The notes under the pieces are model-generated. The model was given only the letters and a program-made list of their open reading frames with translations. It was not told where the DNA came from and did not search any database. Made by a program: the position numbers and the translations under genes. A DNA stretch of 64,000 bases from Streptomyces dangxiongensis (GTDB lineage: Bacteria; Actinomycetota; Actinomycetes; Streptomycetales; Streptomycetaceae): the NCBI RefSeq assembly GCF_003675325.1, contig NZ_CP033073.1:2480001-2544000 (forward strand). Direction: 5' to 3'. Positions within the stretch are counted from its first letter, which is position 1. The number at the start of each line of letters is the position of its first letter. This document shows positions 1-64,000 of the stretch, piece by piece.

Positions 1-650
1 ACCGGCGGCGGCCCGGAGCAGCGGCGGCGGCCGAGGACCGGCGGCGGCCCGGAGCAGCGGCGACAGCCGAGAACCGGCGACAGCTCGGAGCAGCGGCGAC
101 AGCCGAGAACCGGCGACAGCCCGGATTCACCGCGCTGGCGGGCGCGTTGTGGTGTTCTCCGGGCGAACTCATCGGCCGGCCGCGGACCCTGCGCGACCAT
201 CGCGTGGCCCGCGCCGTGGCACCCGAGGACGTCGCCCGTGCCGTCGGCATGCCCCTGCGCGCGTATCTGCGCACGGAGGAGAGCGGGCGGTGGCGGGGCG
301 ACGAGCGCCAGTCGGCCGCGCTGGCCCGGATCCTCGACCTCGCCCTGCCCGACTTCGTCGCCGTCACCGGCCGCGAGGCCAGGCTCGCCGAACTGCTGCA
401 CAGCGCGGTGACCACCCGCTGGCAGGCCTACGTGGGACCGGTGATGCGGCTCGCGCCCCTGGACAGGGGCGTCCTGGAGCCGGTGCTGCACGAGCTGCAC
501 CGGGACTACCAGGGGCACATGGCCGCCACGCTCAGCCGGGGCGGTGGCGGCACGGGCGCCAGCGAGTCCGGCCGGGACTTCCTCGGCCGGATCGTGGAGC
601 ACTTCTGGGACCGGGCCGAAACCACAGGAGGCAGGGAGGGGTGGCCCTAG
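1..650 (+). CDS. Helix-turn-helix domain protein, 5' end outside window
   Basis: The open frame (frame 3, first full codon at position 3) enters from the left edge and stops with TAG at 648-650, so the start is not seen. The visible N-terminal part is a low-complexity Arg/Ala/Gly segment made of 12-residue repeats (positions 2-124). It is followed by an XRE-like helix-turn-helix region (VAPEDVARAVGMPLRAYLRTEE, about 205-270 in DNA), then a helical C-terminus without recognisable enzyme motifs. A DNA-binding regulator is the natural reading, but no target is visible. Several internal TTG/GTG starts exist (for example 147), but the frame stays open upstream, so they were not chosen. It converges on pfkA, and the two genes share the tetranucleotide CTAG (647-650) as both stop codons. 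Streptomyces genomes commonly carry such a gene next to pfkA. Confidence 0.6.
   Translation, partial: RRRPGAAAAAEDRRRPGAAATAENRRQLGAAATAENRRQPGFTALAGALWCSPGELIGRPRTLRDHRVARAVAPEDVARAVGMPLRAYLRTEESGRWRGDERQSAALARILDLALPDFVAVTGREARLAELLHSAVTTRWQAYVGPVMRLAPLDRGVLEPVLHELHRDYQGHMAATLSRGGGGTGASESGRDFLGRIVEHFWDRAETTGGREGWP
2..124. repeat. 36-bp tandem repeat, about 3.4 copies
   Basis: Units begin at 2, 38 and 74, with a 15-bp partial unit at 110. Each starts CCGGCGGCGG or CCGGCGACAG and ends CCGAGGA or CCGAGAA. Each unit is itself two related 18-bp halves. Because 36 is divisible by 3, the array stays in frame and encodes 12-residue repeats of the form RRRPGAAAAAED / RRQLGAAATAEN in the helix-turn-helix gene. 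The array may continue to the left of the window. Confidence 0.85.
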
Positions 651-1672
651 AAGACCGACTCGGCCTCGTCCATGCGGTCCTTCGGTACCGTCTTCAGCTC
701 GGTGACCGCCTCCGCGAGCGGCACCATCAGGATGTCGGTGCCGCGCAGCGCGGTCATCCGCCCGAAGTCCCCGCGGTGCGCGGCCTCGACGGCGTGCCAG
801 CCGAAGCGGGTGGCGAGGACGCGGTCGTACGCGGTGGGCACGCCGCCGCGCTGGACGTGACCGAGGATGACCGGCTTGGCCTCCTTGCCCAGGCGTCGTT
901 CCAGCTCGTAGGCGAGGGCGGTGCCGATGCCCTGGAACCGCTCGTGGCCGTACTGGTCGATGGCGCCCTTGCCGTAGTCCATGGTGCCCTCGGCGGGGTG
1001 CGCGCCCTCGGCGACGCAGATGACGGCGAACTTCTTGCCGCGGGCGAACCGCTCCTCGACCATCTTGACCAGGTCGGCCGGGTCGAAGGGGCGCTCGGGC
1101 AGGCAGATGCCGTGGGCGCCGGCGGCCATGCCGGACTCCAGGGCGATCCAGCCGGCGTGCCGGCCCATGACCTCGACGACCATCACCCGCTGGTGGGACT
1201 CGGCGGTGGTCTTCAGCCGGTCCATCGCCTCGGAGGCCACGCCGACGGCGGTGTCGAAGCCGAAGGTGCGGTCGGTGGAGGAGATGTCGTTGTCGATGGT
1301 CTTGGGCACGCCGACGACCGGGAGGCCGGCGTCGGAGAGCATGCGGGCCGCCGTCAGGGTGCCCTCGCCGCCGATCGGGATCAGCGCGTCGATGCCGAAC
1401 TCCTCGACCATGTCGGTGGCCCGCTCGCAGGCCTCGCGCAGCCGGTCGCGCTCCAGCCGGGAGGAGCCGAGGATGGTGCCGCCGCGGACCAGGATGCCGC
1501 TGACCGCGTCCAGGTCGAGGGCGCGGTAGTGGCGGTCCAGCAGACCCCGGTAACCGTCCTCGAAACCGATGACCTCGTCGCCGTACTGCGCCACCGCCCG
1601 GTGCACGACCGACCGGATCACGGCGTTCAGGCCGGGGCAGTCGCCACCTGCGGTGAGAACTCCGATGCGCAT
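647..1672 (-). CDS. pfkA: ATP-dependent 6-phosphofructokinase
   Basis: Phosphorylates fructose 6-phosphate to fructose 1,6-bisphosphate, the committed cytosolic step of glycolysis. The 341 residues match the family length. Visible motifs are the N-terminal nucleotide loop GVLTAGGDCPGLNA, GGEGTL (the Gly after Glu fits the ATP-dependent rather than the pyrophosphate-dependent type), PKTIDND with the catalytic Asp, MGRHAGWIAL, and the C-terminal GHVQRGG substrate loop. PKTIDND and GGEGT are typical of the actinobacterial group III enzymes. ATG at 1670-1672 has an AGGAG about 10 nt upstream. It is divergent from pta-ackA across 216 bp and convergent with the helix-turn-helix gene. S. coelicolor has several pfk paralogues; from gene order this is the one beside pta (SCO5426 there). 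Confidence 0.95.
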   Translation of the reverse strand: MRIGVLTAGGDCPGLNAVIRSVVHRAVAQYGDEVIGFEDGYRGLLDRHYRALDLDAVSGILVRGGTILGSSRLERDRLREACERATDMVEEFGIDALIPIGGEGTLTAARMLSDAGLPVVGVPKTIDNDISSTDRTFGFDTAVGVASEAMDRLKTTAESHQRVMVVEVMGRHAGWIALESGMAAGAHGICLPERPFDPADLVKMVEERFARGKKFAVICVAEGAHPAEGTMDYGKGAIDQYGHERFQGIGTALAYELERRLGKEAKPVILGHVQRGGVPTAYDRVLATRFGWHAVEAAHRGDFGRMTALRGTDILMVPLAEAVTELKTVPKDRMDEAESVF

Positions 1673-1796
1673 CGTGCTGTGTCTCCTGCTCGCTGTCGGT
1701 ACCGGTGAGCCGATGCCGATTCTTTCACGTCCACGGGGCAGGAGCCGTCTTGACGGGCGCCTTATCCGGCGGCAGGGGTATTGTCAAGAGGGTTCT

Positions 1797-1812
1797 GCTC
1801 ACCTCGGTGAGC
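1797..1812. promoter_or_regulatory. Inverted repeat between pfkA and pta
   Basis: GCTCACC-TC-GGTGAGC, 7-bp arms around a 2-bp centre, lies in the 216-bp divergent interval between pfkA and pta and is followed by GATTTTTA. It could be an operator for either gene or a short hairpin. No regulator is assigned. Confidence 0.4.
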
Positions 1813-1888
1813 GATTTTTATGCCGCCGATGTCTGTGCCGACGACGCGACAGACACGGCGGACACGACAGAGGGAACGGAGTGGACAC

Positions 1889-3979
1889 GTGACGCGCAGC
1901 GTGTACGTGACCGGGATCGACCGAGGTGACGGCCGTCAGGTCGTGGAACTGGGGGTCATGGAGCTGCTGACCCGGCAGGTCGACCGGGTGGGCGTGTTCC
2001 GTCCGCTCGTCCACGACGGCCCCGACCGTCTCTTCGAGCTGCTGCGGGGGCGCTACCGCCTCTCGCAGGACCCGGCGACCGTCTACGGCATGGACTACCA
2101 CCAGGCGTCCGCGCTCCAGGCCGAGCAGGGCACCGACGAGCTGGTCTCCGCCCTCGTCGACCGCTTCCACCTGGTGGCCCGGGACTACGACGTCGTCCTG
2201 GTTCTCGGCACCGACTACGCCGACACCCAGTTGCCGGACGAGCTGTCCCTGAACGCCCGGCTCGCCAACGAGTTCGGCGCGTCGGTGATCCCGGTGGTCG
2301 GCGGGCGCCGACAGCCGGCCGAGTCCGTGCTGGCCGAGACCCGCAACGCCTTCCGCGCCTACGACGGCCTCGGCTGCGACGTCCTCGCCATGGTCGCCAA
2401 CCGGGTGGCCCGCGAGGACCGCGACCGGATCGCCGAGCGGCTCGCCGACCGGCTGCCGGTCCCCACGTACGTGCTCCCCGACGAGCCGGCGCTGTCCGCG
2501 CCGACGGTCGCGCAGATCGCCCAGTTCCTCGGCGCCCGGGTGCTGCTCGGTGACGACTCGGGGCTCGCCCGGGACGCGCTGGGCTTCGTCTTCGGCGGCG
2601 CGATGCTGCCGAACTTCCTGGCCGCCCTCACCCCGGGCTGCCTGGTCGTCACCCCCGGGGACCGAGCCGACCTGGTCGTCGGCTCGCTGGCCGCGCACAG
2701 CGCCGGCACCCCGCCGATAGCCGGCGTGCTGCTCACCCTGAACGAGGTGCCGAGCGACGAGATCCTCACCCTCGCCGCCCGCCTCGCCCCGGGCACCCCG
2801 GTGATCTCGGTCTCCGGCAACAGCTTCCCCACCGCCGAGCAACTGTTCTCCCTGGAGGGCAAGCTGAACGCGGCCACCCCGCGCAAGGCGGAGACCGCGC
2901 TCGGCCTGTTCGAACGCTACGCCGACACCGCCGACCTGGCCCGCCGGGTCTCGGCACCCAGCAGCGACCGGGTCACCCCGATGATGTTCGAGCACAAGCT
3001 GCTGGAGCAGGCGCGCTCCGACAAGCGGCGGGTCGTCCTGCCCGAGGGCACCGAGGAACGGGTGCTGCACGCGGCCGAGGTGCTGCTGCGCCGGGGGGTG
3101 TGCGACCTGACCCTGCTCGGCCCGGTCGAGCAGATCCGCAAGAAGGCCGCCGACCTCGGCATCGACCTCGGCGACACCCGGCTGATCGACCCGGCCACCT
3201 CCGAGCTGCGCGACGCCTTCGCCGAGAAGTACGCGGCGCTGCGCGCGCACAAGGGCGTCACGGTCGAGCTGGCGCACGACGTCGTCTCCGACGTCAACTA
3301 CTTCGGCACGCTCATGGTGCAGGAGGGGCTGGCCGACGGCATGGTGTCCGGCTCGGTGCACTCCACGGCGGCCACCATCCGGCCGGCCTTCGAGATCATC
3401 AAGACCCGGCCGGACGCGTCCATCGTCTCGTCGGTGTTCTTCATGTGCCTGGCCGACAAGGTGCTGGTGTACGGCGACTGCGCGGTCAACCCGGACCCGG
3501 ACGCCGAGCAGCTCGCCGACATCGCCGTCCAGTCGGCCGCCACGGCCGCCCAGTTCGGCGTGGAGCCGCGGATCGCGATGCTGTCGTACTCCACCGGTAC
3601 GTCCGGTTCGGGCGCCGACGTCGACAAGGTGCGCGCGGCCACCGAGCTGGTCCGCGACAGGCGGCCCGACCTCAAGACCGAGGGGCCGATCCAGTACGAC
3701 GCGGCCGTGGAGCCGTCCGTGGCCGCCACCAAGCTGCCCGGCTCCGAGGTCGCCGGGCAGGCCAGCGTGCTGATCTTCCCCGACCTCAACACCGGCAACA
3801 ACACCTACAAGGCCGTGCAGCGCTCGGCCGGCGCGATCGCCGTCGGCCCGGTGCTCCAGGGTCTGCGCAAGCCGGTCAACGACCTGTCCCGGGGCGCGCT
3901 CGTCCAGGACATCGTCACGACCGTCGCCATCACGGCCATCCAGGCCCAGAACCTGAGCGAGAAGGCACCCGAGCAGTGA
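1889..3979 (+). CDS. pta: Phosphate acetyltransferase (long form)
   Basis: Interconverts acetyl-CoA and acetyl phosphate, the first step of acetate overflow or assimilation with AckA. The 696-residue product has the long-Pta architecture. An N-terminal P-loop-like/DRTGG regulatory half (about residues 1-350, opening VTRSVYVTGIDRGDGRQ) is followed by the catalytic PTA_PTB domain (about 365-690; KRRVVLPEGTEERVL, SVHSTAATIRPAF, FPDLNTGNNTYKAVQRS). GTG at 1889 was preferred because homologous proteins begin TRSVYVTG. The frame is open further upstream to 1820, but that extension is low-complexity and sits in the promoter region. The stop overlaps the ackA start by 4 bp (GTGA), so the two are a translationally coupled operon. 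Confidence 0.95.
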   Translation: MTRSVYVTGIDRGDGRQVVELGVMELLTRQVDRVGVFRPLVHDGPDRLFELLRGRYRLSQDPATVYGMDYHQASALQAEQGTDELVSALVDRFHLVARDYDVVLVLGTDYADTQLPDELSLNARLANEFGASVIPVVGGRRQPAESVLAETRNAFRAYDGLGCDVLAMVANRVAREDRDRIAERLADRLPVPTYVLPDEPALSAPTVAQIAQFLGARVLLGDDSGLARDALGFVFGGAMLPNFLAALTPGCLVVTPGDRADLVVGSLAAHSAGTPPIAGVLLTLNEVPSDEILTLAARLAPGTPVISVSGNSFPTAEQLFSLEGKLNAATPRKAETALGLFERYADTADLARRVSAPSSDRVTPMMFEHKLLEQARSDKRRVVLPEGTEERVLHAAEVLLRRGVCDLTLLGPVEQIRKKAADLGIDLGDTRLIDPATSELRDAFAEKYAALRAHKGVTVELAHDVVSDVNYFGTLMVQEGLADGMVSGSVHSTAATIRPAFEIIKTRPDASIVSSVFFMCLADKVLVYGDCAVNPDPDAEQLADIAVQSAATAAQFGVEPRIAMLSYSTGTSGSGADVDKVRAATELVRDRRPDLKTEGPIQYDAAVEPSVAATKLPGSEVAGQASVLIFPDLNTGNNTYKAVQRSAGAIAVGPVLQGLRKPVNDLSRGALVQDIVTTVAITAIQAQNLSEKAPEQ

Positions 3980-5187
3980 GCAACCCCACCCGCGTCCTCG
4001 TCCTGAACTCCGGCTCCTCCTCGGTGAAGTACCAGCTACTGGACATGCGGGACAGCAGCCGGCTGGCGGCCGGCCTGGTCGAGCGCATCGGCGAGCAGAC
4101 CTCCCGGCTGCGGCACACCTGCCTCGGCACCGGCGACACCCGCGAGCACAGCGGGCCGATCGCCGACCACGACGCCGCTCTCAAGGCCGTCGCCGGGGAA
4201 CTGAGCCGGGACGGGCTCGGCCTGGACTCCCCCGAGCTGGCCGCGATCGGGCACCGGGTGGTGCACGGCGGACTGTTCTTCACCCAGCCCACCGTCGTGG
4301 ACGACGAGGTGCTCACCGAGATCGAGCGGCTGATCCCGGTCGCCCCGCTGCACAACCCGGCCAACCTCACCGGCATCCGCACCGCGCGGGCGCTCCGTCC
4401 CGACCTCCCCCAGGTCGCCGTGTTCGACACCGCGTTCCACACGACGATGCCGGAGTCGGCGGCGCGGTACGCCATCGACCCGAGGATCGCCGACCGGCAC
4501 CGGATCCGCCGCTACGGCTTCCACGGCACCTCGCACGCCTACGTCTCCCGCGAGACGGCACGGCTGCTGGGCAAGGACCCGTCCGAGGTCAACGTGATCG
4601 TGCTGCACCTGGGCAACGGCGCCTCCGCGTCCGCGGTCGAGAAGGGCCGCTGCGTGGACACCTCCATGGGACTGACGCCCTTGGAAGGGCTCGTGATGGG
4701 TACGCGGTCCGGTGATCTGGACCCGGCCGTCATCTTCCATTTGGCGCGTGTCGGCGGAATGTCCATGGAGGAGATCGACACTCTTCTCAACAAGAGAAGC
4801 GGACTGTTCGGTCTGTGCGGGGACAACGACATGCGGGAGATCCGCCGCCGGATCGACGAGGGCGACGAAGACGCCGCTCTCGCCTTCGACATTTACATTC
4901 ACCGGCTCAAAAAGTACATCGGCGCCTATTACGCGGTCCTCGGTACGGTGGACGCGGTGGCGTTCACCGCCGGGGTCGGCGAGAACGCGGCACCGGTGCG
5001 TGAGGCGGCGCTGACGGGCCTGGAGAGCCTGGGCCTGGCGGTCGACCCGGAGCGCAACGCCGTCCGCGGCGACGGGTCGCGGCTGATCTCGCCGGAGTCC
5101 GCCCGGGTGGCGGTGGCCGTGGTCCCGACGGACGAGGAACTGGAGATCGCGACGCAGACCTACGCACTGGTCGGAAAGCACAACTGA
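3976..5187 (+). CDS. ackA: Acetate kinase
   Basis: Transfers phosphate between acetyl phosphate and ADP, giving acetate and ATP. It is the partner of Pta. The 403 residues contain the family signatures LNSGSSSVKYQL at the N-terminus, the VHGG loop, FDTAFH, RYGFHGTSH and HLGNGASASAVEKGRCVDTSMG, and the C-terminal FTAGVGENAAPVRE. GTG at 3976-3978 overlaps the pta stop by 4 bp. A local dip in GC (about 4730-4930, with CTT, AAA, ATT and TAT codons) is visible but sits inside conserved sequence, so I do not read it as transfer. No obvious terminator lies between ackA and the pyk promoter. Confidence 0.96.
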   Translation: MSNPTRVLVLNSGSSSVKYQLLDMRDSSRLAAGLVERIGEQTSRLRHTCLGTGDTREHSGPIADHDAALKAVAGELSRDGLGLDSPELAAIGHRVVHGGLFFTQPTVVDDEVLTEIERLIPVAPLHNPANLTGIRTARALRPDLPQVAVFDTAFHTTMPESAARYAIDPRIADRHRIRRYGFHGTSHAYVSRETARLLGKDPSEVNVIVLHLGNGASASAVEKGRCVDTSMGLTPLEGLVMGTRSGDLDPAVIFHLARVGGMSMEEIDTLLNKRSGLFGLCGDNDMREIRRRIDEGDEDAALAFDIYIHRLKKYIGAYYAVLGTVDAVAFTAGVGENAAPVREAALTGLESLGLAVDPERNAVRGDGSRLISPESARVAVAVVPTDEELEIATQTYALVGKHN

Positions 5188-5230
5188 ATAGCACCTGAGC
5201 GGTGCCCCACTCATTTGCATCTTCCACCAG

Positions 5231-5265
5231 ACGGAATATTCCGTAGCGAAACAAACCGATAGGAT
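5231..5265 (+). promoter_or_regulatory. pyk promoter region with 14-bp perfect palindrome
   Basis: ACGGAATATTCCGT at 5231-5244 is a perfect palindrome of unusually low GC for this genome. TAGGAT at 5260-5265 fits a -10 box. Its end lies 6 nt before the pyk ATG at 5272, which would give a leaderless mRNA. The same AGGA could instead serve as a Shine-Dalgarno. The palindrome would then cover the -35 position, where no good -35 hexamer is seen. Confidence 0.5.
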
Positions 5266-5271
5266 CGCTCC

Positions 5272-6699
5272 ATGCGCCGTTCGAAAATCGTCTGTACTCT
5301 CGGCCCCGCGGTCGACTCCCACGAGATGCTCGTCGCCATGATCGAGGCGGGCATGAACGTGGCCCGGTTCAACTTCAGCCACGGCTCCCACGCCGAGCAC
5401 CAGGCACGGTACGACCGCGTCCGGGCCGCGTCCAAGGAGACCGGCCGCCCCATCGGCGTCCTCGCCGACCTCCAGGGTCCCAAGATCCGCCTGGAGACCT
5501 TCGCCGAGGGCCCGGTCGAGCTGGAGCGCGGCGACGAGTTCGTCATCACGACCGAGGACGTGCCGGGCGACAAGCACCTGTGCGGTACGACGTACAAGGG
5601 ACTGCCGGGCGACGTCTCGCGCGGCGACCAGGTCCTGATCAACGACGGCAACGTCGAGCTGAAGGTCCTGGACGTCGAGGGCCCCCGGGTCCGGACGATC
5701 GTCATCGAGGGCGGCGTCGTCTCCGACCACAAGGGCATCAACCTGCCCGGCACGGCCGTCAACGTGCCCGCGCTGAGCGAGAAGGACGTCGAGGACCTGC
5801 GCTTCGCCCTCCGCATGGGCTGCGACATGGTCGCCCTGTCCTTCGTCCGGGACGCCAAGGACGTCCAGGACGTCCACCGCGTCATGGACGAGGAGGGCCG
5901 CCGCGTCCCCGTCATCGCCAAGGTGGAGAAGCCGCAGGCGGTGGAGAACATGGAGGACGTCGTCGCGGCGTTCGACGCCGTGATGGTCGCCCGCGGCGAC
6001 CTCGCCGTCGAGTACCCGCTCGAGAAGGTCCCCATGGTGCAGAAGCGCCTGATCGAGCTGTGCCGGCGCAACGCCAAGCCGGTGATCGTGGCGACCCAGA
6101 TGATGGAGTCGATGATCACCAACTCCCGGCCGACCCGCGCCGAGGCCTCCGACGTGGCCAACGCGATCCTGGACGGCGCCGACGCGGTCATGCTGTCCGC
6201 CGAGTCCAGCGTGGGCGCCTACCCGGTCGAGACGGTCAAGACCATGTCGAAGATCGTCACCGCGGCCGAGCAGGAACTGCTCTCCAAGGGCCTCCAGCCG
6301 CTGGTGCCGGGCAAGAAGCCGCGCACCCAGGGCGGCTCGGTGGCCCGCGCGGCCGCCGAGATCGCCGACTTCCTGGGCGGCCGGGGCCTGATCGCCTTCA
6401 CGCAGTCCGGCGACACCGCACGCCGTCTGTCCCGCTACCGCGCGACCCAGCCGATCATCGCCTTCACCACGGACGAGGGCACCCGCAACCAGCTCACCCT
6501 GAGCTGGGGCGTGGAGTCGCACGTCGTGCCGTTCGTGCACACCACCGACGAGATGGTCGACCTGGTGGATCAGGAGATCGCCAGGCTGGGCCGCTTCGAC
6601 GCGGGCGACACCGTCATCATCACCGCCGGCTCGCCCCCCGGGGTCCCCGGCACCACGAACATGATCCGCGTCCACCACATCGGCGGCCAGGGCAACTGA
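5272..6699 (+). CDS. pyk: Pyruvate kinase
   Basis: Converts phosphoenolpyruvate and ADP to pyruvate and ATP, the last step of glycolysis. The 475 residues show the complete fold: MRRSKIVCTLGPA, NFSHGSHAEH, the B-domain from about residue 70 to 165, AKVEKPQAVENM and VARGDLAVEYP (metal and substrate site), KPVIVATQMMESMI, RAEASDVANAILDGADAVMLSAESSVGAYPVE, and a C-terminal allosteric domain. Placement beside pfkA and pta-ackA forms a glycolysis/acetate block. It follows ackA by 84 bp with its own promoter-like region. S. coelicolor has two pyk genes; from gene order this matches the copy at SCO5423. Confidence 0.96.
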   Translation: MRRSKIVCTLGPAVDSHEMLVAMIEAGMNVARFNFSHGSHAEHQARYDRVRAASKETGRPIGVLADLQGPKIRLETFAEGPVELERGDEFVITTEDVPGDKHLCGTTYKGLPGDVSRGDQVLINDGNVELKVLDVEGPRVRTIVIEGGVVSDHKGINLPGTAVNVPALSEKDVEDLRFALRMGCDMVALSFVRDAKDVQDVHRVMDEEGRRVPVIAKVEKPQAVENMEDVVAAFDAVMVARGDLAVEYPLEKVPMVQKRLIELCRRNAKPVIVATQMMESMITNSRPTRAEASDVANAILDGADAVMLSAESSVGAYPVETVKTMSKIVTAAEQELLSKGLQPLVPGKKPRTQGGSVARAAAEIADFLGGRGLIAFTQSGDTARRLSRYRATQPIIAFTTDEGTRNQLTLSWGVESHVVPFVHTTDEMVDLVDQEIARLGRFDAGDTVIITAGSPPGVPGTTNMIRVHHIGGQGN

Positions 6700-6726
6700 C
6701 CCGTCCGGCACGGGTCTTGCACGACA

Positions 6727-6761
6727 CCGAGGGCGCTCCCTGTTCCGGGGGGCGCCCTCGG
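6727..6761 (+). terminator. pyk terminator hairpin
   Basis: CCGAGGGCGC at 6727-6736 pairs with GCGCCCTCGG at 6752-6761 across a 15-nt loop, 28 bp after the pyk stop. Confidence 0.8.
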
Positions 6762-6792
6762 CTCTTACGGTGGCCGACGGACGGCTGCCGCA

Positions 6793-6924
6793 TCACTCGG
6801 CCGGCAGGCCTCCCACCGTCTGGCGCAGCCATGCGTTGCCGCGCAGTTCCGGATGGGCGGTGGTGATCAGCCGGAACGCCTCGGCCTTCGCCCGGTCGGT
6901 GAGCTGTTGCAGCTCGGGCCAAAG
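6793..6924 (-). pseudogene. Possible C-terminal gene remnant
   Basis: About 43 codons on the minus strand read LWPELQQLTDRAKAEAFRL then ITTAHPELRGNAWLRQTVGG, ending LPAE and TGA (6793-6795). The composition is a normal helical protein tail, unlike the arginine/proline-rich shadow frames around it. Upstream in this frame the sequence becomes arginine-rich and runs through a terminator hairpin (6925-6964). The only candidate start is a GTG at 6960 inside that hairpin. It is best read as a truncated remnant or a very short gene. No function is assigned. Confidence 0.35.
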
Positions 6925-6964
6925 GACCGTGCCCCGCCGGGTGTTCGCCCGGCGGGGCACGGTC
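6925..6964 (-). terminator. Terminator of the DUF6230/DUF6114/LEA-like operon
   Basis: A 17-bp perfect stem (6925-6941 with 6948-6964, arms beginning GACCGTGCCCCGCC) and a 6-nt loop lie 36 bp past the stop of the minus-strand gene ending at 7001. Confidence 0.85.
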
Positions 6965-7000
6965 GCGGCTCCCGGAAAGGTCCGTTGACGAGGAGGACGC

Positions 7001-8440
7001 TCAGTCGGTCGTGTACTGGCGCATCCCCGGGATGGTCAGGGTGCCGCCGAACTGGGCCGCCTGGACCACCTTGACGTGGGTGAAGAGGATCCACGGGATG
7101 TTCAGGGGCGGCGGGTTGTCGGGGGTGAACGTCACCGGGATCAGGCCGAGCAGGTTGCCCGAGATGCTCTCGGTGTACATCGTGGTCTTGCCGCCCTTGA
7201 TGGTGGACTCTCGTCCCTTGGCGCTCTGCACGTGGTAGGTCTTGCCCGACTGCTTGTCCTTCACGATCTGGTGCAGGTCCACGATCTGGGTACCGCCGGA
7301 GATGACGTACTTGAGCGCCTTCTTGGTGGTGCCGCTCGCCGTCTTCACCTCCACGACGCCCTGGTAGTCGGCGCCGTTCAGCGTCAGGGAGCTGGCCTCC
7401 AGGTACCAGGGGTCGTCGGCCACCAGGATGTCGTTGTCGACGCCGCCGACCTTGTCGGTGGCCGCCGGGCAGTGCTCCGGGGACGTGCTGGAACTTGCGG
7501 ACGGGCTGGGTGTCGCCGACGCGGTCGCGTCCCCGGCCTTCCCGGCGGCGTCCTGGGCCTTCTCGGTGGCCTTCCCGGCCGTGCCCTTGACCGTCTCGGT
7601 GGCCTTCTCGGCCGTGTCCTTGACCGTCTCGGTGGCCTTCTCGGCCGTGTCCTTCACGGTGTCGGAGGCGCTGCCGCCGCCCGGGGAGGACGAACCGGAG
7701 CCCGACGAACCGGTGTCGGGGTCGGACGACGGAGAGGGCGTGGACGACGACGGGGACGCGGTGGGCGTCGGGGTCGCGGTCGACGTGCCCGAGTCCTTGT
7801 GGCCGCCGGTGAGGACGTCACCGACCGTGTCCCCGACCGTGTCACCGATGGTGTCGAGGACGCCCCCGATGCCGCTCTGGGTCTGCGTCGGCGTCGGCGT
7901 GGCCGTGTCACCGCCGGAACCCGAACCCGAGCCCGAGCCGGAACCCGAGCCCGTGCCGGAACCGGAGGACGCGGTCGGCTCGGGAGTGGCCTTGTCGCCG
8001 GAACCTGAATCCGGCGAAGAGGTCTTGCCCGGGGCCTTCGTGTCGTCCGGCGTCTTCGTGTCCGACTTACCGGTGTCGGCGCTCGCCGCGGGGGACGGCG
8101 TCGCGGACGCGCTCTCCGATGCCGATGCGGACGCCGATGCGGACGGCGACGGTGAGGCGGACGCGTCCTTTGAGTCGTCCAGGGCCTTCAGACAGTCCTT
8201 GTAGTCCTCGGCCTGCTGGCTGGTGGGCGCGGACGTGCTGCCGTTGGCGGCGAGGGCGAGCGAGGACGTGTACCCGAAGCCCATGAGCACCGCGGTCGGC
8301 ATCGCCACGGAGACTATCGCCTTGCCGGCCGGCATGTGGAACCTGGTGAACAGCGTCCTCCTGGGGGCCGCGTGGCGTGGCCCGGTTCTCTCGCGGGGCC
8401 CGTCCACGTCGGTCCCGCGGATCACCTCGTCAGCCGGCAC
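7001..8440 (-). CDS. Exported Ser/Gly/Pro-rich protein with LEA-like repeats
   Basis: 479 residues. A hydrophobic segment near residues 40-65 (AIVSVAMPTAVLMGFGYTSS) looks like a signal or membrane anchor. It is followed by a long low-complexity region: [11 protein letters not shown], a run of GS dipeptides, then SSSSPSP tracts. Next come near-identical 11-residue repeats TVKDTAEKATE / TVKGTAGKATE, resembling late-embryogenesis-abundant repeats. A compact C-terminal domain of about 150 residues (EHCPAATDKVGGVDNDI ... MRQYTTD) looks folded. The ATG at 8440 overlaps the DUF6114 gene by 11 bp, making it the third gene of that operon. A start further in, nearer the hydrophobic segment, is possible. 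An extracellular or wall-associated role is inferred; the biochemical function is unknown. Confidence 0.75.
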   Translation of the reverse strand: MPADEVIRGTDVDGPRERTGPRHAAPRRTLFTRFHMPAGKAIVSVAMPTAVLMGFGYTSSLALAANGSTSAPTSQQAEDYKDCLKALDDSKDASASPSPSASASASASESASATPSPAASADTGKSDTKTPDDTKAPGKTSSPDSGSGDKATPEPTASSGSGTGSGSGSGSGSGSGGDTATPTPTQTQSGIGGVLDTIGDTVGDTVGDVLTGGHKDSGTSTATPTPTASPSSSTPSPSSDPDTGSSGSGSSSPGGGSASDTVKDTAEKATETVKDTAEKATETVKGTAGKATEKAQDAAGKAGDATASATPSPSASSSTSPEHCPAATDKVGGVDNDILVADDPWYLEASSLTLNGADYQGVVEVKTASGTTKKALKYVISGGTQIVDLHQIVKDKQSGKTYHVQSAKGRESTIKGGKTTMYTESISGNLLGLIPVTFTPDNPPPLNIPWILFTHVKVVQAAQFGGTLTIPGMRQYTTD

Positions 8441-8975
8441 TGTGCCTCCCGTTCGCCCCGTTGGCCGGGCTCGTCCCTGACAGGTCGTTCGCCTTGCTCA
8501 GCCCGTTGGCGGTCTCGGGCGCGCTCGCTCCGAGAGTTCCGTCGTCGTCCGCCGGGGCCGGCTCCGTCGACCGCCGGCCGGACTTGGCCGGCGCCCAGGC
8601 CACCGCCATGGCTCCGCCGAAGAGCGAGAGCAGGAAGCCGACGATGAAGCCACCGAAGTTGGAGACCGGGATCGACACCAGCGCCAGCAGGATCGCGGCC
8701 ACACCGGCGAACACGCGTACGTGCTGCTGGAACCACAGGGTCAGACCCAGGACGACGAGGAGCACGCCGATGATCAGGGACCCGGCTCCCGCGGTGGTCG
8801 ACATCGCCACCGTGAGACCGCCCAGCTTGAGGTGCGCGTACGGGAAGTACATGATCGGCAAGCCGCCGAGCAAGACGTACAGGCCCGCCCAGAACGGGCG
8901 GTTGCCCCGCCAGGCGCGGAACTGCAGCCTACGGCGGGTGAACTGGCCGGGGGCGGCAGAAGTCTCGGCGCTCAT
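8430..8975 (-). CDS. DUF6114 membrane protein
   Basis: 181 residues with about four hydrophobic helices (FWAGLYVLLGGLPIMYFPYA, an Ala/Gly/Ile-rich helix ending LVVLGLTLWF, VFAGVAAILLALVSIPVSNF, GFIVGFLLSLFGGAMAVAW) and a basic cytoplasmic N-terminus (RRRLQFRAWRGNRPFW). The Ser/Asp/Asn-rich C-terminus is likely soluble. In actinomycetes DUF6114 genes usually lie next to a DUF6230 gene, as here. ATG at 8975 has a weak GGGAGC upstream. It lies 120 bp downstream of the DUF6230 gene and overlaps the LEA-like gene. Function unknown; it may anchor or export the neighbouring secreted proteins. Confidence 0.8.
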   Translation of the reverse strand: MSAETSAAPGQFTRRRLQFRAWRGNRPFWAGLYVLLGGLPIMYFPYAHLKLGGLTVAMSTTAGAGSLIIGVLLVVLGLTLWFQQHVRVFAGVAAILLALVSIPVSNFGGFIVGFLLSLFGGAMAVAWAPAKSGRRSTEPAPADDDGTLGASAPETANGLSKANDLSGTSPANGANGRHSAG

Positions 8976-9095
8976 GGAAAACAGCTCCCTGGTGCGGCGT
9001 TGCTCTGGTGATGTGGTGCTGGGTGGAGCGTTCGGGGGTGCGGGCCGAGAAGCCGGACGGGGAAACCGGTGGCTCCCCCGCCCGTCATCGAGCGC

Positions 9096-9749
9096 CTAGT
9101 AGCACTCGTGCTTCGCGCCGCTGCCCCACTCCAGACCCATGTGCAGGTTGGACAGGGTGAAGGTGCCGGCCGTGGTCGCCCACGCCGTCTGGTGCACGCC
9201 GGTCAGCTCAACGCTGTCGGCCTGCTGGGCGAACCCGAACGGGCTGGTCTTCTTGCCCTCGTACTCCTCGGCCTTGGGCTTGGGGCCCTTGGCGCTGCCG
9301 GCCGCGACGCCGATGTCCATGCCGTGGAACACGGCCTGCTCGGCGTCGAGGTTGGAGACGTCGATGTAGAGGTCCGACGCCGCAACGGCCTTGCCCTTGT
9401 TGCCCGCGGTCAGCTTGAGGGTGATCTCATTGTTCAGAAACGGGACCGGAGTGACCACGGACTGGCACATGTTGGTGATGGTCGCCGTCTCGAAAGCCGA
9501 GACCGCCACCGGGTGCGCCGCGTCCTTGCCGTCGAGGCCCTTGCCCGAGTCCAGCGCTCCGTACTGGGTGAAGTGCTGGCCGACGAGCTTGTCGGCGCTC
9601 ACCTTGAATTCCTGGCCCGACACGCTGAACGACGCAGCCAGCGCACCCTGCGCGAGGGCGACGCCTATCGCTGCCGTAGCGGCGACGCTGGGCACCATGA
9701 CCACAGCGAACCGCTTCCATCTGGTCCCGCCACGCACCTGGGACTCCAT
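9096..9749 (-). CDS. DUF6230 secreted protein
   Basis: 217 residues with a clear secretion signal: basic RGGTRWKRF, then hydrophobic AVVMVPSVAATAAIGVALAQ, then an Ala-rich cleavage area (GALAASF) near residue 40. The mature part is an all-beta-looking domain with two cysteines (NMCQS and the C-terminal HECY) that could form a disulfide. The ATG at 9749 was chosen because it has a near-perfect AAGGAGGA about 5 nt upstream; the frame extends further 5' but without support. It is first in a minus-strand operon with DUF6114 and the LEA-like protein. DUF6230 proteins are sometimes labelled cholesterol esterase, but I see no serine-hydrolase motif to support that. Confidence 0.8.
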   Translation of the reverse strand: MESQVRGGTRWKRFAVVMVPSVAATAAIGVALAQGALAASFSVSGQEFKVSADKLVGQHFTQYGALDSGKGLDGKDAAHPVAVSAFETATITNMCQSVVTPVPFLNNEITLKLTAGNKGKAVAASDLYIDVSNLDAEQAVFHGMDIGVAAGSAKGPKPKAEEYEGKKTSPFGFAQQADSVELTGVHQTAWATTAGTFTLSNLHMGLEWGSGAKHECY

Positions 9750-10209
9750 ATTTCCTCCTTCTCGGACGTACATCTCCTGGCCCGGCCACGCCCCCGGACG
9801 GCGGCTCAGCCTGGCAGGGATGGGAGAAGCTCTACGTCCTCGGGAAGGAGAGCGCCCGCACTCGGAGGCGCGAACCGCGCCCGAATCACCGGCGATCACC
9901 CCCGAGCGACAACCACTGGTCGCGCCTGACACGCATCACGCACAACCCTGCTGGACAGGCTTCGCCGGCCGGCGAAGACCCCCCTGCCCGAGAGCCGGCG
10001 CCACTGCCGCCGGCCCTGCTCGGTGGGGACCCAGAGTCTCCCGTGTCCCGGCCGGATGCCGGGGTGTGGGAATGGACCGAGCGTCGCTGATCGTGGTGCA
10101 TTCTCGGCCCGGACACAAGGGGGTTCGTTACTGGCTAGTAACGGCTGGATAACCGGGGGACGACCGACCGGTCTCGGAACGCGACACTCGGTGGTGGCCG
10201 GGGGACGAG

Positions 10210-10250
10210 AAAAACCGTTGATCCCTGGACGAACCCAGACAGATCAACGG
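10210..10250 (-). terminator. Intrinsic terminator with U-run
   Basis: CCGTTGATC (10215-10223) pairs with GATCAACGG (10242-10250). On the minus strand the stem is followed directly by TTTTT (plus-strand AAAAA at 10210-10214). It lies 123 bp beyond the thioredoxin-TPR stop and could end that transcript or a small RNA. Confidence 0.65.
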
Positions 10251-10272
10251 CTTTGATTTACTCGGAGTAACA

Positions 10273-10310
10273 GTGACCGCGATTGCCAAGTTTTGGCAAA
10301 GTGCGGTCAC
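10273..10310. other. Compound hairpin in intergenic region
   Basis: The outer stem GTGACCGC (10273-10280)/GCGGTCAC (10303-10310) encloses the inner stem TTGCCAA (10283-10289)/TTGGCAA (10293-10299), giving 15 paired positions in 38 nt. No U-run follows on either strand. It may be a processing or terminator stem for the thioredoxin-TPR gene, or part of a small structured RNA. Confidence 0.55.
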
Positions 10311-10372
10311 CGTGGCGCCTCTTCGGTGAATCTTTCACCCCGGCATCACACACCGTGGCGTTTAGCGACTGG

Positions 10373-11344
10373 TCAGAAGAGCGCACGCGCCAACGCGCGG
10401 CGCGCCCCGATCACCCGCGGGTCCTCCGGGCCCACCACCTCGAACAGCTCCAGCAGCCGGACCCGTACCGCGTCCCGGTCGTCACCCGCCGTACGCTGCA
10501 CGGTCTGGATCAGTCGGCCGAAGGCGTCCTCGACGTGTCCGCCGACCAGGTCCAGGTCTGCGGCGGCGATCTGCGCCCGCACGTCCGACGGCTTCTCGGC
10601 CGCCTCCTGACGGACCTTCTGCGGATCCATACCCTGCACCCGCTGCAACAACTCGGCCTGCGCGAGACCCAGCAGGGCCTCGGGGTGAGCCGGGTCGTCG
10701 GCCAGCACGTTGCGGTAGGCCTGGATCGCCCCGCCCAGGTCGCCGGCGTCCAGCGCCAGCGCGGCGGCGTTCAGGGCCGCGTCGTACGGCCCCGCCGCCG
10801 GAGCGGCCTGCGGGGCACCGCCCGGCTCGGCGTCCGGGTCGACGGTCAGGCCGGTCAGCCCGAAGCGCTCCTCGGCGACGGCGACCAACTGGTCCAGCGT
10901 CTGCCGGATCTGCTGCTCGTCGGCCGCCCCCTGGAACAGCGGCAGCGCCTGCCCGGCGACGACCGCGAAGACGGCCGGGACGCCCTGGATCCCGAACTGC
11001 TGCATCAGCATCTGGTTGGCGTCGACGTCGATCCGGGCGAGGAGGATGCGCCCGTCGTACTCGACGGCCAGCCGCTCCAGGACCGGGCTCAGCTGCTTGC
11101 AGGGCTGACACCACTCGGCCCAGAAATCAATGACGACGGGTACTTCGGCGGAGCGCTGGAGGACATCGCGCTCGAAGCCCGCCTCATCGACGTCGATGAC
11201 GAGTTCGGCCGGCGAGACGGCCCCCGTCCCGCCCTGACGGGCGGCTTCGGCGCGCGCCTGCTCGGCCTTGGCCTTGGCCTCCTGGGCCGCCTTCACCGCG
11301 GCGAGGTCGACGACTCCGCTCATGGACATGTTCCGTGGCTGCAT
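10373..11344 (-). CDS. Thioredoxin-like/TPR protein (CnoX/YbbN family)
   Basis: 323 residues. After a charged Ala/Lys/Glu-rich N-terminus comes a thioredoxin fold (about 48-160) with VVIDFWAEWCQPCKQLSPVL, active-site Cys79 and Cys82, and the cis-Pro loop IQGVPAV. A C-terminal helical part (about 185-323; DAALNAAALALDAGDLGGAI, HPEALLGLAQAELL) has tetratricopeptide character. Family members are co-chaperones/holdases that guard clients during oxidative stress. Many have lost one Cys, whereas this one keeps CQPC and may be redox active. ATG at 11344 was chosen for the GGGGGAGGA upstream; the longer frame lacks support. Confidence 0.85.
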   Translation of the reverse strand: MQPRNMSMSGVVDLAAVKAAQEAKAKAEQARAEAARQGGTGAVSPAELVIDVDEAGFERDVLQRSAEVPVVIDFWAEWCQPCKQLSPVLERLAVEYDGRILLARIDVDANQMLMQQFGIQGVPAVFAVVAGQALPLFQGAADEQQIRQTLDQLVAVAEERFGLTGLTVDPDAEPGGAPQAAPAAGPYDAALNAAALALDAGDLGGAIQAYRNVLADDPAHPEALLGLAQAELLQRVQGMDPQKVRQEAAEKPSDVRAQIAAADLDLVGGHVEDAFGRLIQTVQRTAGDDRDAVRVRLLELFEVVGPEDPRVIGARRALARALF

Positions 11345-11553
11345 GCGTCTATCCTCCCCCGATCCCGCGCCGGAACGAAAAATGCGTCGTAGCGGCGCCG
11401 GGTCCCCACCCCACGCCCGTGGTCGTCGCCCGTGCACGTCCCGCACGAGCTTTCGCTACGACCCGTAGCGTAATGCCATCGGGGCAGCGCGCGACACCCC
11501 GCGTCGGTGATCTCCCTCACGGGGCCACAGGATCCCCCGGTTATGGTCGTGCC

Positions 11554-12180
11554 ATGCAGAGCAGCACCCCCGCCGGCCGTCCCGGACGCCCGCGCAGCGC
11601 CACCGCGGACGCCGCGATCCTGGCCGCGACCCGGGAGGCTCTCGTCGAACTCGGCTGGTCCAGGCTCACCCTGGGAGACGTGGCCACGCGCGCGGGGGTT
11701 GCGAAGACCACGCTCTACCGCCGCTGGGCCGGCAAGAACGAACTCGTCGTGGACGCCGTCGCGGAACTCTTCGACGAACTGAGACTGCCCGACTGCGGCA
11801 GCCTCGCCGACGACATCGAGGGCGTCGTCCTCCAGTTCGCGGCCATCCTCGCCCGGCCCGAGGCGAAGAGCGGCCTGATGGCGGTGATCGCCGAATCGAC
11901 CCGCGACGACGCCCTGCGCGAACGCATCCGCGCCTCCATCGTGCAACGCCAGATGCGCCTGGTCCTGGAGGGCCGCGCCCGGGCACAGCAACGCGGCGAA
12001 CTCCCTCCGGAACCCGATCCGCAGGAGTCCGCCCGCATCGTCGACCTGATCTTCGACGTGGTGGCCGGCGCGGTCGTCCACCGCACCCTGGTGAGCGGCA
12101 AACCGGCGGACGAGGAATGGGTCCACAGCTTCACCCAGGTCCTCCTCCACGGCCTGGCGGAGGCCCCGGGGGACGGCTAG
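11554..12180 (+). CDS. TetR/AcrR family regulator
   Basis: 208 residues. The N-terminal DNA-binding domain has SATADAAILAATREALVEL, the helix-turn-helix LTLGDVATRAGVAKTTLYRRW and the conserved NELVVDAV. The C-terminal ligand domain resembles the TetR_C_11-type sequences (EWVHSFTQVLLHGL at the end). No Shine-Dalgarno precedes ATG 11554, but TATGGT at 11542-11547 fits a -10 box placed for a leaderless transcript. It is convergent with icmA across a very strong hairpin, so its target need not be icmA. Ligand and operator are not evident. Confidence 0.88.
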   Translation: MQSSTPAGRPGRPRSATADAAILAATREALVELGWSRLTLGDVATRAGVAKTTLYRRWAGKNELVVDAVAELFDELRLPDCGSLADDIEGVVLQFAAILARPEAKSGLMAVIAESTRDDALRERIRASIVQRQMRLVLEGRARAQQRGELPPEPDPQESARIVDLIFDVVAGAVVHRTLVSGKPADEEWVHSFTQVLLHGLAEAPGDG

Positions 12181-12212
12181 GGCTCACGCCGCCGCGGGCG
12201 GCACCCGGGGGA

Positions 12213-12256
12213 CGCCGCGCCGCCCGCCGGCTGTCGGGCCGGCGGGCGGCGCGGCG
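12213..12256. terminator. Bidirectional terminator, 19-bp stem
   Basis: CGCCGCGCCGCCCGCCGGC (12213-12231) pairs with its complement at 12238-12256 across TGTCGG. It separates the convergent tetR (ends 12180) and icmA (ends 12267). Confidence 0.85.
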
Positions 12257-12266
12257 GAGGGGCAAG

Positions 12267-13967
12267 TCAGAAGCCCGGGGGCTCCGTGTACACGCCCCAC
12301 TCGTCGCGCAGCACCCCGCAGATCTCGCCCAGCGTCGCCTCCGCGCGTACGGCGTCCAGCATCGGCTCGATCATGTTGGCGCCGGAGCGGGCGGCGGCCA
12401 GCATGCCGTCCAGGGCGCCGCGCACCGCCGCCTCGTCGCGCGCGGTCCTCCGTCCGGCGAGCGCCCGCACCTGCTCCCGCTCCACCTCGTGGCTGACGCG
12501 CAGGATCTCCAGGTCTCCGGTCACCGAGCCGGTGGCGACGTTGACGCCCACGACCCGCTTGTCGCCCTTCTCCAGGGACTGCTGGTAGCGGAAAGCCGAC
12601 TCGGCGATCTCCCCGGTGAACCAGCCGTCCTCGATCCCGCGCAGGATGCCGGAGGTGATCGGTCCGATCGGGTGCCGTCCGTCCGGGTGGGCCCGCAGGC
12701 CCCGCTCCCGGATCTGCTCGAAGATCTTCTCCGCGTCCGCCTCGATCCGGTCGGTCAGCCGCTCGACGTACCAGGAGCCGCCCAGCGGGTCGGCCACGTT
12801 GGCGACCCCCGTCTCCTCCATCAGGACCTGCTGCGTGCGCAGGGCGATCTCCGCCGCCTGCTCGCTGGGCAGGGCCAGGGTCTCGTCCAGGGCGTTGGTG
12901 TGCAGCGAGTTGGTCCCGCCGAGCACGGCGGCCAGCGCCTCCACGGCCGTACGCACCACGTTGTTGTACGGCTGCTGCGCGGTCAGTGAGACCCCGGCGG
13001 TCTGGGTGTGGAAGCGCAGCCACTGCGCCTTGTCGCTCTTGGCGCCGTACACGTCCCGCATCCAGCGCGCCCAGATGCGCCGGGCGGCCCGGAACTTGGC
13101 GATCTCCTCGAAGAAGTCGAGGTGCGCGTCGAAGAAGAAGGACAGGCCGGGTGCGAAGACGTCGACGTCCAGTCCGCGGCTGAGGCCCAGTTCGACGTAT
13201 CCGAAGCCGTCCGCGAGCGTGTACGCCAGTTCCTGCGCGGCCGTGGCCCCGGCCTCCCGGATGTGGTACCCGGAGACGGACAACGGCTTGTACGCCGGGA
13301 TGCCCGCCGCGCAGTACTCCATCAGGTCGCCGATCAGCCGCAGATGGGGCTCCGGCTGGAAGAGCCATTCCTTCTGGGCGATGTACTCCTTGAAGATGTC
13401 GGTCTGGAGGGTTCCGTTGAGCACCCCGGGATCGACGCCCTGGCGCTCGGCGGCGACCAGGTACATGCAGAAGACGGGCACGGCGGGCCCGCTGATGGTC
13501 ATGGAGGTCGTGACGTCCCCGAGCGGGATGTCCTTGAACAGCACCTCCATGTCGGCGGCCGAGTCGATGGCGACCCCGCAGTGCCCGACCTCGCCGAGCG
13601 AGCGCGGGTCGTCGGAGTCGCGGCCCATCAGCGTCGGCATGTCGAAGGCGACGGACAGGCCCCCGCCGCCGGCGGCGAGGATCATCTTGTACCGCTCGTT
13701 GGTCTGCTCGGCGTTGCCGAACCCGGCGAACTGGCGGATCGTCCAGGTACGGCCGCGGTAGCCGGTCGGGTGGAGCCCGCGCGTGAAGGGGTACTCCCCG
13801 GGCCAGCCGATCCGGTCGAATCCCTCGTACGTGTCGCCCGGGCGGGGCCCGTACACCGGCTCCACGGGGTCGCCGGAGAGCGTGGTGAAGTCCGCGTCGC
13901 GCTTGCGCGCGGCGTCGTAGCGGGCCTGCCAGCGACGGCGGCCCTCCTCGATGGCGTGAGCGTCCAT
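12267..13967 (-). CDS. icmA: Isobutyryl-CoA mutase, large (substrate-binding) subunit
   Basis: Carries the TIM-barrel of coenzyme-B12 mutases that interconvert isobutyryl-CoA and n-butyryl-CoA, linking valine breakdown to fatty-acid and polyketide precursors. Length is 566 residues, and there is no B12-binding C-terminal domain, so a separate small subunit (IcmB) is needed; it is not in this window. By family homology methylmalonyl-CoA mutase has Tyr89 and Arg207. Here TIRQFAGF gives Phe80 and EYIAQKEW gives Gln198, the isobutyryl-CoA mutase signature. The enzyme should therefore not be labelled a methylmalonyl-CoA mutase. ATG at 13967 has an AGGGG close upstream and sits immediately next to a perfect palindrome. 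MeaB (22181) and a cobalamin adenosyltransferase (43135) elsewhere in the window would support it. Confidence 0.93.
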
Positions 13968-13975
13968 ACCCCTGA

Positions 13976-13999
13976 ATTTACTAGGACGTCCTAGTAAAT
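13976..13999. promoter_or_regulatory. Perfect 24-bp palindrome at the icmA start
   Basis: Half-site ATTTACTAGGAC (13976-13987) is followed by its exact reverse complement (13988-13999). It lies 9-32 bp upstream of the icmA start codon, where it would overlap the promoter or leader. The form and length fit a TetR-type dimer operator. Three TetR genes exist in the window, but none is clearly paired with it. Confidence 0.75.
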
Positions 14000-14011
14000 G
14001 TCGATGGCCAA

Positions 14012-14036
14012 CCGCCGTACGGCATCCGTACGGCGG
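14012..14036 (-). terminator. Terminator after the DUF3817 gene
   Basis: CCGCCGTACGG (14012-14022) pairs with CCGTACGGCGG (14026-14036) around CAT. It sits just 3' of the minus-strand gene ending at 14042 and upstream of the icmA palindrome. Confidence 0.75.
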
Positions 14037-14041
14037 TGTCG

Positions 14042-14380
14042 CTACGCCTTGGCGACGGCCGGGGTGCGGTCGCCGACCCGCGCGTCCAGCTCGCGGCTGA
14101 TCTTCCGCTCGACGAAGAAGGCGGCCGTCGGAACGGTGCCCGCGAGCAGCACCCATAGCTGCTTGCCGACCGGCCACTTCGCCTTGGAGCCCAGGTCGAA
14201 GGCGAAGATCAGGTAGACGACGTACAGCCAGCCGTGCGCGATGGCGACGACCCGGGTGAAGTCGGCCGCACCGTCGACGCCCAGCCCGTACTTCGCGATC
14301 ATGCTCAGGCACAGCAGCACCAGCAGGACGCCGGTGGTGTAGGCCATGACGCGGTAGCGGGTCAGCACGCTCTTTTTCAT
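14042..14380 (-). CDS. DUF3817 membrane protein
   Basis: 112 residues with three hydrophobic helices (YTTGVLLVLLCLSMIAKYGL, VVAIAHGWLYVVYLIFAFDL, LWVLLAGTVPTAAFFVERKI). The AHGWLYVVY...FVERK pattern is typical of DUF3817. ATG at 14380 gives MKKSVLTRYRVMAY; a GTG at 14398 is the alternative, and neither has a clear Shine-Dalgarno. A second, more distant DUF3817 gene lies at 17539-17883. The MarR gene follows upstream on the same strand. Function unknown. Confidence 0.82.
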   Translation of the reverse strand: MKKSVLTRYRVMAYTTGVLLVLLCLSMIAKYGLGVDGAADFTRVVAIAHGWLYVVYLIFAFDLGSKAKWPVGKQLWVLLAGTVPTAAFFVERKISRELDARVGDRTPAVAKA

Positions 14381-14423
14381 GGAGTCGAGCGTAACCACCC
14401 GTTCCGGGAGATCTTGCCCCGGG

Positions 14424-14933
14424 TCACTCCTCGTCGAAGTCGCGCGCCGCGATCCGCAGGGGCCGGAGCATCGCGAAGATCTCCTGGCACTCCTCCGCGT
14501 CGTACACGCCGAGTCCGAAGTCCATGGCCATCAGGTCGCGGGTGGCCGCGTCGACCACCTCGCGGCCCTTGTCGGTGATGACGGCGAGGGTCCCGCGGCC
14601 GTCGTTGGGATTGGGCCGCTTGGCGACCAGCCCCGACCGCACCAGCCGGTCCACGGTGTTCGTCACCGACGTGGGATGCACCATCAGCCGCTCGCCGATC
14701 TTGGACATCGGCAGCTCACCGGCCTTGGAGAAGGTGAGCAGCACCAGCGCCTCGTACCGGGCGAACGTCAGCCCGTACGGCTTGACCACCGCGTCGACCT
14801 CGGCGAGCAGGATCTGCTGGGCCCGCATGATCGAGGTGATCGCGGCCATGGACGGCACGTTTCCCCAGCGCTGCTGCCAGAGCTGGTCGGCGCGGTCGAT
14901 GGGGTCGAACGGGAGGCTGAGAGGCTTCGGCAC
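14424..14933 (-). CDS. MarR family regulator
   Basis: 169 residues with a winged helix-turn-helix core: FARYEALVLLTFSKAGELPM, the recognition helix region SKIGERLMVHPTSVTNTVDR, and the wing LVAKRPNPNDGRGTLAVIT. Flanking helices would form the dimer interface. It lies 43 bp upstream of the DUF3817 gene on the same strand and may be cotranscribed with it. It is close to icmA, but no direct link is shown. No operator is apparent immediately upstream (14934-15017). Confidence 0.88.
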   Translation of the reverse strand: MPKPLSLPFDPIDRADQLWQQRWGNVPSMAAITSIMRAQQILLAEVDAVVKPYGLTFARYEALVLLTFSKAGELPMSKIGERLMVHPTSVTNTVDRLVRSGLVAKRPNPNDGRGTLAVITDKGREVVDAATRDLMAMDFGLGVYDAEECQEIFAMLRPLRIAARDFDEE

Positions 14934-15017
14934 GTCGTCAGACCCTACCGGCCGGTCATATGCCGGTCAGCTCCGTCTCGGCTTTCGGTCACCCGGACCC
15001 GGGAAGCCGCGTGATCC

Positions 15018-15665
15018 TCAGCGGCCGGCCCGCCGCAAGCGGTGCCGTACCGCCCGCTGAGCCACCGGTCCGAGGTCCTCCAGCGCGGCCACCAGCGCGC
15101 CGAGCTGCTCCAGCGCCCCGAGCGCCGCGTGCGCGCCCCGGTCGTCGACCCCCTCGTACAGCTCGATCCCGACGAAGGACGCCGCGACCGCCCGCGCCAG
15201 CCCCGCCGGGTCGACGAACTCGCCGAACGGCGTGGAAGCGAGCAGGCGCGTGAGCACCCGCTCGATCTCGGTGATCCACAGCCGCAGCCCGTCGGCGGTG
15301 GCCGGCCCCAGCGCGGCGTGCGTCGGCGCCCCGGCCAGTAGCTGGCCGAGCAGGGTCACATGCCCCCCGGCCCGTTCCCGCTCGTGGATCTCCCGCCCGA
15401 GGGTGAGCAGCTCGGACAGGGATGAGACACCGGCGAGCCGTTCCCGGTAGCCGGCCACGGCCTTCTCCGCGCCGTACCGGCAGGCCGCGGCGAGCAGTTC
15501 GTCCACCGATCCGAAGTGGTAGAAGACCAGCGCCTGATTGACCCCGGCCGCCGCCGCCACCGTCCGCGCCGACGTCCGGGCGATGCCCTGCTCGGTGAGC
15601 GTCCGCAGGGCGCCCTCCAGCAGCCTCGTCTTGGTCTCCTGGGCCTTCGCCGTCTCCGGGCTCAT
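15018..15665 (-). CDS. TetR regulator, likely autoregulator of the DUF4166 operon
   Basis: 215 residues. The DNA-binding domain KAQETKTRLLEGALRTLTEQ, TSARTVAAAAGVNQALVFYHF and GSVDELLAAACR is followed by a helical ligand domain. The ATG overlaps the stop of the DUF4166 gene by 4 bp, so it is the last gene of the operon SRPBCC protein-DUF4166-TetR. The two matching TTTGAGCG palindromes upstream of the operon (17115-17134, 17159-17176) are its most likely operators, implying negative autoregulation. This is inferred from arrangement and not shown directly. Confidence 0.88.
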   Translation of the reverse strand: MSPETAKAQETKTRLLEGALRTLTEQGIARTSARTVAAAAGVNQALVFYHFGSVDELLAAACRYGAEKAVAGYRERLAGVSSLSELLTLGREIHERERAGGHVTLLGQLLAGAPTHAALGPATADGLRLWITEIERVLTRLLASTPFGEFVDPAGLARAVAASFVGIELYEGVDDRGAHAALGALEQLGALVAALEDLGPVAQRAVRHRLRRAGR

Positions 15666-16342
15666 GCGCGTGCCTCCTCCCGCACCGGCCGCAGCCCGGG
15701 CCGCACCCCGCGGACACGGGCATCCGTGTACGACGCCGTGAACGATCCCTCGTAGCCGAAGAGCGGCCCGGCGTACCGGTTCACCACCCGGACCCGGATG
15801 CGGAAACGGCCGGCCGTCTCGTCGAAGGACTCCCGCACCTCGGCCGTGGCGCCGATGATCTCGGGCACACGGACGTCCACCGGCCCCTCCCGGAACCGGT
15901 GCTCGCCGGAGCGGATGAGCAGCGAGCCGTCGGGTTCGGCACGCAGGTGCAGGTCGCTGGCGAGGTGCTGGTGGGTGCCGAGGTAGTCGAGGATGCGGTC
16001 GCCCCGGGGGCTCAGCACCATCTGCGCGTCGAAGCGGCGGGCGCGGCCGGGCAGGTCGAAGGTGCGCACGAAGCTCACCGTCTCACGGCCGAAGGTGTCG
16101 GCGTAGGGCACGTTCTCGATCACGAACGGGATGTTCCGGCCGGCCCGGGGGACGAGGATGTTGCGGGCGGCGCCCAGGGCCAGGAACGGCCGCACGAACG
16201 CCGGGCCGTGCCAGATCCGGTCCATCACGCCCCGGCCCGTGCAGGCCTCGCCGCTCGCCAGACCCACCGAGAAGCGGCGGCGCAGCGCGGGGTGGAGGCG
16301 GTCGAAGTCGGCGCCCATCACGGTCTGGAAGATCGAGGTCAT
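15662..16342 (-). CDS. DUF4166 domain protein
   Basis: 226 residues, MTSIFQTVMGADFDRLHPAL at the N-terminus, with the DUF4166 features GVMDRIWHGPAF, an Arg-rich beta region, and RYAGPLFGYEGSF near the C-terminus. These domains often occur next to, or fused with, dehydrogenase or lipid-handling proteins. No catalytic residues are recognised. It overlaps both neighbours by 4 bp (SRPBCC gene before, TetR after). The operon context suggests modification or sensing of a lipophilic compound under TetR control. Confidence 0.8.
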   Translation of the reverse strand: MTSIFQTVMGADFDRLHPALRRRFSVGLASGEACTGRGVMDRIWHGPAFVRPFLALGAARNILVPRAGRNIPFVIENVPYADTFGRETVSFVRTFDLPGRARRFDAQMVLSPRGDRILDYLGTHQHLASDLHLRAEPDGSLLIRSGEHRFREGPVDVRVPEIIGATAEVRESFDETAGRFRIRVRVVNRYAGPLFGYEGSFTASYTDARVRGVRPGLRPVREEARA

Positions 16343-17091
16343 CCGTGCTTCTCCAGGGTGTGCAGGAGGCGGGGTGCCCGGGTGCGGGTGGAGGGGGCGC
16401 GCAGGCAGCGCCGGGCAGCCGGGGTCCCGGCGAGAGGGGCCTTGAACAGGGCGAGGGAGACGCCGACGACCAGCAGCAGCGGGCACAGGTAGGCCATGGC
16501 GTCCGCGAGGGGGCCGAGCGGGCCGGGGAGGGCGCCCCGCCCGAGCCCCGTCAGGCACAGGGCGAGGAGCAGCGCGCGGACCGTCAGCTCGGCGAGCCAG
16601 TGGACGAGGGCGCGCCCGGGGGTGACGCCCCGCTCCAGCCAGAGCCGCAGACGGTCGAAGGACCAGGCGGTCGCCCAGCCCATGAGCGGACGGAGGAGCA
16701 GGCGGTCGGCGAGGGTGCCGAGGGCTCCCCAGCGGGGGCGGTAGTCGTAGCCGGTGAGGAAGCGGACGCCGTGGGCGTCGGGCACGTAGCGCCAGTAGCC
16801 GCTGCCCTCGGCGATGAACGACAGGGGGTGCGGGGAGGAGAAGCGCAGAACGGAGGTCCGGGTGCCGTCGGGGCGGTCCCGCTCGCCGGCCGCGACCCCG
16901 GTGCCGGAGACGGTGAGGAACGGCAGCACGCGCGTGGCGTAGCGGAAGCGCTGTGGCTCGCCCGCCGCGCGCGGGAGGTGGTGGATCTCGGTGAAGCGCA
17001 GGTCCCAGCGTTGGTGCTGTGCCGGGTCCTGGGTGTGGGCCCATAGTTCGTCGAGGTCGGCCCGGATGTGTGTCTCCACGTACAGACCCAT
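16339..17091 (-). CDS. SRPBCC-like protein with C-terminal membrane helices
   Basis: 250 residues. The N-terminal half (VETHIRADLDELWAHTQDPA, QRWDLRFTEIHHLP, GERDRPDGTRTSVLRFSS) resembles the START/SRPBCC hydrophobic-ligand fold. The C-terminal half has hydrophobic stretches (VHWLAELTVRALLLALCLTG, AMAYLCPLLLVVGVSLALF) likely to be membrane helices. ATG at 17091 has GGGGGA about 5 nt upstream; the longer frame would run through the operators. It is first in a three-gene operon with DUF4166 and TetR. Function is not known; binding a lipid or polyketide-like ligand at the membrane is an inference. Confidence 0.75.
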   Translation of the reverse strand: MGLYVETHIRADLDELWAHTQDPAQHQRWDLRFTEIHHLPRAAGEPQRFRYATRVLPFLTVSGTGVAAGERDRPDGTRTSVLRFSSPHPLSFIAEGSGYWRYVPDAHGVRFLTGYDYRPRWGALGTLADRLLLRPLMGWATAWSFDRLRLWLERGVTPGRALVHWLAELTVRALLLALCLTGLGRGALPGPLGPLADAMAYLCPLLLVVGVSLALFKAPLAGTPAARRCLRAPSTRTRAPRLLHTLEKHG

Positions 17092-17114
17092 GTGTTCCCC
17101 CACGTCAGCATGGT

Positions 17115-17134
17115 GTTTGAGCGAACGCTCAAAC
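17115..17134. promoter_or_regulatory. TetR-type operator 1 (TTTGAGCG inverted repeat)
   Basis: GTTTGAGCG-AA-CGCTCAAAC, 9-bp arms, 24 bp upstream of the SRPBCC start codon. It shares its half-site with the palindrome at 17159. Confidence 0.75.
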
Positions 17135-17158
17135 CGCCTGCCGCTGAACCTACCGCCA

Positions 17159-17176
17159 TTTGAGCGATCGCTCAAA
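17159..17176. promoter_or_regulatory. TetR-type operator 2 (perfect 18-bp palindrome)
   Basis: TTTGAGCGATCGCTCAAA is a perfect palindrome, centred 43 bp (about four helical turns) from operator 1. That spacing is compatible with cooperative binding on one DNA face. Confidence 0.75.
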
Positions 17177-17191
17177 CCCCCGCGCACGAGA

Positions 17192-17216
17192 AACCCCGGC
17201 CGCTGCGGCCGGGGTT
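17192..17216 (-). terminator. Terminator of the DUF3817/thiamine-binding operon
   Basis: AACCCCGGCCGC (17192-17203) pairs with GCGGCCGGGGTT (17205-17216), 33 bp past the stop of the minus-strand gene ending at 17249. A 1-nt loop means some base pairs at the tip open. Confidence 0.75.
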
Positions 17217-17248
17217 GTGCGCCGGGGTTGTGCGCCGGGGCGGCGGAG

Positions 17249-17542
17249 TTACCGCGCCAGGTGCCGCTCGACGGTCTCGACCTTGGAGGTGAGTCCGTCG
17301 GTCACACCGGGCCGGATGTCCGCCTTGAGGACGAGCGAGACGCGGGGCGCGCGCTGCTCGACGGCGGCGACGGCGCGCCTGACGACGTCCATGACCTCGT
17401 CCCACTCGCCCTCGACGGAGGTGAACATGGCGTCGGTGCGATGGGGCAGGCCCGACGCGCGGACCACGCGGACGGCGTCGGCGACGTACTCCCCCACGTC
17501 CTCGCCGACACCCAGGGGCGTCACGGAGAAGGCGACGATCAT
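17249..17542 (-). CDS. MTH1187 family thiamine-binding protein
   Basis: 97 residues with the MTH1187/YkoF-like ferredoxin fold: [20 protein letters not shown], then [20 protein letters not shown] and [15 protein letters not shown]. These small proteins form tetramers that bind thiamine or similar ligands; the physiological role is unsettled. The start overlaps the DUF3817 stop by 4 bp, so the pair is an operon. Confidence 0.85.
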
Positions 17543-17883
17543 GCGTTCACCGCTCCTTCCCGGCGTGCGCGGGCGGCGATGACGGCGTCCTCGGCCTCGC
17601 GGCGCAGCTTGCGCTCGGCGAAGAAGCCGCCGGTGGGCAGCACCGAGAGGACGAAGTAGAGGGCGGCGGTCCCCAGCGGCCACTTGGTGCGGTTCCAGGC
17701 GTCCGCCCAGAACAGGACGTACAACACGAAGAGGACGCCGTGGACCGCGCCCATGACGGGGACCGCGTTGAAGTCCGTGGTCCGCTTCAGCACCGAGCAC
17801 AGGAGCAGGACCAGGAAGGACACGGCCTCCGGGGCCGAGACCAGGCGGAGACGGCGGAGGGCGGTGGCGGTCTTGATGTCCAC
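17539..17883 (-). CDS. DUF3817 membrane protein (second copy)
   Basis: 114 residues, three hydrophobic helices ([56 protein letters not shown]). It has the same FxERK ending as the copy at 14042 but is clearly divergent in sequence. GTG at 17881-17883 has GGTGA a few nt upstream. It is first of a two-gene operon with the MTH1187 protein. A Rex-like palindrome lies 27 bp upstream of its start. Confidence 0.82.
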
Positions 17884-17909
17884 GGGTCACCTTCGGTGGG
17901 AGTAATCGT

Positions 17910-17927
17910 TTGTGAACGTACGCACAA
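17910..17927. promoter_or_regulatory. Rex-operator-like palindrome
   Basis: TTGTGAACGTACGCACAA matches 12 of 14 informative positions of the Streptomyces Rex operator pattern TTGTGAA-N4-TTCACAA (pattern recalled from the literature). It lies between the DUF3817 operon and the first AIM24 gene. Rex responds to the NADH/NAD+ ratio. Another regulator using TTGTG half-sites is equally possible. Confidence 0.4.
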
Positions 17928-18031
17928 GCGTCCCCCCATTGTGGCAAACGGCGCCCCTAGGGGTCCGGTCAGGGTGGGTGTCCACCCGTCGGCCCTGTTC
18001 CGTCCACCCGCCCGGCGGCTACTTTCACAGC

Positions 18032-18670
18032 GTGGCGATGTTCCGACTCCAGGGGAGCAAGGTGCTCGCCGTCGACATGACCGGTGACGCCGTGAAGGCG
18101 AAGAACGGCTCGATGGTCGCGTACGACGGGCGGATGACCTTCAAGAAGCTGAGTGGTGGCGGCGAGGGGCTGCGCGGGATGGTGACCCGGCGGCTCACCG
18201 GCGAGCAGATGACGGTGATGGAGGTGAGAGGGCACGGAACCTGCTGGCTGGCGGACCGGGCCGCCGAGATAAACCTGGTCGCCCTGCGGGGCGACAAGCT
18301 GTACGTCGAGGCGGGCAACCTGCTGGCGACGGACGGTGAGCTGCGGACGGGCACCACGTTCACGGGCCTGCGCGGCGCCTCGCAGGGCACCGGGCTGTTC
18401 ACGACGACCGTGGAGGGGCACGGCCAGGCGGCGATCCTCTCCGACGGGCCGGCGGTCGTGCTCCGGGTCACCCCGCAGTACCCGCTGACCGTGGACCCGG
18501 GCGCCTATGTCGCCCACCAGGGCGAGGTGCGGCAGTCCTTCCAGTCCGGCGTGACGTTCCGCACCCTGCTCGGGGAGGGCGGCGGCGAGGCCTTCCAGAT
18601 CCGCTTCGAGGGCGACGGACTGGTGTACGTGCAGCCGAGCGAGCGGAACACGATCGCGGGGGATCTGTGA
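18032..18670 (+). CDS. AIM24 family protein, copy 1
   Basis: 212 residues, beginning VAMFRLQGSKVLAVDMTGDA. AIM24 proteins are trimeric jelly-roll-like beta proteins (older name DUF124). In bacteria their role is unclear, with links to stress and membrane functions. Repeated Gly-rich beta strands are visible (GTGLFTTTVEGHGQAAIL, YPLTVDPGAYVAHQGEVR, EAFQIRFEGDGLVYVQPSE). GTG 18032 was chosen because TACTTT (18020-18025) fits a -10 box for a leaderless message; ATG 18038 is the alternative. It is the first of three tandem paralogues, 1 bp from the next. Confidence 0.85.
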   Translation: MAMFRLQGSKVLAVDMTGDAVKAKNGSMVAYDGRMTFKKLSGGGEGLRGMVTRRLTGEQMTVMEVRGHGTCWLADRAAEINLVALRGDKLYVEAGNLLATDGELRTGTTFTGLRGASQGTGLFTTTVEGHGQAAILSDGPAVVLRVTPQYPLTVDPGAYVAHQGEVRQSFQSGVTFRTLLGEGGGEAFQIRFEGDGLVYVQPSERNTIAGDL

Positions 18671-18671
18671 G

Positions 18672-19322
18672 ATGACGTTCCGGGAGATCAACTCGAAGAT
18701 GGTCGAGGCGTCCGTGCTGCCGGGACAGCGGCTGTTCAGCCAGCGCGGGGCGATGCTCGCCTACAAGGGGGACGTGTCCTTCACGCCCAACGTCCAGGGC
18801 GGCCAGGGCGGGGTGATGTCCATGATCGGGCGCCGGGTGGCCGGCGAGGCGACCCCGCTGATGACCGTGGAGGGCAGCGGCACGGTCTTCTTCGGGCACG
18901 GCGGTCACCACGTGCACGTCATCGGCCTCACCGGCGACACGCTGCACGTGGAGGCCGACCGGCTGCTCGCCTTCGAGGGCACGCTGCGGCAGGGCACGAT
19001 GTTCATGGGCGCGCAGGGCGGGGTGATGGGCCTGGTGCGCGGGCAGGTCACCGGGCAGGGCCTGTTCACGACCACCCTCCAGGGGCACGGCTCGGTGGCC
19101 GTGATGGCGCACGGCGGCGTCTTCGCGCTCCCGGTCACCCCCGAGCGCCCGGTCCACGTGGACCCGCAGGCCTACGTCGCCCATCACGGCGAGGTCCGCA
19201 ACCGGCTGTCCACCGCGCTCGGCTGGCGCGACATGGTGGGCCGCGGTTCCGGTGAGGCCTTCCAGCTAGAGCTGAGCGGCAACGGCACGGTCTACGTCCA
19301 GGCGTCGGAGGAGAAGCTGTGA
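18672..19322 (+). CDS. AIM24 family protein, copy 2
   Basis: 216 residues, MTFREINSKMVEASVLPGQR. It shares with copy 1 the VEGSGTVFFGHGG, GLFTTTLQGHGSVAVM, RPVHVDPQAYVAHHGEVRNR and FQLELSGNGTVYVQASEE segments, so the two are paralogues from an old tandem duplication. It starts 1 bp after copy 1 ends, and its own end overlaps copy 3 by 4 bp (GTGA). Hetero-oligomer formation among the three is plausible because the family is trimeric, but this is inference. Confidence 0.87.
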   Translation: MTFREINSKMVEASVLPGQRLFSQRGAMLAYKGDVSFTPNVQGGQGGVMSMIGRRVAGEATPLMTVEGSGTVFFGHGGHHVHVIGLTGDTLHVEADRLLAFEGTLRQGTMFMGAQGGVMGLVRGQVTGQGLFTTTLQGHGSVAVMAHGGVFALPVTPERPVHVDPQAYVAHHGEVRNRLSTALGWRDMVGRGSGEAFQLELSGNGTVYVQASEEKL

Positions 19323-20128
19323 GCACCCACACAACGCCGGGCACCGGACCGGTCGTGCACGACCCGATGACCCTGCCCGCCGACGACAACGTGAACGCGT
19401 ACACCTTCTGCGTCGAGCTGAAGAGCGGCCAGTGGTTCCTCCAGAAGGGGAAGATGATCGCCTACTACGGGGCGATCGAGTTCGACGGCATCGGGCACGG
19501 GCGACTCGACCGGCTTGTCCGTACGTCGTTTCATTCGCCACTGCACGCGAGCGACTGGGTCGTGGCGTCGGGCTCGGGGAAGATGCTGCTGGCCGACCGG
19601 GCCTTCGACGTCAACTCCTTCGACCTGGACGACGGGAATTTGACCATTCGCGCGGGCAACCTGCTCGCTTTTCAGCCAAGTCTCGCGCTCAAACAATCGA
19701 TCGTGCCGGGTTTTCTGACCCTTATCGGAACCGGCAAGTTCGTGGCCGCATCTAACGGGCCGGTGGTGTTCATGGAACCTCCGCTCCGGGTCGACCCTCA
19801 GGCGCTCGTCGGGTGGGCCGACTGCCCGTCCCCGTGCCATCACTACGACCACGGGTACCTGAGGGGTGTACTGGGCGGTCTACGTGCGCTGACGGGCTTC
19901 GGCGGGGTCTCCGGCGAGGAGCACCAGTTCGAGTTCGCGGGCGCGGGGACGGTGTTGCTGCAGTCGACGGAGGCTCTCCTGGCCGAGGCGGCCACGGGGG
20001 TGGTTCCGCCGGATCCGGGGGTTCCCGGAGGTGGCGCACAGGCACCGTTCGGGCACGGTCCGCAATCGTCGGCCGCACCGCGCCTTCCCGGACAGCTCGG
20101 AGACCTCCAGCGTCGCTTCGGGCTGTGA
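19319..20128 (+). CDS. AIM24 family protein, copy 3
   Basis: 269 residues, starting at a GTG that overlaps copy 2. The AIM24 core (YTFCVELKSGQWFLQKGKMI, WVVASGSGKMLLADRAFDVN, FEFAGAGTVLLQSTEALL) is extended by an N-terminal tail and a Pro/Gly-rich C-terminal tail of about 45 residues not found in copies 1-2. The central part (about 19,620-19,760) uses many A/T-ending codons (TTT, AAA, CAA, AGT, ATT), unlike its neighbours. It also carries a WADCPSPCHHYDHGY cluster of Cys/His residues that could bind a metal. Confidence 0.85.
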   Translation: MSTHTTPGTGPVVHDPMTLPADDNVNAYTFCVELKSGQWFLQKGKMIAYYGAIEFDGIGHGRLDRLVRTSFHSPLHASDWVVASGSGKMLLADRAFDVNSFDLDDGNLTIRAGNLLAFQPSLALKQSIVPGFLTLIGTGKFVAASNGPVVFMEPPLRVDPQALVGWADCPSPCHHYDHGYLRGVLGGLRALTGFGGVSGEEHQFEFAGAGTVLLQSTEALLAEAATGVVPPDPGVPGGGAQAPFGHGPQSSAAPRLPGQLGDLQRRFGL

Positions 20129-20185
20129 GCGGTAGTCTGCGGAGTGTGACATCGAACGCGTGCGCACAGTCACACCACCCGAAGT

Positions 20186-20214
20186 AGTTCACAATTCAAC
20201 TTCTTAGGTAGACT
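20186..20214 (+). promoter_or_regulatory. absC promoter with AT-rich symmetric element
   Basis: AGTTCACAATTCAACT (20186-20201) has palindromic AGTT/AACT arms in an AT-rich patch. TAGACT (20209-20214) is a good -10 box ending 6 nt before ATG 20221, and no Shine-Dalgarno is present, so the mRNA is probably leaderless. The symmetric element overlaps the -35 position and could be an autoregulatory MarR site. Confidence 0.5.
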
Positions 20215-20220
20215 TCATTC

Positions 20221-20697
20221 ATGGAGACCGAGACGGCCACGCGCTGGCTGACCGATGCGGAGCAGTGCGCCTGGCGCACCCACCTGGAGGTCAACAGGCT
20301 GTTGACGTACCAGCTCGAGAAGGATCTCCAACCGTTCGGCCTGACAATGAACGACTACGAGATCCTCGTGAACCTGTCCGAGTCCGACGACGTACGGATG
20401 CGGATGAGCGACCTCGCCTCCGCCACCCTCCAGTCCAAGAGCCGGCTGTCGCACCAGATCACGCGGATGGAGAACGCGAACCTGGTGCGCCGGGAGAACT
20501 GCGAGTCCGACCGGCGGGGACTGTACGCCGTGCTGACCGAGCACGGCATGGAGACGATGCAGAAGGTCGCACCGCACCACGTGTCGTCCGTACGGCGGCA
20601 CTTCATCGATCTGCTGCCCCAGGATGCCCTGATCGAACTGGACAAGGCGCTCCGGCCGATCGCCGAGCACCTGAGAGGGCAGCGGGGACGCCCCTGA
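20221..20697 (+). CDS. absC: MarR family regulator, AbsC-like
   Basis: 158 residues with a MarR winged helix: FGLTMNDYEILVNLSESDDV, MRMSDLASATLQSKSRLSHQ and the wing LVRRENCESDRRGLYAVLT. Length and position (between the AIM24 genes and meaB) match AbsC of S. coelicolor (SCO5405 as I recall it), a zinc-linked regulator of antibiotic production. Sequence identity to AbsC was not computed. Its stop lies inside the stem of a terminator shared with the convergent MFS gene. Confidence 0.72.
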   Translation: METETATRWLTDAEQCAWRTHLEVNRLLTYQLEKDLQPFGLTMNDYEILVNLSESDDVRMRMSDLASATLQSKSRLSHQITRMENANLVRRENCESDRRGLYAVLTEHGMETMQKVAPHHVSSVRRHFIDLLPQDALIELDKALRPIAEHLRGQRGRP

Positions 20698-20718
20698 GCC
20701 TCCCGGGAGACTCAGGGG
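20691..20718. terminator. Bidirectional terminator between absC and MFS gene
   Basis: CCCCTGAG (20691-20698) pairs with CTCAGGGG (20711-20718), and an inner CTCCCGGGAG palindrome continues the stem. It overlaps the absC stop codon. Confidence 0.75.
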
Positions 20719-20757
20719 GGTGACAAGCGGGGCAGGGGGTGGGCGTGCGGCCCGGTC

Positions 20758-22032
20758 CTATCGTTGCGGCGCCGCCGCGCCCACCTCCACCGAACCCGCC
20801 GATCCCGTCTCCGCGGACCCCGCTTTCGCGGACCCCGTGCCGGTCCCCGCCGTCCCGATGACGCGGCGGCTCGCGGCCAGGGCGGACAGCAGGGCGGTAC
20901 CGCCCGCCAGGGCGAAGCACACCGCCGAGGACAGCCGGCCGGCCAGCAGTCCGGCCACCAGCGCTCCCACGGAACTTCCGGCGTTCACGCCCATGTTCAC
21001 CCACGCCCCTGCGCGGGTGCGGGCGCCCTCGGAGGCCGTTTCGTCGGCGAGGAGGTACGCCGTCGTCAGGGCCGGGGCGACGAACGCGCCCGCGACGAGC
21101 ATGGCCCCGGCGAGCGTCCACAGGCCCGGCGCCAGGCCGGCCGGGACGAGCACCAGGCCGAGGCACGCCGCGAACCGGCACAGTCGGGTCCGCGTCGCCA
21201 CGCGCCACCGCACCGCCCCGTGGGCCAGGCCGCCCAGCGCGCTTCCCGCCGAGAGCGCGCCCAGCACCCAGGGGACGAGGGCGGTGTCGTACGAGCGTTC
21301 CGTGGCGAAGGCCATCACCAGCAGTTGCACGGCGCTCAGGGAGAGACCCGTGCCCAGGGCGACGACGGCCGGGGGCAGCGCCTCGCGCAGACCGCCGCGC
21401 CGGTGCCGGGCGGGGGCGGGACACGGGCCCGGGAGGACCGGTGACCTGACGAAGGCGCAGGTGCCCGCCACGTTCAGGACCGCGCTGAGCACGAGCCCGG
21501 CGGCCGGCGGGGCGAAGCCCACGAGGACGCCGACCAGCGCCGGGCCGGAGACGAACAGCAGTTCCTCGGCGACTCCGTCCAGGCTGTAGGCCCGCCGCAA
21601 CAGCTCCCGGTCCGCGACCAGTTGCGACCACAGTGCGCGCATGGTCGGTCCCAGCGGAGGCGCGCACGCACCCGCCAGGGCCGCGGAGACGGCGATGAGG
21701 GGCACCGGTGCGCCGGGCCGCCAGGTGAGGACCGCGAGGGCGCACAGCAGCGCGCCGTGGAGCGCGGACATGGGCAGCAGGGCCCGGCGCGGACCGTGAC
21801 GGTCGATCAGCGCGGCCCGCAGCGGCATGAGGAAGACCGTCGTGGCGCCGAACAGGGAGAGCACGGCGCCGGAGACGGCGTACGACCCGGTGGCCCGGGT
21901 CACGGACAGCAGGGCCGCCAGGCCGACCGTGCCGTAGGACAGTCGGGCGGTCAGGGCGGCGGTGAAGGTGCGGCGCGCATGGGGCACGCGCAGGACAGCG
22001 GCGTACGAGGGCCGCGAGAGGTGTGTGGACAC
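20758..22032 (-). CDS. MFS transporter
   Basis: 424 residues with about 12 hydrophobic helices and the motif-A-like loop LRAALIDRHGPRRALLP after helix 2. The first half is typical of drug/H+ antiporters (LTARLSYGTVGLAALLSVTR). The C-terminal tail SAKAGSAETGSAGSVEVGAA is low-complexity. The GTG start at 22032 has GAGGA 9 nt upstream, and this Shine-Dalgarno can be sequestered by two alternative RNA pairings (see the attenuator). Drug-inducible efflux is the likely role; the substrate is unknown. It is convergent with absC and downstream of meaB on the same strand. Confidence 0.85.
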   Translation of the reverse strand: MSTHLSRPSYAAVLRVPHARRTFTAALTARLSYGTVGLAALLSVTRATGSYAVSGAVLSLFGATTVFLMPLRAALIDRHGPRRALLPMSALHGALLCALAVLTWRPGAPVPLIAVSAALAGACAPPLGPTMRALWSQLVADRELLRRAYSLDGVAEELLFVSGPALVGVLVGFAPPAAGLVLSAVLNVAGTCAFVRSPVLPGPCPAPARHRRGGLREALPPAVVALGTGLSLSAVQLLVMAFATERSYDTALVPWVLGALSAGSALGGLAHGAVRWRVATRTRLCRFAACLGLVLVPAGLAPGLWTLAGAMLVAGAFVAPALTTAYLLADETASEGARTRAGAWVNMGVNAGSSVGALVAGLLAGRLSSAVCFALAGGTALLSALAASRRVIGTAGTGTGSAKAGSAETGSAGSVEVGAAAPQR

Positions 22033-22037
22033 GCGGA

Positions 22038-22054
22038 CGTTCCTCTGGGAGAGG
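22038..22054 (-). promoter_or_regulatory. Shine-Dalgarno-sequestering element (putative translational attenuator)
   Basis: On the minus-strand RNA the Shine-Dalgarno AGAGGAAC (22046-22039) can pair locally with CCUCU (22054-22050) across a 3-nt loop. Alternatively the 8-nt GAGGAACG (22045-22038) can pair with CGUUCCUC in the upstream leader ORF (22136-22129). A ribosome stalled on the leader would remove the second partner and change access to the start codon. Confidence 0.55.
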
Positions 22055-22116
22055 CGGAAGAGGGGACACCGAAGGCAGCGGTGGCCGGTGGCCGGTCACC
22101 GCGCATCCGGTGCGCT

Positions 22117-22140
22117 CTACGCCAGGAGGAGGAACGACAT
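22117..22140 (-). CDS. Putative 7-residue leader peptide MSFLLLA
   Basis: ATG TCG TTC CTC CTC CTG GCG TAG lies 84 nt upstream of the MFS start. TAACTT (22153-22148) ends 7 nt before the ATG, so transcription may start at the ATG itself, giving a leaderless leader ORF. Codons 2-5 contain the exact complement of the MFS Shine-Dalgarno region. The layout matches translational-attenuation leaders of inducible efflux and resistance genes. The ORF is too short for statistical support, so confidence rests on the pairing and the promoter position. Confidence 0.5.
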   Translation of the reverse strand: MSFLLLA

Positions 22141-22180
22141 GGGGAGCAAGTTAGCAGTACGGCGGCGGGGACGGCAGGGG

Positions 22181-23137
22181 TCAGCCCTGCGTCAGTCCCG
22201 CGACCAGTTCGTCCGCCGCGCGGTACGGGTCCAGTTCGCCGGTGACGATCCGCTCGGCGAGGGTGCTGAGGCGGCGGTCGCCGTGCAGGTCGCCGATGCG
22301 TTCCCGCAGGGCGGTGACGGCGATGGTCTCCACCTCGTGGGCCGCGCGGGCCCGGCGGCGCTCGCCGAGGACGTCGTGCTCCTCCATCCACGCCCGGTGC
22401 TTCTCCAGGGCCTGCACGACCTCGTCGATGCCCTCGGCGCGGGCCGCGACGGTCTTGACGATCGGCGGGCGCCAGTCGCCGGGGCCACGGGACTCGCCCA
22501 GGCCCAGCATGTGATTCAGCTCGCGGGCGGTGGCGTCGGCGCCGTCCCGGTCGGCCTTGTTGACGACGTACACGTCACCGATCTCCAGGATTCCGGCCTT
22601 CGCCGCCTGGATGCCGTCGCCCATGCCGGGGGCCAGGAGGACGACGGAGGTGTCCGCCTGGGAGGCGATCTCGACCTCCGACTGGCCGACGCCGACCGTC
22701 TCGACCAGGATCACGTCGCAGCCCGCCGCGTCCAGCACCCGGATCGCCTGGGGCGCCGCCCAGGCCAGGCCGCCGAGATGGCCGCGGGTCGCCATCGAAC
22801 GGATGTAGACGCCGGGGTCGGAGGCGTGCTCCGACATGCGGACCCGGTCGCCGAGCAGCGCGCCGCCGGAGAACGGCGAGGACGGGTCGACGGCCAGGAC
22901 GCCGACCCGCTTGCCCTGCTTGCGGTACGCGGTGACGAGCGCGGAGGTGGAGGTCGACTTGCCGACGCCCGGTGAGCCTGTCAGGCCCACCACATAGGCA
23001 TTGCCGGTCAGCGGCGCCAGGGCCGCCATGACCTCCCTGAGCTGCGGGGACGCCCCCTCCACCAGTGAGATCAGCCGGGCCACGGCCCGCGGCCGGCCCT
23101 CTCTCGCCTGGGCGACCAGCGTGGAGACGTCCTGCAT
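22181..23137 (-). CDS. meaB: MeaB-type methylmalonyl-CoA mutase-associated GTPase
   Basis: 318 residues of the ArgK/MeaB G3E GTPase family, which loads and protects the B12 cofactor of acyl-CoA mutases. Walker A GSPGVGKS lies at about 54-61; also visible are VDPSSPFSGGALLGDR, RSMATRGHLGG, ETVGVGQSE (switch region) and NKAD for guanine. The ATG at 23137 has GGAG upstream, and the longer N-terminal frame is unconserved-looking. It lies 50 bp downstream of the thiolase gene on the same strand, probably in one operon, with methylmalonyl-CoA epimerase divergent. It may serve IcmA (12267) or a methylmalonyl-CoA mutase encoded elsewhere. Confidence 0.93.
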   Translation of the reverse strand: MQDVSTLVAQAREGRPRAVARLISLVEGASPQLREVMAALAPLTGNAYVVGLTGSPGVGKSTSTSALVTAYRKQGKRVGVLAVDPSSPFSGGALLGDRVRMSEHASDPGVYIRSMATRGHLGGLAWAAPQAIRVLDAAGCDVILVETVGVGQSEVEIASQADTSVVLLAPGMGDGIQAAKAGILEIGDVYVVNKADRDGADATARELNHMLGLGESRGPGDWRPPIVKTVAARAEGIDEVVQALEKHRAWMEEHDVLGERRRARAAHEVETIAVTALRERIGDLHGDRRLSTLAERIVTGELDPYRAADELVAGLTQG

Positions 23138-23187
23138 CACAGCTCCGTTCACTTCACCGACGTACCGCAACACGGTCCTGTGGACCT

Positions 23188-24387
23188 TCAGGCCTTCGGG
23201 ACCCGCACGATCAGCGCGTCGCCCTGGCCGCCGCCGCCGCACAGCGCCGCCGCGCCGACGCCGCCGCCGCGGCGCTTCAGCTCCAGCGCCAAGTGGAGCA
23301 CGAGACGGGCGCCCGACATGCCGATCGGGTGACCGAGCGCGATGGCGCCGCCGTTGACGTTCACCTTTTCCGTGGAAACGCCGAGGTCCTTCATTGACTG
23401 CACGGCGACCGCGGCGAAGGCCTCGTTGATCTCGATGAGGTCGAGGTCGGAGACGTCCAGGCCCTCCTTCTTCAGAGCGTGCCGGATGGCGTTGGACGGC
23501 TGGGACTGCAGGGAGTTGTCCGGACCGGCCACGTTGCCGTGGGCGCCGATCTCGGCGAGCCAGGTGAGGCCCAGCTCCTGGGCCTTGGCCTTGCTCATCA
23601 CGACCACGGCCGCCGCACCGTCCGAGATCTGCGATGCGGAGCCGGCGGTGATGGTGCCGTCCTTGGCGAAGGCCGGGCGCAGCTTGCCCAGGGACTCGGC
23701 GGTGGTGTCGCCGCGGATGCCCTCGTCCTTGCTGAACAGCACCGGGTCGCCCTTGCGCTGCGGGATCTCCACCGGTGTGATCTCGGCCTCGTACAGGCCG
23801 TTCTTCTGCGCGGCGGCGGCCCGCTGGTGGGACAGGGCCGCGATCTCGTCCTGCTCGGCGCGGCCGATGCCGAGCCGGGTGTTGTGCTTCTCGGTGGACT
23901 CGCCCATGGCGATTCCCTCGAAGGAGTCGGTCAGGCCGTCGTGGGCCATCGCGTCGAGCATCTCCACCGCGCCGTACTTGAAGCCCTCACGGGACTTCGG
24001 CAGCAGGTGCGGGGCGCTGGTCATGGACTCCTGGCCGCCGGCGACGACGATGTCGAACTCGCCGGCACGGATGAGCTGGTCGGCCAGCGCGATCGCGTCG
24101 AGGCCGGACAGGCACACCTTGTTGATGGTGAGCGCCGGGACGTTCATCGGGATACCGGCCTTGACCGCCGCCTGACGGGCCGGGATCTGGCCCGCGCCGG
24201 CCTGCAGCACCTGGCCCATGATCACGTACTGCACCTGGTCGCCGCCGATCCCCGCACGGTCGAGGGCGGCCTTGATCGCGAAGCCGCCCAGGTCGGCTCC
24301 GGAGAAGGACTTCAGCGAGCCCAGCAGCCGCCCCATGGGCGTACGTGCGCCCGCGACGATCACCGAGCTGGTCGTTCCAGAAGACAT
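23188..24387 (-). CDS. Acetyl-CoA C-acetyltransferase (thiolase)
   Basis: Condenses two acetyl-CoA to acetoacetyl-CoA or cleaves 3-ketoacyl-CoA. 399 residues with all active-site elements: nucleophile Cys92 in [36 protein letters not shown] with the catalytic His, and [11 protein letters not shown] with the second Cys. It is cotranscribed with meaB (50-bp gap) and divergent from the epimerase across 150 bp. With the 3-hydroxybutyryl-CoA dehydrogenase at 39858 it could feed butyryl-CoA/ethylmalonyl-CoA chemistry. Confidence 0.94.
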
Positions 24388-24537
24388 GAGGTGCGATCCC
24401 CTTCCAGCTGACGAGCAGCCGAGGAGTGAACGAGGGTTTACTTCGAATGTACTGAGCGGGCGAGCACGGCGTCACCGGCCTGTCGGTGTGATCGCGCGCA
24501 CGTTGCGTAACCACCCCGGGAGCGCTGCACTGAATCC

Positions 24538-24978
24538 ATGCTGACGCGAATCGACCACATCGGGATCGCCTGCCACGACCTCGACACGACTGTCGAGTTC
24601 TACCGGGCCACGTACGGCTTCGAGGTGTTCCACACCGAGGTCAACGAGGAGCAGGGCGTGCGCGAGGCCATGCTCAGGATCAACGGGACGTCGGACGGCG
24701 GCGCCTCCTACCTCCAGCTACTGGAACCGACCCGCGAGGACTCCGCGGTCGGCAAGTGGCTCGCCAAGAACGGGGAGGGCGTCCACCACATCGCCTTCGG
24801 TACGGCGGATGTCGACGGGGACGCCGCCGACATCCGCGGCAAGGGCGTACGCGTGCTGTACGAGGAGCCACGACGCGGCTCCATGGGGTCGCGGATCACC
24901 TTCCTGCACCCCAAGGACTGCCATGGTGTCCTGACAGAACTGGTCACTTCGGCCCCTGTTGAGTCGCCCGAGCACTGA
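24538..24978 (+). CDS. mce: Methylmalonyl-CoA epimerase
   Basis: 146 residues, glyoxalase/VOC fold. It inverts C2 of methylmalonyl-CoA so that propionyl-CoA carboxylase product and mutase can be linked. Metal ligands are visible as LTRIDHIGIACHD near the N-terminus, SYLQLLEP in the middle, GVHHIAFGT (second half), and HGVLTELVT near the C-terminus. It is divergent from the thiolase-meaB operon, and the grouping fits acyl-CoA mutase metabolism. Confidence 0.93.
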   Translation: MLTRIDHIGIACHDLDTTVEFYRATYGFEVFHTEVNEEQGVREAMLRINGTSDGGASYLQLLEPTREDSAVGKWLAKNGEGVHHIAFGTADVDGDAADIRGKGVRVLYEEPRRGSMGSRITFLHPKDCHGVLTELVTSAPVESPEH

Positions 24979-25009
24979 CCCCCGTACATAAGGGCCGGTA
25001 GGGTTGGGG

Positions 25010-25039
25010 GCGGTCGTCCCCGCACCCGGGGGCGACCGC
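25010..25039 (+). terminator. Terminator after the epimerase gene
   Basis: GCGGTCG (25010-25016) pairs with CGACCGC (25033-25039), extended inward by CCCC/GGGG, 32 bp past the epimerase stop. The rest of the interval to scy (25040-25185) should hold the scy promoter; no clear box was identified. Confidence 0.65.
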
Positions 25040-25185
25040 ATGCCGGGGTCCGGGTTTCGGGGGACGAGCGTCGGGGCGGCAGCCCGTGCTCCGCCGCTGA
25101 TCTGACACCATTCCCCGGGGGCCCCGTCCGGCCGATGGACGGAGCTCGTTGCAGAAGCTGACCAGGGGACGGATGGGACCGCGCA

Positions 25186-28100
25186 GTGCGGGGCTACGAG
25201 AGCCAGGAGCGAGAGCCGGCGGCTGACGTCGACCACCTCTCTCGGTTCGAGGCCGAGATGAAGCGGCTGAGGACCGAGCGGGAAAAGGCGATCCAGCACG
25301 CCGAGGACCTCGGCTACCAGGTCGAGGTGCTGCGCGCCAAGCTGCACGAGGCGCGCCGCACCCTCATGACCCGGCCCGCCTACGACACGGGCGACCTCGG
25401 CTACCAGGCCGAGCAGTTGCTCCGCAACGCCCAGATGCAGGCCGAGCAGCTACGCCAGGACGCCGAGCGGGAGCTGAGCCAGGCCCGCGCGCAGACCCAG
25501 CGCATCCTCCAGGAGCACGCCGAGCAGGCCGCCCGGCTCCAGGCCGAGCTGCACCAGGAGGCGGTGACCCGGCGCCAGCAGCTCGACCAGGAGCTGGCCG
25601 AACGCAGGGCCACCGTCGAGTCGCACGTCAACGAGAACGTGGCCTGGGCCGAGCAGTTGCGCGCCCGGACCGAGGCGCAGGCGCGCCGGCTGCTCGACGA
25701 GTCCCGCGCCGAGGCCGAGCAGGCCATGGCGACCGCCCGCGCGGAGGCCGAACGGCTGACCCGCGAGGCCCGGGAGCGGCTCCAGAACGACGCCGAGAGC
25801 GCCCGCGCGGAGGCCGAGCAGATCCTGCGCCGCGCCCGCGCGGACGCCGAGCGGCTGCTGAACGCCGCCTCCAACCAGGCCCAGGAGGCCACCGAGCACG
25901 CCGAGCAGCTTCGCACCGCCACGGTCACCGAGTCGGACAGCGCCCGCCGGCAGGCCGCCGAGCTGAGCCGGGTCGCCGAGGAGCGGATGACGGCGGCCGA
26001 GGAGGCCCTGCGCAAGGCGCAGACCGAGGCCGACAAGGTGGTCACGGAGGCCAAGGAGGCCGCCGCCAAGGCCCTCGCGAGCGCCGAGGCCGCCAACGAG
26101 ACACGGACGCGCACCGCCAAGGAGCAGGTCGCCCGGCTGGTCGAAGAGGCCACCAAGGAGGCCGAGGACACCAGGTCCGAGGCCGAGCAGTTGGTCGCCG
26201 ACGCGCGGGCCGAGGCGGAGAAGCTCGTCGCCGAGGCCGCCGAGAAGGCCCGCTCGATCACCGCCGAGGAGACCGCCACCCAACTGTCCAAGGCGGCCAG
26301 GACCGCCGAGGACGTCCTGAACAAGGCCTCGGAGGACGCCCGGAAGACCACCAGGGCCGCCGCCGAGGAGGCCGAGCGGATCCGCAGCGAGGCCGAGGCC
26401 GAGGCGGACCGGCTGCGCGCCGAGGCGCACGACATCGCCGAGCAGCTCAAGGGCGCGGCGAAGGACGACACCAAGGAGTACCGCGCCAAGACGGTCGAAC
26501 TCCAGGAGGAGGCCCGCCGGCTGCGCGGTGAGGCCGAGCAACTGCGCGCCGACGCGGTCACCGAGGGCGAGTCGATCCGCGCCGAGGCCCGCCGCGAGGC
26601 CGTCACGCAGATCGAGGAGGCGGCCAGGACCGCCGAGGAGCTGCTGGCCAAGGCCAAGGCGGACGCCGACGAGCTGCGGCAGGCCGCGACCGCCGACAGC
26701 GAGAAGGTCCGCACCGAGGCCATCGAGCGCGCCACGGCACTGCGCCGGCAGGCCGAGGAGACCCTGGAACGCGCCCGCACGGAGGCCGAGCGGCTGCGCG
26801 CCGAGGCCGCCGAGCAGGCCGAGACGGTCGGCGCGGACGCCGAGAAGGCCGCCCGCGAGCTGCGCGAGGAGACCGAGAAGGCCCTGGAGGCCCGCCGTAC
26901 CGAGGCCGCCGAGGAGCTGGGCCGGCTCCAGACGGACGCGCAGGAGCGGCTCGCGTCGGCCGAGAAGGCGCTGGACGACGCCCGCGAGGAGGCCGCCCGG
27001 ATCCGCCGGGAGGCCGCCGAGGAGGGCGAGCGGCTGCGCGCGGAGGCCGCCGAGCGGATCCGTACGCTCCAGCAGCAGGCCGAGGCGGAGGCGGACCGGC
27101 TGCGCGACGAGGCCGCGTCCGACGCGTCCGCCTCCCCGCGCCGAGGGCGAGGCCATCGCCGTACGGCTGCGCTCCGAGGCCGCCGCCGAGGCCGAGCGGC
27201 TGAAGGCGGAGGCGCAGGACACCGCCGACCGGGTGCGGACGGAGGCGCAGGCCGCCGCCGAGCGGCTCGGCACCGAGGCGTCCGAGACGCTGGCCGCCGC
27301 CCAGGAGGAGGCCGCCCGGCGCCGCCGCGAGGCCGAGGAACTCCTCGGCGCGGCCCGCGAGGAGGCCGGCCAGGAGCGGCAGCGGGCCCGCGAGCAGAGC
27401 GAGGAGCTGCTGGCGTCCGCGCGCACCCGGGTCGAGGAGGCCCAGGCCGAGGCGACCCGGCTGGTCGAGGAGGCCGACCGGCGCGCCACCGAGATGGTCA
27501 CCGCCGCCGAACAGCACGCCCAGCAGGTACGGGACTCCGTCGCCGGGCTGCACGAGCAGGCGCAGGAAGAGATCGCCGGGCTGCGCTCGGCCGCCGAGCA
27601 CGTGGCGGACCGTACGAAGCGGGAGGCCGAGGAGGAGGCGGACCGGGTCCGCGCCGACGCCTACGCCGAGCGGGAGCGGGCCGGCGAGGACGCCTCCCGG
27701 GTGCGGCGCGAGGCGCACGAGGAGACGGAGGCCGCGAAGGCGCTGGCCGAGCGGACGGTCGCGGAGGCGATCGCGGAGGCCGAGCGGCTGCGCTCGGACG
27801 CGGGCGAGTACGCCCAGCGGGTGCGCACCGAGGCGTCGGACGCGCTGGCCGAGGCCGACCAGGCGGCGGCCCGCACCCGGGCGGACGCCCGTGAGGACGC
27901 CAACCGCATCCGTTCGGACGCGGCGACCCAGGCGGACACGCTCATCACCGAGGTCCGCGGCGAGGCCGAGCGGCTCCAGACCGAGACGGCCGCCGAGGCC
28001 GACCGGGTGCGCACCGAGGCACTGACCGAGGCGGAGCGGGTGCGCGTCGAGGCCCTCACCGAGGCCGACCGGGTCCGGTCGGAGGCCGTCGCCGGCGCCG

Positions 28101-29101
28101 AGCAGCTCATCGGGGACGCCACCGGCGACGCCGAGCGGCTGCGCGCCGAGGCCGCCGAGACCGTCGGTTCCGCGCAGGCGCACGCCGAGCGGCTGCGGGC
28201 GGAGGCCGAGCAGCTCAGGACGGACGCGGAGACCGAGGCCGAACGGCTCGTCAACTCCGCGCGCGAGAAGGCCGAACGGACTCTGGACGAGGCCCGCAAG
28301 GAGGCCAACAAGCGGCGTTCGGAGGCGGCGGAGCAGGTCGACACGCTCATCACGGAGACCACGGCCGAGGCCGACAAGCTGCTCACCGAGGCGCAGCAGC
28401 AGGCGCTGAAGACCACCGCGGACGCCGAGTCGCAGGCGGACACGATGGTCGGCGCGGCCCGCAGCGAGGCCGAGCGGATCGTCTCCGCGGCGACCATCGA
28501 GGGCAACTCGCTGGTGGAGAAGGCCCGTACGGACGCGGACGAGCTGCTGGTCGGCGCCCGCCGGGACGCCACCGCGACGCGGGAGCGCGCGGAGGAGCTG
28601 CGCGACCGTGTCACCACCGAGATCGAGGAGCTGCACGAGCGGGCCCGGCGCGAGGCCGCCGAGACGATGAAGTCGACCGGTGACCGCTGCGACGCGCTCA
28701 TCAAGGCCGCCGAGGAGCAACTGGCCAAGGCCGAGGCGAAGGCCAAGCAACTGGTGTCGGACGCCGATTCCGAGGCGGGCAAGGTGCGCATCGCCGCGGT
28801 CAGGAAGGCGGAGGGGCTGCTCAAGGAGGCCGAGCAGAAGAAGGCCAGCCTCATCAAGGAGGCCGAGGAGCTGAGGGCGGAAGCGATCCGCGAGGCCCGG
28901 CGCACGGTCGAGGAGGGCAAGCGCGAGCTGGAGATCCTGGTGCGCCGGCGCGAGGACATCAATACCGAGATCTCCCGCGTCCAGGACGTCCTGGAGGCGC
29001 TGGAGTCCTTCGAGGCCCCGGCGGCCGGCAAGGACGGCGGGGTCAAGGCGGGCGCCACCGTGGGTGCCCCCCGATCGGGTGGCAAATCCTCGGACAGCTA
29101 G
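25186..29101 (+). CDS. scy: Scy polarity coiled-coil protein, interrupted by a one-base frameshift
   Basis: Organises the tip-organising centre for polar hyphal growth with DivIVA and FilP. GTG at 25186 opens MRGYESQEREPAADVDHLSR and a DivIVA-like N-terminal segment. About 1,200 residues of continuous Ala/Glu/Arg-rich coiled coil follow, in the long-period (about 51-residue) repeat known for this family. The tail is short and less charged. Frame 1 runs to about 27,133, but the protein continues in frame 2 from about 27,137 (RAEGEAIAVRL) to TAG at 29101. Removing one C from CCCC at 27134-27137 restores a single frame of about 1,304 residues, near the expected length. The frame-1 read-through after this point is arginine/glycine-rich nonsense. 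It is either a sequencing error or a real truncation. Confidence 0.88.
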
Positions 29102-29131
29102 CGGGAAGGGTGGATTCCGGTGTCTTCTGGT

Positions 29132-29157
29132 GGCTTTGCCCGGGTCCTGGGCAAGCC
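29132..29157 (+). terminator. Hairpin after scy
   Basis: GGCTTTGCCC (29132-29141) pairs with GGGCAAGCC (29149-29157) with one bulged T, 30 bp after the scy stop. Confidence 0.6.
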
Positions 29158-29284
29158 GTGCGCCGGTCAGCCACCCGAAAGTGGTGCCATTCTCCAGATC
29201 AAAACCGTATCCGCTCGATGACACACCGCTTCGGCCCCTAGGATTCCCCTTATCACCTCACCGGTCTCATTCGACAGGAACCCC

Positions 29285-30220
29285 ATGAGCGACACTTCCC
29301 CCTACGGCTTCGAGCTTGTGCGGCGTGGGTACGACCGCGCTCAGGTGGACGAACGTATCTCCAAGCTCGTCTCCGACCGTGACAGCGCTCTCTCCCGCAT
29401 CACCGCCCTGGAGAAGCGCATCGAGGAGCTCCACCTCGAAACGCAGAACGCCCAGGCCCAGGTCAGCGACGCCGAGCCGTCGTACGCGGGTCTCGGCGCG
29501 CGGGTCGAGAAGATCCTGCGCCTGGCCGAGGAAGAGGCCAAGGAGCTGCGTGAGGAGGCCCGGCGCGCGGCCGAGCAGCACCGCGACCTCGCCGAGTCGG
29601 CGGCCCAGCAGGTCCGCAACGACGCCGAGTCCTACGCCTCCGAGCGCAAGACCAAGGCCGAGGACGAGGGCGTCCGGATCGTCGAGAAGGCCAAGTCCGA
29701 CGCGTCGCAGCTACGTTCCGACGCGCAGAAGGACGCGCAGTCCAAGCGGGAGGAGGCGGACGCCCTCTTCGAGGAGACCCGCGCCAAGGCCGCGCAGGCC
29801 GCCGCCGACTTCGAGACGAACCTGGCCAAGCGCCGCGAGCAGTCCGAGCGCGACCTGGCCTCCCGTCAGCAGAAGGCCGAGAAGCGCCTCGCCGAGATCG
29901 AGCACCGGGCCGAGCAGCTCCGCCTGGAGGCGGAGAAGCTGCGCACCGACGCCGAGCGCCGCGCCCGCCAGACGGTGGAGACGGCCCAGCGCCAGGCCGA
30001 GGACATCGTGGCCGACGCCAACGCCAAGGCCGACCGCATCCGTTCGGAGTCCGAGCGCGAGCTGGCGGCGCTCACCAACCGCCGCGACAGCATCAACGCC
30101 CAACTGACGAACGTCCGCGAGATGCTCGCCACGCTGACCGGCGCCGCGGTGGCCGCGGCCGGCACGTCCACCGACGACGAGCCGATCTCCCGGGGTGTGC
30201 CGGCGCAGCAGTCCCGTTGA
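29285..30220 (+). CDS. filP: FilP intermediate-filament-like coiled-coil protein
   Basis: 311 residues. A short non-coiled head (MSDTSPYGFELVRRGYDRAQ, DivIVA-like) is followed by an uninterrupted coiled-coil rod from about 30 to 285 and a small tail (ending SRGVPAQQSR). It is rich in Glu, Ala and Arg heptads/hendecads, like Scy. FilP forms cytoplasmic filament networks that stiffen hyphae and cooperates with Scy and DivIVA. AGGAA precedes ATG 29285, and TAGGAT at 29239-29244 is a candidate -10. It has its own terminator at 30255. Confidence 0.94.
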   Translation: MSDTSPYGFELVRRGYDRAQVDERISKLVSDRDSALSRITALEKRIEELHLETQNAQAQVSDAEPSYAGLGARVEKILRLAEEEAKELREEARRAAEQHRDLAESAAQQVRNDAESYASERKTKAEDEGVRIVEKAKSDASQLRSDAQKDAQSKREEADALFEETRAKAAQAAADFETNLAKRREQSERDLASRQQKAEKRLAEIEHRAEQLRLEAEKLRTDAERRARQTVETAQRQAEDIVADANAKADRIRSESERELAALTNRRDSINAQLTNVREMLATLTGAAVAAAGTSTDDEPISRGVPAQQSR

Positions 30221-30254
30221 GTCCGGGTGGCCGTACGGCACAGTGAGGCCGTGA

Positions 30255-30284
30255 GGGGCGGTGGGGTTCCGACCCCACCGCCCC
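30255..30284 (+). terminator. filP terminator
   Basis: GGGGCGGTGGGG (30255-30266) pairs with CCCCACCGCCCC (30273-30284) around TTCCGA, followed by TTT. Confidence 0.88.
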
Positions 30285-30496
30285 TTTCGTGTACCGGGGG
30301 GCCGGAGGGGCGGATGTGTGGACGGCCGCGCGTACGGCCGTTCCGCGCGCCCTCCCGCGCGTAGTCTGGAGCACGAGGGCCGGGTCTCGCCGGGCGGGAT
30401 CCGCAGGACCTGCCTTAACCGGTCAGGGCGGGTCAGGAGCGGGCGGAATCGATCGGGGGCCGAGTGCGGGCGGCGTGGGTCGGAAGGGGTGGCGGT

Positions 30497-30757
30497 ATGG
30501 CGGTCGGTGAACGCGACCTCGAGGACGCCATCCTCGGCCTGCTCGACCGGAGGGCCGCGGGGGCGTCCGTGTGCCCCTCGGACGTGGCCCGCGCGGTCCA
30601 CCCGGACGCGGACGAGGGGTGGCGGGAGCTGATGGACCCCGTGCGCCGGGCCGCGGCCCGGCTCGCGGCCCGGGGGCAGGTGGAGATCACCCGGCACGGC
30701 ACCCCCGTCGACCCCGCCCGCGCCCGCGGCCCGGTCCGCATTCGCCGTCCCGCCTGA
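30497..30757 (+). CDS. DUF3253 protein
   Basis: 86 residues resembling a compact winged-helix: RDLEDAILGLLDRRAAGASV, SDVARAVHPDADEGWRELMD, VRRAAARLAARGQVEITRHG, then a basic end (RGPVRIRRPA). The features fit DUF3253. GGAAGGGG precedes the ATG. No operon partner. It may bind DNA, but that is only a guess from the fold-like pattern. Confidence 0.8.
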   Translation: MAVGERDLEDAILGLLDRRAAGASVCPSDVARAVHPDADEGWRELMDPVRRAAARLAARGQVEITRHGTPVDPARARGPVRIRRPA

Positions 30758-30962
30758 CGGCCGCCGTCCCGGCGCGGCCCGCGGTGCCGCGTGCGCACCC
30801 GCGCCGCCCTCGGGCGCCGGAACTCCGGGTGGAGGCGCGGGCACCCCGCGTGACGTCCGGGCTTTACCCGGTCTTGAGTGGAACCGTCAGCGCCCCGATA
30901 TCCTCCTAACCCTTACGGGGGCGTGTGCCCCGCTGTCCTGAACCTTTCGATGGGTGCGGAGC

Positions 30963-32372
30963 ATGATCGAGGCTGTCGGCCTGACCAAGCGCTACGGCGA
31001 CAAAACCGCCGTGTACAACCTTTCCTTCCAGGTGCGGCCCGGCGCCGTCACCGGCTTCCTCGGTCCGAACGGTTCGGGCAAGTCCACGACGATGCGGATG
31101 ATCCTCGGTCTGGACAACCCCACGTCCGGGTCGGTGACGATCGGCGGACACCCCTACCGCAGGCTGCCCAACGCCCCCCGGCAGGTGGGCGCGCTGCTCG
31201 ACGCCAAGGCCGTGCACGGTGGCCGGAGCGCCCGCAACCACCTGCTGAGCCTCGCCCAACTGTCGGGCATCCCGGCCCGCCGGGTGGATGAGGTGCTCGG
31301 GGTCGTCGGCCTCCAGGACGTGGCCAAGAAGCGCTCCAAGGGCTTCTCGCTCGGCATGGGCCAGCGCCTCGGCATCGCGGCCGCCCTGCTCGGCGACCCG
31401 CAGGTGCTGCTCTTCGACGAGCCGGTCAACGGCCTCGACCCCGAGGGCATCCTCTGGGTGCGCAACCTGATGAGGGCGCTCGCCGCCGAGGGCCGTACGG
31501 TCTTCGTCTCCTCCCACCTGATGAGCGAGATGGCGCTGACCGCGGACCACCTCATCGTCATCGGGCGCGGACAGCTCCTCGCCGACATGAGCGTGCGGGA
31601 CTTCATCTCGGCCAACTCCGCCGACTTCGCGCGCGTACGGACCCCCGACACGGACCCCGAGCTGCGCGAGAAGCTGACCTCCGCGCTGACCGAGGCGGGC
31701 GGGCACGTGATGCCCGAGCAGGACGGCGCGCTGCGGGTCACCGGGCTGCCACTGCCGCGCATCAGCGACCTGGCGCACGAGACGGACGTACGGCTGTGGG
31801 AGCTGTCTCCGCACCAGGCCTCGCTGGAGGAGGCGTACATGCGGATGACGCAGGGCTCCGTGGACTACCGCTCGACGATCGACCAGAAGGCGGGCCTCCA
31901 GCAGCCGCTGCCGCCCGGCGCACAGCCGCCCATGCCGGTCCCCGGCCAGGGCCAGCCCGGCTGGTACGCCCCGCCGCCGCCCCAGCAGGGCGGTCAGCCG
32001 TTCGCCCCGGCGGCGTACGGCGGCGCGCCGGCGGGCGCGTACGGCGCCCCGGGCGCGGGCACCGCGAACCCGTACGCCCAGCAGCCCGCCCAGCCCCAGC
32101 AGCCGGCGCAGGCCCACCAGCCCGCCCAGGTCCCGCAGCCGGCGCAGGCGCAGCCGTCCGCACCGGTCCCGGCCCCGGCGGCCCCCGCCCCCGCGGCCCC
32201 GCAGACCCCGGTCGGCTCGCCGGCGCCGCAGCAGGCGTCCGCCGATGCCGCCCCGGCCGCCCCGCAGGCCCCGGCCGCGGGCAAGCAGACCGCCGCCGCG
32301 GACGCGGCCCCCGCCGCCGCTGCCGCGTCGGCCGCCACCGCCACCCCGACCCAGCCCGAGGACGCCCGATGA
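30963..32372 (+). CDS. ABC transporter ATP-binding protein with Pro/Ala/Gln-rich tail
   Basis: 469 residues. The ABC domain occupies about 1-230: Walker A GPNGSGKST, signature SLGMGQRLGIAAAL (the variant seen in BcrA-like exporters), Walker B VLLFDEPVNGLDPEG, and the H-loop SSHLMSE. A linker follows and, from about 310, a 160-residue tail rich in Pro, Ala and Gln (YAQQPAQPQQPAQAHQPAQ) without visible domains. ATG 30963 was preferred; GTG 30954 is in frame nearby. It overlaps the permease gene by 4 bp. Together they form a two-component exporter of unknown substrate. Confidence 0.88.
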   Translation: MIEAVGLTKRYGDKTAVYNLSFQVRPGAVTGFLGPNGSGKSTTMRMILGLDNPTSGSVTIGGHPYRRLPNAPRQVGALLDAKAVHGGRSARNHLLSLAQLSGIPARRVDEVLGVVGLQDVAKKRSKGFSLGMGQRLGIAAALLGDPQVLLFDEPVNGLDPEGILWVRNLMRALAAEGRTVFVSSHLMSEMALTADHLIVIGRGQLLADMSVRDFISANSADFARVRTPDTDPELREKLTSALTEAGGHVMPEQDGALRVTGLPLPRISDLAHETDVRLWELSPHQASLEEAYMRMTQGSVDYRSTIDQKAGLQQPLPPGAQPPMPVPGQGQPGWYAPPPPQQGGQPFAPAAYGGAPAGAYGAPGAGTANPYAQQPAQPQQPAQAHQPAQVPQPAQAQPSAPVPAPAAPAPAAPQTPVGSPAPQQASADAAPAAPQAPAAGKQTAAADAAPAAAAASAATATPTQPEDAR

Positions 32373-33253
32373 GCACCCCCCAGCCCCCGATGCCACAGGC
32401 CCCGGCAGCCGTGCCCCACCGGCAGGCGGCGCCCGGTGGGCCGTACCCCGGCTACACGTCGCCCATCCCGGTCGTGCGCACGCACCTCGGGCACGCGCTG
32501 GCCTCCGAGTGGACGAAGATCAGGTCGGTGCGGTCGACGATGTGGACGCTCGGCGTCTTCGTGCTGCTCGTCCTCGGTGTCGGTCTGCTGGCCGGCGCCC
32601 TGGTCGACGCCCACTCCGACTCGTCGAGCATGTCCGGCGAGAACCCGCTGTCCTTCGGCTTCTTCGGCCTGCTCCTCGGCAGCATCTGCATCATGACGCT
32701 CGGCGTGCTGACCACGGCCTCCGAGTACGGCACCGGCATGATCCGTACGACGATGACCGCGTGCCCCAGCCGGGCTCGCGTGCTCGCCGCCAAGTCGATC
32801 GTGTTCTTCGCCGTCGCGTTCGTCGTCACCCTGGCCTCGTCCGGCTTCGTGGCCATGGTCCAGGTGTCCATGCTGGAGGACACCGGCGCCCGGTCCCCCT
32901 CCGGCGGCGAATGGTTCAAGGCCACCGTCGGCATCAGCCTCTACATCGCCCTGCTGGGACTGCTCTCGCTGCTCGTCGGCTCGGTCATCCGGCACTCCGC
33001 CGGTGCCGTCACCCTCATGATCGGCGTGCTGCTCGCGCCGCTGGTGCTCGCGCTGTTCATGGCGACGGAGTCGCTCAACAAGGTGCGCGAGTGGCTCTTC
33101 GAGTACTCGATACCGAACCAGCTGAGCGTTTTCTACGCCAACTCCCTGTCCGAGTCCGGCCCCTCGGGCTGGGACCCGCTGTGGATCATGCTGGGCCTGG
33201 CGGCGGCGATGTACGCGGGCGCGTACGCGCTGCTGCGCAGCCGGGATGTGTGA
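32369..33253 (+). CDS. ABC transporter permease (ABC-2 type)
   Basis: 294 residues. A Pro-rich cytoplasmic N-terminus is followed by SEWTKIRSVRSTMWTLGVFV, the usual opening of actinobacterial ABC-2 permeases. About six membrane helices follow, with EYGTGMIRTTMTACPSR between helices 2 and 3. It is translationally coupled to the upstream ATPase (ATGA overlap). No specific substrate can be assigned. The transcript ends just before the convergent zinc-ribbon gene. Confidence 0.88.
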   Translation: MSTPQPPMPQAPAAVPHRQAAPGGPYPGYTSPIPVVRTHLGHALASEWTKIRSVRSTMWTLGVFVLLVLGVGLLAGALVDAHSDSSSMSGENPLSFGFFGLLLGSICIMTLGVLTTASEYGTGMIRTTMTACPSRARVLAAKSIVFFAVAFVVTLASSGFVAMVQVSMLEDTGARSPSGGEWFKATVGISLYIALLGLLSLLVGSVIRHSAGAVTLMIGVLLAPLVLALFMATESLNKVREWLFEYSIPNQLSVFYANSLSESGPSGWDPLWIMLGLAAAMYAGAYALLRSRDV

Positions 33254-33289
33254 GACCCCGGGTACCCGACCCCGGGCCGACGACCCGGC

Positions 33290-33622
33290 CTAGAACCTCG
33301 GCGCGTTACGGGACCGCTGCACCCGCGTGGTGCGGCGGTCCTTCGCGTTCCAGCACGCCTTGTGCCAGTGCCGGCGGTCGTCGACGCCCGAGTACTCCGG
33401 CCAGGCCACCACGTGCGGCACCGCGGAGGGGATCAGCTGGTCACAGCCCGGGCAGCGGTACGTCTTGCTCTGCGCGCTCGCCCCGGCGACGTGCCGAACG
33501 CTCCACTCCTCGCCCTGCCAGCTCTCGGTGGACTGCCAGCCGCCGTACCGGCCGGCGCGGTCGTCCTCGGCGCTCCGGCCCGGTGATCCGGCTGCGTTCG
33601 GTCGGTTACGACGCGGGGACAC
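33290..33622 (-). CDS. Small putative zinc-binding protein
   Basis: 110 residues with a basic, disordered N-terminus, then KTYRCPGCDQLIPSAVPHVV and DDRRHWHKACWNAKDRRT. The CPGC...H...HWHKAC spacing looks like a zinc-ribbon or treble-clef site. Related genes are often mislabelled ATP/GTP-binding, but there is no P-loop. The function is not known. It is convergent with the ABC permease gene and divergent from the luciferase-like gene. Confidence 0.75.
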   Translation of the reverse strand: MSPRRNRPNAAGSPGRSAEDDRAGRYGGWQSTESWQGEEWSVRHVAGASAQSKTYRCPGCDQLIPSAVPHVVAWPEYSGVDDRRHWHKACWNAKDRRTTRVQRSRNAPRF

Positions 33623-33843
33623 GGGACACCTCTCGGGGCTCTACGGAAGCACTAGCCGCCTCCAGCCTACGCGCCGCCGCGCCGGGTACGCGGGGGGAAC
33701 CAACCCGCACAAGTCCCCCTCCAGGGCCGCCCATTCTAAAGACAATCGGCCAATCTCTCCGCGAGGCCGTGTCCTGCGCTCGTGTCAGACGGTTATGCGG
33801 GGCGGGGGAGCTCCGGGTCGGAGCCAAGGAAGCAGGAAATGCG

Positions 33844-34872
33844 ATGCACGTAGGAAGTTTTGTGCTGGCGGCCCAGTTCCCGGGCCAGGGCCCCGGGGAG
33901 GCCCTGCACCGGGCGGTCCGCTCCGCGGAGGTCGCCGAGCAGTCCGGGCTGGACGCGGTCTGGCTGGCCGAGCACCACTTCGTGCCCTACGGCACATGCC
34001 CGTCCGCCGTCACCCTGGCCGCGCTGCTGCTCGGCCGCACCCGCCGCGTCCAGGTCGGCACAGCGGTCAGCGTACTGCCCACCGCCCACCCCGTCGCCCT
34101 CGGCGAACAGGCGGCACTGCTGCATCTGACGAGCGGCGGACGGTTCACGCTGGGCGTCGGACGCGGCGGCCCCTGGGTGGACCTGGAGGTGTTCGGCACG
34201 GGCCTGGAGGCGTACGAACACGGGTTCCCGGAGTCGCTCGATCTGCTGCTGCGCTGGCTGGCCGAGCCGTCGGTCGGCGCCTCGGGCGAGCGGTTCTCCT
34301 TCCGCGAGGTGCCGGTCGTCCCCCGCCCCTCGGAGGCCCTGACGGACGCCCCAGGCCCCGAGGTCGTCCTCGCCTGCACCTCGCCGGCGAGCGTACGGCT
34401 GGCCGCCGAGCGCGGACTGCCGATGCTCCTCGGCATGCACGTCGGCGACGAGGAGAAGGCCGAGATGGTCGCCCTGTGGCGGCGCTGCGCCCACGCGGCC
34501 GGACGGCCGGGCGAGGAGATCGCGGGCGCCGCCCATGTGTCGGCCGGCGTCTGCCAGCTCGCCGACCGGCGCACGGACGCGGTGGAGACCCTGACGAAGG
34601 CGCTGCCGGGCTGGCTCAGGCAGGGCCTCCAGGCGCATGTGACGGTGGACGGACGGGCGCGCACGATGCGCGACCCGCACGCCTACACCGAGCTGCTCTG
34701 CGGACTGCACCCCGTCGGCACCCCCCGGCTCGCCGCCGACCGGCTCGCGGCCACCTCGGAACGCACCGGCATCTCCCGCTTCGCTCTTCTCATGGAGGGC
34801 TCCGGCGATCTCGCGGCCACGGAGGAGAACCTACGGCGCCTCGGCGCCGAGGTACTGCCCCAGGTGCGCTGA
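33844..34872 (+). CDS. LLM class flavin-dependent oxidoreductase
   Basis: 342 residues of the bacterial luciferase-like monooxygenase family, which uses reduced FMN (or F420). Visible features are the N-terminal strand HVGSFVLAAQFPGQ, AEQSGLDAVWLAEHHF, the TAVSVLPTAHPVALGEQAAL barrel segment, and GGRFTLGVGRGGPWVDLEVF with the family GxGRG. ATG 33844 has a GGAA-rich leader. It stands alone between the zinc-binding gene and the SCO5389-like gene; the substrate cannot be predicted. Confidence 0.9.
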   Translation: MHVGSFVLAAQFPGQGPGEALHRAVRSAEVAEQSGLDAVWLAEHHFVPYGTCPSAVTLAALLLGRTRRVQVGTAVSVLPTAHPVALGEQAALLHLTSGGRFTLGVGRGGPWVDLEVFGTGLEAYEHGFPESLDLLLRWLAEPSVGASGERFSFREVPVVPRPSEALTDAPGPEVVLACTSPASVRLAAERGLPMLLGMHVGDEEKAEMVALWRRCAHAAGRPGEEIAGAAHVSAGVCQLADRRTDAVETLTKALPGWLRQGLQAHVTVDGRARTMRDPHAYTELLCGLHPVGTPRLAADRLAATSERTGISRFALLMEGSGDLAATEENLRRLGAEVLPQVR

Positions 34873-34987
34873 GCCGTTTCGCGCGCAAGCCACCTGGGGG
34901 GCTTGCCGCCCCGGTACGGAAATGGTGCTCCCGCGGGTGGAGCGGCAAGCGGACGGCTCACTGCCGCGGCCGTACCGAAGCCGTGCG

Positions 34988-35380
34988 TCAGCAGTCCCGG
35001 AACTCCGGCGACTGGTTCAACAACTGGCTGCGCACCGACGTGAAGCGGGCCAACGTCTCGTCCACCGAGGCGTCCAGCGGGAACACCGCCACCCGGTGGC
35101 AGTTCTGGAAGGCCAGCCGCACACCGAAGTGCCGCTGCAGCGCGCCGCGTATGGCGTCACTCGCGAGCGCACGCAGCAACTGACCGCGTGCCCGCTCGTC
35201 CGGCGGGGGCGTCTGGTTGTCGGCGAAGGAGCCGCCGTCCACCTTCAGCTGTGCCACCAGGGAGCTGATCATCTCCCACGCATAGGGCAGGGAGGTCCGG
35301 ACGCAGTCGACGAATGCTGCTTCGTCGACCTCGCCTCGCTCGGCCTGTTCGAGTAGGGCCGGTGAGACGTCGAGCGACAT
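34988..35380 (-). CDS. SCO5389 family protein
   Basis: 130 residues, mainly helical: MSLDVSPALLEQAERGEVDE, AWEMISSLVAQLKVDGGSFA, LRALASDAIRGALQRHFGVR, FPLDASVDETLARFTSVRSQ. It lies divergently next to nucS, as SCO5389 does in S. coelicolor. The conserved N-terminal pattern and position support family membership, but no biochemical function is known to me. It shares a 276-bp intergenic interval with nucS that contains a palindrome (35477-35495). Confidence 0.78.
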   Translation of the reverse strand: MSLDVSPALLEQAERGEVDEAAFVDCVRTSLPYAWEMISSLVAQLKVDGGSFADNQTPPPDERARGQLLRALASDAIRGALQRHFGVRLAFQNCHRVAVFPLDASVDETLARFTSVRSQLLNQSPEFRDC

Positions 35381-35476
35381 GGGTTCTCCTCTCGCACCCC
35401 CGAAGAGCAGGGGTTGCCGGACAGGTAAGGGAGTCCGCGATCTGGAACACGCTCAGTACATGCGTCGCGACCTCCC

Positions 35477-35495
35477 GTTCCCTACGGTAGGCAAC
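35477..35495. promoter_or_regulatory. 19-bp imperfect palindrome between the SCO5389-like gene and nucS
   Basis: GTTCCCTACGGTAGGCAAC has 9-bp arms around a central G with one mismatched pair. It lies 97 bp upstream of the SCO5389-like start codon and could be an operator or a promoter-embedded element. No regulator is assigned. Confidence 0.4.
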
Positions 35496-35656
35496 GGTCG
35501 GTGACCACACCAGCAGAATGCGTATATGGAACGGTCCCGTTGCGCCCACAATCGGCCAGGGATGAACAAGAGTTTCCAGGGACAAACGGGACGATCCACA
35601 GGGAGCGGGGCGGGTGGATCGCGAGCACCCGCGGGTGTCGAGTAGCGTTGCCGACC

Positions 35657-36328
35657 ATGCGTCTCGTCATTGCCCGATGCTCGGTCGACTACGCCGGCCG
35701 GCTCACCGCCCATCTGCCCTCGGCGCCCCGACTGATCCTGGTCAAGGCGGACGGCAGCGTCTCCATCCACGCCGACGACCGGGCCTACAAGCCGCTCAAC
35801 TGGATGTCGCCGCCCTGTGCCCTGAAGGAGGGCAAGGGCGAGGACGAAGGTGTGTGGACCGTCGTCAACAAGGCGGGCGAGAAACTGATCATCACGATGG
35901 AGGAGATCCTCCACGACTCCTCGCACGAACTCGGCGTGGACCCGGGGCTGATCAAGGACGGCGTGGAAGCGCACCTCCAGGAACTGCTCGCCGACCGCAT
36001 CGAGACGCTGGGCGAGGGTTACTCGCTCATCCGCCGTGAGTACATGACCGCGATCGGCCCGGTGGACATCCTCTGCCGGGACGCCGACGGGCAGACCGTC
36101 GCCGTCGAGATCAAGCGGCGGGGCGAGATCGACGGCGTGGAGCAACTGACCCGGTACCTGGAGCTGTTGAACCGCGACCCGCACCTCGCCCCGGTCCGCG
36201 GCGTCTTCGCCGCCCAGGAGATCAAGCCCCAGGCCCGCGTCCTCGCCACCGACCGCGGCATCAACTGCCAGATCCTGGACTACAACGCCCTACGCGGCAT
36301 CGAAGACGACAAACTCCGCCTCTTCTGA
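35657..36328 (+). CDS. nucS: Mismatch-specific endonuclease NucS/EndoMS
   Basis: 223 residues. NucS replaces MutS/MutL mismatch repair in Actinobacteria, cutting both strands at mismatched bases with help from the sliding clamp. The N-terminal dimerisation/DNA-binding half ([29 protein letters not shown]) is followed by a C-terminal PD-(D/E)XK nuclease with [20 protein letters not shown] (D...E-x-K) and QLTRYLELL. The end DDKLRLF resembles a clamp-binding tail. ATG 35657 lacks a Shine-Dalgarno; TAGCGT at 35643-35648 could be a -10 for a leaderless message. Confidence 0.93.
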
Positions 36329-36490
36329 CCCCACCGGCACCCCGGGCCCGCTGCCCCCTTCAGCGCCGCCGCCCCTCGTGCCGTCGCGACGGGGAGAAGT
36401 GCCCCCCAGCGGCAGCGGCGCGTGCGCCGTCAGCTCAGGGTGTCCGGCGTCGGATGCCGACGTGCCGGCCGTCAGGGGGCGGTGTCGGCG

Positions 36491-39109
36491 TCAGATCGTG
36501 GTGGCGTTCGTTCTCGGTGCGGTCCGGGACGCCGACGCGCTGCTCGACGTTCCTCCGGCGGAGGCGCCCGTCGTCGTTCCGCCGCCGTCGCCGCCCGTGG
36601 TGCCACCGCCGGTGGACCCGTCCGTGGAGCCACCGGTGGTCGTGCCGCCGGTGGTGCCCGCCGTGCCGGTGTCGCCGCCGCCGTTGGTGCCGGCGGAGCC
36701 GGCCGTGCCGGTCGTGCCGGTGGAGCCGCCTGTGGGGGTGCCGCCCGTGGACGTGCCGCCCGTGGGGTCACCGGTCGTGCTGCCCGTCGTACCGCCGGAC
36801 GGGCCACCGGTCGTACTCCCGGTCGTCCCCCCTGTCGTTCCGCCGGAGGACGGGGCGCTCGATCCTCCCGACCCGGGCGACCTGGACGGCGTGCCGGAGG
36901 GCGTGCCGGAGCCGGAGGGGTCGACGCTCTCCGACGGCCGGGGGGTGTCCGCCGGCGGCGCGGGGTCGTCCGCCGTGCCGTACGTGCCGTCGGGGCCCGG
37001 TGACGTGCGCCGGCCGGCGGCCGAGCCGGTGCCCCCGGTGCCGCCGTTCCCGTCGGTGTCCACCGGGTCCGCGACGACCCCGCCGTCGTCGGCGCCCTGG
37101 CTCGCGGACGGATTGGCGCCGCCCCGGCCGGCCGGGGCGCGCCCGGGGCCGTCGGGGGACGTCATGCCGAGCGTGACGACCGTGCCGAGCACGGCGGCGA
37201 GGAGTGCGCCGGAGCCGGCCGCGACCATGTTGCGGCGCGCCATGCGTTTGAAGCCGCCACGCCGTGGCGCCGGCTGCGGCGCGGGCCGTTGGGTGGCCTG
37301 GGTGGTCCGGACGGCACCGACGGGACCGTACGGCGGCCAGGCCGACTCCCCGCGCTCCGTCTCCCCGCGTTCCGTCTCCGCGGGCTCCGGCACCGGCGGC
37401 CCGGGCACGTCGCCCGTGCGGTCGGCGAGCAGCGCCAGCGCCCGGCGACCGGCGACCGCGCCCCGCTTGTCGGCGAGGGCGCCGCGCAGCCCGCCGGACG
37501 CCTCCAGTTCGGCGCGGGCCCGGTCGAACTGTCCGGCGCAGAGCGCGAGGATGCCCAGTTCGTGGTGGAAATAGACCTTTTCGGACACTTCGTCGGCCAT
37601 CCGGGAGGCTTCGGCGCCGGACCGCAGGGCCCGTTCCCAGGCGCTCCAGTGGAGTCCGGCGGCGAAGGCGGGCGCGGCGGTGCGGGCGAGCCGTACGGCG
37701 GTGCTCTCCTCCTCCTCGGCGGGCGGGGACGTCTGGGGGACGACGGCGGCGAGCGCGGCCAGCACCGCGTCGGCCTCCGCGCACACCCGCTCCGGGGTGA
37801 CCGAGGGGTGCCCGGCCCACCAGGCGTAGTGCTGGGCGGCGGTGACGGCCCGGTCGGCCGCGTCGTCGGCGTACCCGGCGGCTTCAAGCTGGGTCTGCAC
37901 GCCGGCCGCGAGACGGTAGCGGGAGCCGGCCGGGGAGACCAGGCCGCAGCCGGCCAGTTCGGCGAGGGCGGCGTCCGCGTGGGTGTCGCCGACCAGGGCG
38001 GGCAGGTGCGCCTGGTGCGGTACCTCGCCGCCGAGGGCGACGGCGAAGCGGAGGGCGGCGCGGGCGGAGGTGCCGAGCCGGGAGGCGAGCAGCGGGGCGG
38101 GGGCGGCGGCCTCACCGAGGGAGGGCAGGGGTATGTGCTCCCGCTCCGTGCCGGCCGCCGGGTCGGCGGTGGACCGTACGTCCTGGAAGACGCCGTACTC
38201 GTCGACCGCTTCGGTGCTGGCCCGCAGTTGATCGCGCTGCCGGAGGAGGGCGCCGGCCTGTATGAAGCGCAGGGGCAGCCCCTCGGACTCGAACCAGAGG
38301 TCCCCGGCCCAGTTGGCCTCCTCCTCGGTGAGGACCCGGCCGACGGTGCGTTCCAGGATCTCCACGCCGCCGGCGCGGTCGAGGCCGGTGAGGAAGATTT
38401 CCTCGACGTCCGACTCTGCGGAGGGCGCGGGCACGTCCGGGGTGGCGCCGAACAGGAACGCGCATTCGGGGGTGGCGTCGAGCAGTTCGTCGAGGGCGGC
38501 GCCGCCGAACTCGAGGTCGTCCAGGACGACGACCGCACCGATCTCGCCGGCCCAGGCGTGCAGTTCGTCCTGGTCGGGGCGGTGACGCGGGGCGTCGTAG
38601 ACGGCGTGGAACAGGTCGTGGAGGAGGTCACCGGCCGTGCGGTGGTGGCCGTTGAGGCGCACGACGCCGTCGGGGGCGAGGTCCAGGCAGTCCTCGGCCA
38701 CCAGGTCGAGCAGGGCGGTGCGGCCGGAACCGGCCGGGCCGGTGAGGCGGACGGAGCGGCCGCGAGCCAGGAGGCGCACCAAACGTTCGCGTTCGTCCTG
38801 GCGTTCCAGCAGGGAGAGGGCCGGCTCGGCAGGGCCGGGCGGGGCCGGCGGCCGGGCCGCGCGTTCGATGCCGGCGCGCTCGTCGGCGGTGCGCTTGCGG
38901 GGCCTGCCGGGCCGGTCGGCCGGCGGGCAGGGTTCTATCTCGCTGCCGTCGACGGGATTGACGGTCAGTTGGAGGTCGCCCGAGAGGAGTTGGAACATCC
39001 GGGCGGGTGCCGGTGCGCCCGGGGCGAAGTCGGCGATGAGGGATTCCCGGGGCGGGCGGCGGCTGTGCGCCGGTCCGTGCTCCTCGGGTCCGGGGTTCGT
39101 CGGGTCCAT
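36491..39109 (-). CDS. Membrane-anchored STAND-type ATPase with altered P-loop
   Basis: 872 residues. After a disordered N-terminus comes an NB-ARC/STAND-like region (about 95-330): SVRLTGPAGSGRTALLDLVA resembles a Walker A with Arg130 in place of the lysine, and VVVLDDLEF resembles Walker B. A winged-helix/helical region follows (to about 600, with KVYFHHELGILALCAGQFDR like a TPR). One membrane helix lies near residues 627-648 (VAAGSGALLAAVLGTVVTLG). The tail is about 225 residues of Gly/Thr/Ser repeats (GGTTGGTTGSTTGGPSGG). The ATG at 39109 was chosen over an unsupported upstream extension. It probably acts as a regulatory switch, with the tail outside. Ligand and partners unknown; the STAS gene lies divergently upstream of its promoter region on the same strand. 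Confidence 0.75.
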   Translation of the reverse strand: MDPTNPGPEEHGPAHSRRPPRESLIADFAPGAPAPARMFQLLSGDLQLTVNPVDGSEIEPCPPADRPGRPRKRTADERAGIERAARPPAPPGPAEPALSLLERQDERERLVRLLARGRSVRLTGPAGSGRTALLDLVAEDCLDLAPDGVVRLNGHHRTAGDLLHDLFHAVYDAPRHRPDQDELHAWAGEIGAVVVLDDLEFGGAALDELLDATPECAFLFGATPDVPAPSAESDVEEIFLTGLDRAGGVEILERTVGRVLTEEEANWAGDLWFESEGLPLRFIQAGALLRQRDQLRASTEAVDEYGVFQDVRSTADPAAGTEREHIPLPSLGEAAAPAPLLASRLGTSARAALRFAVALGGEVPHQAHLPALVGDTHADAALAELAGCGLVSPAGSRYRLAAGVQTQLEAAGYADDAADRAVTAAQHYAWWAGHPSVTPERVCAEADAVLAALAAVVPQTSPPAEEEESTAVRLARTAAPAFAAGLHWSAWERALRSGAEASRMADEVSEKVYFHHELGILALCAGQFDRARAELEASGGLRGALADKRGAVAGRRALALLADRTGDVPGPPVPEPAETERGETERGESAWPPYGPVGAVRTTQATQRPAPQPAPRRGGFKRMARRNMVAAGSGALLAAVLGTVVTLGMTSPDGPGRAPAGRGGANPSASQGADDGGVVADPVDTDGNGGTGGTGSAAGRRTSPGPDGTYGTADDPAPPADTPRPSESVDPSGSGTPSGTPSRSPGSGGSSAPSSGGTTGGTTGSTTGGPSGGTTGSTTGDPTGGTSTGGTPTGGSTGTTGTAGSAGTNGGGDTGTAGTTGGTTTGGSTDGSTGGGTTGGDGGGTTTGASAGGTSSSASASRTAPRTNATTI

Positions 39110-39376
39110 GGGTTCAAGCTCCCCAAAAGCGTCGTGCACGTGTCCGGCCCTCCCGGCCTTGTCGCACACCGCGCTGTCGCTTCTGGTCCGGGCCCGCTCG
39201 GCCGAGTGTCGCGAGGCAGCGGGCGACCGAACCCTAAACCGTCACCCGGTGTCTCCGACAGGGCGGGGTGCCGTTGCGGTCCGAGACGTCACGGTCTCGT
39301 GAGGATCGTCCTCGACGGGTGCCGCGACGGCTGTGTCCGGGTCTCCCCCGTCGGCCGGTTCAATCCCGTACGCGTC

Positions 39377-39700
39377 TCACACGCGGGGAAGCGACTCCAC
39401 TCCGATGCCGCCCTCGATGGCGAGGATGCGGTGCAGCCGGGTGGCCACCAGCAGGCGCTGCATCTGCGGGGGTACGTCCCGCAGCACCAGGCGGCGCCCG
39501 CAGCGGCCGGCCCGCCGGTGGGCGCCCATGATCACCCCGAGTCCGGTGGCGTCCCAGGAGTCCAGTTCGGACAGGTCGAGCACCAGGTCGCCGACTCCGT
39601 CGTCGACGGCCGAGTGCAGGGCCGTACGGGCGTCCGCCGCGCTGCGGACGTCGAGGCGGCCCCCGACGACCAGCTCGACGTGGTCGCCCCTGATGAACAT
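39377..39700 (-). CDS. STAS domain anti-sigma-factor antagonist-like protein
   Basis: 107 residues. The fold shows VELVVGGRLDVRSAADARTA, then DDGVGDLVLDLSELDSWDAT with the DS[WF]xxTG phosphorylation-site pattern (DSWDATGLG), and VIMGAHRRAGRCGRRLVLRD. Family members bind anti-sigma kinases when unphosphorylated. ATG 39700 has GGGAG upstream and gives MFIRGDHVEL; an upstream TTG at 39751 is less likely. It lies upstream of the STAND ATPase on the same strand with a 267-bp gap, so it could share its regulation. Confidence 0.87.
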   Translation of the reverse strand: MFIRGDHVELVVGGRLDVRSAADARTALHSAVDDGVGDLVLDLSELDSWDATGLGVIMGAHRRAGRCGRRLVLRDVPPQMQRLLVATRLHRILAIEGGIGVESLPRV

Positions 39701-39811
39701 ATGCGCTCCCCGTTGGCTGCGGTTGGCGTACTTCGTGACGATGCTGTGCAACGTCTGACTGCGTGGGTGGCGGTGTGGTTGCTGCTTGTAAGCGAACCGA
39801 TACCGAATTCA

Positions 39812-39834
39812 CCCCCGGGAGTGATACTCCCGGG
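39812..39834 (-). terminator. Terminator after 3-hydroxybutyryl-CoA dehydrogenase
   Basis: CCCCGGGAGT (39812-39821) pairs with ACTCCCGGGG (39825-39834) around GAT, 24 bp past the stop of the minus-strand gene. Confidence 0.8.
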
Positions 39835-39857
39835 GTGGCTGTGCGTGGGCGGGTGAC

Positions 39858-40706
39858 TCAGTACGTGTAGAAGCCCTGCCCGCTCTTGCGGCCGATGTCA
39901 CCGGCGTCCACCATCCGGCGCATCAGCTCCGGCGGGGCGAACTTCTCGTCCTGGGACTCGGTGTAGATGTTGCTCGTGGCGTGCAGCAGGATGTCCACGC
40001 CGGTGAGGTCGGCGGTGGCGAGCGGGCCCATGGCGTGGCCGAAGCCCAGCTTGCAGGCGAGGTCGATGTCCTCGGCGGTGGCGACGCCGGACTCGTAGAG
40101 CTTGGTCGCCTCGACGACGAGGGCGGAGATCAGCCGGGTGGTGACGAACCCGGCGACGTCGCGGTTGACGACGATGCAGGTCTTGCCGACGGACTCGGCG
40201 AACTCCCGCGCCGTGGCGAGGGTCTGGTCGCTGGTCTTGTAGCCGCGGACGAGTTCGACGAGCTGCATCATCGGCACCGGCGAGAAGAAGTGGACGCCGA
40301 CGACCCGCTCGGGGTGCTCGGTGGCCGCCGCGATCTTGGTGATCGGGATGGCGGAGGTGTTGGAGGCGAGCACGGCGTCCTCGCGCACGATCTTGTCGAG
40401 CGCGCGGAAGATCTCGTGCTTGACCTCCAGCTTCTCGAAGACGGCCTCGACGACGATGTCGGCGTCGGCGGCGGCGTCCAGGTCGGTGGTCGCGGTGATG
40501 CGGGCCAGGGCGGCCTCGGCGTCCTGCGCCGCCAGCTTGCCCTTGCCGACGAACTTGTCGTACGAGGCCTTGATGCCGTCGGTGCCACGCCTCAGTGCCT
40601 CGTCGGTGACGTCCCGCAGGACGACCTCCCAGCCCGCCTGGGCGGCGACCTGAGCGATGCCCGATCCCATGAGACCGGCCCCGATGACGGCGAGCTTCCG
40701 TGCCAC
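39858..40706 (-). CDS. 3-hydroxybutyryl-CoA dehydrogenase
   Basis: Oxidises or reduces 3-hydroxybutyryl-CoA/acetoacetyl-CoA with NAD(P). The 282 residues are the usual length. The Rossmann motif VIGAGLMGSGIAQ opens the protein, followed by VVEAVFEKLEVK, SNTSAIPITKIA, the catalytic VGVHFFSPVPMM (His) and Glu in QLVELV, then NRDVAGFVTTRL and the C-terminal GFGHAMGPLATADLTGVD. It may be named hbd or fadB2 elsewhere. With the thiolase at 23188 it could supply crotonyl/butyryl-CoA, and icmA would interconvert butyryl- and isobutyryl-CoA. Confidence 0.94.
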   Translation of the reverse strand: MARKLAVIGAGLMGSGIAQVAAQAGWEVVLRDVTDEALRRGTDGIKASYDKFVGKGKLAAQDAEAALARITATTDLDAAADADIVVEAVFEKLEVKHEIFRALDKIVREDAVLASNTSAIPITKIAAATEHPERVVGVHFFSPVPMMQLVELVRGYKTSDQTLATAREFAESVGKTCIVVNRDVAGFVTTRLISALVVEATKLYESGVATAEDIDLACKLGFGHAMGPLATADLTGVDILLHATSNIYTESQDEKFAPPELMRRMVDAGDIGRKSGQGFYTY

Positions 40707-40831
40707 TCCGACTCCCTAGAACGCGCTGTAGGTCTGCCTCTCCTCGGCGGACCATAGCGCTCCGACGCCGCTGTGTGACCGGTAAGTAACGCGCGTCACG
40801 TCTCATTTGACGGACATCACACCGGCAGGGG

Positions 40832-41473
40832 TCAGGACGGCCCACGGACGGCGTAGTTGAGGACCTTCTCGTCCAACAGGTCCTCGATGTCGTCCAGGAG
40901 GACGAGTATCTCTCGTGACACTTCGGCCGGTTTGTGACCGGCGAGCATGCGGCGGCCGATGGCGAGGAAGACCGTCTGGTGGACCCAGCAGAGCTGACCG
41001 GCGATCAGGCCGGGCAGCGGGTCGTCCCCGTCGGCGCCGGTCTCCTCGCGCAGGGCCGCCTCCAGACTGTCGTGCATCTCCTGCTGGATGCTCCACAGCC
41101 GGGAGCGCAGGGGCGGGGCCTCGTGGATGACGCGCATGAAGCGGTCGTAGCCCTCCATCAGGCCGACCCGGGGCGAGACGGCCTCGACCTCCTCGCGCAG
41201 TTCGCGCAGCACGGCCCGGGCGGCGGACTCGCCCGCGTCCCGGCCGCGCACCCAGCGGGCGAGCCGGTCGGTCACGCCGGCGGAGCGGTCGAAGAAGAGG
41301 TCTTCCTTCGCGGGGAAGTAGTTGTAGACGGTGTTGACGGAGACATCGGCCGCCTCGGCCACGTCTGCCATGGTCACCGCCATGAAGCCGCGCTCCACGA
41401 ACAGTCCGGTGGCGATGTCCGAGATGCGCTGCCTGGTCTCGCGCTTCTTCCGCTCCCTGAGTCCCTCTGCCAT
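40832..41473 (-). CDS. TetR regulator of the adjacent ABC exporter (inferred)
   Basis: 213 residues. The DNA-binding domain is LRERKKRETRQRISDIATGL, FMAVTMADVAEAADVSVNTV and YNYFPAKEDLFFDRSAG. The C-terminal region has SRLWSIQQEMHDSLEAAL. It is divergent from a DrrAB-type exporter with 89 bp between start codons, the classic arrangement of a TetR repressor and the pump it controls. The interval carries two AATTTTGG repeats. ATG 41473 was chosen over an unsupported upstream extension. Confidence 0.87.
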   Translation of the reverse strand: MAEGLRERKKRETRQRISDIATGLFVERGFMAVTMADVAEAADVSVNTVYNYFPAKEDLFFDRSAGVTDRLARWVRGRDAGESAARAVLRELREEVEAVSPRVGLMEGYDRFMRVIHEAPPLRSRLWSIQQEMHDSLEAALREETGADGDDPLPGLIAGQLCWVHQTVFLAIGRRMLAGHKPAEVSREILVLLDDIEDLLDEKVLNYAVRGPS

Positions 41474-41514
41474 GGCGTCATCGTAGGACGCCGCCACCGC
41501 ACTGGAGTCCCTGT

Positions 41515-41540
41515 AATTTTGGTGGCATTGCAAATTTTGG
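41515..41540. promoter_or_regulatory. AATTTTGG direct repeats in the TetR/ABC divergent promoter
   Basis: AATTTTGG occurs at 41515-41522 and 41533-41540, 18 bp apart, in an AT-rich patch between the divergent genes. It could be the regulator's binding region or part of the promoter. Confidence 0.4.
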
Positions 41541-41562
41541 GGGACTCTGTTTTTCTGGGGTC

Positions 41563-42351
41563 ATGGCAGCAGTCATCAGTACGGCGGGCCTCGCTCGCAC
41601 CTTCCAAGCGAAAGCCGGACCCGTGGACGCCGTCCGCGGCATCGACCTCACCGTCCACGCGGGCGAGATCCTCGGGTTCCTCGGTCCCAACGGCGCGGGG
41701 AAGACCACCACCCTGCGCATGCTCACCACCCTCCTGACCCCCACCGGCGGTGCGGCCACGGTCGCCGGGCACGATCTGGCGACCGATCCGGCCGGGGTGC
41801 GCCGGGCCATCGGTTACGTCGCCCAGGCCGGCGGGGTCGACCCGCAGATCACCGTGCGGGAGGAACTGGTCACCCAGGGCCGGATGTACCGCCTGCCGAA
41901 GGCGGAGGCGGTGGCGCGCGCCGGAGAACTGGCCGCGGAGCTGGACCTCGCGGACCTCCTCGACCGGCGGACCGGCACACTCTCGGGCGGTCAACGGCGC
42001 CGCCTGGACATCGCGCTGGCGCTCACCCACCGCCCCCGGGTGCTGTTCCTGGACGAGCCGACGACCGGCCTGGACCCCGGCAGCCGCGCCGACCTGTGGG
42101 ACCTGGTCCGCCGGCTGCGCGACCGGCACGGCACGACCGTCTTCCTGACCACCCACTACCTGGACGAGGCCGACGCCCTCGCCGACCGCCTGGTGATCGT
42201 CGACCGGGGCACGGTGGCCGCCGAGGGCACTCCCACCGCGCTGAGGCTGCGTCACGGCGGTTCGGCGGACGCCACGCTCCAGGACACCTTCCTCGCCGTC
42301 ACCGGCCGCGGCCCCGCGCCGGCGGCCGGCACCTCTCCCGTAGCCGTATGA
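41563..42351 (+). CDS. DrrA-like ABC transporter ATP-binding protein
   Basis: 262 residues. Walker A GPNGAGKTT, Q-loop YVAQAGG, signature LSGGQRRRLDIALAL, Walker B VLFLDEPTTGLDPGS, H-loop TTHYLDEADALADR, then the short DrrA-like C-terminal end (TLQDTFLAVTGRG). It forms an exporter with the permease encoded by the overlapping next gene. The TetR gene is divergent. Drug or secondary-metabolite export is the family role; the specific substrate is unknown. Confidence 0.92.
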   Translation: MAAVISTAGLARTFQAKAGPVDAVRGIDLTVHAGEILGFLGPNGAGKTTTLRMLTTLLTPTGGAATVAGHDLATDPAGVRRAIGYVAQAGGVDPQITVREELVTQGRMYRLPKAEAVARAGELAAELDLADLLDRRTGTLSGGQRRRLDIALALTHRPRVLFLDEPTTGLDPGSRADLWDLVRRLRDRHGTTVFLTTHYLDEADALADRLVIVDRGTVAAEGTPTALRLRHGGSADATLQDTFLAVTGRGPAPAAGTSPVAV

Positions 42352-43121
42352 GACAGACAGGGATCCGCCCGATGCTCCTCCACGACACGGCCCTCGTCTA
42401 CGGCCGCTATCTGCGCCAGTCGCTGCGCTCCCGTTTCGCCCTGCTCTTCGGCGTGCTCACGCCCCTGCTCTACCTGCTCTTCTTCGGTCCGCTGCTGACC
42501 GGCCTGCCGCTCGGCGGTGAGGGCAGCTCCTGGCAGGTGCTGGTGCCCGGCCTGCTGCTCCAACTCGGCATGTTCGGGGCACTGTTCGCCGGGTTCACGG
42601 TCATCGTGGAGAAGGGGCAGGGGGTGCTGGAGCGGATGCGGGTGACCCCGGTCAGCCGGCTCGCCCTGCTGCTCGGCCGGGTGCTGCGCGACGCCACGGT
42701 CTTCGTTTTCCAGGCGGTGCTGCTGGTGCTGGCCGCGCTGGTGATGGGCCTGCGCGCGCCGCTGGCCGGCGTGCTGATCGGCTTCGCGTTCGTCGCGCTG
42801 CTGACGGTCTCGCTGGCCTCGCTGTCGTACGCGCTCGGCATGAAGGTCCGCACCCCGCAGGAGTTCGGACCGCTGATCAACGCGGTGTCGATGCCGTCGA
42901 TGCTGCTGTCCGGGCTGATGCTCCCGATGTCCCTGGCGCCGGGCTGGCTGGACGTGCTCTCGCACCTCGTGCCGTTCCGCTATCTGGTGGACGCGGTCCG
43001 CGACGCCTACGTCGGCCGGTACGCGACCACGCACATGCTCCACGGCGTCCTGGTCGCCGTCGGGTTCTCGGTACTGGCCGTGACGGTGGGCACACGGCTG
43101 TTCCGGACGGCCGGGGCCTAA
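42348..43121 (+). CDS. DrrB-like ABC-2 permease
   Basis: 257 residues with six hydrophobic helices, including FALLFGVLTPLLYLLFFGPL, VLVPGLLLQLGMFGALFAGF, VFQAVLLVLAALVMGLRAPL and the family segment MPSMLLSGLMLPMSLAPGWL. GLMLPM and LVPFRYLVDAVRDA are typical of daunorubicin-resistance-type permeases. The ATG at 42348 overlaps the ATPase stop by 4 bp; a second ATG at 42372 is possible. The adenosyltransferase gene follows 13 bp later and may be cotranscribed. Confidence 0.9.
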   Translation: MRQTGIRPMLLHDTALVYGRYLRQSLRSRFALLFGVLTPLLYLLFFGPLLTGLPLGGEGSSWQVLVPGLLLQLGMFGALFAGFTVIVEKGQGVLERMRVTPVSRLALLLGRVLRDATVFVFQAVLLVLAALVMGLRAPLAGVLIGFAFVALLTVSLASLSYALGMKVRTPQEFGPLINAVSMPSMLLSGLMLPMSLAPGWLDVLSHLVPFRYLVDAVRDAYVGRYATTHMLHGVLVAVGFSVLAVTVGTRLFRTAGA

Positions 43122-43134
43122 CTACGCTGGCCGC

Positions 43135-43707
43135 ATGGTCAATCTGACACGCATCTACACCAGGACCGGCGACCAGGGCACCACCAGCCTCGGCGACATG
43201 AGCCGGGTGCCCAAGACGGACCTCCGCATCTCCGCGTACGCGGACACCAACGAGGCCAACGCGGTCATCGGCACCGCGATCGCCCTGGGCGGGCTGCACG
43301 AGGAGATCGTCACGGTCCTCACCCGCGTCCAGAACGACCTGTTCGACGTGGGTGCGGACCTGTCGACGCCGGTGGTGGAGAACCCGCGGTTCCCGCCGCT
43401 CAGGGTGGAGCAGTTCTACGTCGACAAGCTGGAGGCGGACTGCGACCGCTTCAACGAACGGCTGGAGAAGCTGCGTTCCTTCATCCTGCCCGGGGGCACC
43501 GCGGGTGCCGCCCTGCTCCACCAGGCGTGCACGGTCGTACGGCGGGCCGAGCGCTCCACATGGGCGGCCCTGGAGGTGCACGGCGAGACGATGAACCCGC
43601 TCACCGCGACCTACCTGAACCGCCTCTCGGACCTGCTGTTCATTCTGGCCCGCAGTGCCAACCGCGAGGTCGGCGACGTGCTGTGGGTGCCGGGCGGGGA
43701 GCGTTAG
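43135..43707 (+). CDS. Cob(I)yrinic acid a,c-diamide adenosyltransferase, PduO type
   Basis: 190 residues. It transfers adenosyl from ATP to cob(I)alamin, making coenzyme B12. The ATP-binding N-terminus RIYTRTGDQGTTSLGDMSRV is diagnostic, followed by ADTNEANAVIGTA, FDVGADLSTP, FILPGGTAGAALLHQACTVV and RRAERSTWAAL, and the C-terminal YLNRLSDLLFILAR. It would provide the cofactor for IcmA and other B12 mutases. The ATG lies 13 bp after the permease stop, so cotranscription with the exporter is possible but functionally unexplained. Confidence 0.93.
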   Translation: MVNLTRIYTRTGDQGTTSLGDMSRVPKTDLRISAYADTNEANAVIGTAIALGGLHEEIVTVLTRVQNDLFDVGADLSTPVVENPRFPPLRVEQFYVDKLEADCDRFNERLEKLRSFILPGGTAGAALLHQACTVVRRAERSTWAALEVHGETMNPLTATYLNRLSDLLFILARSANREVGDVLWVPGGER

Positions 43708-43743
43708 CCCTCTTTCCCGCGGCCCGGCCGGACGCCGGTACGG

Positions 43744-44247
43744 TCAGGAGCCGGTCCGGCCGTCCGCCAGCTCGCGCAGGATGTCGAGGTGGCCGTTGTG
43801 CCGGGCCGTCTCCTCGATGAGATGCAGCACGATCCAGCGCAGGTCGAACACGCTGCCGTCGTCCCGCTTGCGCCGGGCCTTGGTGGCCAGGTCGTGCGCG
43901 GCGATCAGCTCGTTGTGCCTCGCGGACTCCTCGGCGTACTCGCCGAGCAGCCGGGAGAGCGGGATGTCGACGGCGACGCGCATCTCGCGGTCGGGGTCCT
44001 CGTCGGTCCAGGGGCCCTCGTCCTCCTGACCGAGGAAGATGACCCGGAACCAGTAGTACTCGACCCAGCGCAGATGGTTGATCAGCCCGCTCATGGTCAT
44101 CAGCGGCGAGCCGGGGAGCGGAGCCTTACGGGCGTCCTCGTCGGAGAGTTCCTCGCACTTGGCGCGCGCGGTGGCGCGGACGTAGTCGAGGAAGGTGGTC
44201 AGCTGTGTGCGCTCGTCCCAGGCGGGAGGCGTGTCGGTGCGTGTCAT
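43744..44247 (-). CDS. DinB family protein (DUF664-like)
   Basis: 167 residues, four-helix-bundle pattern with the metal-ligand histidines of the DinB/YfiT class: LINHLRWVEYYW, EESARHNELIAAH, and VLHLIEETARHNGHLDILRE. Such proteins are often thiol or bacillithiol/mycothiol-dependent enzymes or stress proteins; the specific role cannot be assigned. It is cotranscribed with the membrane protein upstream (4-bp overlap). Its 3' end lies within an inverted repeat (43725-43733 with 43754-43762) that may stop transcription. Confidence 0.87.
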   Translation of the reverse strand: MTRTDTPPAWDERTQLTTFLDYVRATARAKCEELSDEDARKAPLPGSPLMTMSGLINHLRWVEYYWFRVIFLGQEDEGPWTDEDPDREMRVAVDIPLSRLLGEYAEESARHNELIAAHDLATKARRKRDDGSVFDLRWIVLHLIEETARHNGHLDILRELADGRTGS

Positions 44248-44840
44248 CGCGGGAATGATCCACCGGCGCCCGCCTCGGTGTCGACAGGATTTGCGGCGGC
44301 CCCGTCCCGGGGCTCCCGCTTCGGGAACAGCGTGTAGCTGACGGCGATGACCAGGTTGACGGCGATCAGCCACAGCATGCGCTCCTGCCACGCCCGCAGC
44401 ACGCCGGTGTCGCCGTCGGGGCCGACGTACCGGACGGCGCATTCGAGGAGGGCGAGGGCGACGGCCGAGGACAGGATCCAGCGGCCCGCGGTCCTCCATT
44501 CGTGGACGGTGCGCGCCCGGCCGTACCTCGGGGCCCTGGCCGGGCGCCGGCCGCCGGCGAAGCGGTGGGCCGCCCAGGCGTCCGCCCACCTGAGGGTGGC
44601 CGGGCCGAGGCCGACCGTGAAGCCGACGTAGACGGCGGCGAGGCCGTGCCGCCAGTCGGGTCCGGCGCCGTTCCTGAGGTCCGTCGCGGTGGCGACGAGG
44701 AGCACGACCTCCAGGAGCGGCTCGCACAGCAGCAGCGCCAGGCCGGTGCGCGGCATCCGCACCACGTACCGGACGGCCAGTCCGGCCGCCAGCAGCACCC
44801 AGAACGCCACCTCGGCGGCGGCCACCAGTGCGACGATCAT
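44244..44840 (-). CDS. Integral membrane protein of unknown function
   Basis: 198 residues, about five hydrophobic segments (AAAEVAFWVLLAAGLAVRYV, GLALLLCEPLLEVVLLVATA, HGLAAVYVGFTVGLGPATL, ILSSAVALALLECAVRYV, MLWLIAVNLVIAVSYTLF). A central RADAWAAHRF-like charged loop (RWADAWAAHRFAGGRRPARA) lies between helices 3 and 4. It is followed with 4-bp overlap by the DinB gene and is divergent from chiS across 153 bp. No family name is recalled with confidence. Confidence 0.75.
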   Translation of the reverse strand: MIVALVAAAEVAFWVLLAAGLAVRYVVRMPRTGLALLLCEPLLEVVLLVATATDLRNGAGPDWRHGLAAVYVGFTVGLGPATLRWADAWAAHRFAGGRRPARAPRYGRARTVHEWRTAGRWILSSAVALALLECAVRYVGPDGDTGVLRAWQERMLWLIAVNLVIAVSYTLFPKREPRDGAAANPVDTEAGAGGSFPR

Positions 44841-44993
44841 GACGTGCTCCCCTCGTCCACCCCTCCAGGGTCCCGTGCCCGCGGCACCGGTTCCGTCGTC
44901 GGCGCGGACGAGGCCGCCGTAAGCGAAAGTCGCAGTGCGGCACCCTCCCCGGGGAGCAGGCGCACCGCCGCCCGGCCGTGTTGGATGAGGACC

Positions 44994-46166
44994 ATGGCCC
45001 GCGCACTCCCCCGACCGCACCGCGACGACCTGCGCATCGCCGTGGGCGGACTGGCCGGCGGAGTGCTGTTCTGGGCGCTGGGAACGCACCCGCGTCCCGA
45101 TACGGACCCCGTCGTGCTGTGGCACCCGGCGTGGGCCCCGCTGGTGCCGCTGGCGGTGACCGTCGTCTGCGAGCTGCTGCGGCGCGTCCGGCCCCGGACC
45201 GGCCTGCTCGTCGGCACGGCCGCGCTGACCCTGGACACGGTGACCGAGGGCAGTCTCGTCACCGTGGTGCTGTACACGGACCTGGTGTACGCGGCCGTGC
45301 TGTACGGCACCGCGGCCTCGGCCCGCCGGATCCCCTGGATCACCGGGCTGTGCACGGTGCTCGGCGGGGTCGTGCCCGCCACCCTCTGGCGCGATCCGCA
45401 GGGCCTGCTGATCGGCGTCGCCATCGGTGTGGTGGCGTTCGCGCCCGCCACCACCGGCTGGGTGGTGCGCGACCACCGCGACGCCGCCGAGGCCGCCCGG
45501 CTGCGTGCCGAACAGACCGCGCTGCTCGCGGAGATGGACCGCGCGCAGGCGGTCACCGCTGAACGGGTCCGGGTGGCACGCGAGTTGCACGACATGGTCG
45601 CCAACCACCTGTCGGCCATCGCCATCCACTCCACGGCGGCGCTGTCGATCGGCGACCCGGAGACCGCGCGGGACGCCCTGGCCGTCGTCCGGGAGAACAG
45701 TGTGGCGGGCCTGGCCGAGATGCGCCGGCTGATCGGCATCCTGCGCGACGACTCCGGCGACCGGGCGCCCGCCGCGTCCCCCACCCTCGACGGTCTGGCC
45801 GCGCTGGTCTCCGCCGCCCGGGCCAACGGCCTGGACGTCCGGCTCGACGCCGGGCGCACCGAAGTGCCCACGCCGGTCGAACTGGCCGCCTACCGCATCG
45901 TGCAGGAGTCGCTGACGAACGCCCTGAAGCACGGCACCCAGGGGCGCGTCCACGTCGCTCTGCGGCAGCGGGACGGGATGCTGGACATCCGGGTGACCAG
46001 CCCCTGCCGGCCCGGCGACCCGCCTCGCGCCCCGGGCTCGGGCTCCGGGCTCACCGGGATGCGGGAGCGCGCCGCGCTGCTCGGCGGGCGTTGCGAGGCG
46101 GGCCCCGAGAGCGGGCGGTGGGCCGTACGCGCCACGCTTCCGCTCACCGGGGGAGATTCCGCGTGA
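44994..46166 (+). CDS. chiS: Sensor histidine kinase ChiS
   Basis: 390 residues, NarL-type kinase. The N-terminal half has about five membrane helices (residues 12-155). The HisKA_3 region has ARELHDMVANHLSAIAIHST with phospho-acceptor His199. The ATP-binding domain contains RIVQESLTNALKHG (N-box) and GSGLTGMRERAALLGG (G-box). It overlaps the response regulator by 4 bp. Upstream of a chitinase gene with the CBM2-FnIII-GH18 layout, this matches the known S. coelicolor chiS-chiR-chiC locus, so it probably senses chitin-derived signals. A second in-frame ATG lies at 44985. Confidence 0.88.
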   Translation: MARALPRPHRDDLRIAVGGLAGGVLFWALGTHPRPDTDPVVLWHPAWAPLVPLAVTVVCELLRRVRPRTGLLVGTAALTLDTVTEGSLVTVVLYTDLVYAAVLYGTAASARRIPWITGLCTVLGGVVPATLWRDPQGLLIGVAIGVVAFAPATTGWVVRDHRDAAEAARLRAEQTALLAEMDRAQAVTAERVRVARELHDMVANHLSAIAIHSTAALSIGDPETARDALAVVRENSVAGLAEMRRLIGILRDDSGDRAPAASPTLDGLAALVSAARANGLDVRLDAGRTEVPTPVELAAYRIVQESLTNALKHGTQGRVHVALRQRDGMLDIRVTSPCRPGDPPRAPGSGSGLTGMRERAALLGGRCEAGPESGRWAVRATLPLTGGDSA

Positions 46167-46819
46167 TCCGGGTCCTGGTCGCCGAGGACCAGTCCGCCGT
46201 CCGCGCCGGGCTCGTCCTGATCCTGCGCAGCGCGCCGGACATCGACGTGGTCGCGGAGGCGGAGGACGGTGAGCGGGCGGTCCGGCTGGCGGGGGAGCTG
46301 CGGCCGGACGTCGTCCTGATGGATGTGCAGCTGCCCCGGCTGGACGGGGTGTCGGCGACCCGGCGGATCGTCGCGGAAGGGTTCGCGGACGTGCTCGTGC
46401 TGACCACGTTCGACCTGGACGAGTACGTGTTCGGGGCGTTGCGGGCGGGCGCGGCCGGATTCCTGCTGAAGGACGCCGAGGCGCGGGACCTGCTGGAGGC
46501 GGTGCGGACGGTGGCGCGCGGGGAGGGGATCGTGGCGCCGGCCGTGACGCGCCGGCTGATCGCCGAGTTCGCGGCGGCTCCGGTGCGGGGGGCGCGGTCC
46601 GGCCCGGCGGTGCTGGAGGGGCTCACCCGGCGGGAACGGGAGGTGCTGGGCTGTATCGGTGAGGGCCTGTCGAACGCGCGGATCGGGGCACGGCTGGACA
46701 TGGCGGAGGGCACGGTGAAGACGCACGTCAGCCGGTTGCTGGCGAAGCTGGGGCTGCGCAGCCGGGTGCAAGCGGCGGTTCTGGCCGTGGAGTTGGGGCT
46801 CCATCGGGACGACTCCTGA
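46163..46819 (+). CDS. chiR: Response regulator ChiR
   Basis: 218 residues. The receiver domain has AEDQ, phospho-acceptor Asp54 in VVLMDVQLPRLDG, and LTTFDLDEYVF...GFLLKD. The LuxR-type helix-turn-helix lies at about 150-215 (LTRREREVLGCIGEGLSNAR, EGTVKTHVSRLLAKLGLRSR). GTG 46163 overlaps chiS (GTGA). By analogy to the S. coelicolor locus it activates the adjacent chiC promoter. Confidence 0.9.
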   Translation: MIRVLVAEDQSAVRAGLVLILRSAPDIDVVAEAEDGERAVRLAGELRPDVVLMDVQLPRLDGVSATRRIVAEGFADVLVLTTFDLDEYVFGALRAGAAGFLLKDAEARDLLEAVRTVARGEGIVAPAVTRRLIAEFAAAPVRGARSGPAVLEGLTRREREVLGCIGEGLSNARIGARLDMAEGTVKTHVSRLLAKLGLRSRVQAAVLAVELGLHRDDS

Positions 46820-46820
46820 A

Positions 46821-46862
46821 TGGTCCAGACCTATTGACGAGTGGTCCAGACCTTTCTACTCT
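46821..46862 (+). promoter_or_regulatory. chiC promoter with 12-bp direct repeats
   Basis: TGGTCCAGACCT occurs at 46821-46832 and 46842-46853, flanking TTGACG (-35, 46834-46839), with TACTCT (-10, 46857-46862) at 17-bp spacing. These 12-bp repeats are the hallmark of Streptomyces chitinase promoters, needed for chitin induction and glucose repression and bound by DasR. Confidence 0.9.
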
Positions 46863-46927
46863 CGCAGCACTCGGGCATGGAGGCTCAGTCATGCCCCTGA
46901 CACCCCCGACGACGAGGGAGGCGCAGC

Positions 46928-48748
<1,821 letters not shown>

Positions 48749-48768
48749 AAGCGAACTGCACCCCGCCC

Positions 48769-48805
48769 TTCACCCTCCCCCGGCCTTCGTCCGGGGGAGG
48801 GTGAA
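48769..48805. terminator. chiC/DUF2550 bidirectional terminator
   Basis: A 15-bp stem TTCACCCTCCCCCGG (48769-48783)/complement (48791-48805) with a 7-nt loop lies between the convergent chiC and DUF2550 genes. Confidence 0.9.
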
Positions 48806-48810
48806 CGCGG

Positions 48811-49257
48811 CTACGCCACATTCACCCTCTGTCCGGGTGGGGCCGCTTCCAGCCACGCGAGAAATCCGGTCAGCGCGTCTTCGCTCATGGCGAGTTCGAG
48901 GTGCGCGCCCCGGTGCGCACAGGCCAGCACCACCGCGTCGGACAGCAGCGCCAGCTCCTCCTCGCCCTCGGGCAGCCGGCGGCCGGCCACCTCGATCTGC
49001 GCGCGCTCCAGGACGCGGCGCGGGCGGACGGCGTAGGAGAAGACCCGGTACCACTCGATGCGGTCACCGTTGTAGCGGGCGACGCCGTAGCTCCAGCCCT
49101 TACCGCCCGCGTCCGGCTCCTCGGGTACGTCCCAGCGCAGCGAACAGTCGAACGTACCGCCGGAACGCTGGATCAGCCTGCGGCGCAGCCCGAACAGGAA
49201 CAACCCCACCGCCAGGAGCGCGACCACGATCCCGCACACAGTCAGAGCGAGGACCAT
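48811..49257 (-). CDS. DUF2550 membrane protein
   Basis: 148 residues: one N-terminal membrane helix (ALTVCGIVVALLAVGLFLFG), then the DUF2550 domain (RSGGTFDCSLRW, KGWSYGVARYNGDRIEWYRV, ELALLSDAVVLACAHRG). ATG 49257 was chosen because AGGAGGT lies 8 nt upstream; the GTG at 49263 would be too close to that site. DUF2550 genes regularly follow atpC in actinobacteria, as here (154 bp after atpC). Its function is not known. Confidence 0.85.
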   Translation of the reverse strand: MVLALTVCGIVVALLAVGLFLFGLRRRLIQRSGGTFDCSLRWDVPEEPDAGGKGWSYGVARYNGDRIEWYRVFSYAVRPRRVLERAQIEVAGRRLPEGEEELALLSDAVVLACAHRGAHLELAMSEDALTGFLAWLEAAPPGQRVNVA

Positions 49258-49316
49258 CGGCACCGACCTCCTCGTCTCTCAGGCAGTGGCACCGCCGGTG
49301 TCACTGAGTAATGAAA

Positions 49317-49385
49317 CGGAAAAAACATCCACATCTGCCTCAGCCGCGACCGGCACCGGATTGCTCCGGGCCGGCCGCGGCTGAG
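49317..49385 (-). terminator. Terminator of the ATP synthase operon
   Basis: CTCAGCCGCG (49339-49348) pairs with CGCGGCTGAG (49376-49385), with further CCGG pairing inside. On the minus strand a U-run (plus-strand AAAAAA near 49320) follows after about 12 nt. Confidence 0.75.
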
Positions 49386-49411
49386 TGACGTCAACGTACA
49401 GCGCGGCTGGT

Positions 49412-49786
49412 TCAGCGCGCCGCCGCCGCGCGCAGTCGGACGTCCGCGCGGCGCTCGGCACCGGCGTCGCCCTCCGCCTTCGCGCGCTCCAGCTCACGCT
49501 CCGTGCGCTGGACATCGATCTCGTCCGACAGCTCGGCGATCTCGGCCAGCAGCGACAGCTTGTCGTCCGCGAACGAGATGAAACCGCCGTGCACCGCGGC
49601 GACGACCGTTCCGCCTTCACTCGTACGGATGGTCACCGGGCCCGACTCCAGCACACCGAGCAGCGGCTGGTGACCGGGCATGACGCCGATGTCGCCGGAC
49701 GTGGTGCGCGCGACGACCAGGGTGGCCTCGCCGGACCAGACCTGACGGTCGGCGGCGACCAGCTCGACGTGCAGCTCAGCAGCCAA
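49412..49786 (-). CDS. atpC: ATP synthase F1 epsilon subunit
   Basis: 124 residues: beta-sandwich N-terminal domain (ELHVELVAADRQVWSGEATL, GDIGVMPGHQPLLGVLESGP) and a C-terminal helical pair (EIDVQRTERELERAKAEGDA). It couples rotation to F1 and can inhibit hydrolysis. It is last in the operon atpIBEFHAGDC. It is separated from atpD by 110 bp with two hairpins, a larger gap than elsewhere in the 3' half. Confidence 0.95.
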   Translation of the reverse strand: MAAELHVELVAADRQVWSGEATLVVARTTSGDIGVMPGHQPLLGVLESGPVTIRTSEGGTVVAAVHGGFISFADDKLSLLAEIAELSDEIDVQRTERELERAKAEGDAGAERRADVRLRAAAAR

Positions 49787-49805
49787 GGGTGGCTCCTCGG
49801 GTCAC

Positions 49806-49882
49806 CACCCGGCGGTAGTGCCGGGTGTTGGGGTCAATTCTAGTAGGCGTGGATGAGGGGGCGGGACTCGCCCGCCCCCTCA
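49806..49882 (-). other. Two hairpins in the atpD-atpC gap
   Basis: TGAGGGGGCGGG (49854-49865)/CCCGCCCCCTCA (49871-49882) with a 5-nt loop, and CACCCGGC (49806-49813)/GCCGGGTG (49820-49827), lie between atpD and atpC. They may lower or stabilise the downstream transcript. Confidence 0.65.
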
Positions 49883-49896
49883 CGCGAGCACGAGGC

Positions 49897-51333
<1,437 letters not shown>

Positions 51334-52251
51334 TTATCGGTCACTCCCCGCGGTCGCGTCGGCCAGGGCACTGGCGCCACCGACGATCTCGCTGATTTCC
51401 TGGGTGATTTCGGCCTGGCGGGCCGCGTTGGCAAGGCGGGACAGCGTGTTGATCAGCTCGCCCGCGTTGTCGGTGGCCGACTTCATCGCGCGCCGCGTGG
51501 CGGCGTGCTTCGAAGCGGCCGACTGGAGCAGCGCGTTGTAGATACGGCTCTCGACGTAGCGCGGCAGCAGGGCGTCGAGGACGTCCTCCGCCGACGGCTC
51601 GAAGTCGTACAGCGGCAGGATCTCGCCCTGGGGGGCGCTCTCCTGCGCGACCTCGTCGAGACGCAGCGGCAGCAGCCGGGCGCCGAGCGCCGTCTGCGTC
51701 ATCATCGAGACGAACTCGGTGAAGACGATGTGGAGTTCGTCCACACCACCCTCGGCCGTGTCCTTCTCGATCGCCTCGATCAGAGGCGCCGCCACCTTCT
51801 TGGCGTCCGCGTACGTCGGCTCGTCGGTGAACCCGCTCCACGACTCCGCGATCTTGCGCTCACGGAAGTTGTAGTGGGCGGCACCGCGCCGGCCGACGAT
51901 GTACGTGTCGACCTGCTTGCCCTCGCGCTCCAGGCGCTCGGTCAGTTGCTCCGCCGCCTTGATGGCATTGGAGTTGAAGGCGCCGGCGAGACCGCGGTCG
52001 CTCGTGAGGAGGAGGACCGCGGCGCGGGCCGGGTTCTCCGTCTCCGTGGTGAGCGGATGCCTGGTGTTGGAACCCGTACCGACCGCCGTGACCGCGCGCG
52101 TCAGCTCGGTCGCGTACGGCGTGGAGGCCGCCACCTTGCGCTGCGCCTTGACGACGCGCGAGGCGGCGATCATCTCCATCGCCTTGGTGATCTTCTTGGT
52201 CGCGGTGACGGATCGGATGCGACGCTTGTAGACCCGGAGCTGGGCTCCCAT
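51334..52251 (-). CDS. atpG: ATP synthase F1 gamma subunit
   Basis: 305 residues, the central rotor. The N-terminal [20 protein letters not shown] and [24 protein letters not shown], and the C-terminal coiled helix [20 protein letters not shown] with [13 protein letters not shown] are all typical. The stop abuts the atpD start. It lies 20 bp after atpA. Confidence 0.97.
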
Positions 52252-52271
52252 GAGTCAGGTCCTTCCTTACG

Positions 52272-53864
52272 TCACTTGGCGGCAGCGGCAGGAGTGTCCT
52301 CGCCGAGCAGCCTGCCGTCCGAGGTCTCGAACTGCTTCTTGAACTCCACGATGGCGTCCGCGATGGCCGTGAGCGTGTCGTCGGACATCTTGCCGCCCTC
52401 GCGGATGGAGGTCATGAGGCCCTGCTCCTTGCGGTGCAGGTACTCCAGCAGCTCCTTCTCGAAGCGGCGGATGTCGGCGACCGGCACCTCGTCCATCCGG
52501 CCGGTGGTGCCGGCCCACACGGAGACGACCTGGTCCTCGGTGGACATCGGCTGGTACTGGTCCTGCTTCAGCAGCTCGACCATGCGCTGACCGCGCTCTA
52601 GCTGCGACTTCGAGGCCGCGTCCAGGTCGGAACCGAAGGCGGCGAACGCCTCCAGCTCACGGAACTGGGCGAGGTCGACACGCAGACGGCCGGAGACCTG
52701 CTTCATCGCCTTGTGCTGCGCGGAACCGCCGACTCGGGAGACGGAGATACCGACGTTCAGCGCGGGGCGCTGACCGGCGTTGAAGAGGTCCGACTCCAGG
52801 AAGCACTGGCCGTCGGTGATGGAGATGACGTTGGTCGGGATGAACGCCGAGACGTCGTTGGCCTTCGTCTCGACGATCGGCAGACCGGTCATCGAGCCGG
52901 CGCCCTCGTCGTCGGAGAGCTTGGCGCAGCGCTCCAGCAGACGCGAGTGCAGGTAGAAGACGTCACCCGGGTAGGCCTCACGGCCCGGCGGGCGGCGCAG
53001 CAGCAGCGACACGGCGCGGTAGGCGTCGGCCTGCTTCGACAGGTCGTCGAAGATGATCAGGACGTGCTTGCCCTGGTACATCCAGTGCTGGCCGATGGCC
53101 GAACCGGTGTACGGCGCCAGGTACTTGAAGCCGGCCGGGTCGGACGCCGGGGCGGCGACGATGGTCGTGTACTCCAGGGCGCCGTTCTCCTCCAGCGCGC
53201 GGCGCACGCCGGCGATGGTGGAGCCCTTCTGGCCGATGGCGACGTAGATGCAGCGGACCTGCTTCTTCGGGTCGCCCGAGCGCCAGTTGTCGCGCTGGTT
53301 GATGATCGTGTCGACGGCCAGGGCGGTCTTGCCGGTCTGGCGGTCGCCGATGATCAGCTGACGCTGACCACGGCCGATCGGGGTCATCGCGTCGACGGCC
53401 TTGTAGCCCGTCTCCATCGGCTCGTGCACCGACTTGCGCTGCATGACCGTGGGGGCCTGCAGCTCGAGGGCGCGGCGGCCGTCGGTCTCGACCTCGCCGA
53501 GGCCGTCGATCGGGTTGCCGAGCGGGTCGACGACGCGGCCGAGGTAGCCCTCGCCGACCGCCACGGAGAGGATCTCACCGGTGCGGTGCACCGGCTGCCC
53601 CTCCTCGATACCGCTGAACTCGCCGAGGACGACCGCACCGATCTCGCGCTCTTCCAGGTTCAGCGCGAGACCGAGGGATCCGTCCTCGAACTTCAGCAGT
53701 TCGTTCGCCATGGCCGAGGGCAGGCCCTCGATCTTGGCGATACCGTCGCCGGCGACGGTGACCGTACCGACCTCCTCGCGCGAGGCCGCGTCCGGCTTGT
53801 ACGACTGGACGAAGTTCTCCAGCGCGTCCCGGATCTCCTCCGGCCGGATCGTGAGCTCCGCCAT
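52272..53864 (-). CDS. atpA: ATP synthase F1 alpha subunit
   Basis: 530 residues, non-catalytic nucleotide-binding subunit. [20 protein letters not shown] opens the protein. Walker A is [15 protein letters not shown], and [16 protein letters not shown] and the arginine-finger region [18 protein letters not shown] are present. ATG 53864 matches homologues; the longer frame runs through the 140-bp gap with atpH, which contains a hairpin. Confidence 0.98.
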
Positions 53865-53904
53865 CTGGGTTCCCTGCTCTCCTTGTTGGGCCCGAAGTTT
53901 CACT

Positions 53905-53929
53905 TTGGGGGGGTGGGGACTCCCCCCAA
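53905..53929 (-). other. Hairpin in the atpH-atpA gap
   Basis: TTGGGGGG (53905-53912) can pair with CCCCCCAA (53922-53929) within a 140-bp gap inside an otherwise tight operon. It is a candidate mRNA-processing or stabilising element controlling subunit ratio. Confidence 0.5.
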
Positions 53930-54004
53930 CAGGAGGTGAATCCTCTGCACGGCCCAACCAGGGCCGTAATTACGTCTTGCTTTTCTGGAAATGCCGAGGT
54001 GTTG

Positions 54005-54820
54005 CTAGCTCGCCATGCGGCGGGCGGCCTCGTCCAGCCGGTCCGCGATCGAGCCGTTGATGACCTCGTCACCGACCTGCACCCGCATGCCTCCGACGAC
54101 CTCGGGGTCGACGTCGAGGTTCAGGTGCATCCGGCGCCCGTAGAGCTTGGTCAGGGCGGCGCCGAGGCGCTCCTTCTGTCCGTCGCTCAGGGGCACCGCC
54201 GAGGTGACGACGGCGACCATGCGGTTCCGGCGCTCCGCGGCCAGCCTGGACAGGGACTCCAGTCCCGACTCCAGGCTACGTCCACGCGGCGCGGTGGCGA
54301 GGCGCGTCACCAGACGCTCGGTGACCGGCTGGGCCCGCCCGCCGAGGAGCCGGTGCAGCAGCTCGGTCTTGGCCGGGGCTCCGGCGGCGCGGTCGGTGAG
54401 CGCGGCGCGCAGCCCGGTGGCGGAGGAGACGATCCGGCCGAACCGGAACAGCTCGTCCTCGACGTCGTCGAGGGTGCCCGACTTCTCCGCGGCCGTGAGG
54501 TCGGCGATGCTCGCCAGCTCCTCGACCGCGTCCACCAGGTCGCGGGTCTGCGACCAGCGGGACCGGGCCAGCCCGGACACCAGGTCGGCGGTGGTGCCGC
54601 TGACCTGGCCCCCGATCAGACGCTGGACTAGCTGCGCCTTCGCCTCTCCGGGCTGAGCCGGGTCGGTGAGGGCCCGGCGCAGGCCGGCCTCGCGGTCGAG
54701 CAGCGCGGTGACGGCCGCCAGCTCGTCGGCGAGCTGCGCGGCGTCCACGGCCGTGGAGTCCGTCAGCGCGTCGAGACGCCCACGGGCGGCTGCCAGGGCC
54801 TCGCGGCTCGCTCCGTTCAT
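54005..54820 (-). CDS. atpH: ATP synthase F1 delta subunit
   Basis: 271 residues, longer than the roughly 180 of E. coli because of the N-terminal extension usual in actinobacteria. The C-terminal half shows VAVVTSAVPLSDGQKERLGA and the conserved VDPEVVGGMRVQVGDEVING. It forms the peripheral-stalk cap with AtpF. Its start overlaps the atpF stop by 4 bp. Confidence 0.95.
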   Translation of the reverse strand: MNGASREALAAARGRLDALTDSTAVDAAQLADELAAVTALLDREAGLRRALTDPAQPGEAKAQLVQRLIGGQVSGTTADLVSGLARSRWSQTRDLVDAVEELASIADLTAAEKSGTLDDVEDELFRFGRIVSSATGLRAALTDRAAGAPAKTELLHRLLGGRAQPVTERLVTRLATAPRGRSLESGLESLSRLAAERRNRMVAVVTSAVPLSDGQKERLGAALTKLYGRRMHLNLDVDPEVVGGMRVQVGDEVINGSIADRLDEAARRMAS

Positions 54821-55362
54821 CGCGTGGCCTCGGCCTTCTCCTCGAGCTGGTCGAGGAAGCGGTCGATCACACGGCTCTGCCGGGCGTGGTCCTCGAGGGA
54901 CTCGCCGACGAGCTTGCCGGCCAGGTCGGTGGCGAGCTTGCCGACGTCCTGGCGCAGCGCGGACGCGGCGGCCTTGCGGTCGGCCTCGATCTGCGCGTGA
55001 CCGGCGGCGACGATCTCCTCGCGCTGCCGCTGACCCTCGGCCCGCATCTCGGCGATGAGCACGGCACCCTGCTCCTGCGCCTCCTGGCGCAGGCGCGCGG
55101 CCTCGTGCCGGGCCTCGGCGAGCTGGGCCTTGTACTGCTCGAGGACGCTCTGGGCCTCGGTCTGTGCGGCCTCGGCCTTCTCGATACCGCCCTCGATGGC
55201 CTCGCGACGCTCTTCCAGGACCTTGTTGATGGTCGGGAGGAACTTCTTGGCGAGGAAGAAGAAGACGATGGCGAAAGCGATCAGGCCGATGACGAGCTCT
55301 GGGATCTCGGGGATCAGAGGGTTCTGGGCCTCTTCAGCCGCCTGCTGTACCAGGGCGTTCAC
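54817..55362 (-). CDS. atpF: ATP synthase F0 subunit b
   Basis: 181 residues: a short periplasmic N-terminus, one membrane helix (ELVIGLIAFAIVFFFLAKKF), then a long charged helix (EERREAIEGGIEKAEAAQTE onward) that forms the peripheral stalk. GTG start at 55360-55362. It overlaps atpH by 4 bp. Confidence 0.96.
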   Translation of the reverse strand: MNALVQQAAEEAQNPLIPEIPELVIGLIAFAIVFFFLAKKFLPTINKVLEERREAIEGGIEKAEAAQTEAQSVLEQYKAQLAEARHEAARLRQEAQEQGAVLIAEMRAEGQRQREEIVAAGHAQIEADRKAAASALRQDVGKLATDLAGKLVGESLEDHARQSRVIDRFLDQLEEKAEATR

Positions 55363-55403
55363 ATCAGTGCCTTCCGTCTAAGGGAGTTGCGTCGAAACGC
55401 GCT

Positions 55404-55667
<264 letters not shown>

Positions 55668-55728
55668 TTACAGAGACCGGTGGGGGTTGGCCACCGGACG
55701 GTCGGTTGGACAGGGAGAGCGAGGAGGC

Positions 55729-56544
55729 TCAGTGGTGTTCGGCGAGAGCACCCTGAACGTAGTTGCAGGCGAGGAGTACGAAGACGTACGCCTGCACGGC
55801 CTGGATGAAGAGCTCGAACGCGGTGAGGAGGATGGTCATCACGAACGAGGCGCCGGCGTAGACGATGCCCACGCCGTTCAGCAGGTACCAACTGCCGATG
55901 CTGAAGGTCAGCAGGAGCAGGTGACCGGCGAACATGTTCGCGAAGAGTCGTACCGCGTGGGTGAACGGCCGGATCACCACGTTCGAGAAGAAGTCGATCA
56001 CGACGATCACGGGCAGCACGGCGCCGAGCGACTTGTCGTAGCCGGTGATGTTCTTCAGGCCCCCGACGAAGCCGTGCTTCTTGAACGTCAGGTACATCCA
56101 CAGGATGTAGACGATGGCCGCCAGACCCGCGGGGAACGCGATCATGGAGGTCACCGGGAACTGCGCCACCGGGACGATGGACCACAGGTTCATGATCCAG
56201 ATGAAGAAGAACAACGACACCATGAGCGGCACGTACTTCTCGCCCTGGCGCTTGCCGAGGGTCTCGAAGACGATGCCGCGGCGCACGAAGTCGTAGCCGG
56301 CCTCGCCGATCATCTGGACCTTGCCCGGCACGAGCTTGGGCTTGGCGAACGCGGCCCAGAAGAAGCCCACGATCGCGATCGTGCCGAGCAGGGCGAGGAG
56401 CATCGGCTTGTTGAACTCGAACCCGCCGACGGTGAACAGCGGCTCGAAGACAAAGGAATGCAGGCCGGGGGCCGGGAACCCACATCCGGAGAAGATGTGA
56501 CAGTCGGACTCAAAGGCGAGCACCTGCGTCGGGTCAGCACTCAC
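55729..56544 (-). CDS. atpB: ATP synthase F0 subunit a
   Basis: 271 residues with five or six membrane helices. The essential arginine lies in FTHAVRLFANMFAGHLLL, and the C-terminal segment is LLTAFELFIQAVQAYVFVLL. It forms the proton half-channels next to the c ring. GTG 56544 was chosen because AAGGAG sits 7 nt upstream and homologues begin SADPTQVLAFE; the upstream ATG at 56559 lacks a Shine-Dalgarno. Confidence 0.96.
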   Translation of the reverse strand: MSADPTQVLAFESDCHIFSGCGFPAPGLHSFVFEPLFTVGGFEFNKPMLLALLGTIAIVGFFWAAFAKPKLVPGKVQMIGEAGYDFVRRGIVFETLGKRQGEKYVPLMVSLFFFIWIMNLWSIVPVAQFPVTSMIAFPAGLAAIVYILWMYLTFKKHGFVGGLKNITGYDKSLGAVLPVIVVIDFFSNVVIRPFTHAVRLFANMFAGHLLLLTFSIGSWYLLNGVGIVYAGASFVMTILLTAFELFIQAVQAYVFVLLACNYVQGALAEHH

Positions 56545-56769
56545 CGCGGGCTCCTTCATCGTGGCGCATAAGTACGGCAACCTCGTTGTGTCGGCGCGGC
56601 ACTGGGCCGCGGTTCGGCACGGGACTGGTGTTACGGATGTGGGGGCGGCTGTGGGGCATCTCGCCTCGCGACTGAACAGGCGTCAGCTCAGATGCCCGCG
56701 CCCGCGATGCCGCAGTTGGCACCGGACGATAGCAGGATCTCCCGTGCGCCTTTATCCCGGCCCTACCCC

Positions 56770-57210
56770 TCACGACGAGTGCCCTGTCTTCTCGGGCCTG
56801 CCGCCCTCGGAGGAGGCGTCGGGTTCGACGTAGAGGATCTTGGCCTTCATGTGGGCACGCGTCTGCGCGGTGATCCACGCGACGGTGGTGACCACGAGGA
56901 CGATGGCGAAGGCGCGGGGATTGAACAGCGTGGTGTCCCTGAACACGGCCACGAAGATGACCAGCAACAGGAGCTGGGCCGTGTAGAGCAGCAGGCCCAT
57001 GCCCTGAAAAAGCTGCGGAAGCGATTTGGCGGTGCGCTGCAGGACGTAGAGACCGAGTCCCATGAAGACGAAGACGACCAGCGTCGCGACGACGGCTCCG
57101 ATCGCTCCCTTGCCCCCCGCGACCACACCGCTGACGACGGCGGCGATCGCGCCGACGACAGCCGTGGGCACGGCGGCCTGGGCCAGGATCTGGGCGTCAT
57201 TGGACGGCAT
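56770..57210 (-). CDS. atpI: ATP synthase protein I
   Basis: 146 residues with four membrane helices (PTAVVGAIAAVVSGVVAGGK, AIGAVVATLVVFVFMGLGLY, QGMGLLLYTAQLLLLVIFVA, FAIVLVVTTVAWITAQTRAH). AtpI assists c-ring assembly or ion supply and is typically first in the operon, as here. 225 bp separate it from atpB. The likely operon promoter lies upstream, where a Rex-like site occurs. Confidence 0.9.
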   Translation of the reverse strand: MPSNDAQILAQAAVPTAVVGAIAAVVSGVVAGGKGAIGAVVATLVVFVFMGLGLYVLQRTAKSLPQLFQGMGLLLYTAQLLLLVIFVAVFRDTTLFNPRAFAIVLVVTTVAWITAQTRAHMKAKILYVEPDASSEGGRPEKTGHSS

Positions 57211-57516
57211 GGCGGCAACTCCGCTTTCACAGGGGGCAGGGTGTCGTCATGGACGAGCGTAGTCCCGGACTGAGTGGTGAGACCTCACACCGATGGCCCG
57301 TCGCACTGCGGCCCTTCGGTTCTACCCGGGGTTCTCGTGAACCGTATCACAAACTATTTGATGAGGTCTTTACCTGGTCGGTGTGCTGACTGTCACACAT
57401 GAGAGTGAGCGCGCGCGTCTGTGCAGGAACTGAGCCTTCTTGTCTGGTAATGGGGCGCTTTGCTCCCCCACGACTTGGCAATGCTCTAGTCAGATTCTTA
57501 CCTTGCCGCCCTGGCA
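57211..57516. other. atp operon upstream region
   Basis: About 300 bp upstream of atpI with AT-rich stretches (57340-57380) unlike the rest of the window. It contains a Rex-like palindrome (57335-57352) and GTGAG-AC-CTCAC (57277-57288). No coding frame is credible. A -10/-35 pair for the minus strand could not be fixed with confidence. Confidence 0.6.
57335..57352 (-). promoter_or_regulatory. Rex-like operator upstream of the atp operon
   Basis: Minus strand TTGTGATACGGTTCACGA matches 12 of 14 informative positions of the Rex pattern TTGTGAA-N4-TTCACAA (pattern recalled). It lies 125-142 bp upstream of atpI. Rex releases DNA at high NADH, which would tie ATP synthase expression to respiratory state. 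Confidence 0.55.
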
Positions 57517-57558
57517 CGACCGGGGGCCGCGGGGATGGTCCCCCGCGGCCCCCGGTCG
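57517..57558 (-). terminator. Strong terminator of the ispH-dxs-ispG operon
   Basis: An 18-bp perfect stem (57517-57534 with 57541-57558, arms beginning CGACCGGGGGCC) and a 6-nt loop lie just past the ispG stop. It insulates the atp promoter from the incoming operon. Confidence 0.9.
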
Positions 57559-57578
57559 CGTGCATGCGCCCGTGCGCC

Positions 57579-58706
57579 TTACGCCGCCGATTCCTCCCGT
57601 GCCTCACCGGCCAGCCTGAGCGCCTCCTCTATGAGGGTCTCCGCGATCCTCGACTCCGGTACGGTCCGCACGACCTTGCCCCGGACGAAGATCTGTCCCT
57701 TGCCGTTGCCGGAGGCCACACCCAGGTCAGCCTCCCTGGCCTCACCCGGGCCGTTGACCACGCACCCCATCACGGCGACCCGCAGCGGGATGTCCATGCC
57801 CTCCAGAGCGGCCGTCACCTCGGCGGCCAGGCGGTAGACGTCCACCTGGGCCCGGCCGCACGACGGACAGGAGACGATCTCCAGCTTGCGCGGACGCAGA
57901 CCGAGCGCCCGCAGGATGTGAAGGCCCACCTTGACCTCCTCCACCGGCGGGGCCGACAGCGACACCCGGATCGTGTCGCCGATGCCCTGCCGGAGCAGGG
58001 CGCCGAAGGCCACGGCCGACTTCACGGTGCCCTGGAAGGCCGGGCCCGCCTCGGTGACGCCGAGGTGCAGGGGGTAGTCGCAGGCCTCGGCCAGCAGCTC
58101 ATAGGCACGGATCATCACCACCGGGTCGTGGTGCTTCACCGAGATCTTCAGGTCGTGGAAGTCATGCTCGGCGAAGAGCGAGGCCTCCCACAGCGCGGAC
58201 TCCACCAGCGCCTCGGGAGTCGCCCTGCCGTGCTTGGCCAGCAGCCGGGCGTCCAGGGAACCGGCGTTGACCCCGATCCTGATCGGGGTGCCCCGGTCCT
58301 TGGCGGCGCGGGCAATGGCCGCCACCTGGTCGTCGAACTTCCTGATGTTGCCCGGGTTCACCCGGATCCCCGCGCAGCCGGCGTCGATGGCGGCGAAGAC
58401 GTACTTCGGCTGGAAGTGGATGTCGGCGATGACCGGCAGGGACGACTTCGCCGCGATGACGGGCAGCGCGTCCGCGTCGTCCGGCGACGGGCAGGCGACC
58501 CGGACGATGTCGCAGCCCGCCGCGGCCAGCTCGGCGATCTGCTGCAGGGTCGCGTTCACATCGGCCGTGACCGTGGTGGTCATCGACTGCACGGCGATGG
58601 GGAAGTCACCACCGACGCCCACCCGGCCCACGCGCAGTGCGCGGGTCCTGCGGCGCTCCCCCAGGGTCTGCGGCGGTACGGCGGGCATCCCGAGCTGAAC
58701 CGTCAT
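57579..58706 (-). CDS. ispG: 4-hydroxy-3-methylbut-2-enyl-diphosphate synthase (IspG/GcpE)
   Basis: 375 residues. It converts methylerythritol cyclodiphosphate to HMBPP with a 4Fe-4S cluster. The TIM-barrel part ([45 protein letters not shown]) is followed by the cluster domain with SCPSCGR and [20 protein letters not shown]. It overlaps dxs by 4 bp (ATGA), so it is the last gene of the coupled operon. Streptomyces normally has a core ispG elsewhere, so this is probably a second, pathway-dedicated copy. Confidence 0.96.
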
Positions 58707-60538
58707 TCTCCTCTGCTCCTCCTGATCGGCGTGGTGTCCCCGGACCGGCCCAGCGCCCGCAGGGCCCGGCTGAGGATCCCGTCGGGCGTGAGACCGCTGC
58801 GCGCGAGGATGTCCTCGCGCCGCCCCTGGGCCAGGAACCGCTGCGGCAGGCCCATGACCTGGACCGGACGGCGGGCTCCGGCGTCCGTGAGCGCCTGGGC
58901 GAGGGCGGCCCCGGCACCGCCGGCCCGGCCGCTGTCCTCGACGCTCACCACCGCCCGGTGCGCGAGCCCCAGGTCGATCAGCTCGGGCGCGACCGGCATG
59001 ATCCAGCGCGGGTCCACCACGGTGACGCCGATGCCCCGCCGCCGCAGCAGCTCCGCGGCGGCCAGGCAGACCGGGGCGAGCGGGCCGACGGACACCAGCA
59101 GGACGTCGGCGTCCTCGCCGGAGCGATGCAGCACGTCGAGGCCGGCGACCGTGTCCACCGCGGGCACCGGCTCGGGCACCACGCCCTTGGGGAACCGCAC
59201 CGCGGTGGGCGCGTCGTCGACCGCGACGGCCTCGCCCAGCGCGCGGCGCAGGGTCGCGGCGTCACGCGGGGCGGCCACCCGCAGCCCGGGTACGAGCGGG
59301 AACAGGGACAGGTCCCACATGCCGTTGTGGGAGGGGCCGTCGTCACCGGTCGCCCCTGCCCGGTCCAGCACGAAGGTGACGGGCGCGCGGTGCAGCGCGA
59401 CGTCCATCAGCAACTGGTCGAAGCCCCGGTTGAGGAACGTGGCGTAGACGGCCACGACCGGGTGCAGGCCGCCGAGCGCCAGTCCGGCGGCCGAGGTGAC
59501 GGCGTGCTGCTCCGCGATACCCACGTCGAAGGTCCGCTCGGGGAAGCGCCGGGCGAACGCGGTCAGCCCGGTCGGCTCCAGCATGGCCGCGGTCAGGGCG
59601 ACGATGTCGGCCCGCCGCTCGCCCAGGTCGGCCAGTTCCGCCTCGAACACCGAGGTCCACGACGCCCGCTTCACCGCGGGCGCGCCACCGGGGGCGGGCC
59701 GGGCGCGGACGGCGTGGCAGCGGTCGGCCTCGTTCCGCTCGGCGGGGGCGTGTCCGTGTCCCTTCCGGGTCACGCAGTGCACGACCACCGGCCGGCGCAG
59801 GGCGGCGGCCCCGCGCAGCGCCTCCTCCAGGGCCTCGATGTCATGGCCGTCGACCGGTCCGAGCTGGACCAGCCCCAGGTTGTCGAAGAGGCCGGGCACA
59901 CCGGCCGGGCGGTCGGCGGCGCGGCGCGCCGCGAGGTGCTCGGCGATGCCGCCGACGGTCGGCGCGTAGCTGCGGCCGTTGTCGTTGAGGACGATGACGA
60001 CGGGGCGGTGCGGCGCCGCCGCGATGTTGTTCAGCGCCTCCCAGGCCATGCCCCCGGTAAGGGCGCCGTCACCGATCACCGCGACGACCGCCCGGTCGGT
60101 GACCCCGCGCAGCGCGTGCGCCTTGGCCAGGCCGTCGGCGTACGACAGGACCGTGGAGGCGTGGGAGTTCTCGATGACGTCGTGCGGGGACTCCTCCCGC
60201 GCGGGATATCCGGACAGGCCCTCGGGCTGGCGCAGCGCGTCAAAGGCGTCGGCGCGGCCGGTCAGGATCTTGTGCACGTACGTCTGGTGGCCGGTGTCCC
60301 ACAGAAGGGTGTCGCGGGGCGAGTCGAAGACGCGGTGCAGGGCGAGGGTCAGTTCCACCACGCCCAGGTTCGGTCCGAGGTGGCCCCCGGTGCGGCTGAC
60401 CTTGTCGACGAGGAAGCGGCGGATCTCCCCGGCGAGTTCCCGGAGCTGCTCCGTGGTCAGGGCGCACAGGTCCTCGGGACCGCGCAGCGCGGCGAGTGAG
60501 GTGGCAGGGCGTTCGACGCTGGTCGTCACGGCGCTCAC
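58703..60538 (-). CDS. dxs: 1-deoxy-D-xylulose-5-phosphate synthase
   Basis: 611 residues. It condenses pyruvate and glyceraldehyde 3-phosphate with thiamine diphosphate, the entry step of the MEP pathway. [53 protein letters not shown] (cofactor motif) and [18 protein letters not shown] with the catalytic Glu are present, plus the C-terminal transketolase domain. GTG 60538 overlaps the ispH stop (GTGA). It is slightly short for the family (usually about 620-640). DTGHQTY differs from the more usual DVGHQAY, suggesting a divergent copy. Confidence 0.96.
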
Positions 60539-61533
60539 CGGTCCTCGTCGGCCAGCGGCGTGCGCGGCGCCCGCCCGGTCTCCGGGTCGGCCAGTCGCGT
60601 GGGCATGGCGAAGACCACGTCCTCCGGGGTTCCGTCGTCCACCCGGACGTCGGTGTGCCCGAGCGCGGTCAGACGGTCCACCAGGCCGCGTACCAGGATC
60701 TCGGGCGCACTCGCGCCGGCGCTGACGCCGACCGTGCCGGCCGAGTCCAGCCACCGCTCGTCCAGGCGCGTGACGTCGGGGACGAGGTGGGCGGGGCAGC
60801 CCTCGCGGCGGGCGACCTCCACCATCCGCTGGGAGTTGCTGGAGTTCTCGGATCCGACCACGAGGACCACGTCGCAGGAGCGCGCCAGGGACTTCACCGC
60901 GTTCTGGCGGTTCTGGCTCGCGTAGCAGATGTCGTCTCCGTGCGGGCCGACGATGTCGGTGAAGCGCCGGTGCAGGGCCTGGACGACCTCGGCGGTCTCG
61001 TCGAAGGACAGTGTCGTCTGGGTCAGGTACGCCACCGGGGCGTCCTCGGGGACGTCCAGCCGCTCGACGTCCTCGGCGCTCTCGACGACCAGGGTCCGGG
61101 CCGGCGCCTCGCCCCGGACCCCCTCGACCTCTTCGTGGTCCTCGTGCCCGACCAGCAGGATGGTGCGCCCGTCGCGGGCGAACCGGACCGCTTCCTGGTG
61201 CACCTTCGCCACCAGGGGGCAGGTGGCGTCGATGACGTCGAGCCGCCGCGCGGTCGCGCCCGCCCGCACCTGCGGGGAGACGCCGTGGGCGGAGAAGACG
61301 CACACGGCGCCCTCGGGGACCTCGTCCTCGCTGTCGACGAAGACCGCGCCGCGCCGCCGCAGTTCGCCGACGACATGGTGGTTGTGCACGATCTCCTTGC
61401 GGACGTACACGGGCGCGCCGTACAGGTCCAGGGCGCGTTCGACGATGCCGATGGCGCGCCGGACGCCCGCGCAGAAGCCGCGGGGTTCGGCGAGGAGGAC
61501 GCGCGGGTGGGGCGTCGTCTGCTCGGTGGTCAT
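60535..61533 (-). CDS. ispH: 4-hydroxy-3-methylbut-2-enyl diphosphate reductase (IspH/LytB)
   Basis: 332 residues, final MEP step producing IPP and DMAPP with a 4Fe-4S cluster. The three cluster Cys lie in [21 protein letters not shown] and [29 protein letters not shown], the catalytic Glu region YLTQTTLS and [10 protein letters not shown] are also visible. It overlaps the exporter stop and the dxs start by 4 bp each. The C-terminus ([19 protein letters not shown]) is an unremarkable tail. Confidence 0.96.
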
Positions 61534-64000
61534 TGGGGCCTTCCTTGCGTCTGGAGTTCCGTACGGGGGTGCGCCTCGTGAGCGCGCCAGAGGGCGGCGT
61601 AGTGCCCGCCCAGCGCCAGGAGTTCGTCGTGCGTTCCGTCCTCGCACACGCAGCCGTGGCGCAGCACGAGGACGCGGTCGGCGCGGGCGGCCAGGGCGAG
61701 CCGGTGTGTGATGACCAGCGTGGTGCGCCGGGCCGCGAGCCGGTCGGTGGCGGCGTCGACCATGGCCTCGGTGGCGGGGTCCAGGGCGGACGTCGCCTCG
61801 TCGAGGAGCAGCACGGCGGGCGCGGCCAGCCGGGTCCGGGTGAGGGCGATCAACTGGCGCTGGCCCACGGAGAGGTCGCCTCCGCCTTCGGTGAGCCGGT
61901 GCCGGTAGCCGTCGGGCAGCGCCGTGATGAAGGAGTGGGCCCCGGTCAGCCGGGCCGCCGTCTCGATCTCGTCGTCCGTGGCGTCGTCCCGCCCGTAGGC
62001 GAGGGCGTCCCGGACGGTTCCGGCGAACAGGTAGGGCTCCTGGGGTATGAGGCCGAGCCGTTGCCGGTAGGCGCTCAGGGCGAGTTCGCGGATGTCCTGC
62101 CCGTCGACGAGGACGGCGCCCGCGGTGGGGTCGTAGAAGCGCGCGACCAGCTTCAGCAGGGTCGACTTGCCCGACCCGGTCTCGCCGACGACGGCCACCC
62201 GCTGTCCGGCGGGGATCCGGACGCTGACGCCGGTCAGGGCGGCCGGCCGGGCCGCGGGGCCGGCGGTGTCCGCGTACCGGAAGTGGACGTCGTCCAGCAC
62301 GATCTCCCCCCGCAGCGGGCCGACGGGGCGGGGGTGCGCGGCCTGCGGTGTGCCGGTGGGCAGCCGCAGCAGCTCGTCGATCCGGTCGAGGGAGACCCGC
62401 GCCTGCTGGAAGGTGTCGAAGAGCTGGGAGATCTGCTGGACGGGGACGAAGAACAGCTCCAGGTACAGCAGGTAGGCGACGAGTGTGGCCGCGCTCATGG
62501 AGCCGTCCCGGACGTGCCGCGCACCGAAGGCCAGCAGGCCGGCCGTACAGACGGCGGCCAGGCACTCGATGAAGGGGAAGTACAGCGCCATCAGGTACTG
62601 CGAGCGGATCCGCGCCCGCCGGACGGCGTCGCTCTGTGCGGTGAACCGCCGCAGGAACGCCCCTTCCTGGCGGAAGGCCTGGATGACGGGCATGCCCTGC
62701 GCGCCCTCCTGGAGGGCGGCGTTGACCGTGGCGGTCCGCTCCCGCGCCAGCCGGTAGGCGGCCAGCGACCGGCGGCGGAACACGGTCGTGGCCAGGTACA
62801 GGGCGGGCAGCAGAAGCAGCGCCGCCAGGAGCAGGACGGGGTTGGCGACCAGCAGGAGGACCAGGACTCCGCCCATGGTGAGCAGGCCGGCGAGGAAGCC
62901 CGTCAGCCCCGTCTGCACGAAACCGGAGACGGCGTCCACGTCGGTGGTCATCCGGGTGAGGGTCCGGCCGTCGGCCTCCCGCTCGTAGTGGTCCAGGCCC
63001 AGGCGGTGCAACTGGGCGGCCATGCGGACCCGCAGGGCGTACAGCAGGCGCTCGCCGGTGCGTCCGGTGACCCGCAGGGAGCCGTGCTGGACCAGCCAGC
63101 GCAGCAGTGTGACGGCCAGGGCGGCGGCGCACGCCGCCGACAGCGCCGTGGGAGCCGCCCCGTCGGTGATGCTCTCGATGCCCCACCGCACGGCGTAGGG
63201 CTGGGCGAGACCGCACAGGACGTCGGCGAGCACCAGGGCCAGGCCCGCCGCGAGCGGCAGCCGGAAGCCCCGGGTGAGCCTGCGGAGGCCGAACGCGCCA
63301 CCGACGTCACGGGCCAGGGCGTCCTCGTCGACGGCCGGGTCCTCGTCGACGGCCGGGGGTCTGGGCGCGGACGCGGACGCGGACGCGGACCGCGGGTGCG
63401 GGCCGGGCGCGGGGCCGGCCGGCGGCGGGGGCGTGCCGGACGGCTCGGCCGGGACCGCGTCGAAGTGGGCACGGTAGAGGGCGCAACGGGCGTGCAGTTC
63501 CTCGTGGGTGCCCAGGTCGGCGAGCCGGCCGCGGTCCAGTACGGCTATGCGGTCGGCCAGCGCCAGGGTCGATCTGCGGCGCGCGACCACGAGCGTCGTA
63601 CGGCGCCCGGCGTGTGTGCGCAGGCCCTCGTGGATCGCCGCCTCCACGGCAGGGTCCACCGCGGAGGTCGCGTCGTCGAGGATCAGCAGACGGGGCCTCA
63701 GGAGCAGGGCGCGGGCCAGGGCGAGGCGTTGACGCTGGCCGCCGGAGAGGGTCCGGCCCCGTTCGCCGACCTCCGTCAGGTAGCCGTTCGGGAGGGCCGA
63801 GACGAAGCCGTCGGCCTGGGCCAGCCGTGCCGCCTCGCGGATCTCCTCGTCGTCGGCGTCGGGGCGGCCCAGCGCGATGTTGTCGCGGACGCTCCCGGCG
63901 AACAGGAGGCTCTCCTCCGGCACCAGGGCGAGGGAGGCGCGCAGCGATTCCAGACGCAGTTCGCGCACGTCCGTGCCGCCGATCCGGACGGCGCCCGTCT
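61530..64000 (-). CDS. Fused ABC exporter (TMD-NBD-TMD-NBD), 5' end outside window
   Basis: The frame is open to the right edge, so the N-terminal membrane domain is missing. About 820 residues are visible. First comes the C-terminal part of NBD1 (Q-loop [19 protein letters not shown], signature [15 protein letters not shown], Walker [13 protein letters not shown]). An Ala/Ser/Pro linker ([12 protein letters not shown]) follows, then the second membrane domain with six helices. NBD2 has Walker [11 protein letters not shown]-loop [11 protein letters not shown], signature variant [14 protein letters not shown] and Walker [13 protein letters not shown]. In NBD1 the H-loop histidine position reads VVARRRS instead of the usual xTHRL, suggesting a degenerate, non-hydrolysing site. 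Coupled with ispH by 4 bp, it may export an isoprenoid-derived product. Confidence 0.9.

What the first reader, a model, noticed from the sequence alone, without database searches (positions are those of the whole stretch)
57517..64000. Coupled ABC exporter-ispH-dxs-ispG cassette joined to the ATP synthase locus
Seen: four consecutive minus-strand genes (exporter, ispH, dxs, ispG) each overlap the next by 4 bp and end at an 18-bp-stem terminator. Known: Streptomyces core MEP genes are normally scattered, and extra dxs/ispG/ispH copies occur in terpenoid and meroterpenoid clusters. Inferred: this is an accessory precursor-supply operon, inserted next to the otherwise conserved atp region, with a fused exporter as its first visible gene. 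Direct coupling of an exporter with three rate-relevant MEP enzymes (entry step plus the two Fe-S enzymes) is unusual. The biosynthetic genes should lie just right of the window.
Basis: partly seen in the sequence, partly recalled or inferred. Interest (0 to 1): 0.75.

Follow-up and report, generated by a model that had tools for sequence, protein, structure and literature searches.

The report
Terpene-precursor module of peptide antibiotic cluster
Next to the ATP synthase genes of a Streptomyces sits the end of a ~75-kb gene cluster predicted to make a sugar-decorated peptide together with a terpene, and it carries its own extra set of isoprenoid-precursor enzymes, one of them a natural form lacking a floppy loop that structural biologists remove on purpose.

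Summary
In detail: ispG, dxs, ispH and a fused ABC exporter form a minus-strand chain with three 4-bp overlaps, ending at an 18-bp perfect stem. The genome has 3 dxs, 2 ispG, 2 ispH. In 27 of 29 other Streptomyces loci atpI lies 279-1156 bp from the WecA/MraY-like gene; here ~76 kb intervene: a cluster with a nine-module NRPS, MbtH, PPTase, deoxy-aminosugar and diaminopropionate genes and, as predicted, a terpene synthase with intact metal-binding motifs. Five of 391 other Streptomyces genomes hold the same cluster family; four of the five carry ispH-dxs-ispG. Nine further loci carry the triad (one cut at a contig end); eight have terpenoid enzymes alongside. Precursor supply is therefore well supported. 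New here: the window DXS and 11 relatives, all beside ispH, lack the ~35-residue flexible loop (10-13 residues instead of 44-48) that engineers delete to obtain stable MtDXPS. I propose a dedicated, stabilised DXS feeding the cluster's terpene, probably a cap on the peptide (inferred). Product and activity are untested; the NRPS reading frame shifts at two places, by assembly error or decay.

The parts
57579..58706 (-). accessory ispG (HMBPP synthase), 375 aa
   Evidence: Pfam GcpE 5.6e-140; 77% identical to the genome's other ispG
58703..60538 (-). accessory dxs (DXP synthase), 611 aa, lacking the flexible loop (13 residues instead of 48)
   Evidence: TIGR00204 equivalog above cut-off; loop lengths; 61% identical to the genome's two other DXS
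60535..61533 (-). accessory ispH (HMBPP reductase), 332 aa
   Evidence: Pfam LYTB 8.3e-92; 53% identical to the genome's other ispH, 78-79% to ispH of four sister clusters
61530..64000 (-). fused ABC exporter, continues to 65225 in window numbering (1231 aa, two membrane and two ATPase domains)
   Evidence: 59-60% identical exporter next to ispH in three sister clusters
57517..57558 (-). hairpin, likely terminator, behind ispG (18-bp perfect stem, 6-nt loop)
56770..57210 (-). atpI, left border of the inserted cluster (housekeeping, not part of it)
   Evidence: ORF; next to the WecA/MraY-like gene in 27 of 29 other loci

Best explanation
The cassette is the 3' end of a likely operon (MbtH, PPTase, exporter, ispH, dxs, ispG) belonging to a ~75-kb NRPS-terpene biosynthetic cluster inserted between atpI and a WecA/MraY-like gene. 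The three MEP enzymes (entry step and the last two, Fe-S, steps) raise IPP/DMAPP supply during production for the cluster's own class I terpene synthase; the exporter exports the product. DXS is a dedicated form without the flexible loop, probably more stable than the housekeeping enzyme. Shown: gene content, order, extra copies, conservation of the cluster and of the triad, loop loss. Inferred: co-transcription, increased flux, stability of DXS, and that the terpene, after oxidation (MPAB/Lcp-like oxygenase, aldehyde dehydrogenase) and activation (AMP ligase), becomes an acyl starter or cap of the nine-residue, glycosylated peptide.
For: Second/third copies in the genome. Terpene synthase at 121450-122472 in window numbering, PF19086 1.3e-43, motifs DDQFDE and NDLFSCEKE present. 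Homologues at 65-74% identity in 5 of 391 other Streptomyces genomes, all five with MPAB oxygenase, SbnA/SbnB-like, AMP ligase and LLM genes beside it and a CoA transferase (in G134 about 27 kb away). NRPS seen in the four of five with enough DNA held. Second ispH in 4 of 5, dxs and ispG beside it in those four, CCR and MbtH in 5 of 5. Nine further triads: L020 (cut after dxs), L021, L022, L028, L044, L059, G085, G253, G377. Terpenoid enzymes in the held DNA of 8 of the 9: terpene synthase and polyprenyl synthase in L020, L021 and, by tblastn and Pfam, G253 and G377; UbiA in L022, L028, L059; polyprenyl synthase, UbiA and squalene-hopene-type cyclase in G085. Loop-less DXS only beside ispH, one branch 100/96.
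Against: Sister cluster G134 keeps the terpene synthase but has no triad, so the triad is helpful, not required. No FPP/GPP synthase among the 29 cluster proteins scanned, whereas L020, L021, L022, L028, L059 and G085 have one near their triads. L044 shows no terpenoid gene among those scanned in its 12.7 kb. No expression, flux or product data. The NRPS frame changes inside genes at about 100.0-100.1 kb and 79.6-79.7 kb in window numbering, so the cluster may be damaged or misassembled. For P. aeruginosa DXPS the engineered loop removal left kinetics comparable (PMC10504544, passages).
Confidence: 0.8

Rival explanations
1. Self-protection: the peptide resembles Asp/Gly-rich calcium-dependent lipopeptides that sequester undecaprenyl phosphate, and the MEP genes enlarge that pool in the producer.
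For: Adenylation codes read as Asp at modules 3 and 6 and Gly at 5 and 7 (sequences; code positions recalled); the triad is co-directional with the exporter. The triad of G085 stands beside tryptophan halogenase and tryptophan dioxygenase genes, a pair I recall from the calcium-dependent lipopeptide taromycin.
Against: Eight of nine other triads stand with terpenoid enzymes; the 37-kb G085 contig shows no NRPS adenylation motif and has polyprenyl synthase, UbiA and a cyclase. No NRPS was seen among the genes scanned at the other triads, though not all genes there were scanned. Sister G134 has no triad.
Confidence: 0.08
2. Redundant copies: the triad backs up core isoprenoid synthesis (for instance against oxidative damage of the Fe-S enzymes, or after loss of the hopanoid-cluster ispG) and only hitchhikes at the cluster edge.
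For: The hopanoid cluster of this genome lacks most of the ispG that related species have there; the triad lies at the cluster border.
Against: Four sister clusters keep the triad with CCR and MbtH genes; loop-less DXS was found only beside ispH.
Confidence: 0.07
3. The triad supplies an isoprenoid other than the terpene synthase product, for example a polyprenyl carrier for glycosylation.
For: Two glycosyltransferases and NDP-sugar genes in this cluster.
Against: Three sister clusters with a triad (G299, G270, G364) gave no tblastn hit to the sugar genes at E 1e-8 and 35% coverage; the glycosyltransferases match EryCIII-like/GT28 models, which I recall as using nucleotide sugars directly.
Confidence: 0.05

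Closest known systems
Accessory MEP genes in actinobacterial terpenoid clusters (phenalinolactone-type dxs/ispG/ispH genes; recalled, not read here)
   Same: Extra dxs, ispG, ispH inside a secondary-metabolite cluster that uses isoprenoids
   Different: Here attached to a nine-module NRPS with a single terpene synthase; DXS lacks the flexible loop
Loop-truncated DXPS constructs (Delta-MtDXPS, PDB 7A9H/7A9G, PMC9068908, passages)
   Same: Same loop missing; 7A9H aligns to window DXS in one stretch, residues 15-592
   Different: Engineered with a seven-glycine linker; the window enzyme is natural, with 13 residues counted over the region where others have 48
Calcium-dependent lipopeptide clusters (friulimicin/laspartomycin/amphomycin type; recalled)
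   Same: NRPS with predicted Asp and Gly residues, diaminopropionate genes, acyl ligase, acyl-CoA dehydrogenase and ACP, MbtH
   Different: Nine modules, order Asp-X-Gly-Asp-Gly, terpene synthase and sugar genes, no demonstrated calcium dependence
Hopanoid cluster dxs/ispG of Streptomyces
   Same: Second dxs (and often ispG) copy serving a secondary isoprenoid
   Different: Different DXS branch, full-length loop, no ispH hit in the held flanks

Membership tests
DXP synthase (TIGR00204) | equivalog score above curated cut-off | tested here: met
   538.1 bits vs 465.95
DXP synthase (TIGR00204) | variable flexible loop between the N-terminal TPP part and the rest (not catalytic) | tested here: not met
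   13 residues vs 44-48 in 76 of 87 DXS compared; the loop is not needed for activity in engineered enzymes, so membership stands
IspG and IspH | Pfam GcpE / LYTB full-length match and Fe-S cysteines | tested here: met
   cysteine motifs (recalled as Fe-S ligands) CPSC and GC in IspG, FCAG, TCPL and CYAS in IspH are visible in the translations
MEP precursor-supply module of a terpenoid cluster | extra copies beyond housekeeping genes | tested here: met
MEP precursor-supply module of a terpenoid cluster | isoprenoid-using enzyme in the same cluster | tested here: met
   terpene synthase; conserved with the cluster
MEP precursor-supply module of a terpenoid cluster | raises product titre | not testable with these tools
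   needs deletion and LC-MS
Class I terpene synthase | Asp-rich motif and NSE triad | tested here: met
   DDQFDE at 81, NDLFSCEKE at 229
Calcium-dependent lipopeptide (Asp-X-Asp-Gly) | D-X-D-G order in the peptide | tested here: inconclusive
   codes read give Asp3-X4-Gly5-Asp6-Gly7 here; in G299 and G270 module 6 reads differently; code positions recalled

The most novel reading that the evidence does not exclude
Streptomyces specialised metabolism has evolved a separate DXP synthase lineage that lost the protease-sensitive flexible loop once, travels as an ispH-dxs-ispG module between terpenoid clusters, and gives a more stable or less regulated entry to the MEP pathway; in this cluster it feeds an undescribed class of glycosylated nonribosomal peptides capped with a cleaved terpene acid.
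Probability: 0.3. Interest if true: 0.7.

Novelty: new variant of a known kind. Interest (0 to 1): 0.5.

Why it matters
If the loop-less DXS is more stable or less regulated, nature has already made the enzyme that metabolic engineers want at the entry of the MEP pathway, and the triad is a ready precursor-supply part for actinobacteria. The cluster family (NRPS plus terpene synthase plus an oxygenase of a family that includes double-bond-cleaving members, recalled) points to a peptide-terpene product class that I did not find in five searches of the held library aimed at it. Three searches aimed at MEP genes in clusters (39, 52, 62) and two at DXS structure and feedback (54, 55); none was aimed by name at natural loop-less DXS.

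Tried and rejected
Triad as a general Streptomyces neighbour of atpI: rejected. Exporter plus MEP genes as an obligate unit: rejected, G364 has the triad without it. Triad strictly required by the terpene synthase: rejected, G134. Identification of the product by literature: five paper searches listed nothing that matched; seen as listings only. PMC13001223 (passages) speaks of MVA genes in Streptomyces clusters; the passages shown do not mention MEP triads. PMC6902898 (passages) names phenalinolactone only for its cluster size. My automatic adenylation-code reader slipped on modules 1, 2 and 7 of this genome (it printed DAPLDAGVC, DGVEVTADD, DILALGLIW); by eye they read DAPILAGVC, DVWEVTADD and DILQLGLIW. 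G299 and G270 agree with the by-eye module 2 and differ at one place in module 1 (DAPRLAGVC). The probe meant for the thioesterase was cut from the wrong frame, so its hits are not used; the thioesterase was confirmed. In one search, L048 and L066 came out as zero because extraction failed; L048 has the full loop, L066 stays unscored. (terpene synthase family in seven genomes) was not mapped onto the triad loci and is not used. G085 at first looked like a lipopeptide neighbourhood; its further contig showed polyprenyl synthase, UbiA and a cyclase.
Full report
1. Observation. The four genes, their strand, the three 4-bp overlaps (ATGA, GTGA, ATGA) and the hairpin are as described. The exporter runs to 65225 in window numbering if its first GTG is used (the gene caller preferred 65189) and is preceded by a PPTase and an MbtH gene. 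The likely operon is MbtH-PPTase-exporter-ispH-dxs-ispG.

2. Copies in the genome. The window lies at C2:2480001-2544000 of an 8.09-Mb contig. The genome has three dxs, two ispG and two ispH (the dxs family search also listed weaker, partial matches that I take as other thiamine enzymes). One other dxs lies about 0.8 kb from a squalene-hopene cyclase match and groups with copies of other species, six of which have ispG directly upstream. The remaining one is the likely housekeeping copy. Window DXS is 60.7% and 61.5% identical to the other two, which are 74% identical to each other; IspG is 77% and IspH 53% identical to its paralogue.

3. Insertion site. 61 of 61 Streptomyces genomes examined have the WecA/MraY-like gene (named by eye). 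Loci were cut for the 30 best-matching of them. The window's own has no atpI within the held DNA; of the other 29, 27 have atpI 279-1156 bp away (distance between match ends). In the remaining two atpI was not seen: L152, whose held DNA is shorter, and L154. In the window's genome about 76 kb separate the two genes. GC is 74.2% in the insert, 68.0% on the atp side and 71.5% on the other side.

4. What fills it. Gene calls and Pfam scans of 29 proteins (ten of them also against NCBIfam; two more later; the regulator and the Gfo/Idh-like gene were not scanned) give: two EryCIII-like glycosyltransferases, NDP-hexose 2,3-dehydratase, RmlA- and RmlB-like genes (Pfam NTP_transferase, GDP_Man_Dehyd), a DesI-like aminotransferase, a PhyH-like dioxygenase, a crotonyl-CoA reductase, a TauD-like dioxygenase, enoyl-CoA hydratase, esterase, AMP ligase, acyl-CoA dehydrogenase, TrpB-like enzyme, ACP, stand-alone thioesterase, aldehyde dehydrogenase, terpene synthase, MPAB/Lcp-type oxygenase, SbnA- and SbnB-like genes (below their NCBIfam cut-offs), CoA transferase, a second AMP ligase and a luciferase-like monooxygenase. 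NRPS motifs give nine adenylation domains with epimerisation-type motifs after modules 4 and 8; a carrier and a thioesterase domain close the assembly line. Specificity codes, read with recalled positions, are firm only for Asp (modules 3 and 6) and Gly (5 and 7). The reading frame changes inside NRPS genes at about 100.0-100.1 kb and 79.6-79.7 kb; a third change at about 96.3 kb is the border between two genes.

5. The terpene synthase belongs to the cluster. It has both metal-binding motifs; its best NCBIfam models are sesquiterpene synthases, all scoring below their cut-offs. In a sample of 392 Streptomyces genomes, the window's own included, six have a close homologue. All five others keep terpene synthase, MPAB, SbnA, SbnB, AMP ligase and LLM together; the CoA transferase is also in all five, in G134 at a distance. 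TauD, hydratase and thioesterase are in the four whose held DNA extends that far (the fifth, G249, ends at a contig border). NRPS modules were seen in those same four, and the N-terminal condensation domain is 73-75% identical. Aldehyde dehydrogenase is in G299, G270 and G364, not seen in G134. A wider protein search gave 36 proteins at E 1e-60 or better, the window's own included; where a source named the organism it was Streptomyces in all but one case (Frankia), and the protein names are generic.

6. The triad belongs to the cluster family. Four of five sisters have a second ispH at 78-79% identity with dxs and ispG beside it. The fused exporter is next to it in three of these four. G134 has no triad in the 120 kb read. 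Sugar genes gave no hit in G299, G270 and G364, so glycosylation looks like an addition in the window's lineage.

7. Triads elsewhere. Of the 80 best DXS loci kept from 585, five have ispH, dxs and ispG together and one more has ispH-dxs at a contig end. The genus search added G085, G253 and G377. L020, L021, G253 and G377 carry a terpene synthase; polyprenyl synthase and P450 are shown by Pfam for L020 and L021 and by tblastn for G253 and G377; the set resembles the pentalenolactone genes (recalled). L022 and L059 have UbiA and Pyr4-type cyclase genes, L028 UbiA and NDP-sugar genes, and all three a polyprenyl synthase between ispH and dxs. G085 has polyprenyl synthase, UbiA, a squalene-hopene-type cyclase and a squalene-epoxidase-like enzyme, beside tryptophan halogenase and dioxygenase genes. 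L044 shows PKS-type genes and no terpenoid gene before its contig ends. So 8 of 9 stand with terpenoid enzymes.

8. A loop-less DXS lineage. In 87 DXS, nine have 10-13 residues where 76 have 44-48; two failed extraction, of which L048 was later seen to have the full loop. Three more short ones came and were read. All twelve stand next to ispH, eleven also next to ispG (L020 is cut). Two other triads (L022, L059) have the full loop. In a 39-row tree the twelve form one side of a branch with support 100/96; the root is a midpoint that falls inside this group, and L044 and L028 have long branches that meet, so single origin is likely, not proved. The search at E 1e-235 found such DXS in 8 of 392 Streptomyces genomes, own included; more distant loop-less forms like L028 and L044 may lie below that threshold. 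Engineered removal of the same loop from M. tuberculosis DXPS gave more than 50 mg/L instead of 0.5 mg/L soluble protein, +7.3 C melting temperature, less degradation and 2-3 times higher activity with slightly reduced substrate affinity (PMC9068908, passages); for P. aeruginosa the kinetics were comparable (PMC10504544, passages). Feedback inhibition by IPP/DMAPP is described for DXS in PMC4993486 (start of abstract in listing). That loop loss stabilises or deregulates the natural enzymes is my inference.

9. Mechanism and verdict. Precursor supply for a cluster-encoded terpene is well supported by genomic association. The use of the terpene as an acid starter or cap on the peptide is inferred from the conserved oxygenase, aldehyde dehydrogenase, ligase and first condensation domain, and is only moderately likely. 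As a kind, extra MEP genes in terpenoid clusters are known (recalled); I did not find the NRPS-terpene cluster family in five searches aimed at it, and I made no search aimed at natural loop-less DXS.

Noticed in passing
L016 about 10368-10385 (own genome C2 about 1173867-1173884): The hopanoid cluster of this genome lacks most of the ispG that related species carry beside dxs: the alignment jumps by about 1.06 kb against L029 and 1.08 kb against L058, and no ispG match was found in L016. This may tie in with the accessory ispG.
   Followed up: partly
own genome C2:1175735-1176686: The squalene-hopene cyclase matches in two overlapping pieces with different open frames, suggesting a frameshift or assembly error.
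   Followed up: no
window numbering about 100.0-100.1 kb and 79.6-79.7 kb (right of the window): Frame changes inside a condensation domain of the first NRPS gene and inside the last adenylation domain; assembly error or decay.
   Followed up: partly
window numbering 75894-76751: Short ORF whose start reads like that of the neighbouring glycosyltransferases, perhaps a remnant (by eye); no Pfam family matched it.
   Followed up: partly
G364 (L109, L136, L137) and G134 (L110, L139-L143): These sister clusters lack the esterase, AMP ligase, acyl-CoA dehydrogenase, TrpB-like and ACP genes at the place where the window's cluster has them, so the acyl or side-chain part of the product probably differs.
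   Followed up: no
L022, L028, L059, between ispH and dxs: A polyprenyl synthase gene stands inside the triad in all three.
   Followed up: partly
G085 contig C120 (L183, L186): A triad with loop-less DXS beside tryptophan halogenase, tryptophan dioxygenase, polyprenyl synthase, UbiA and a squalene-hopene-type cyclase: looks like a halogenated tryptophan-derived meroterpenoid cluster.
   Followed up: partly
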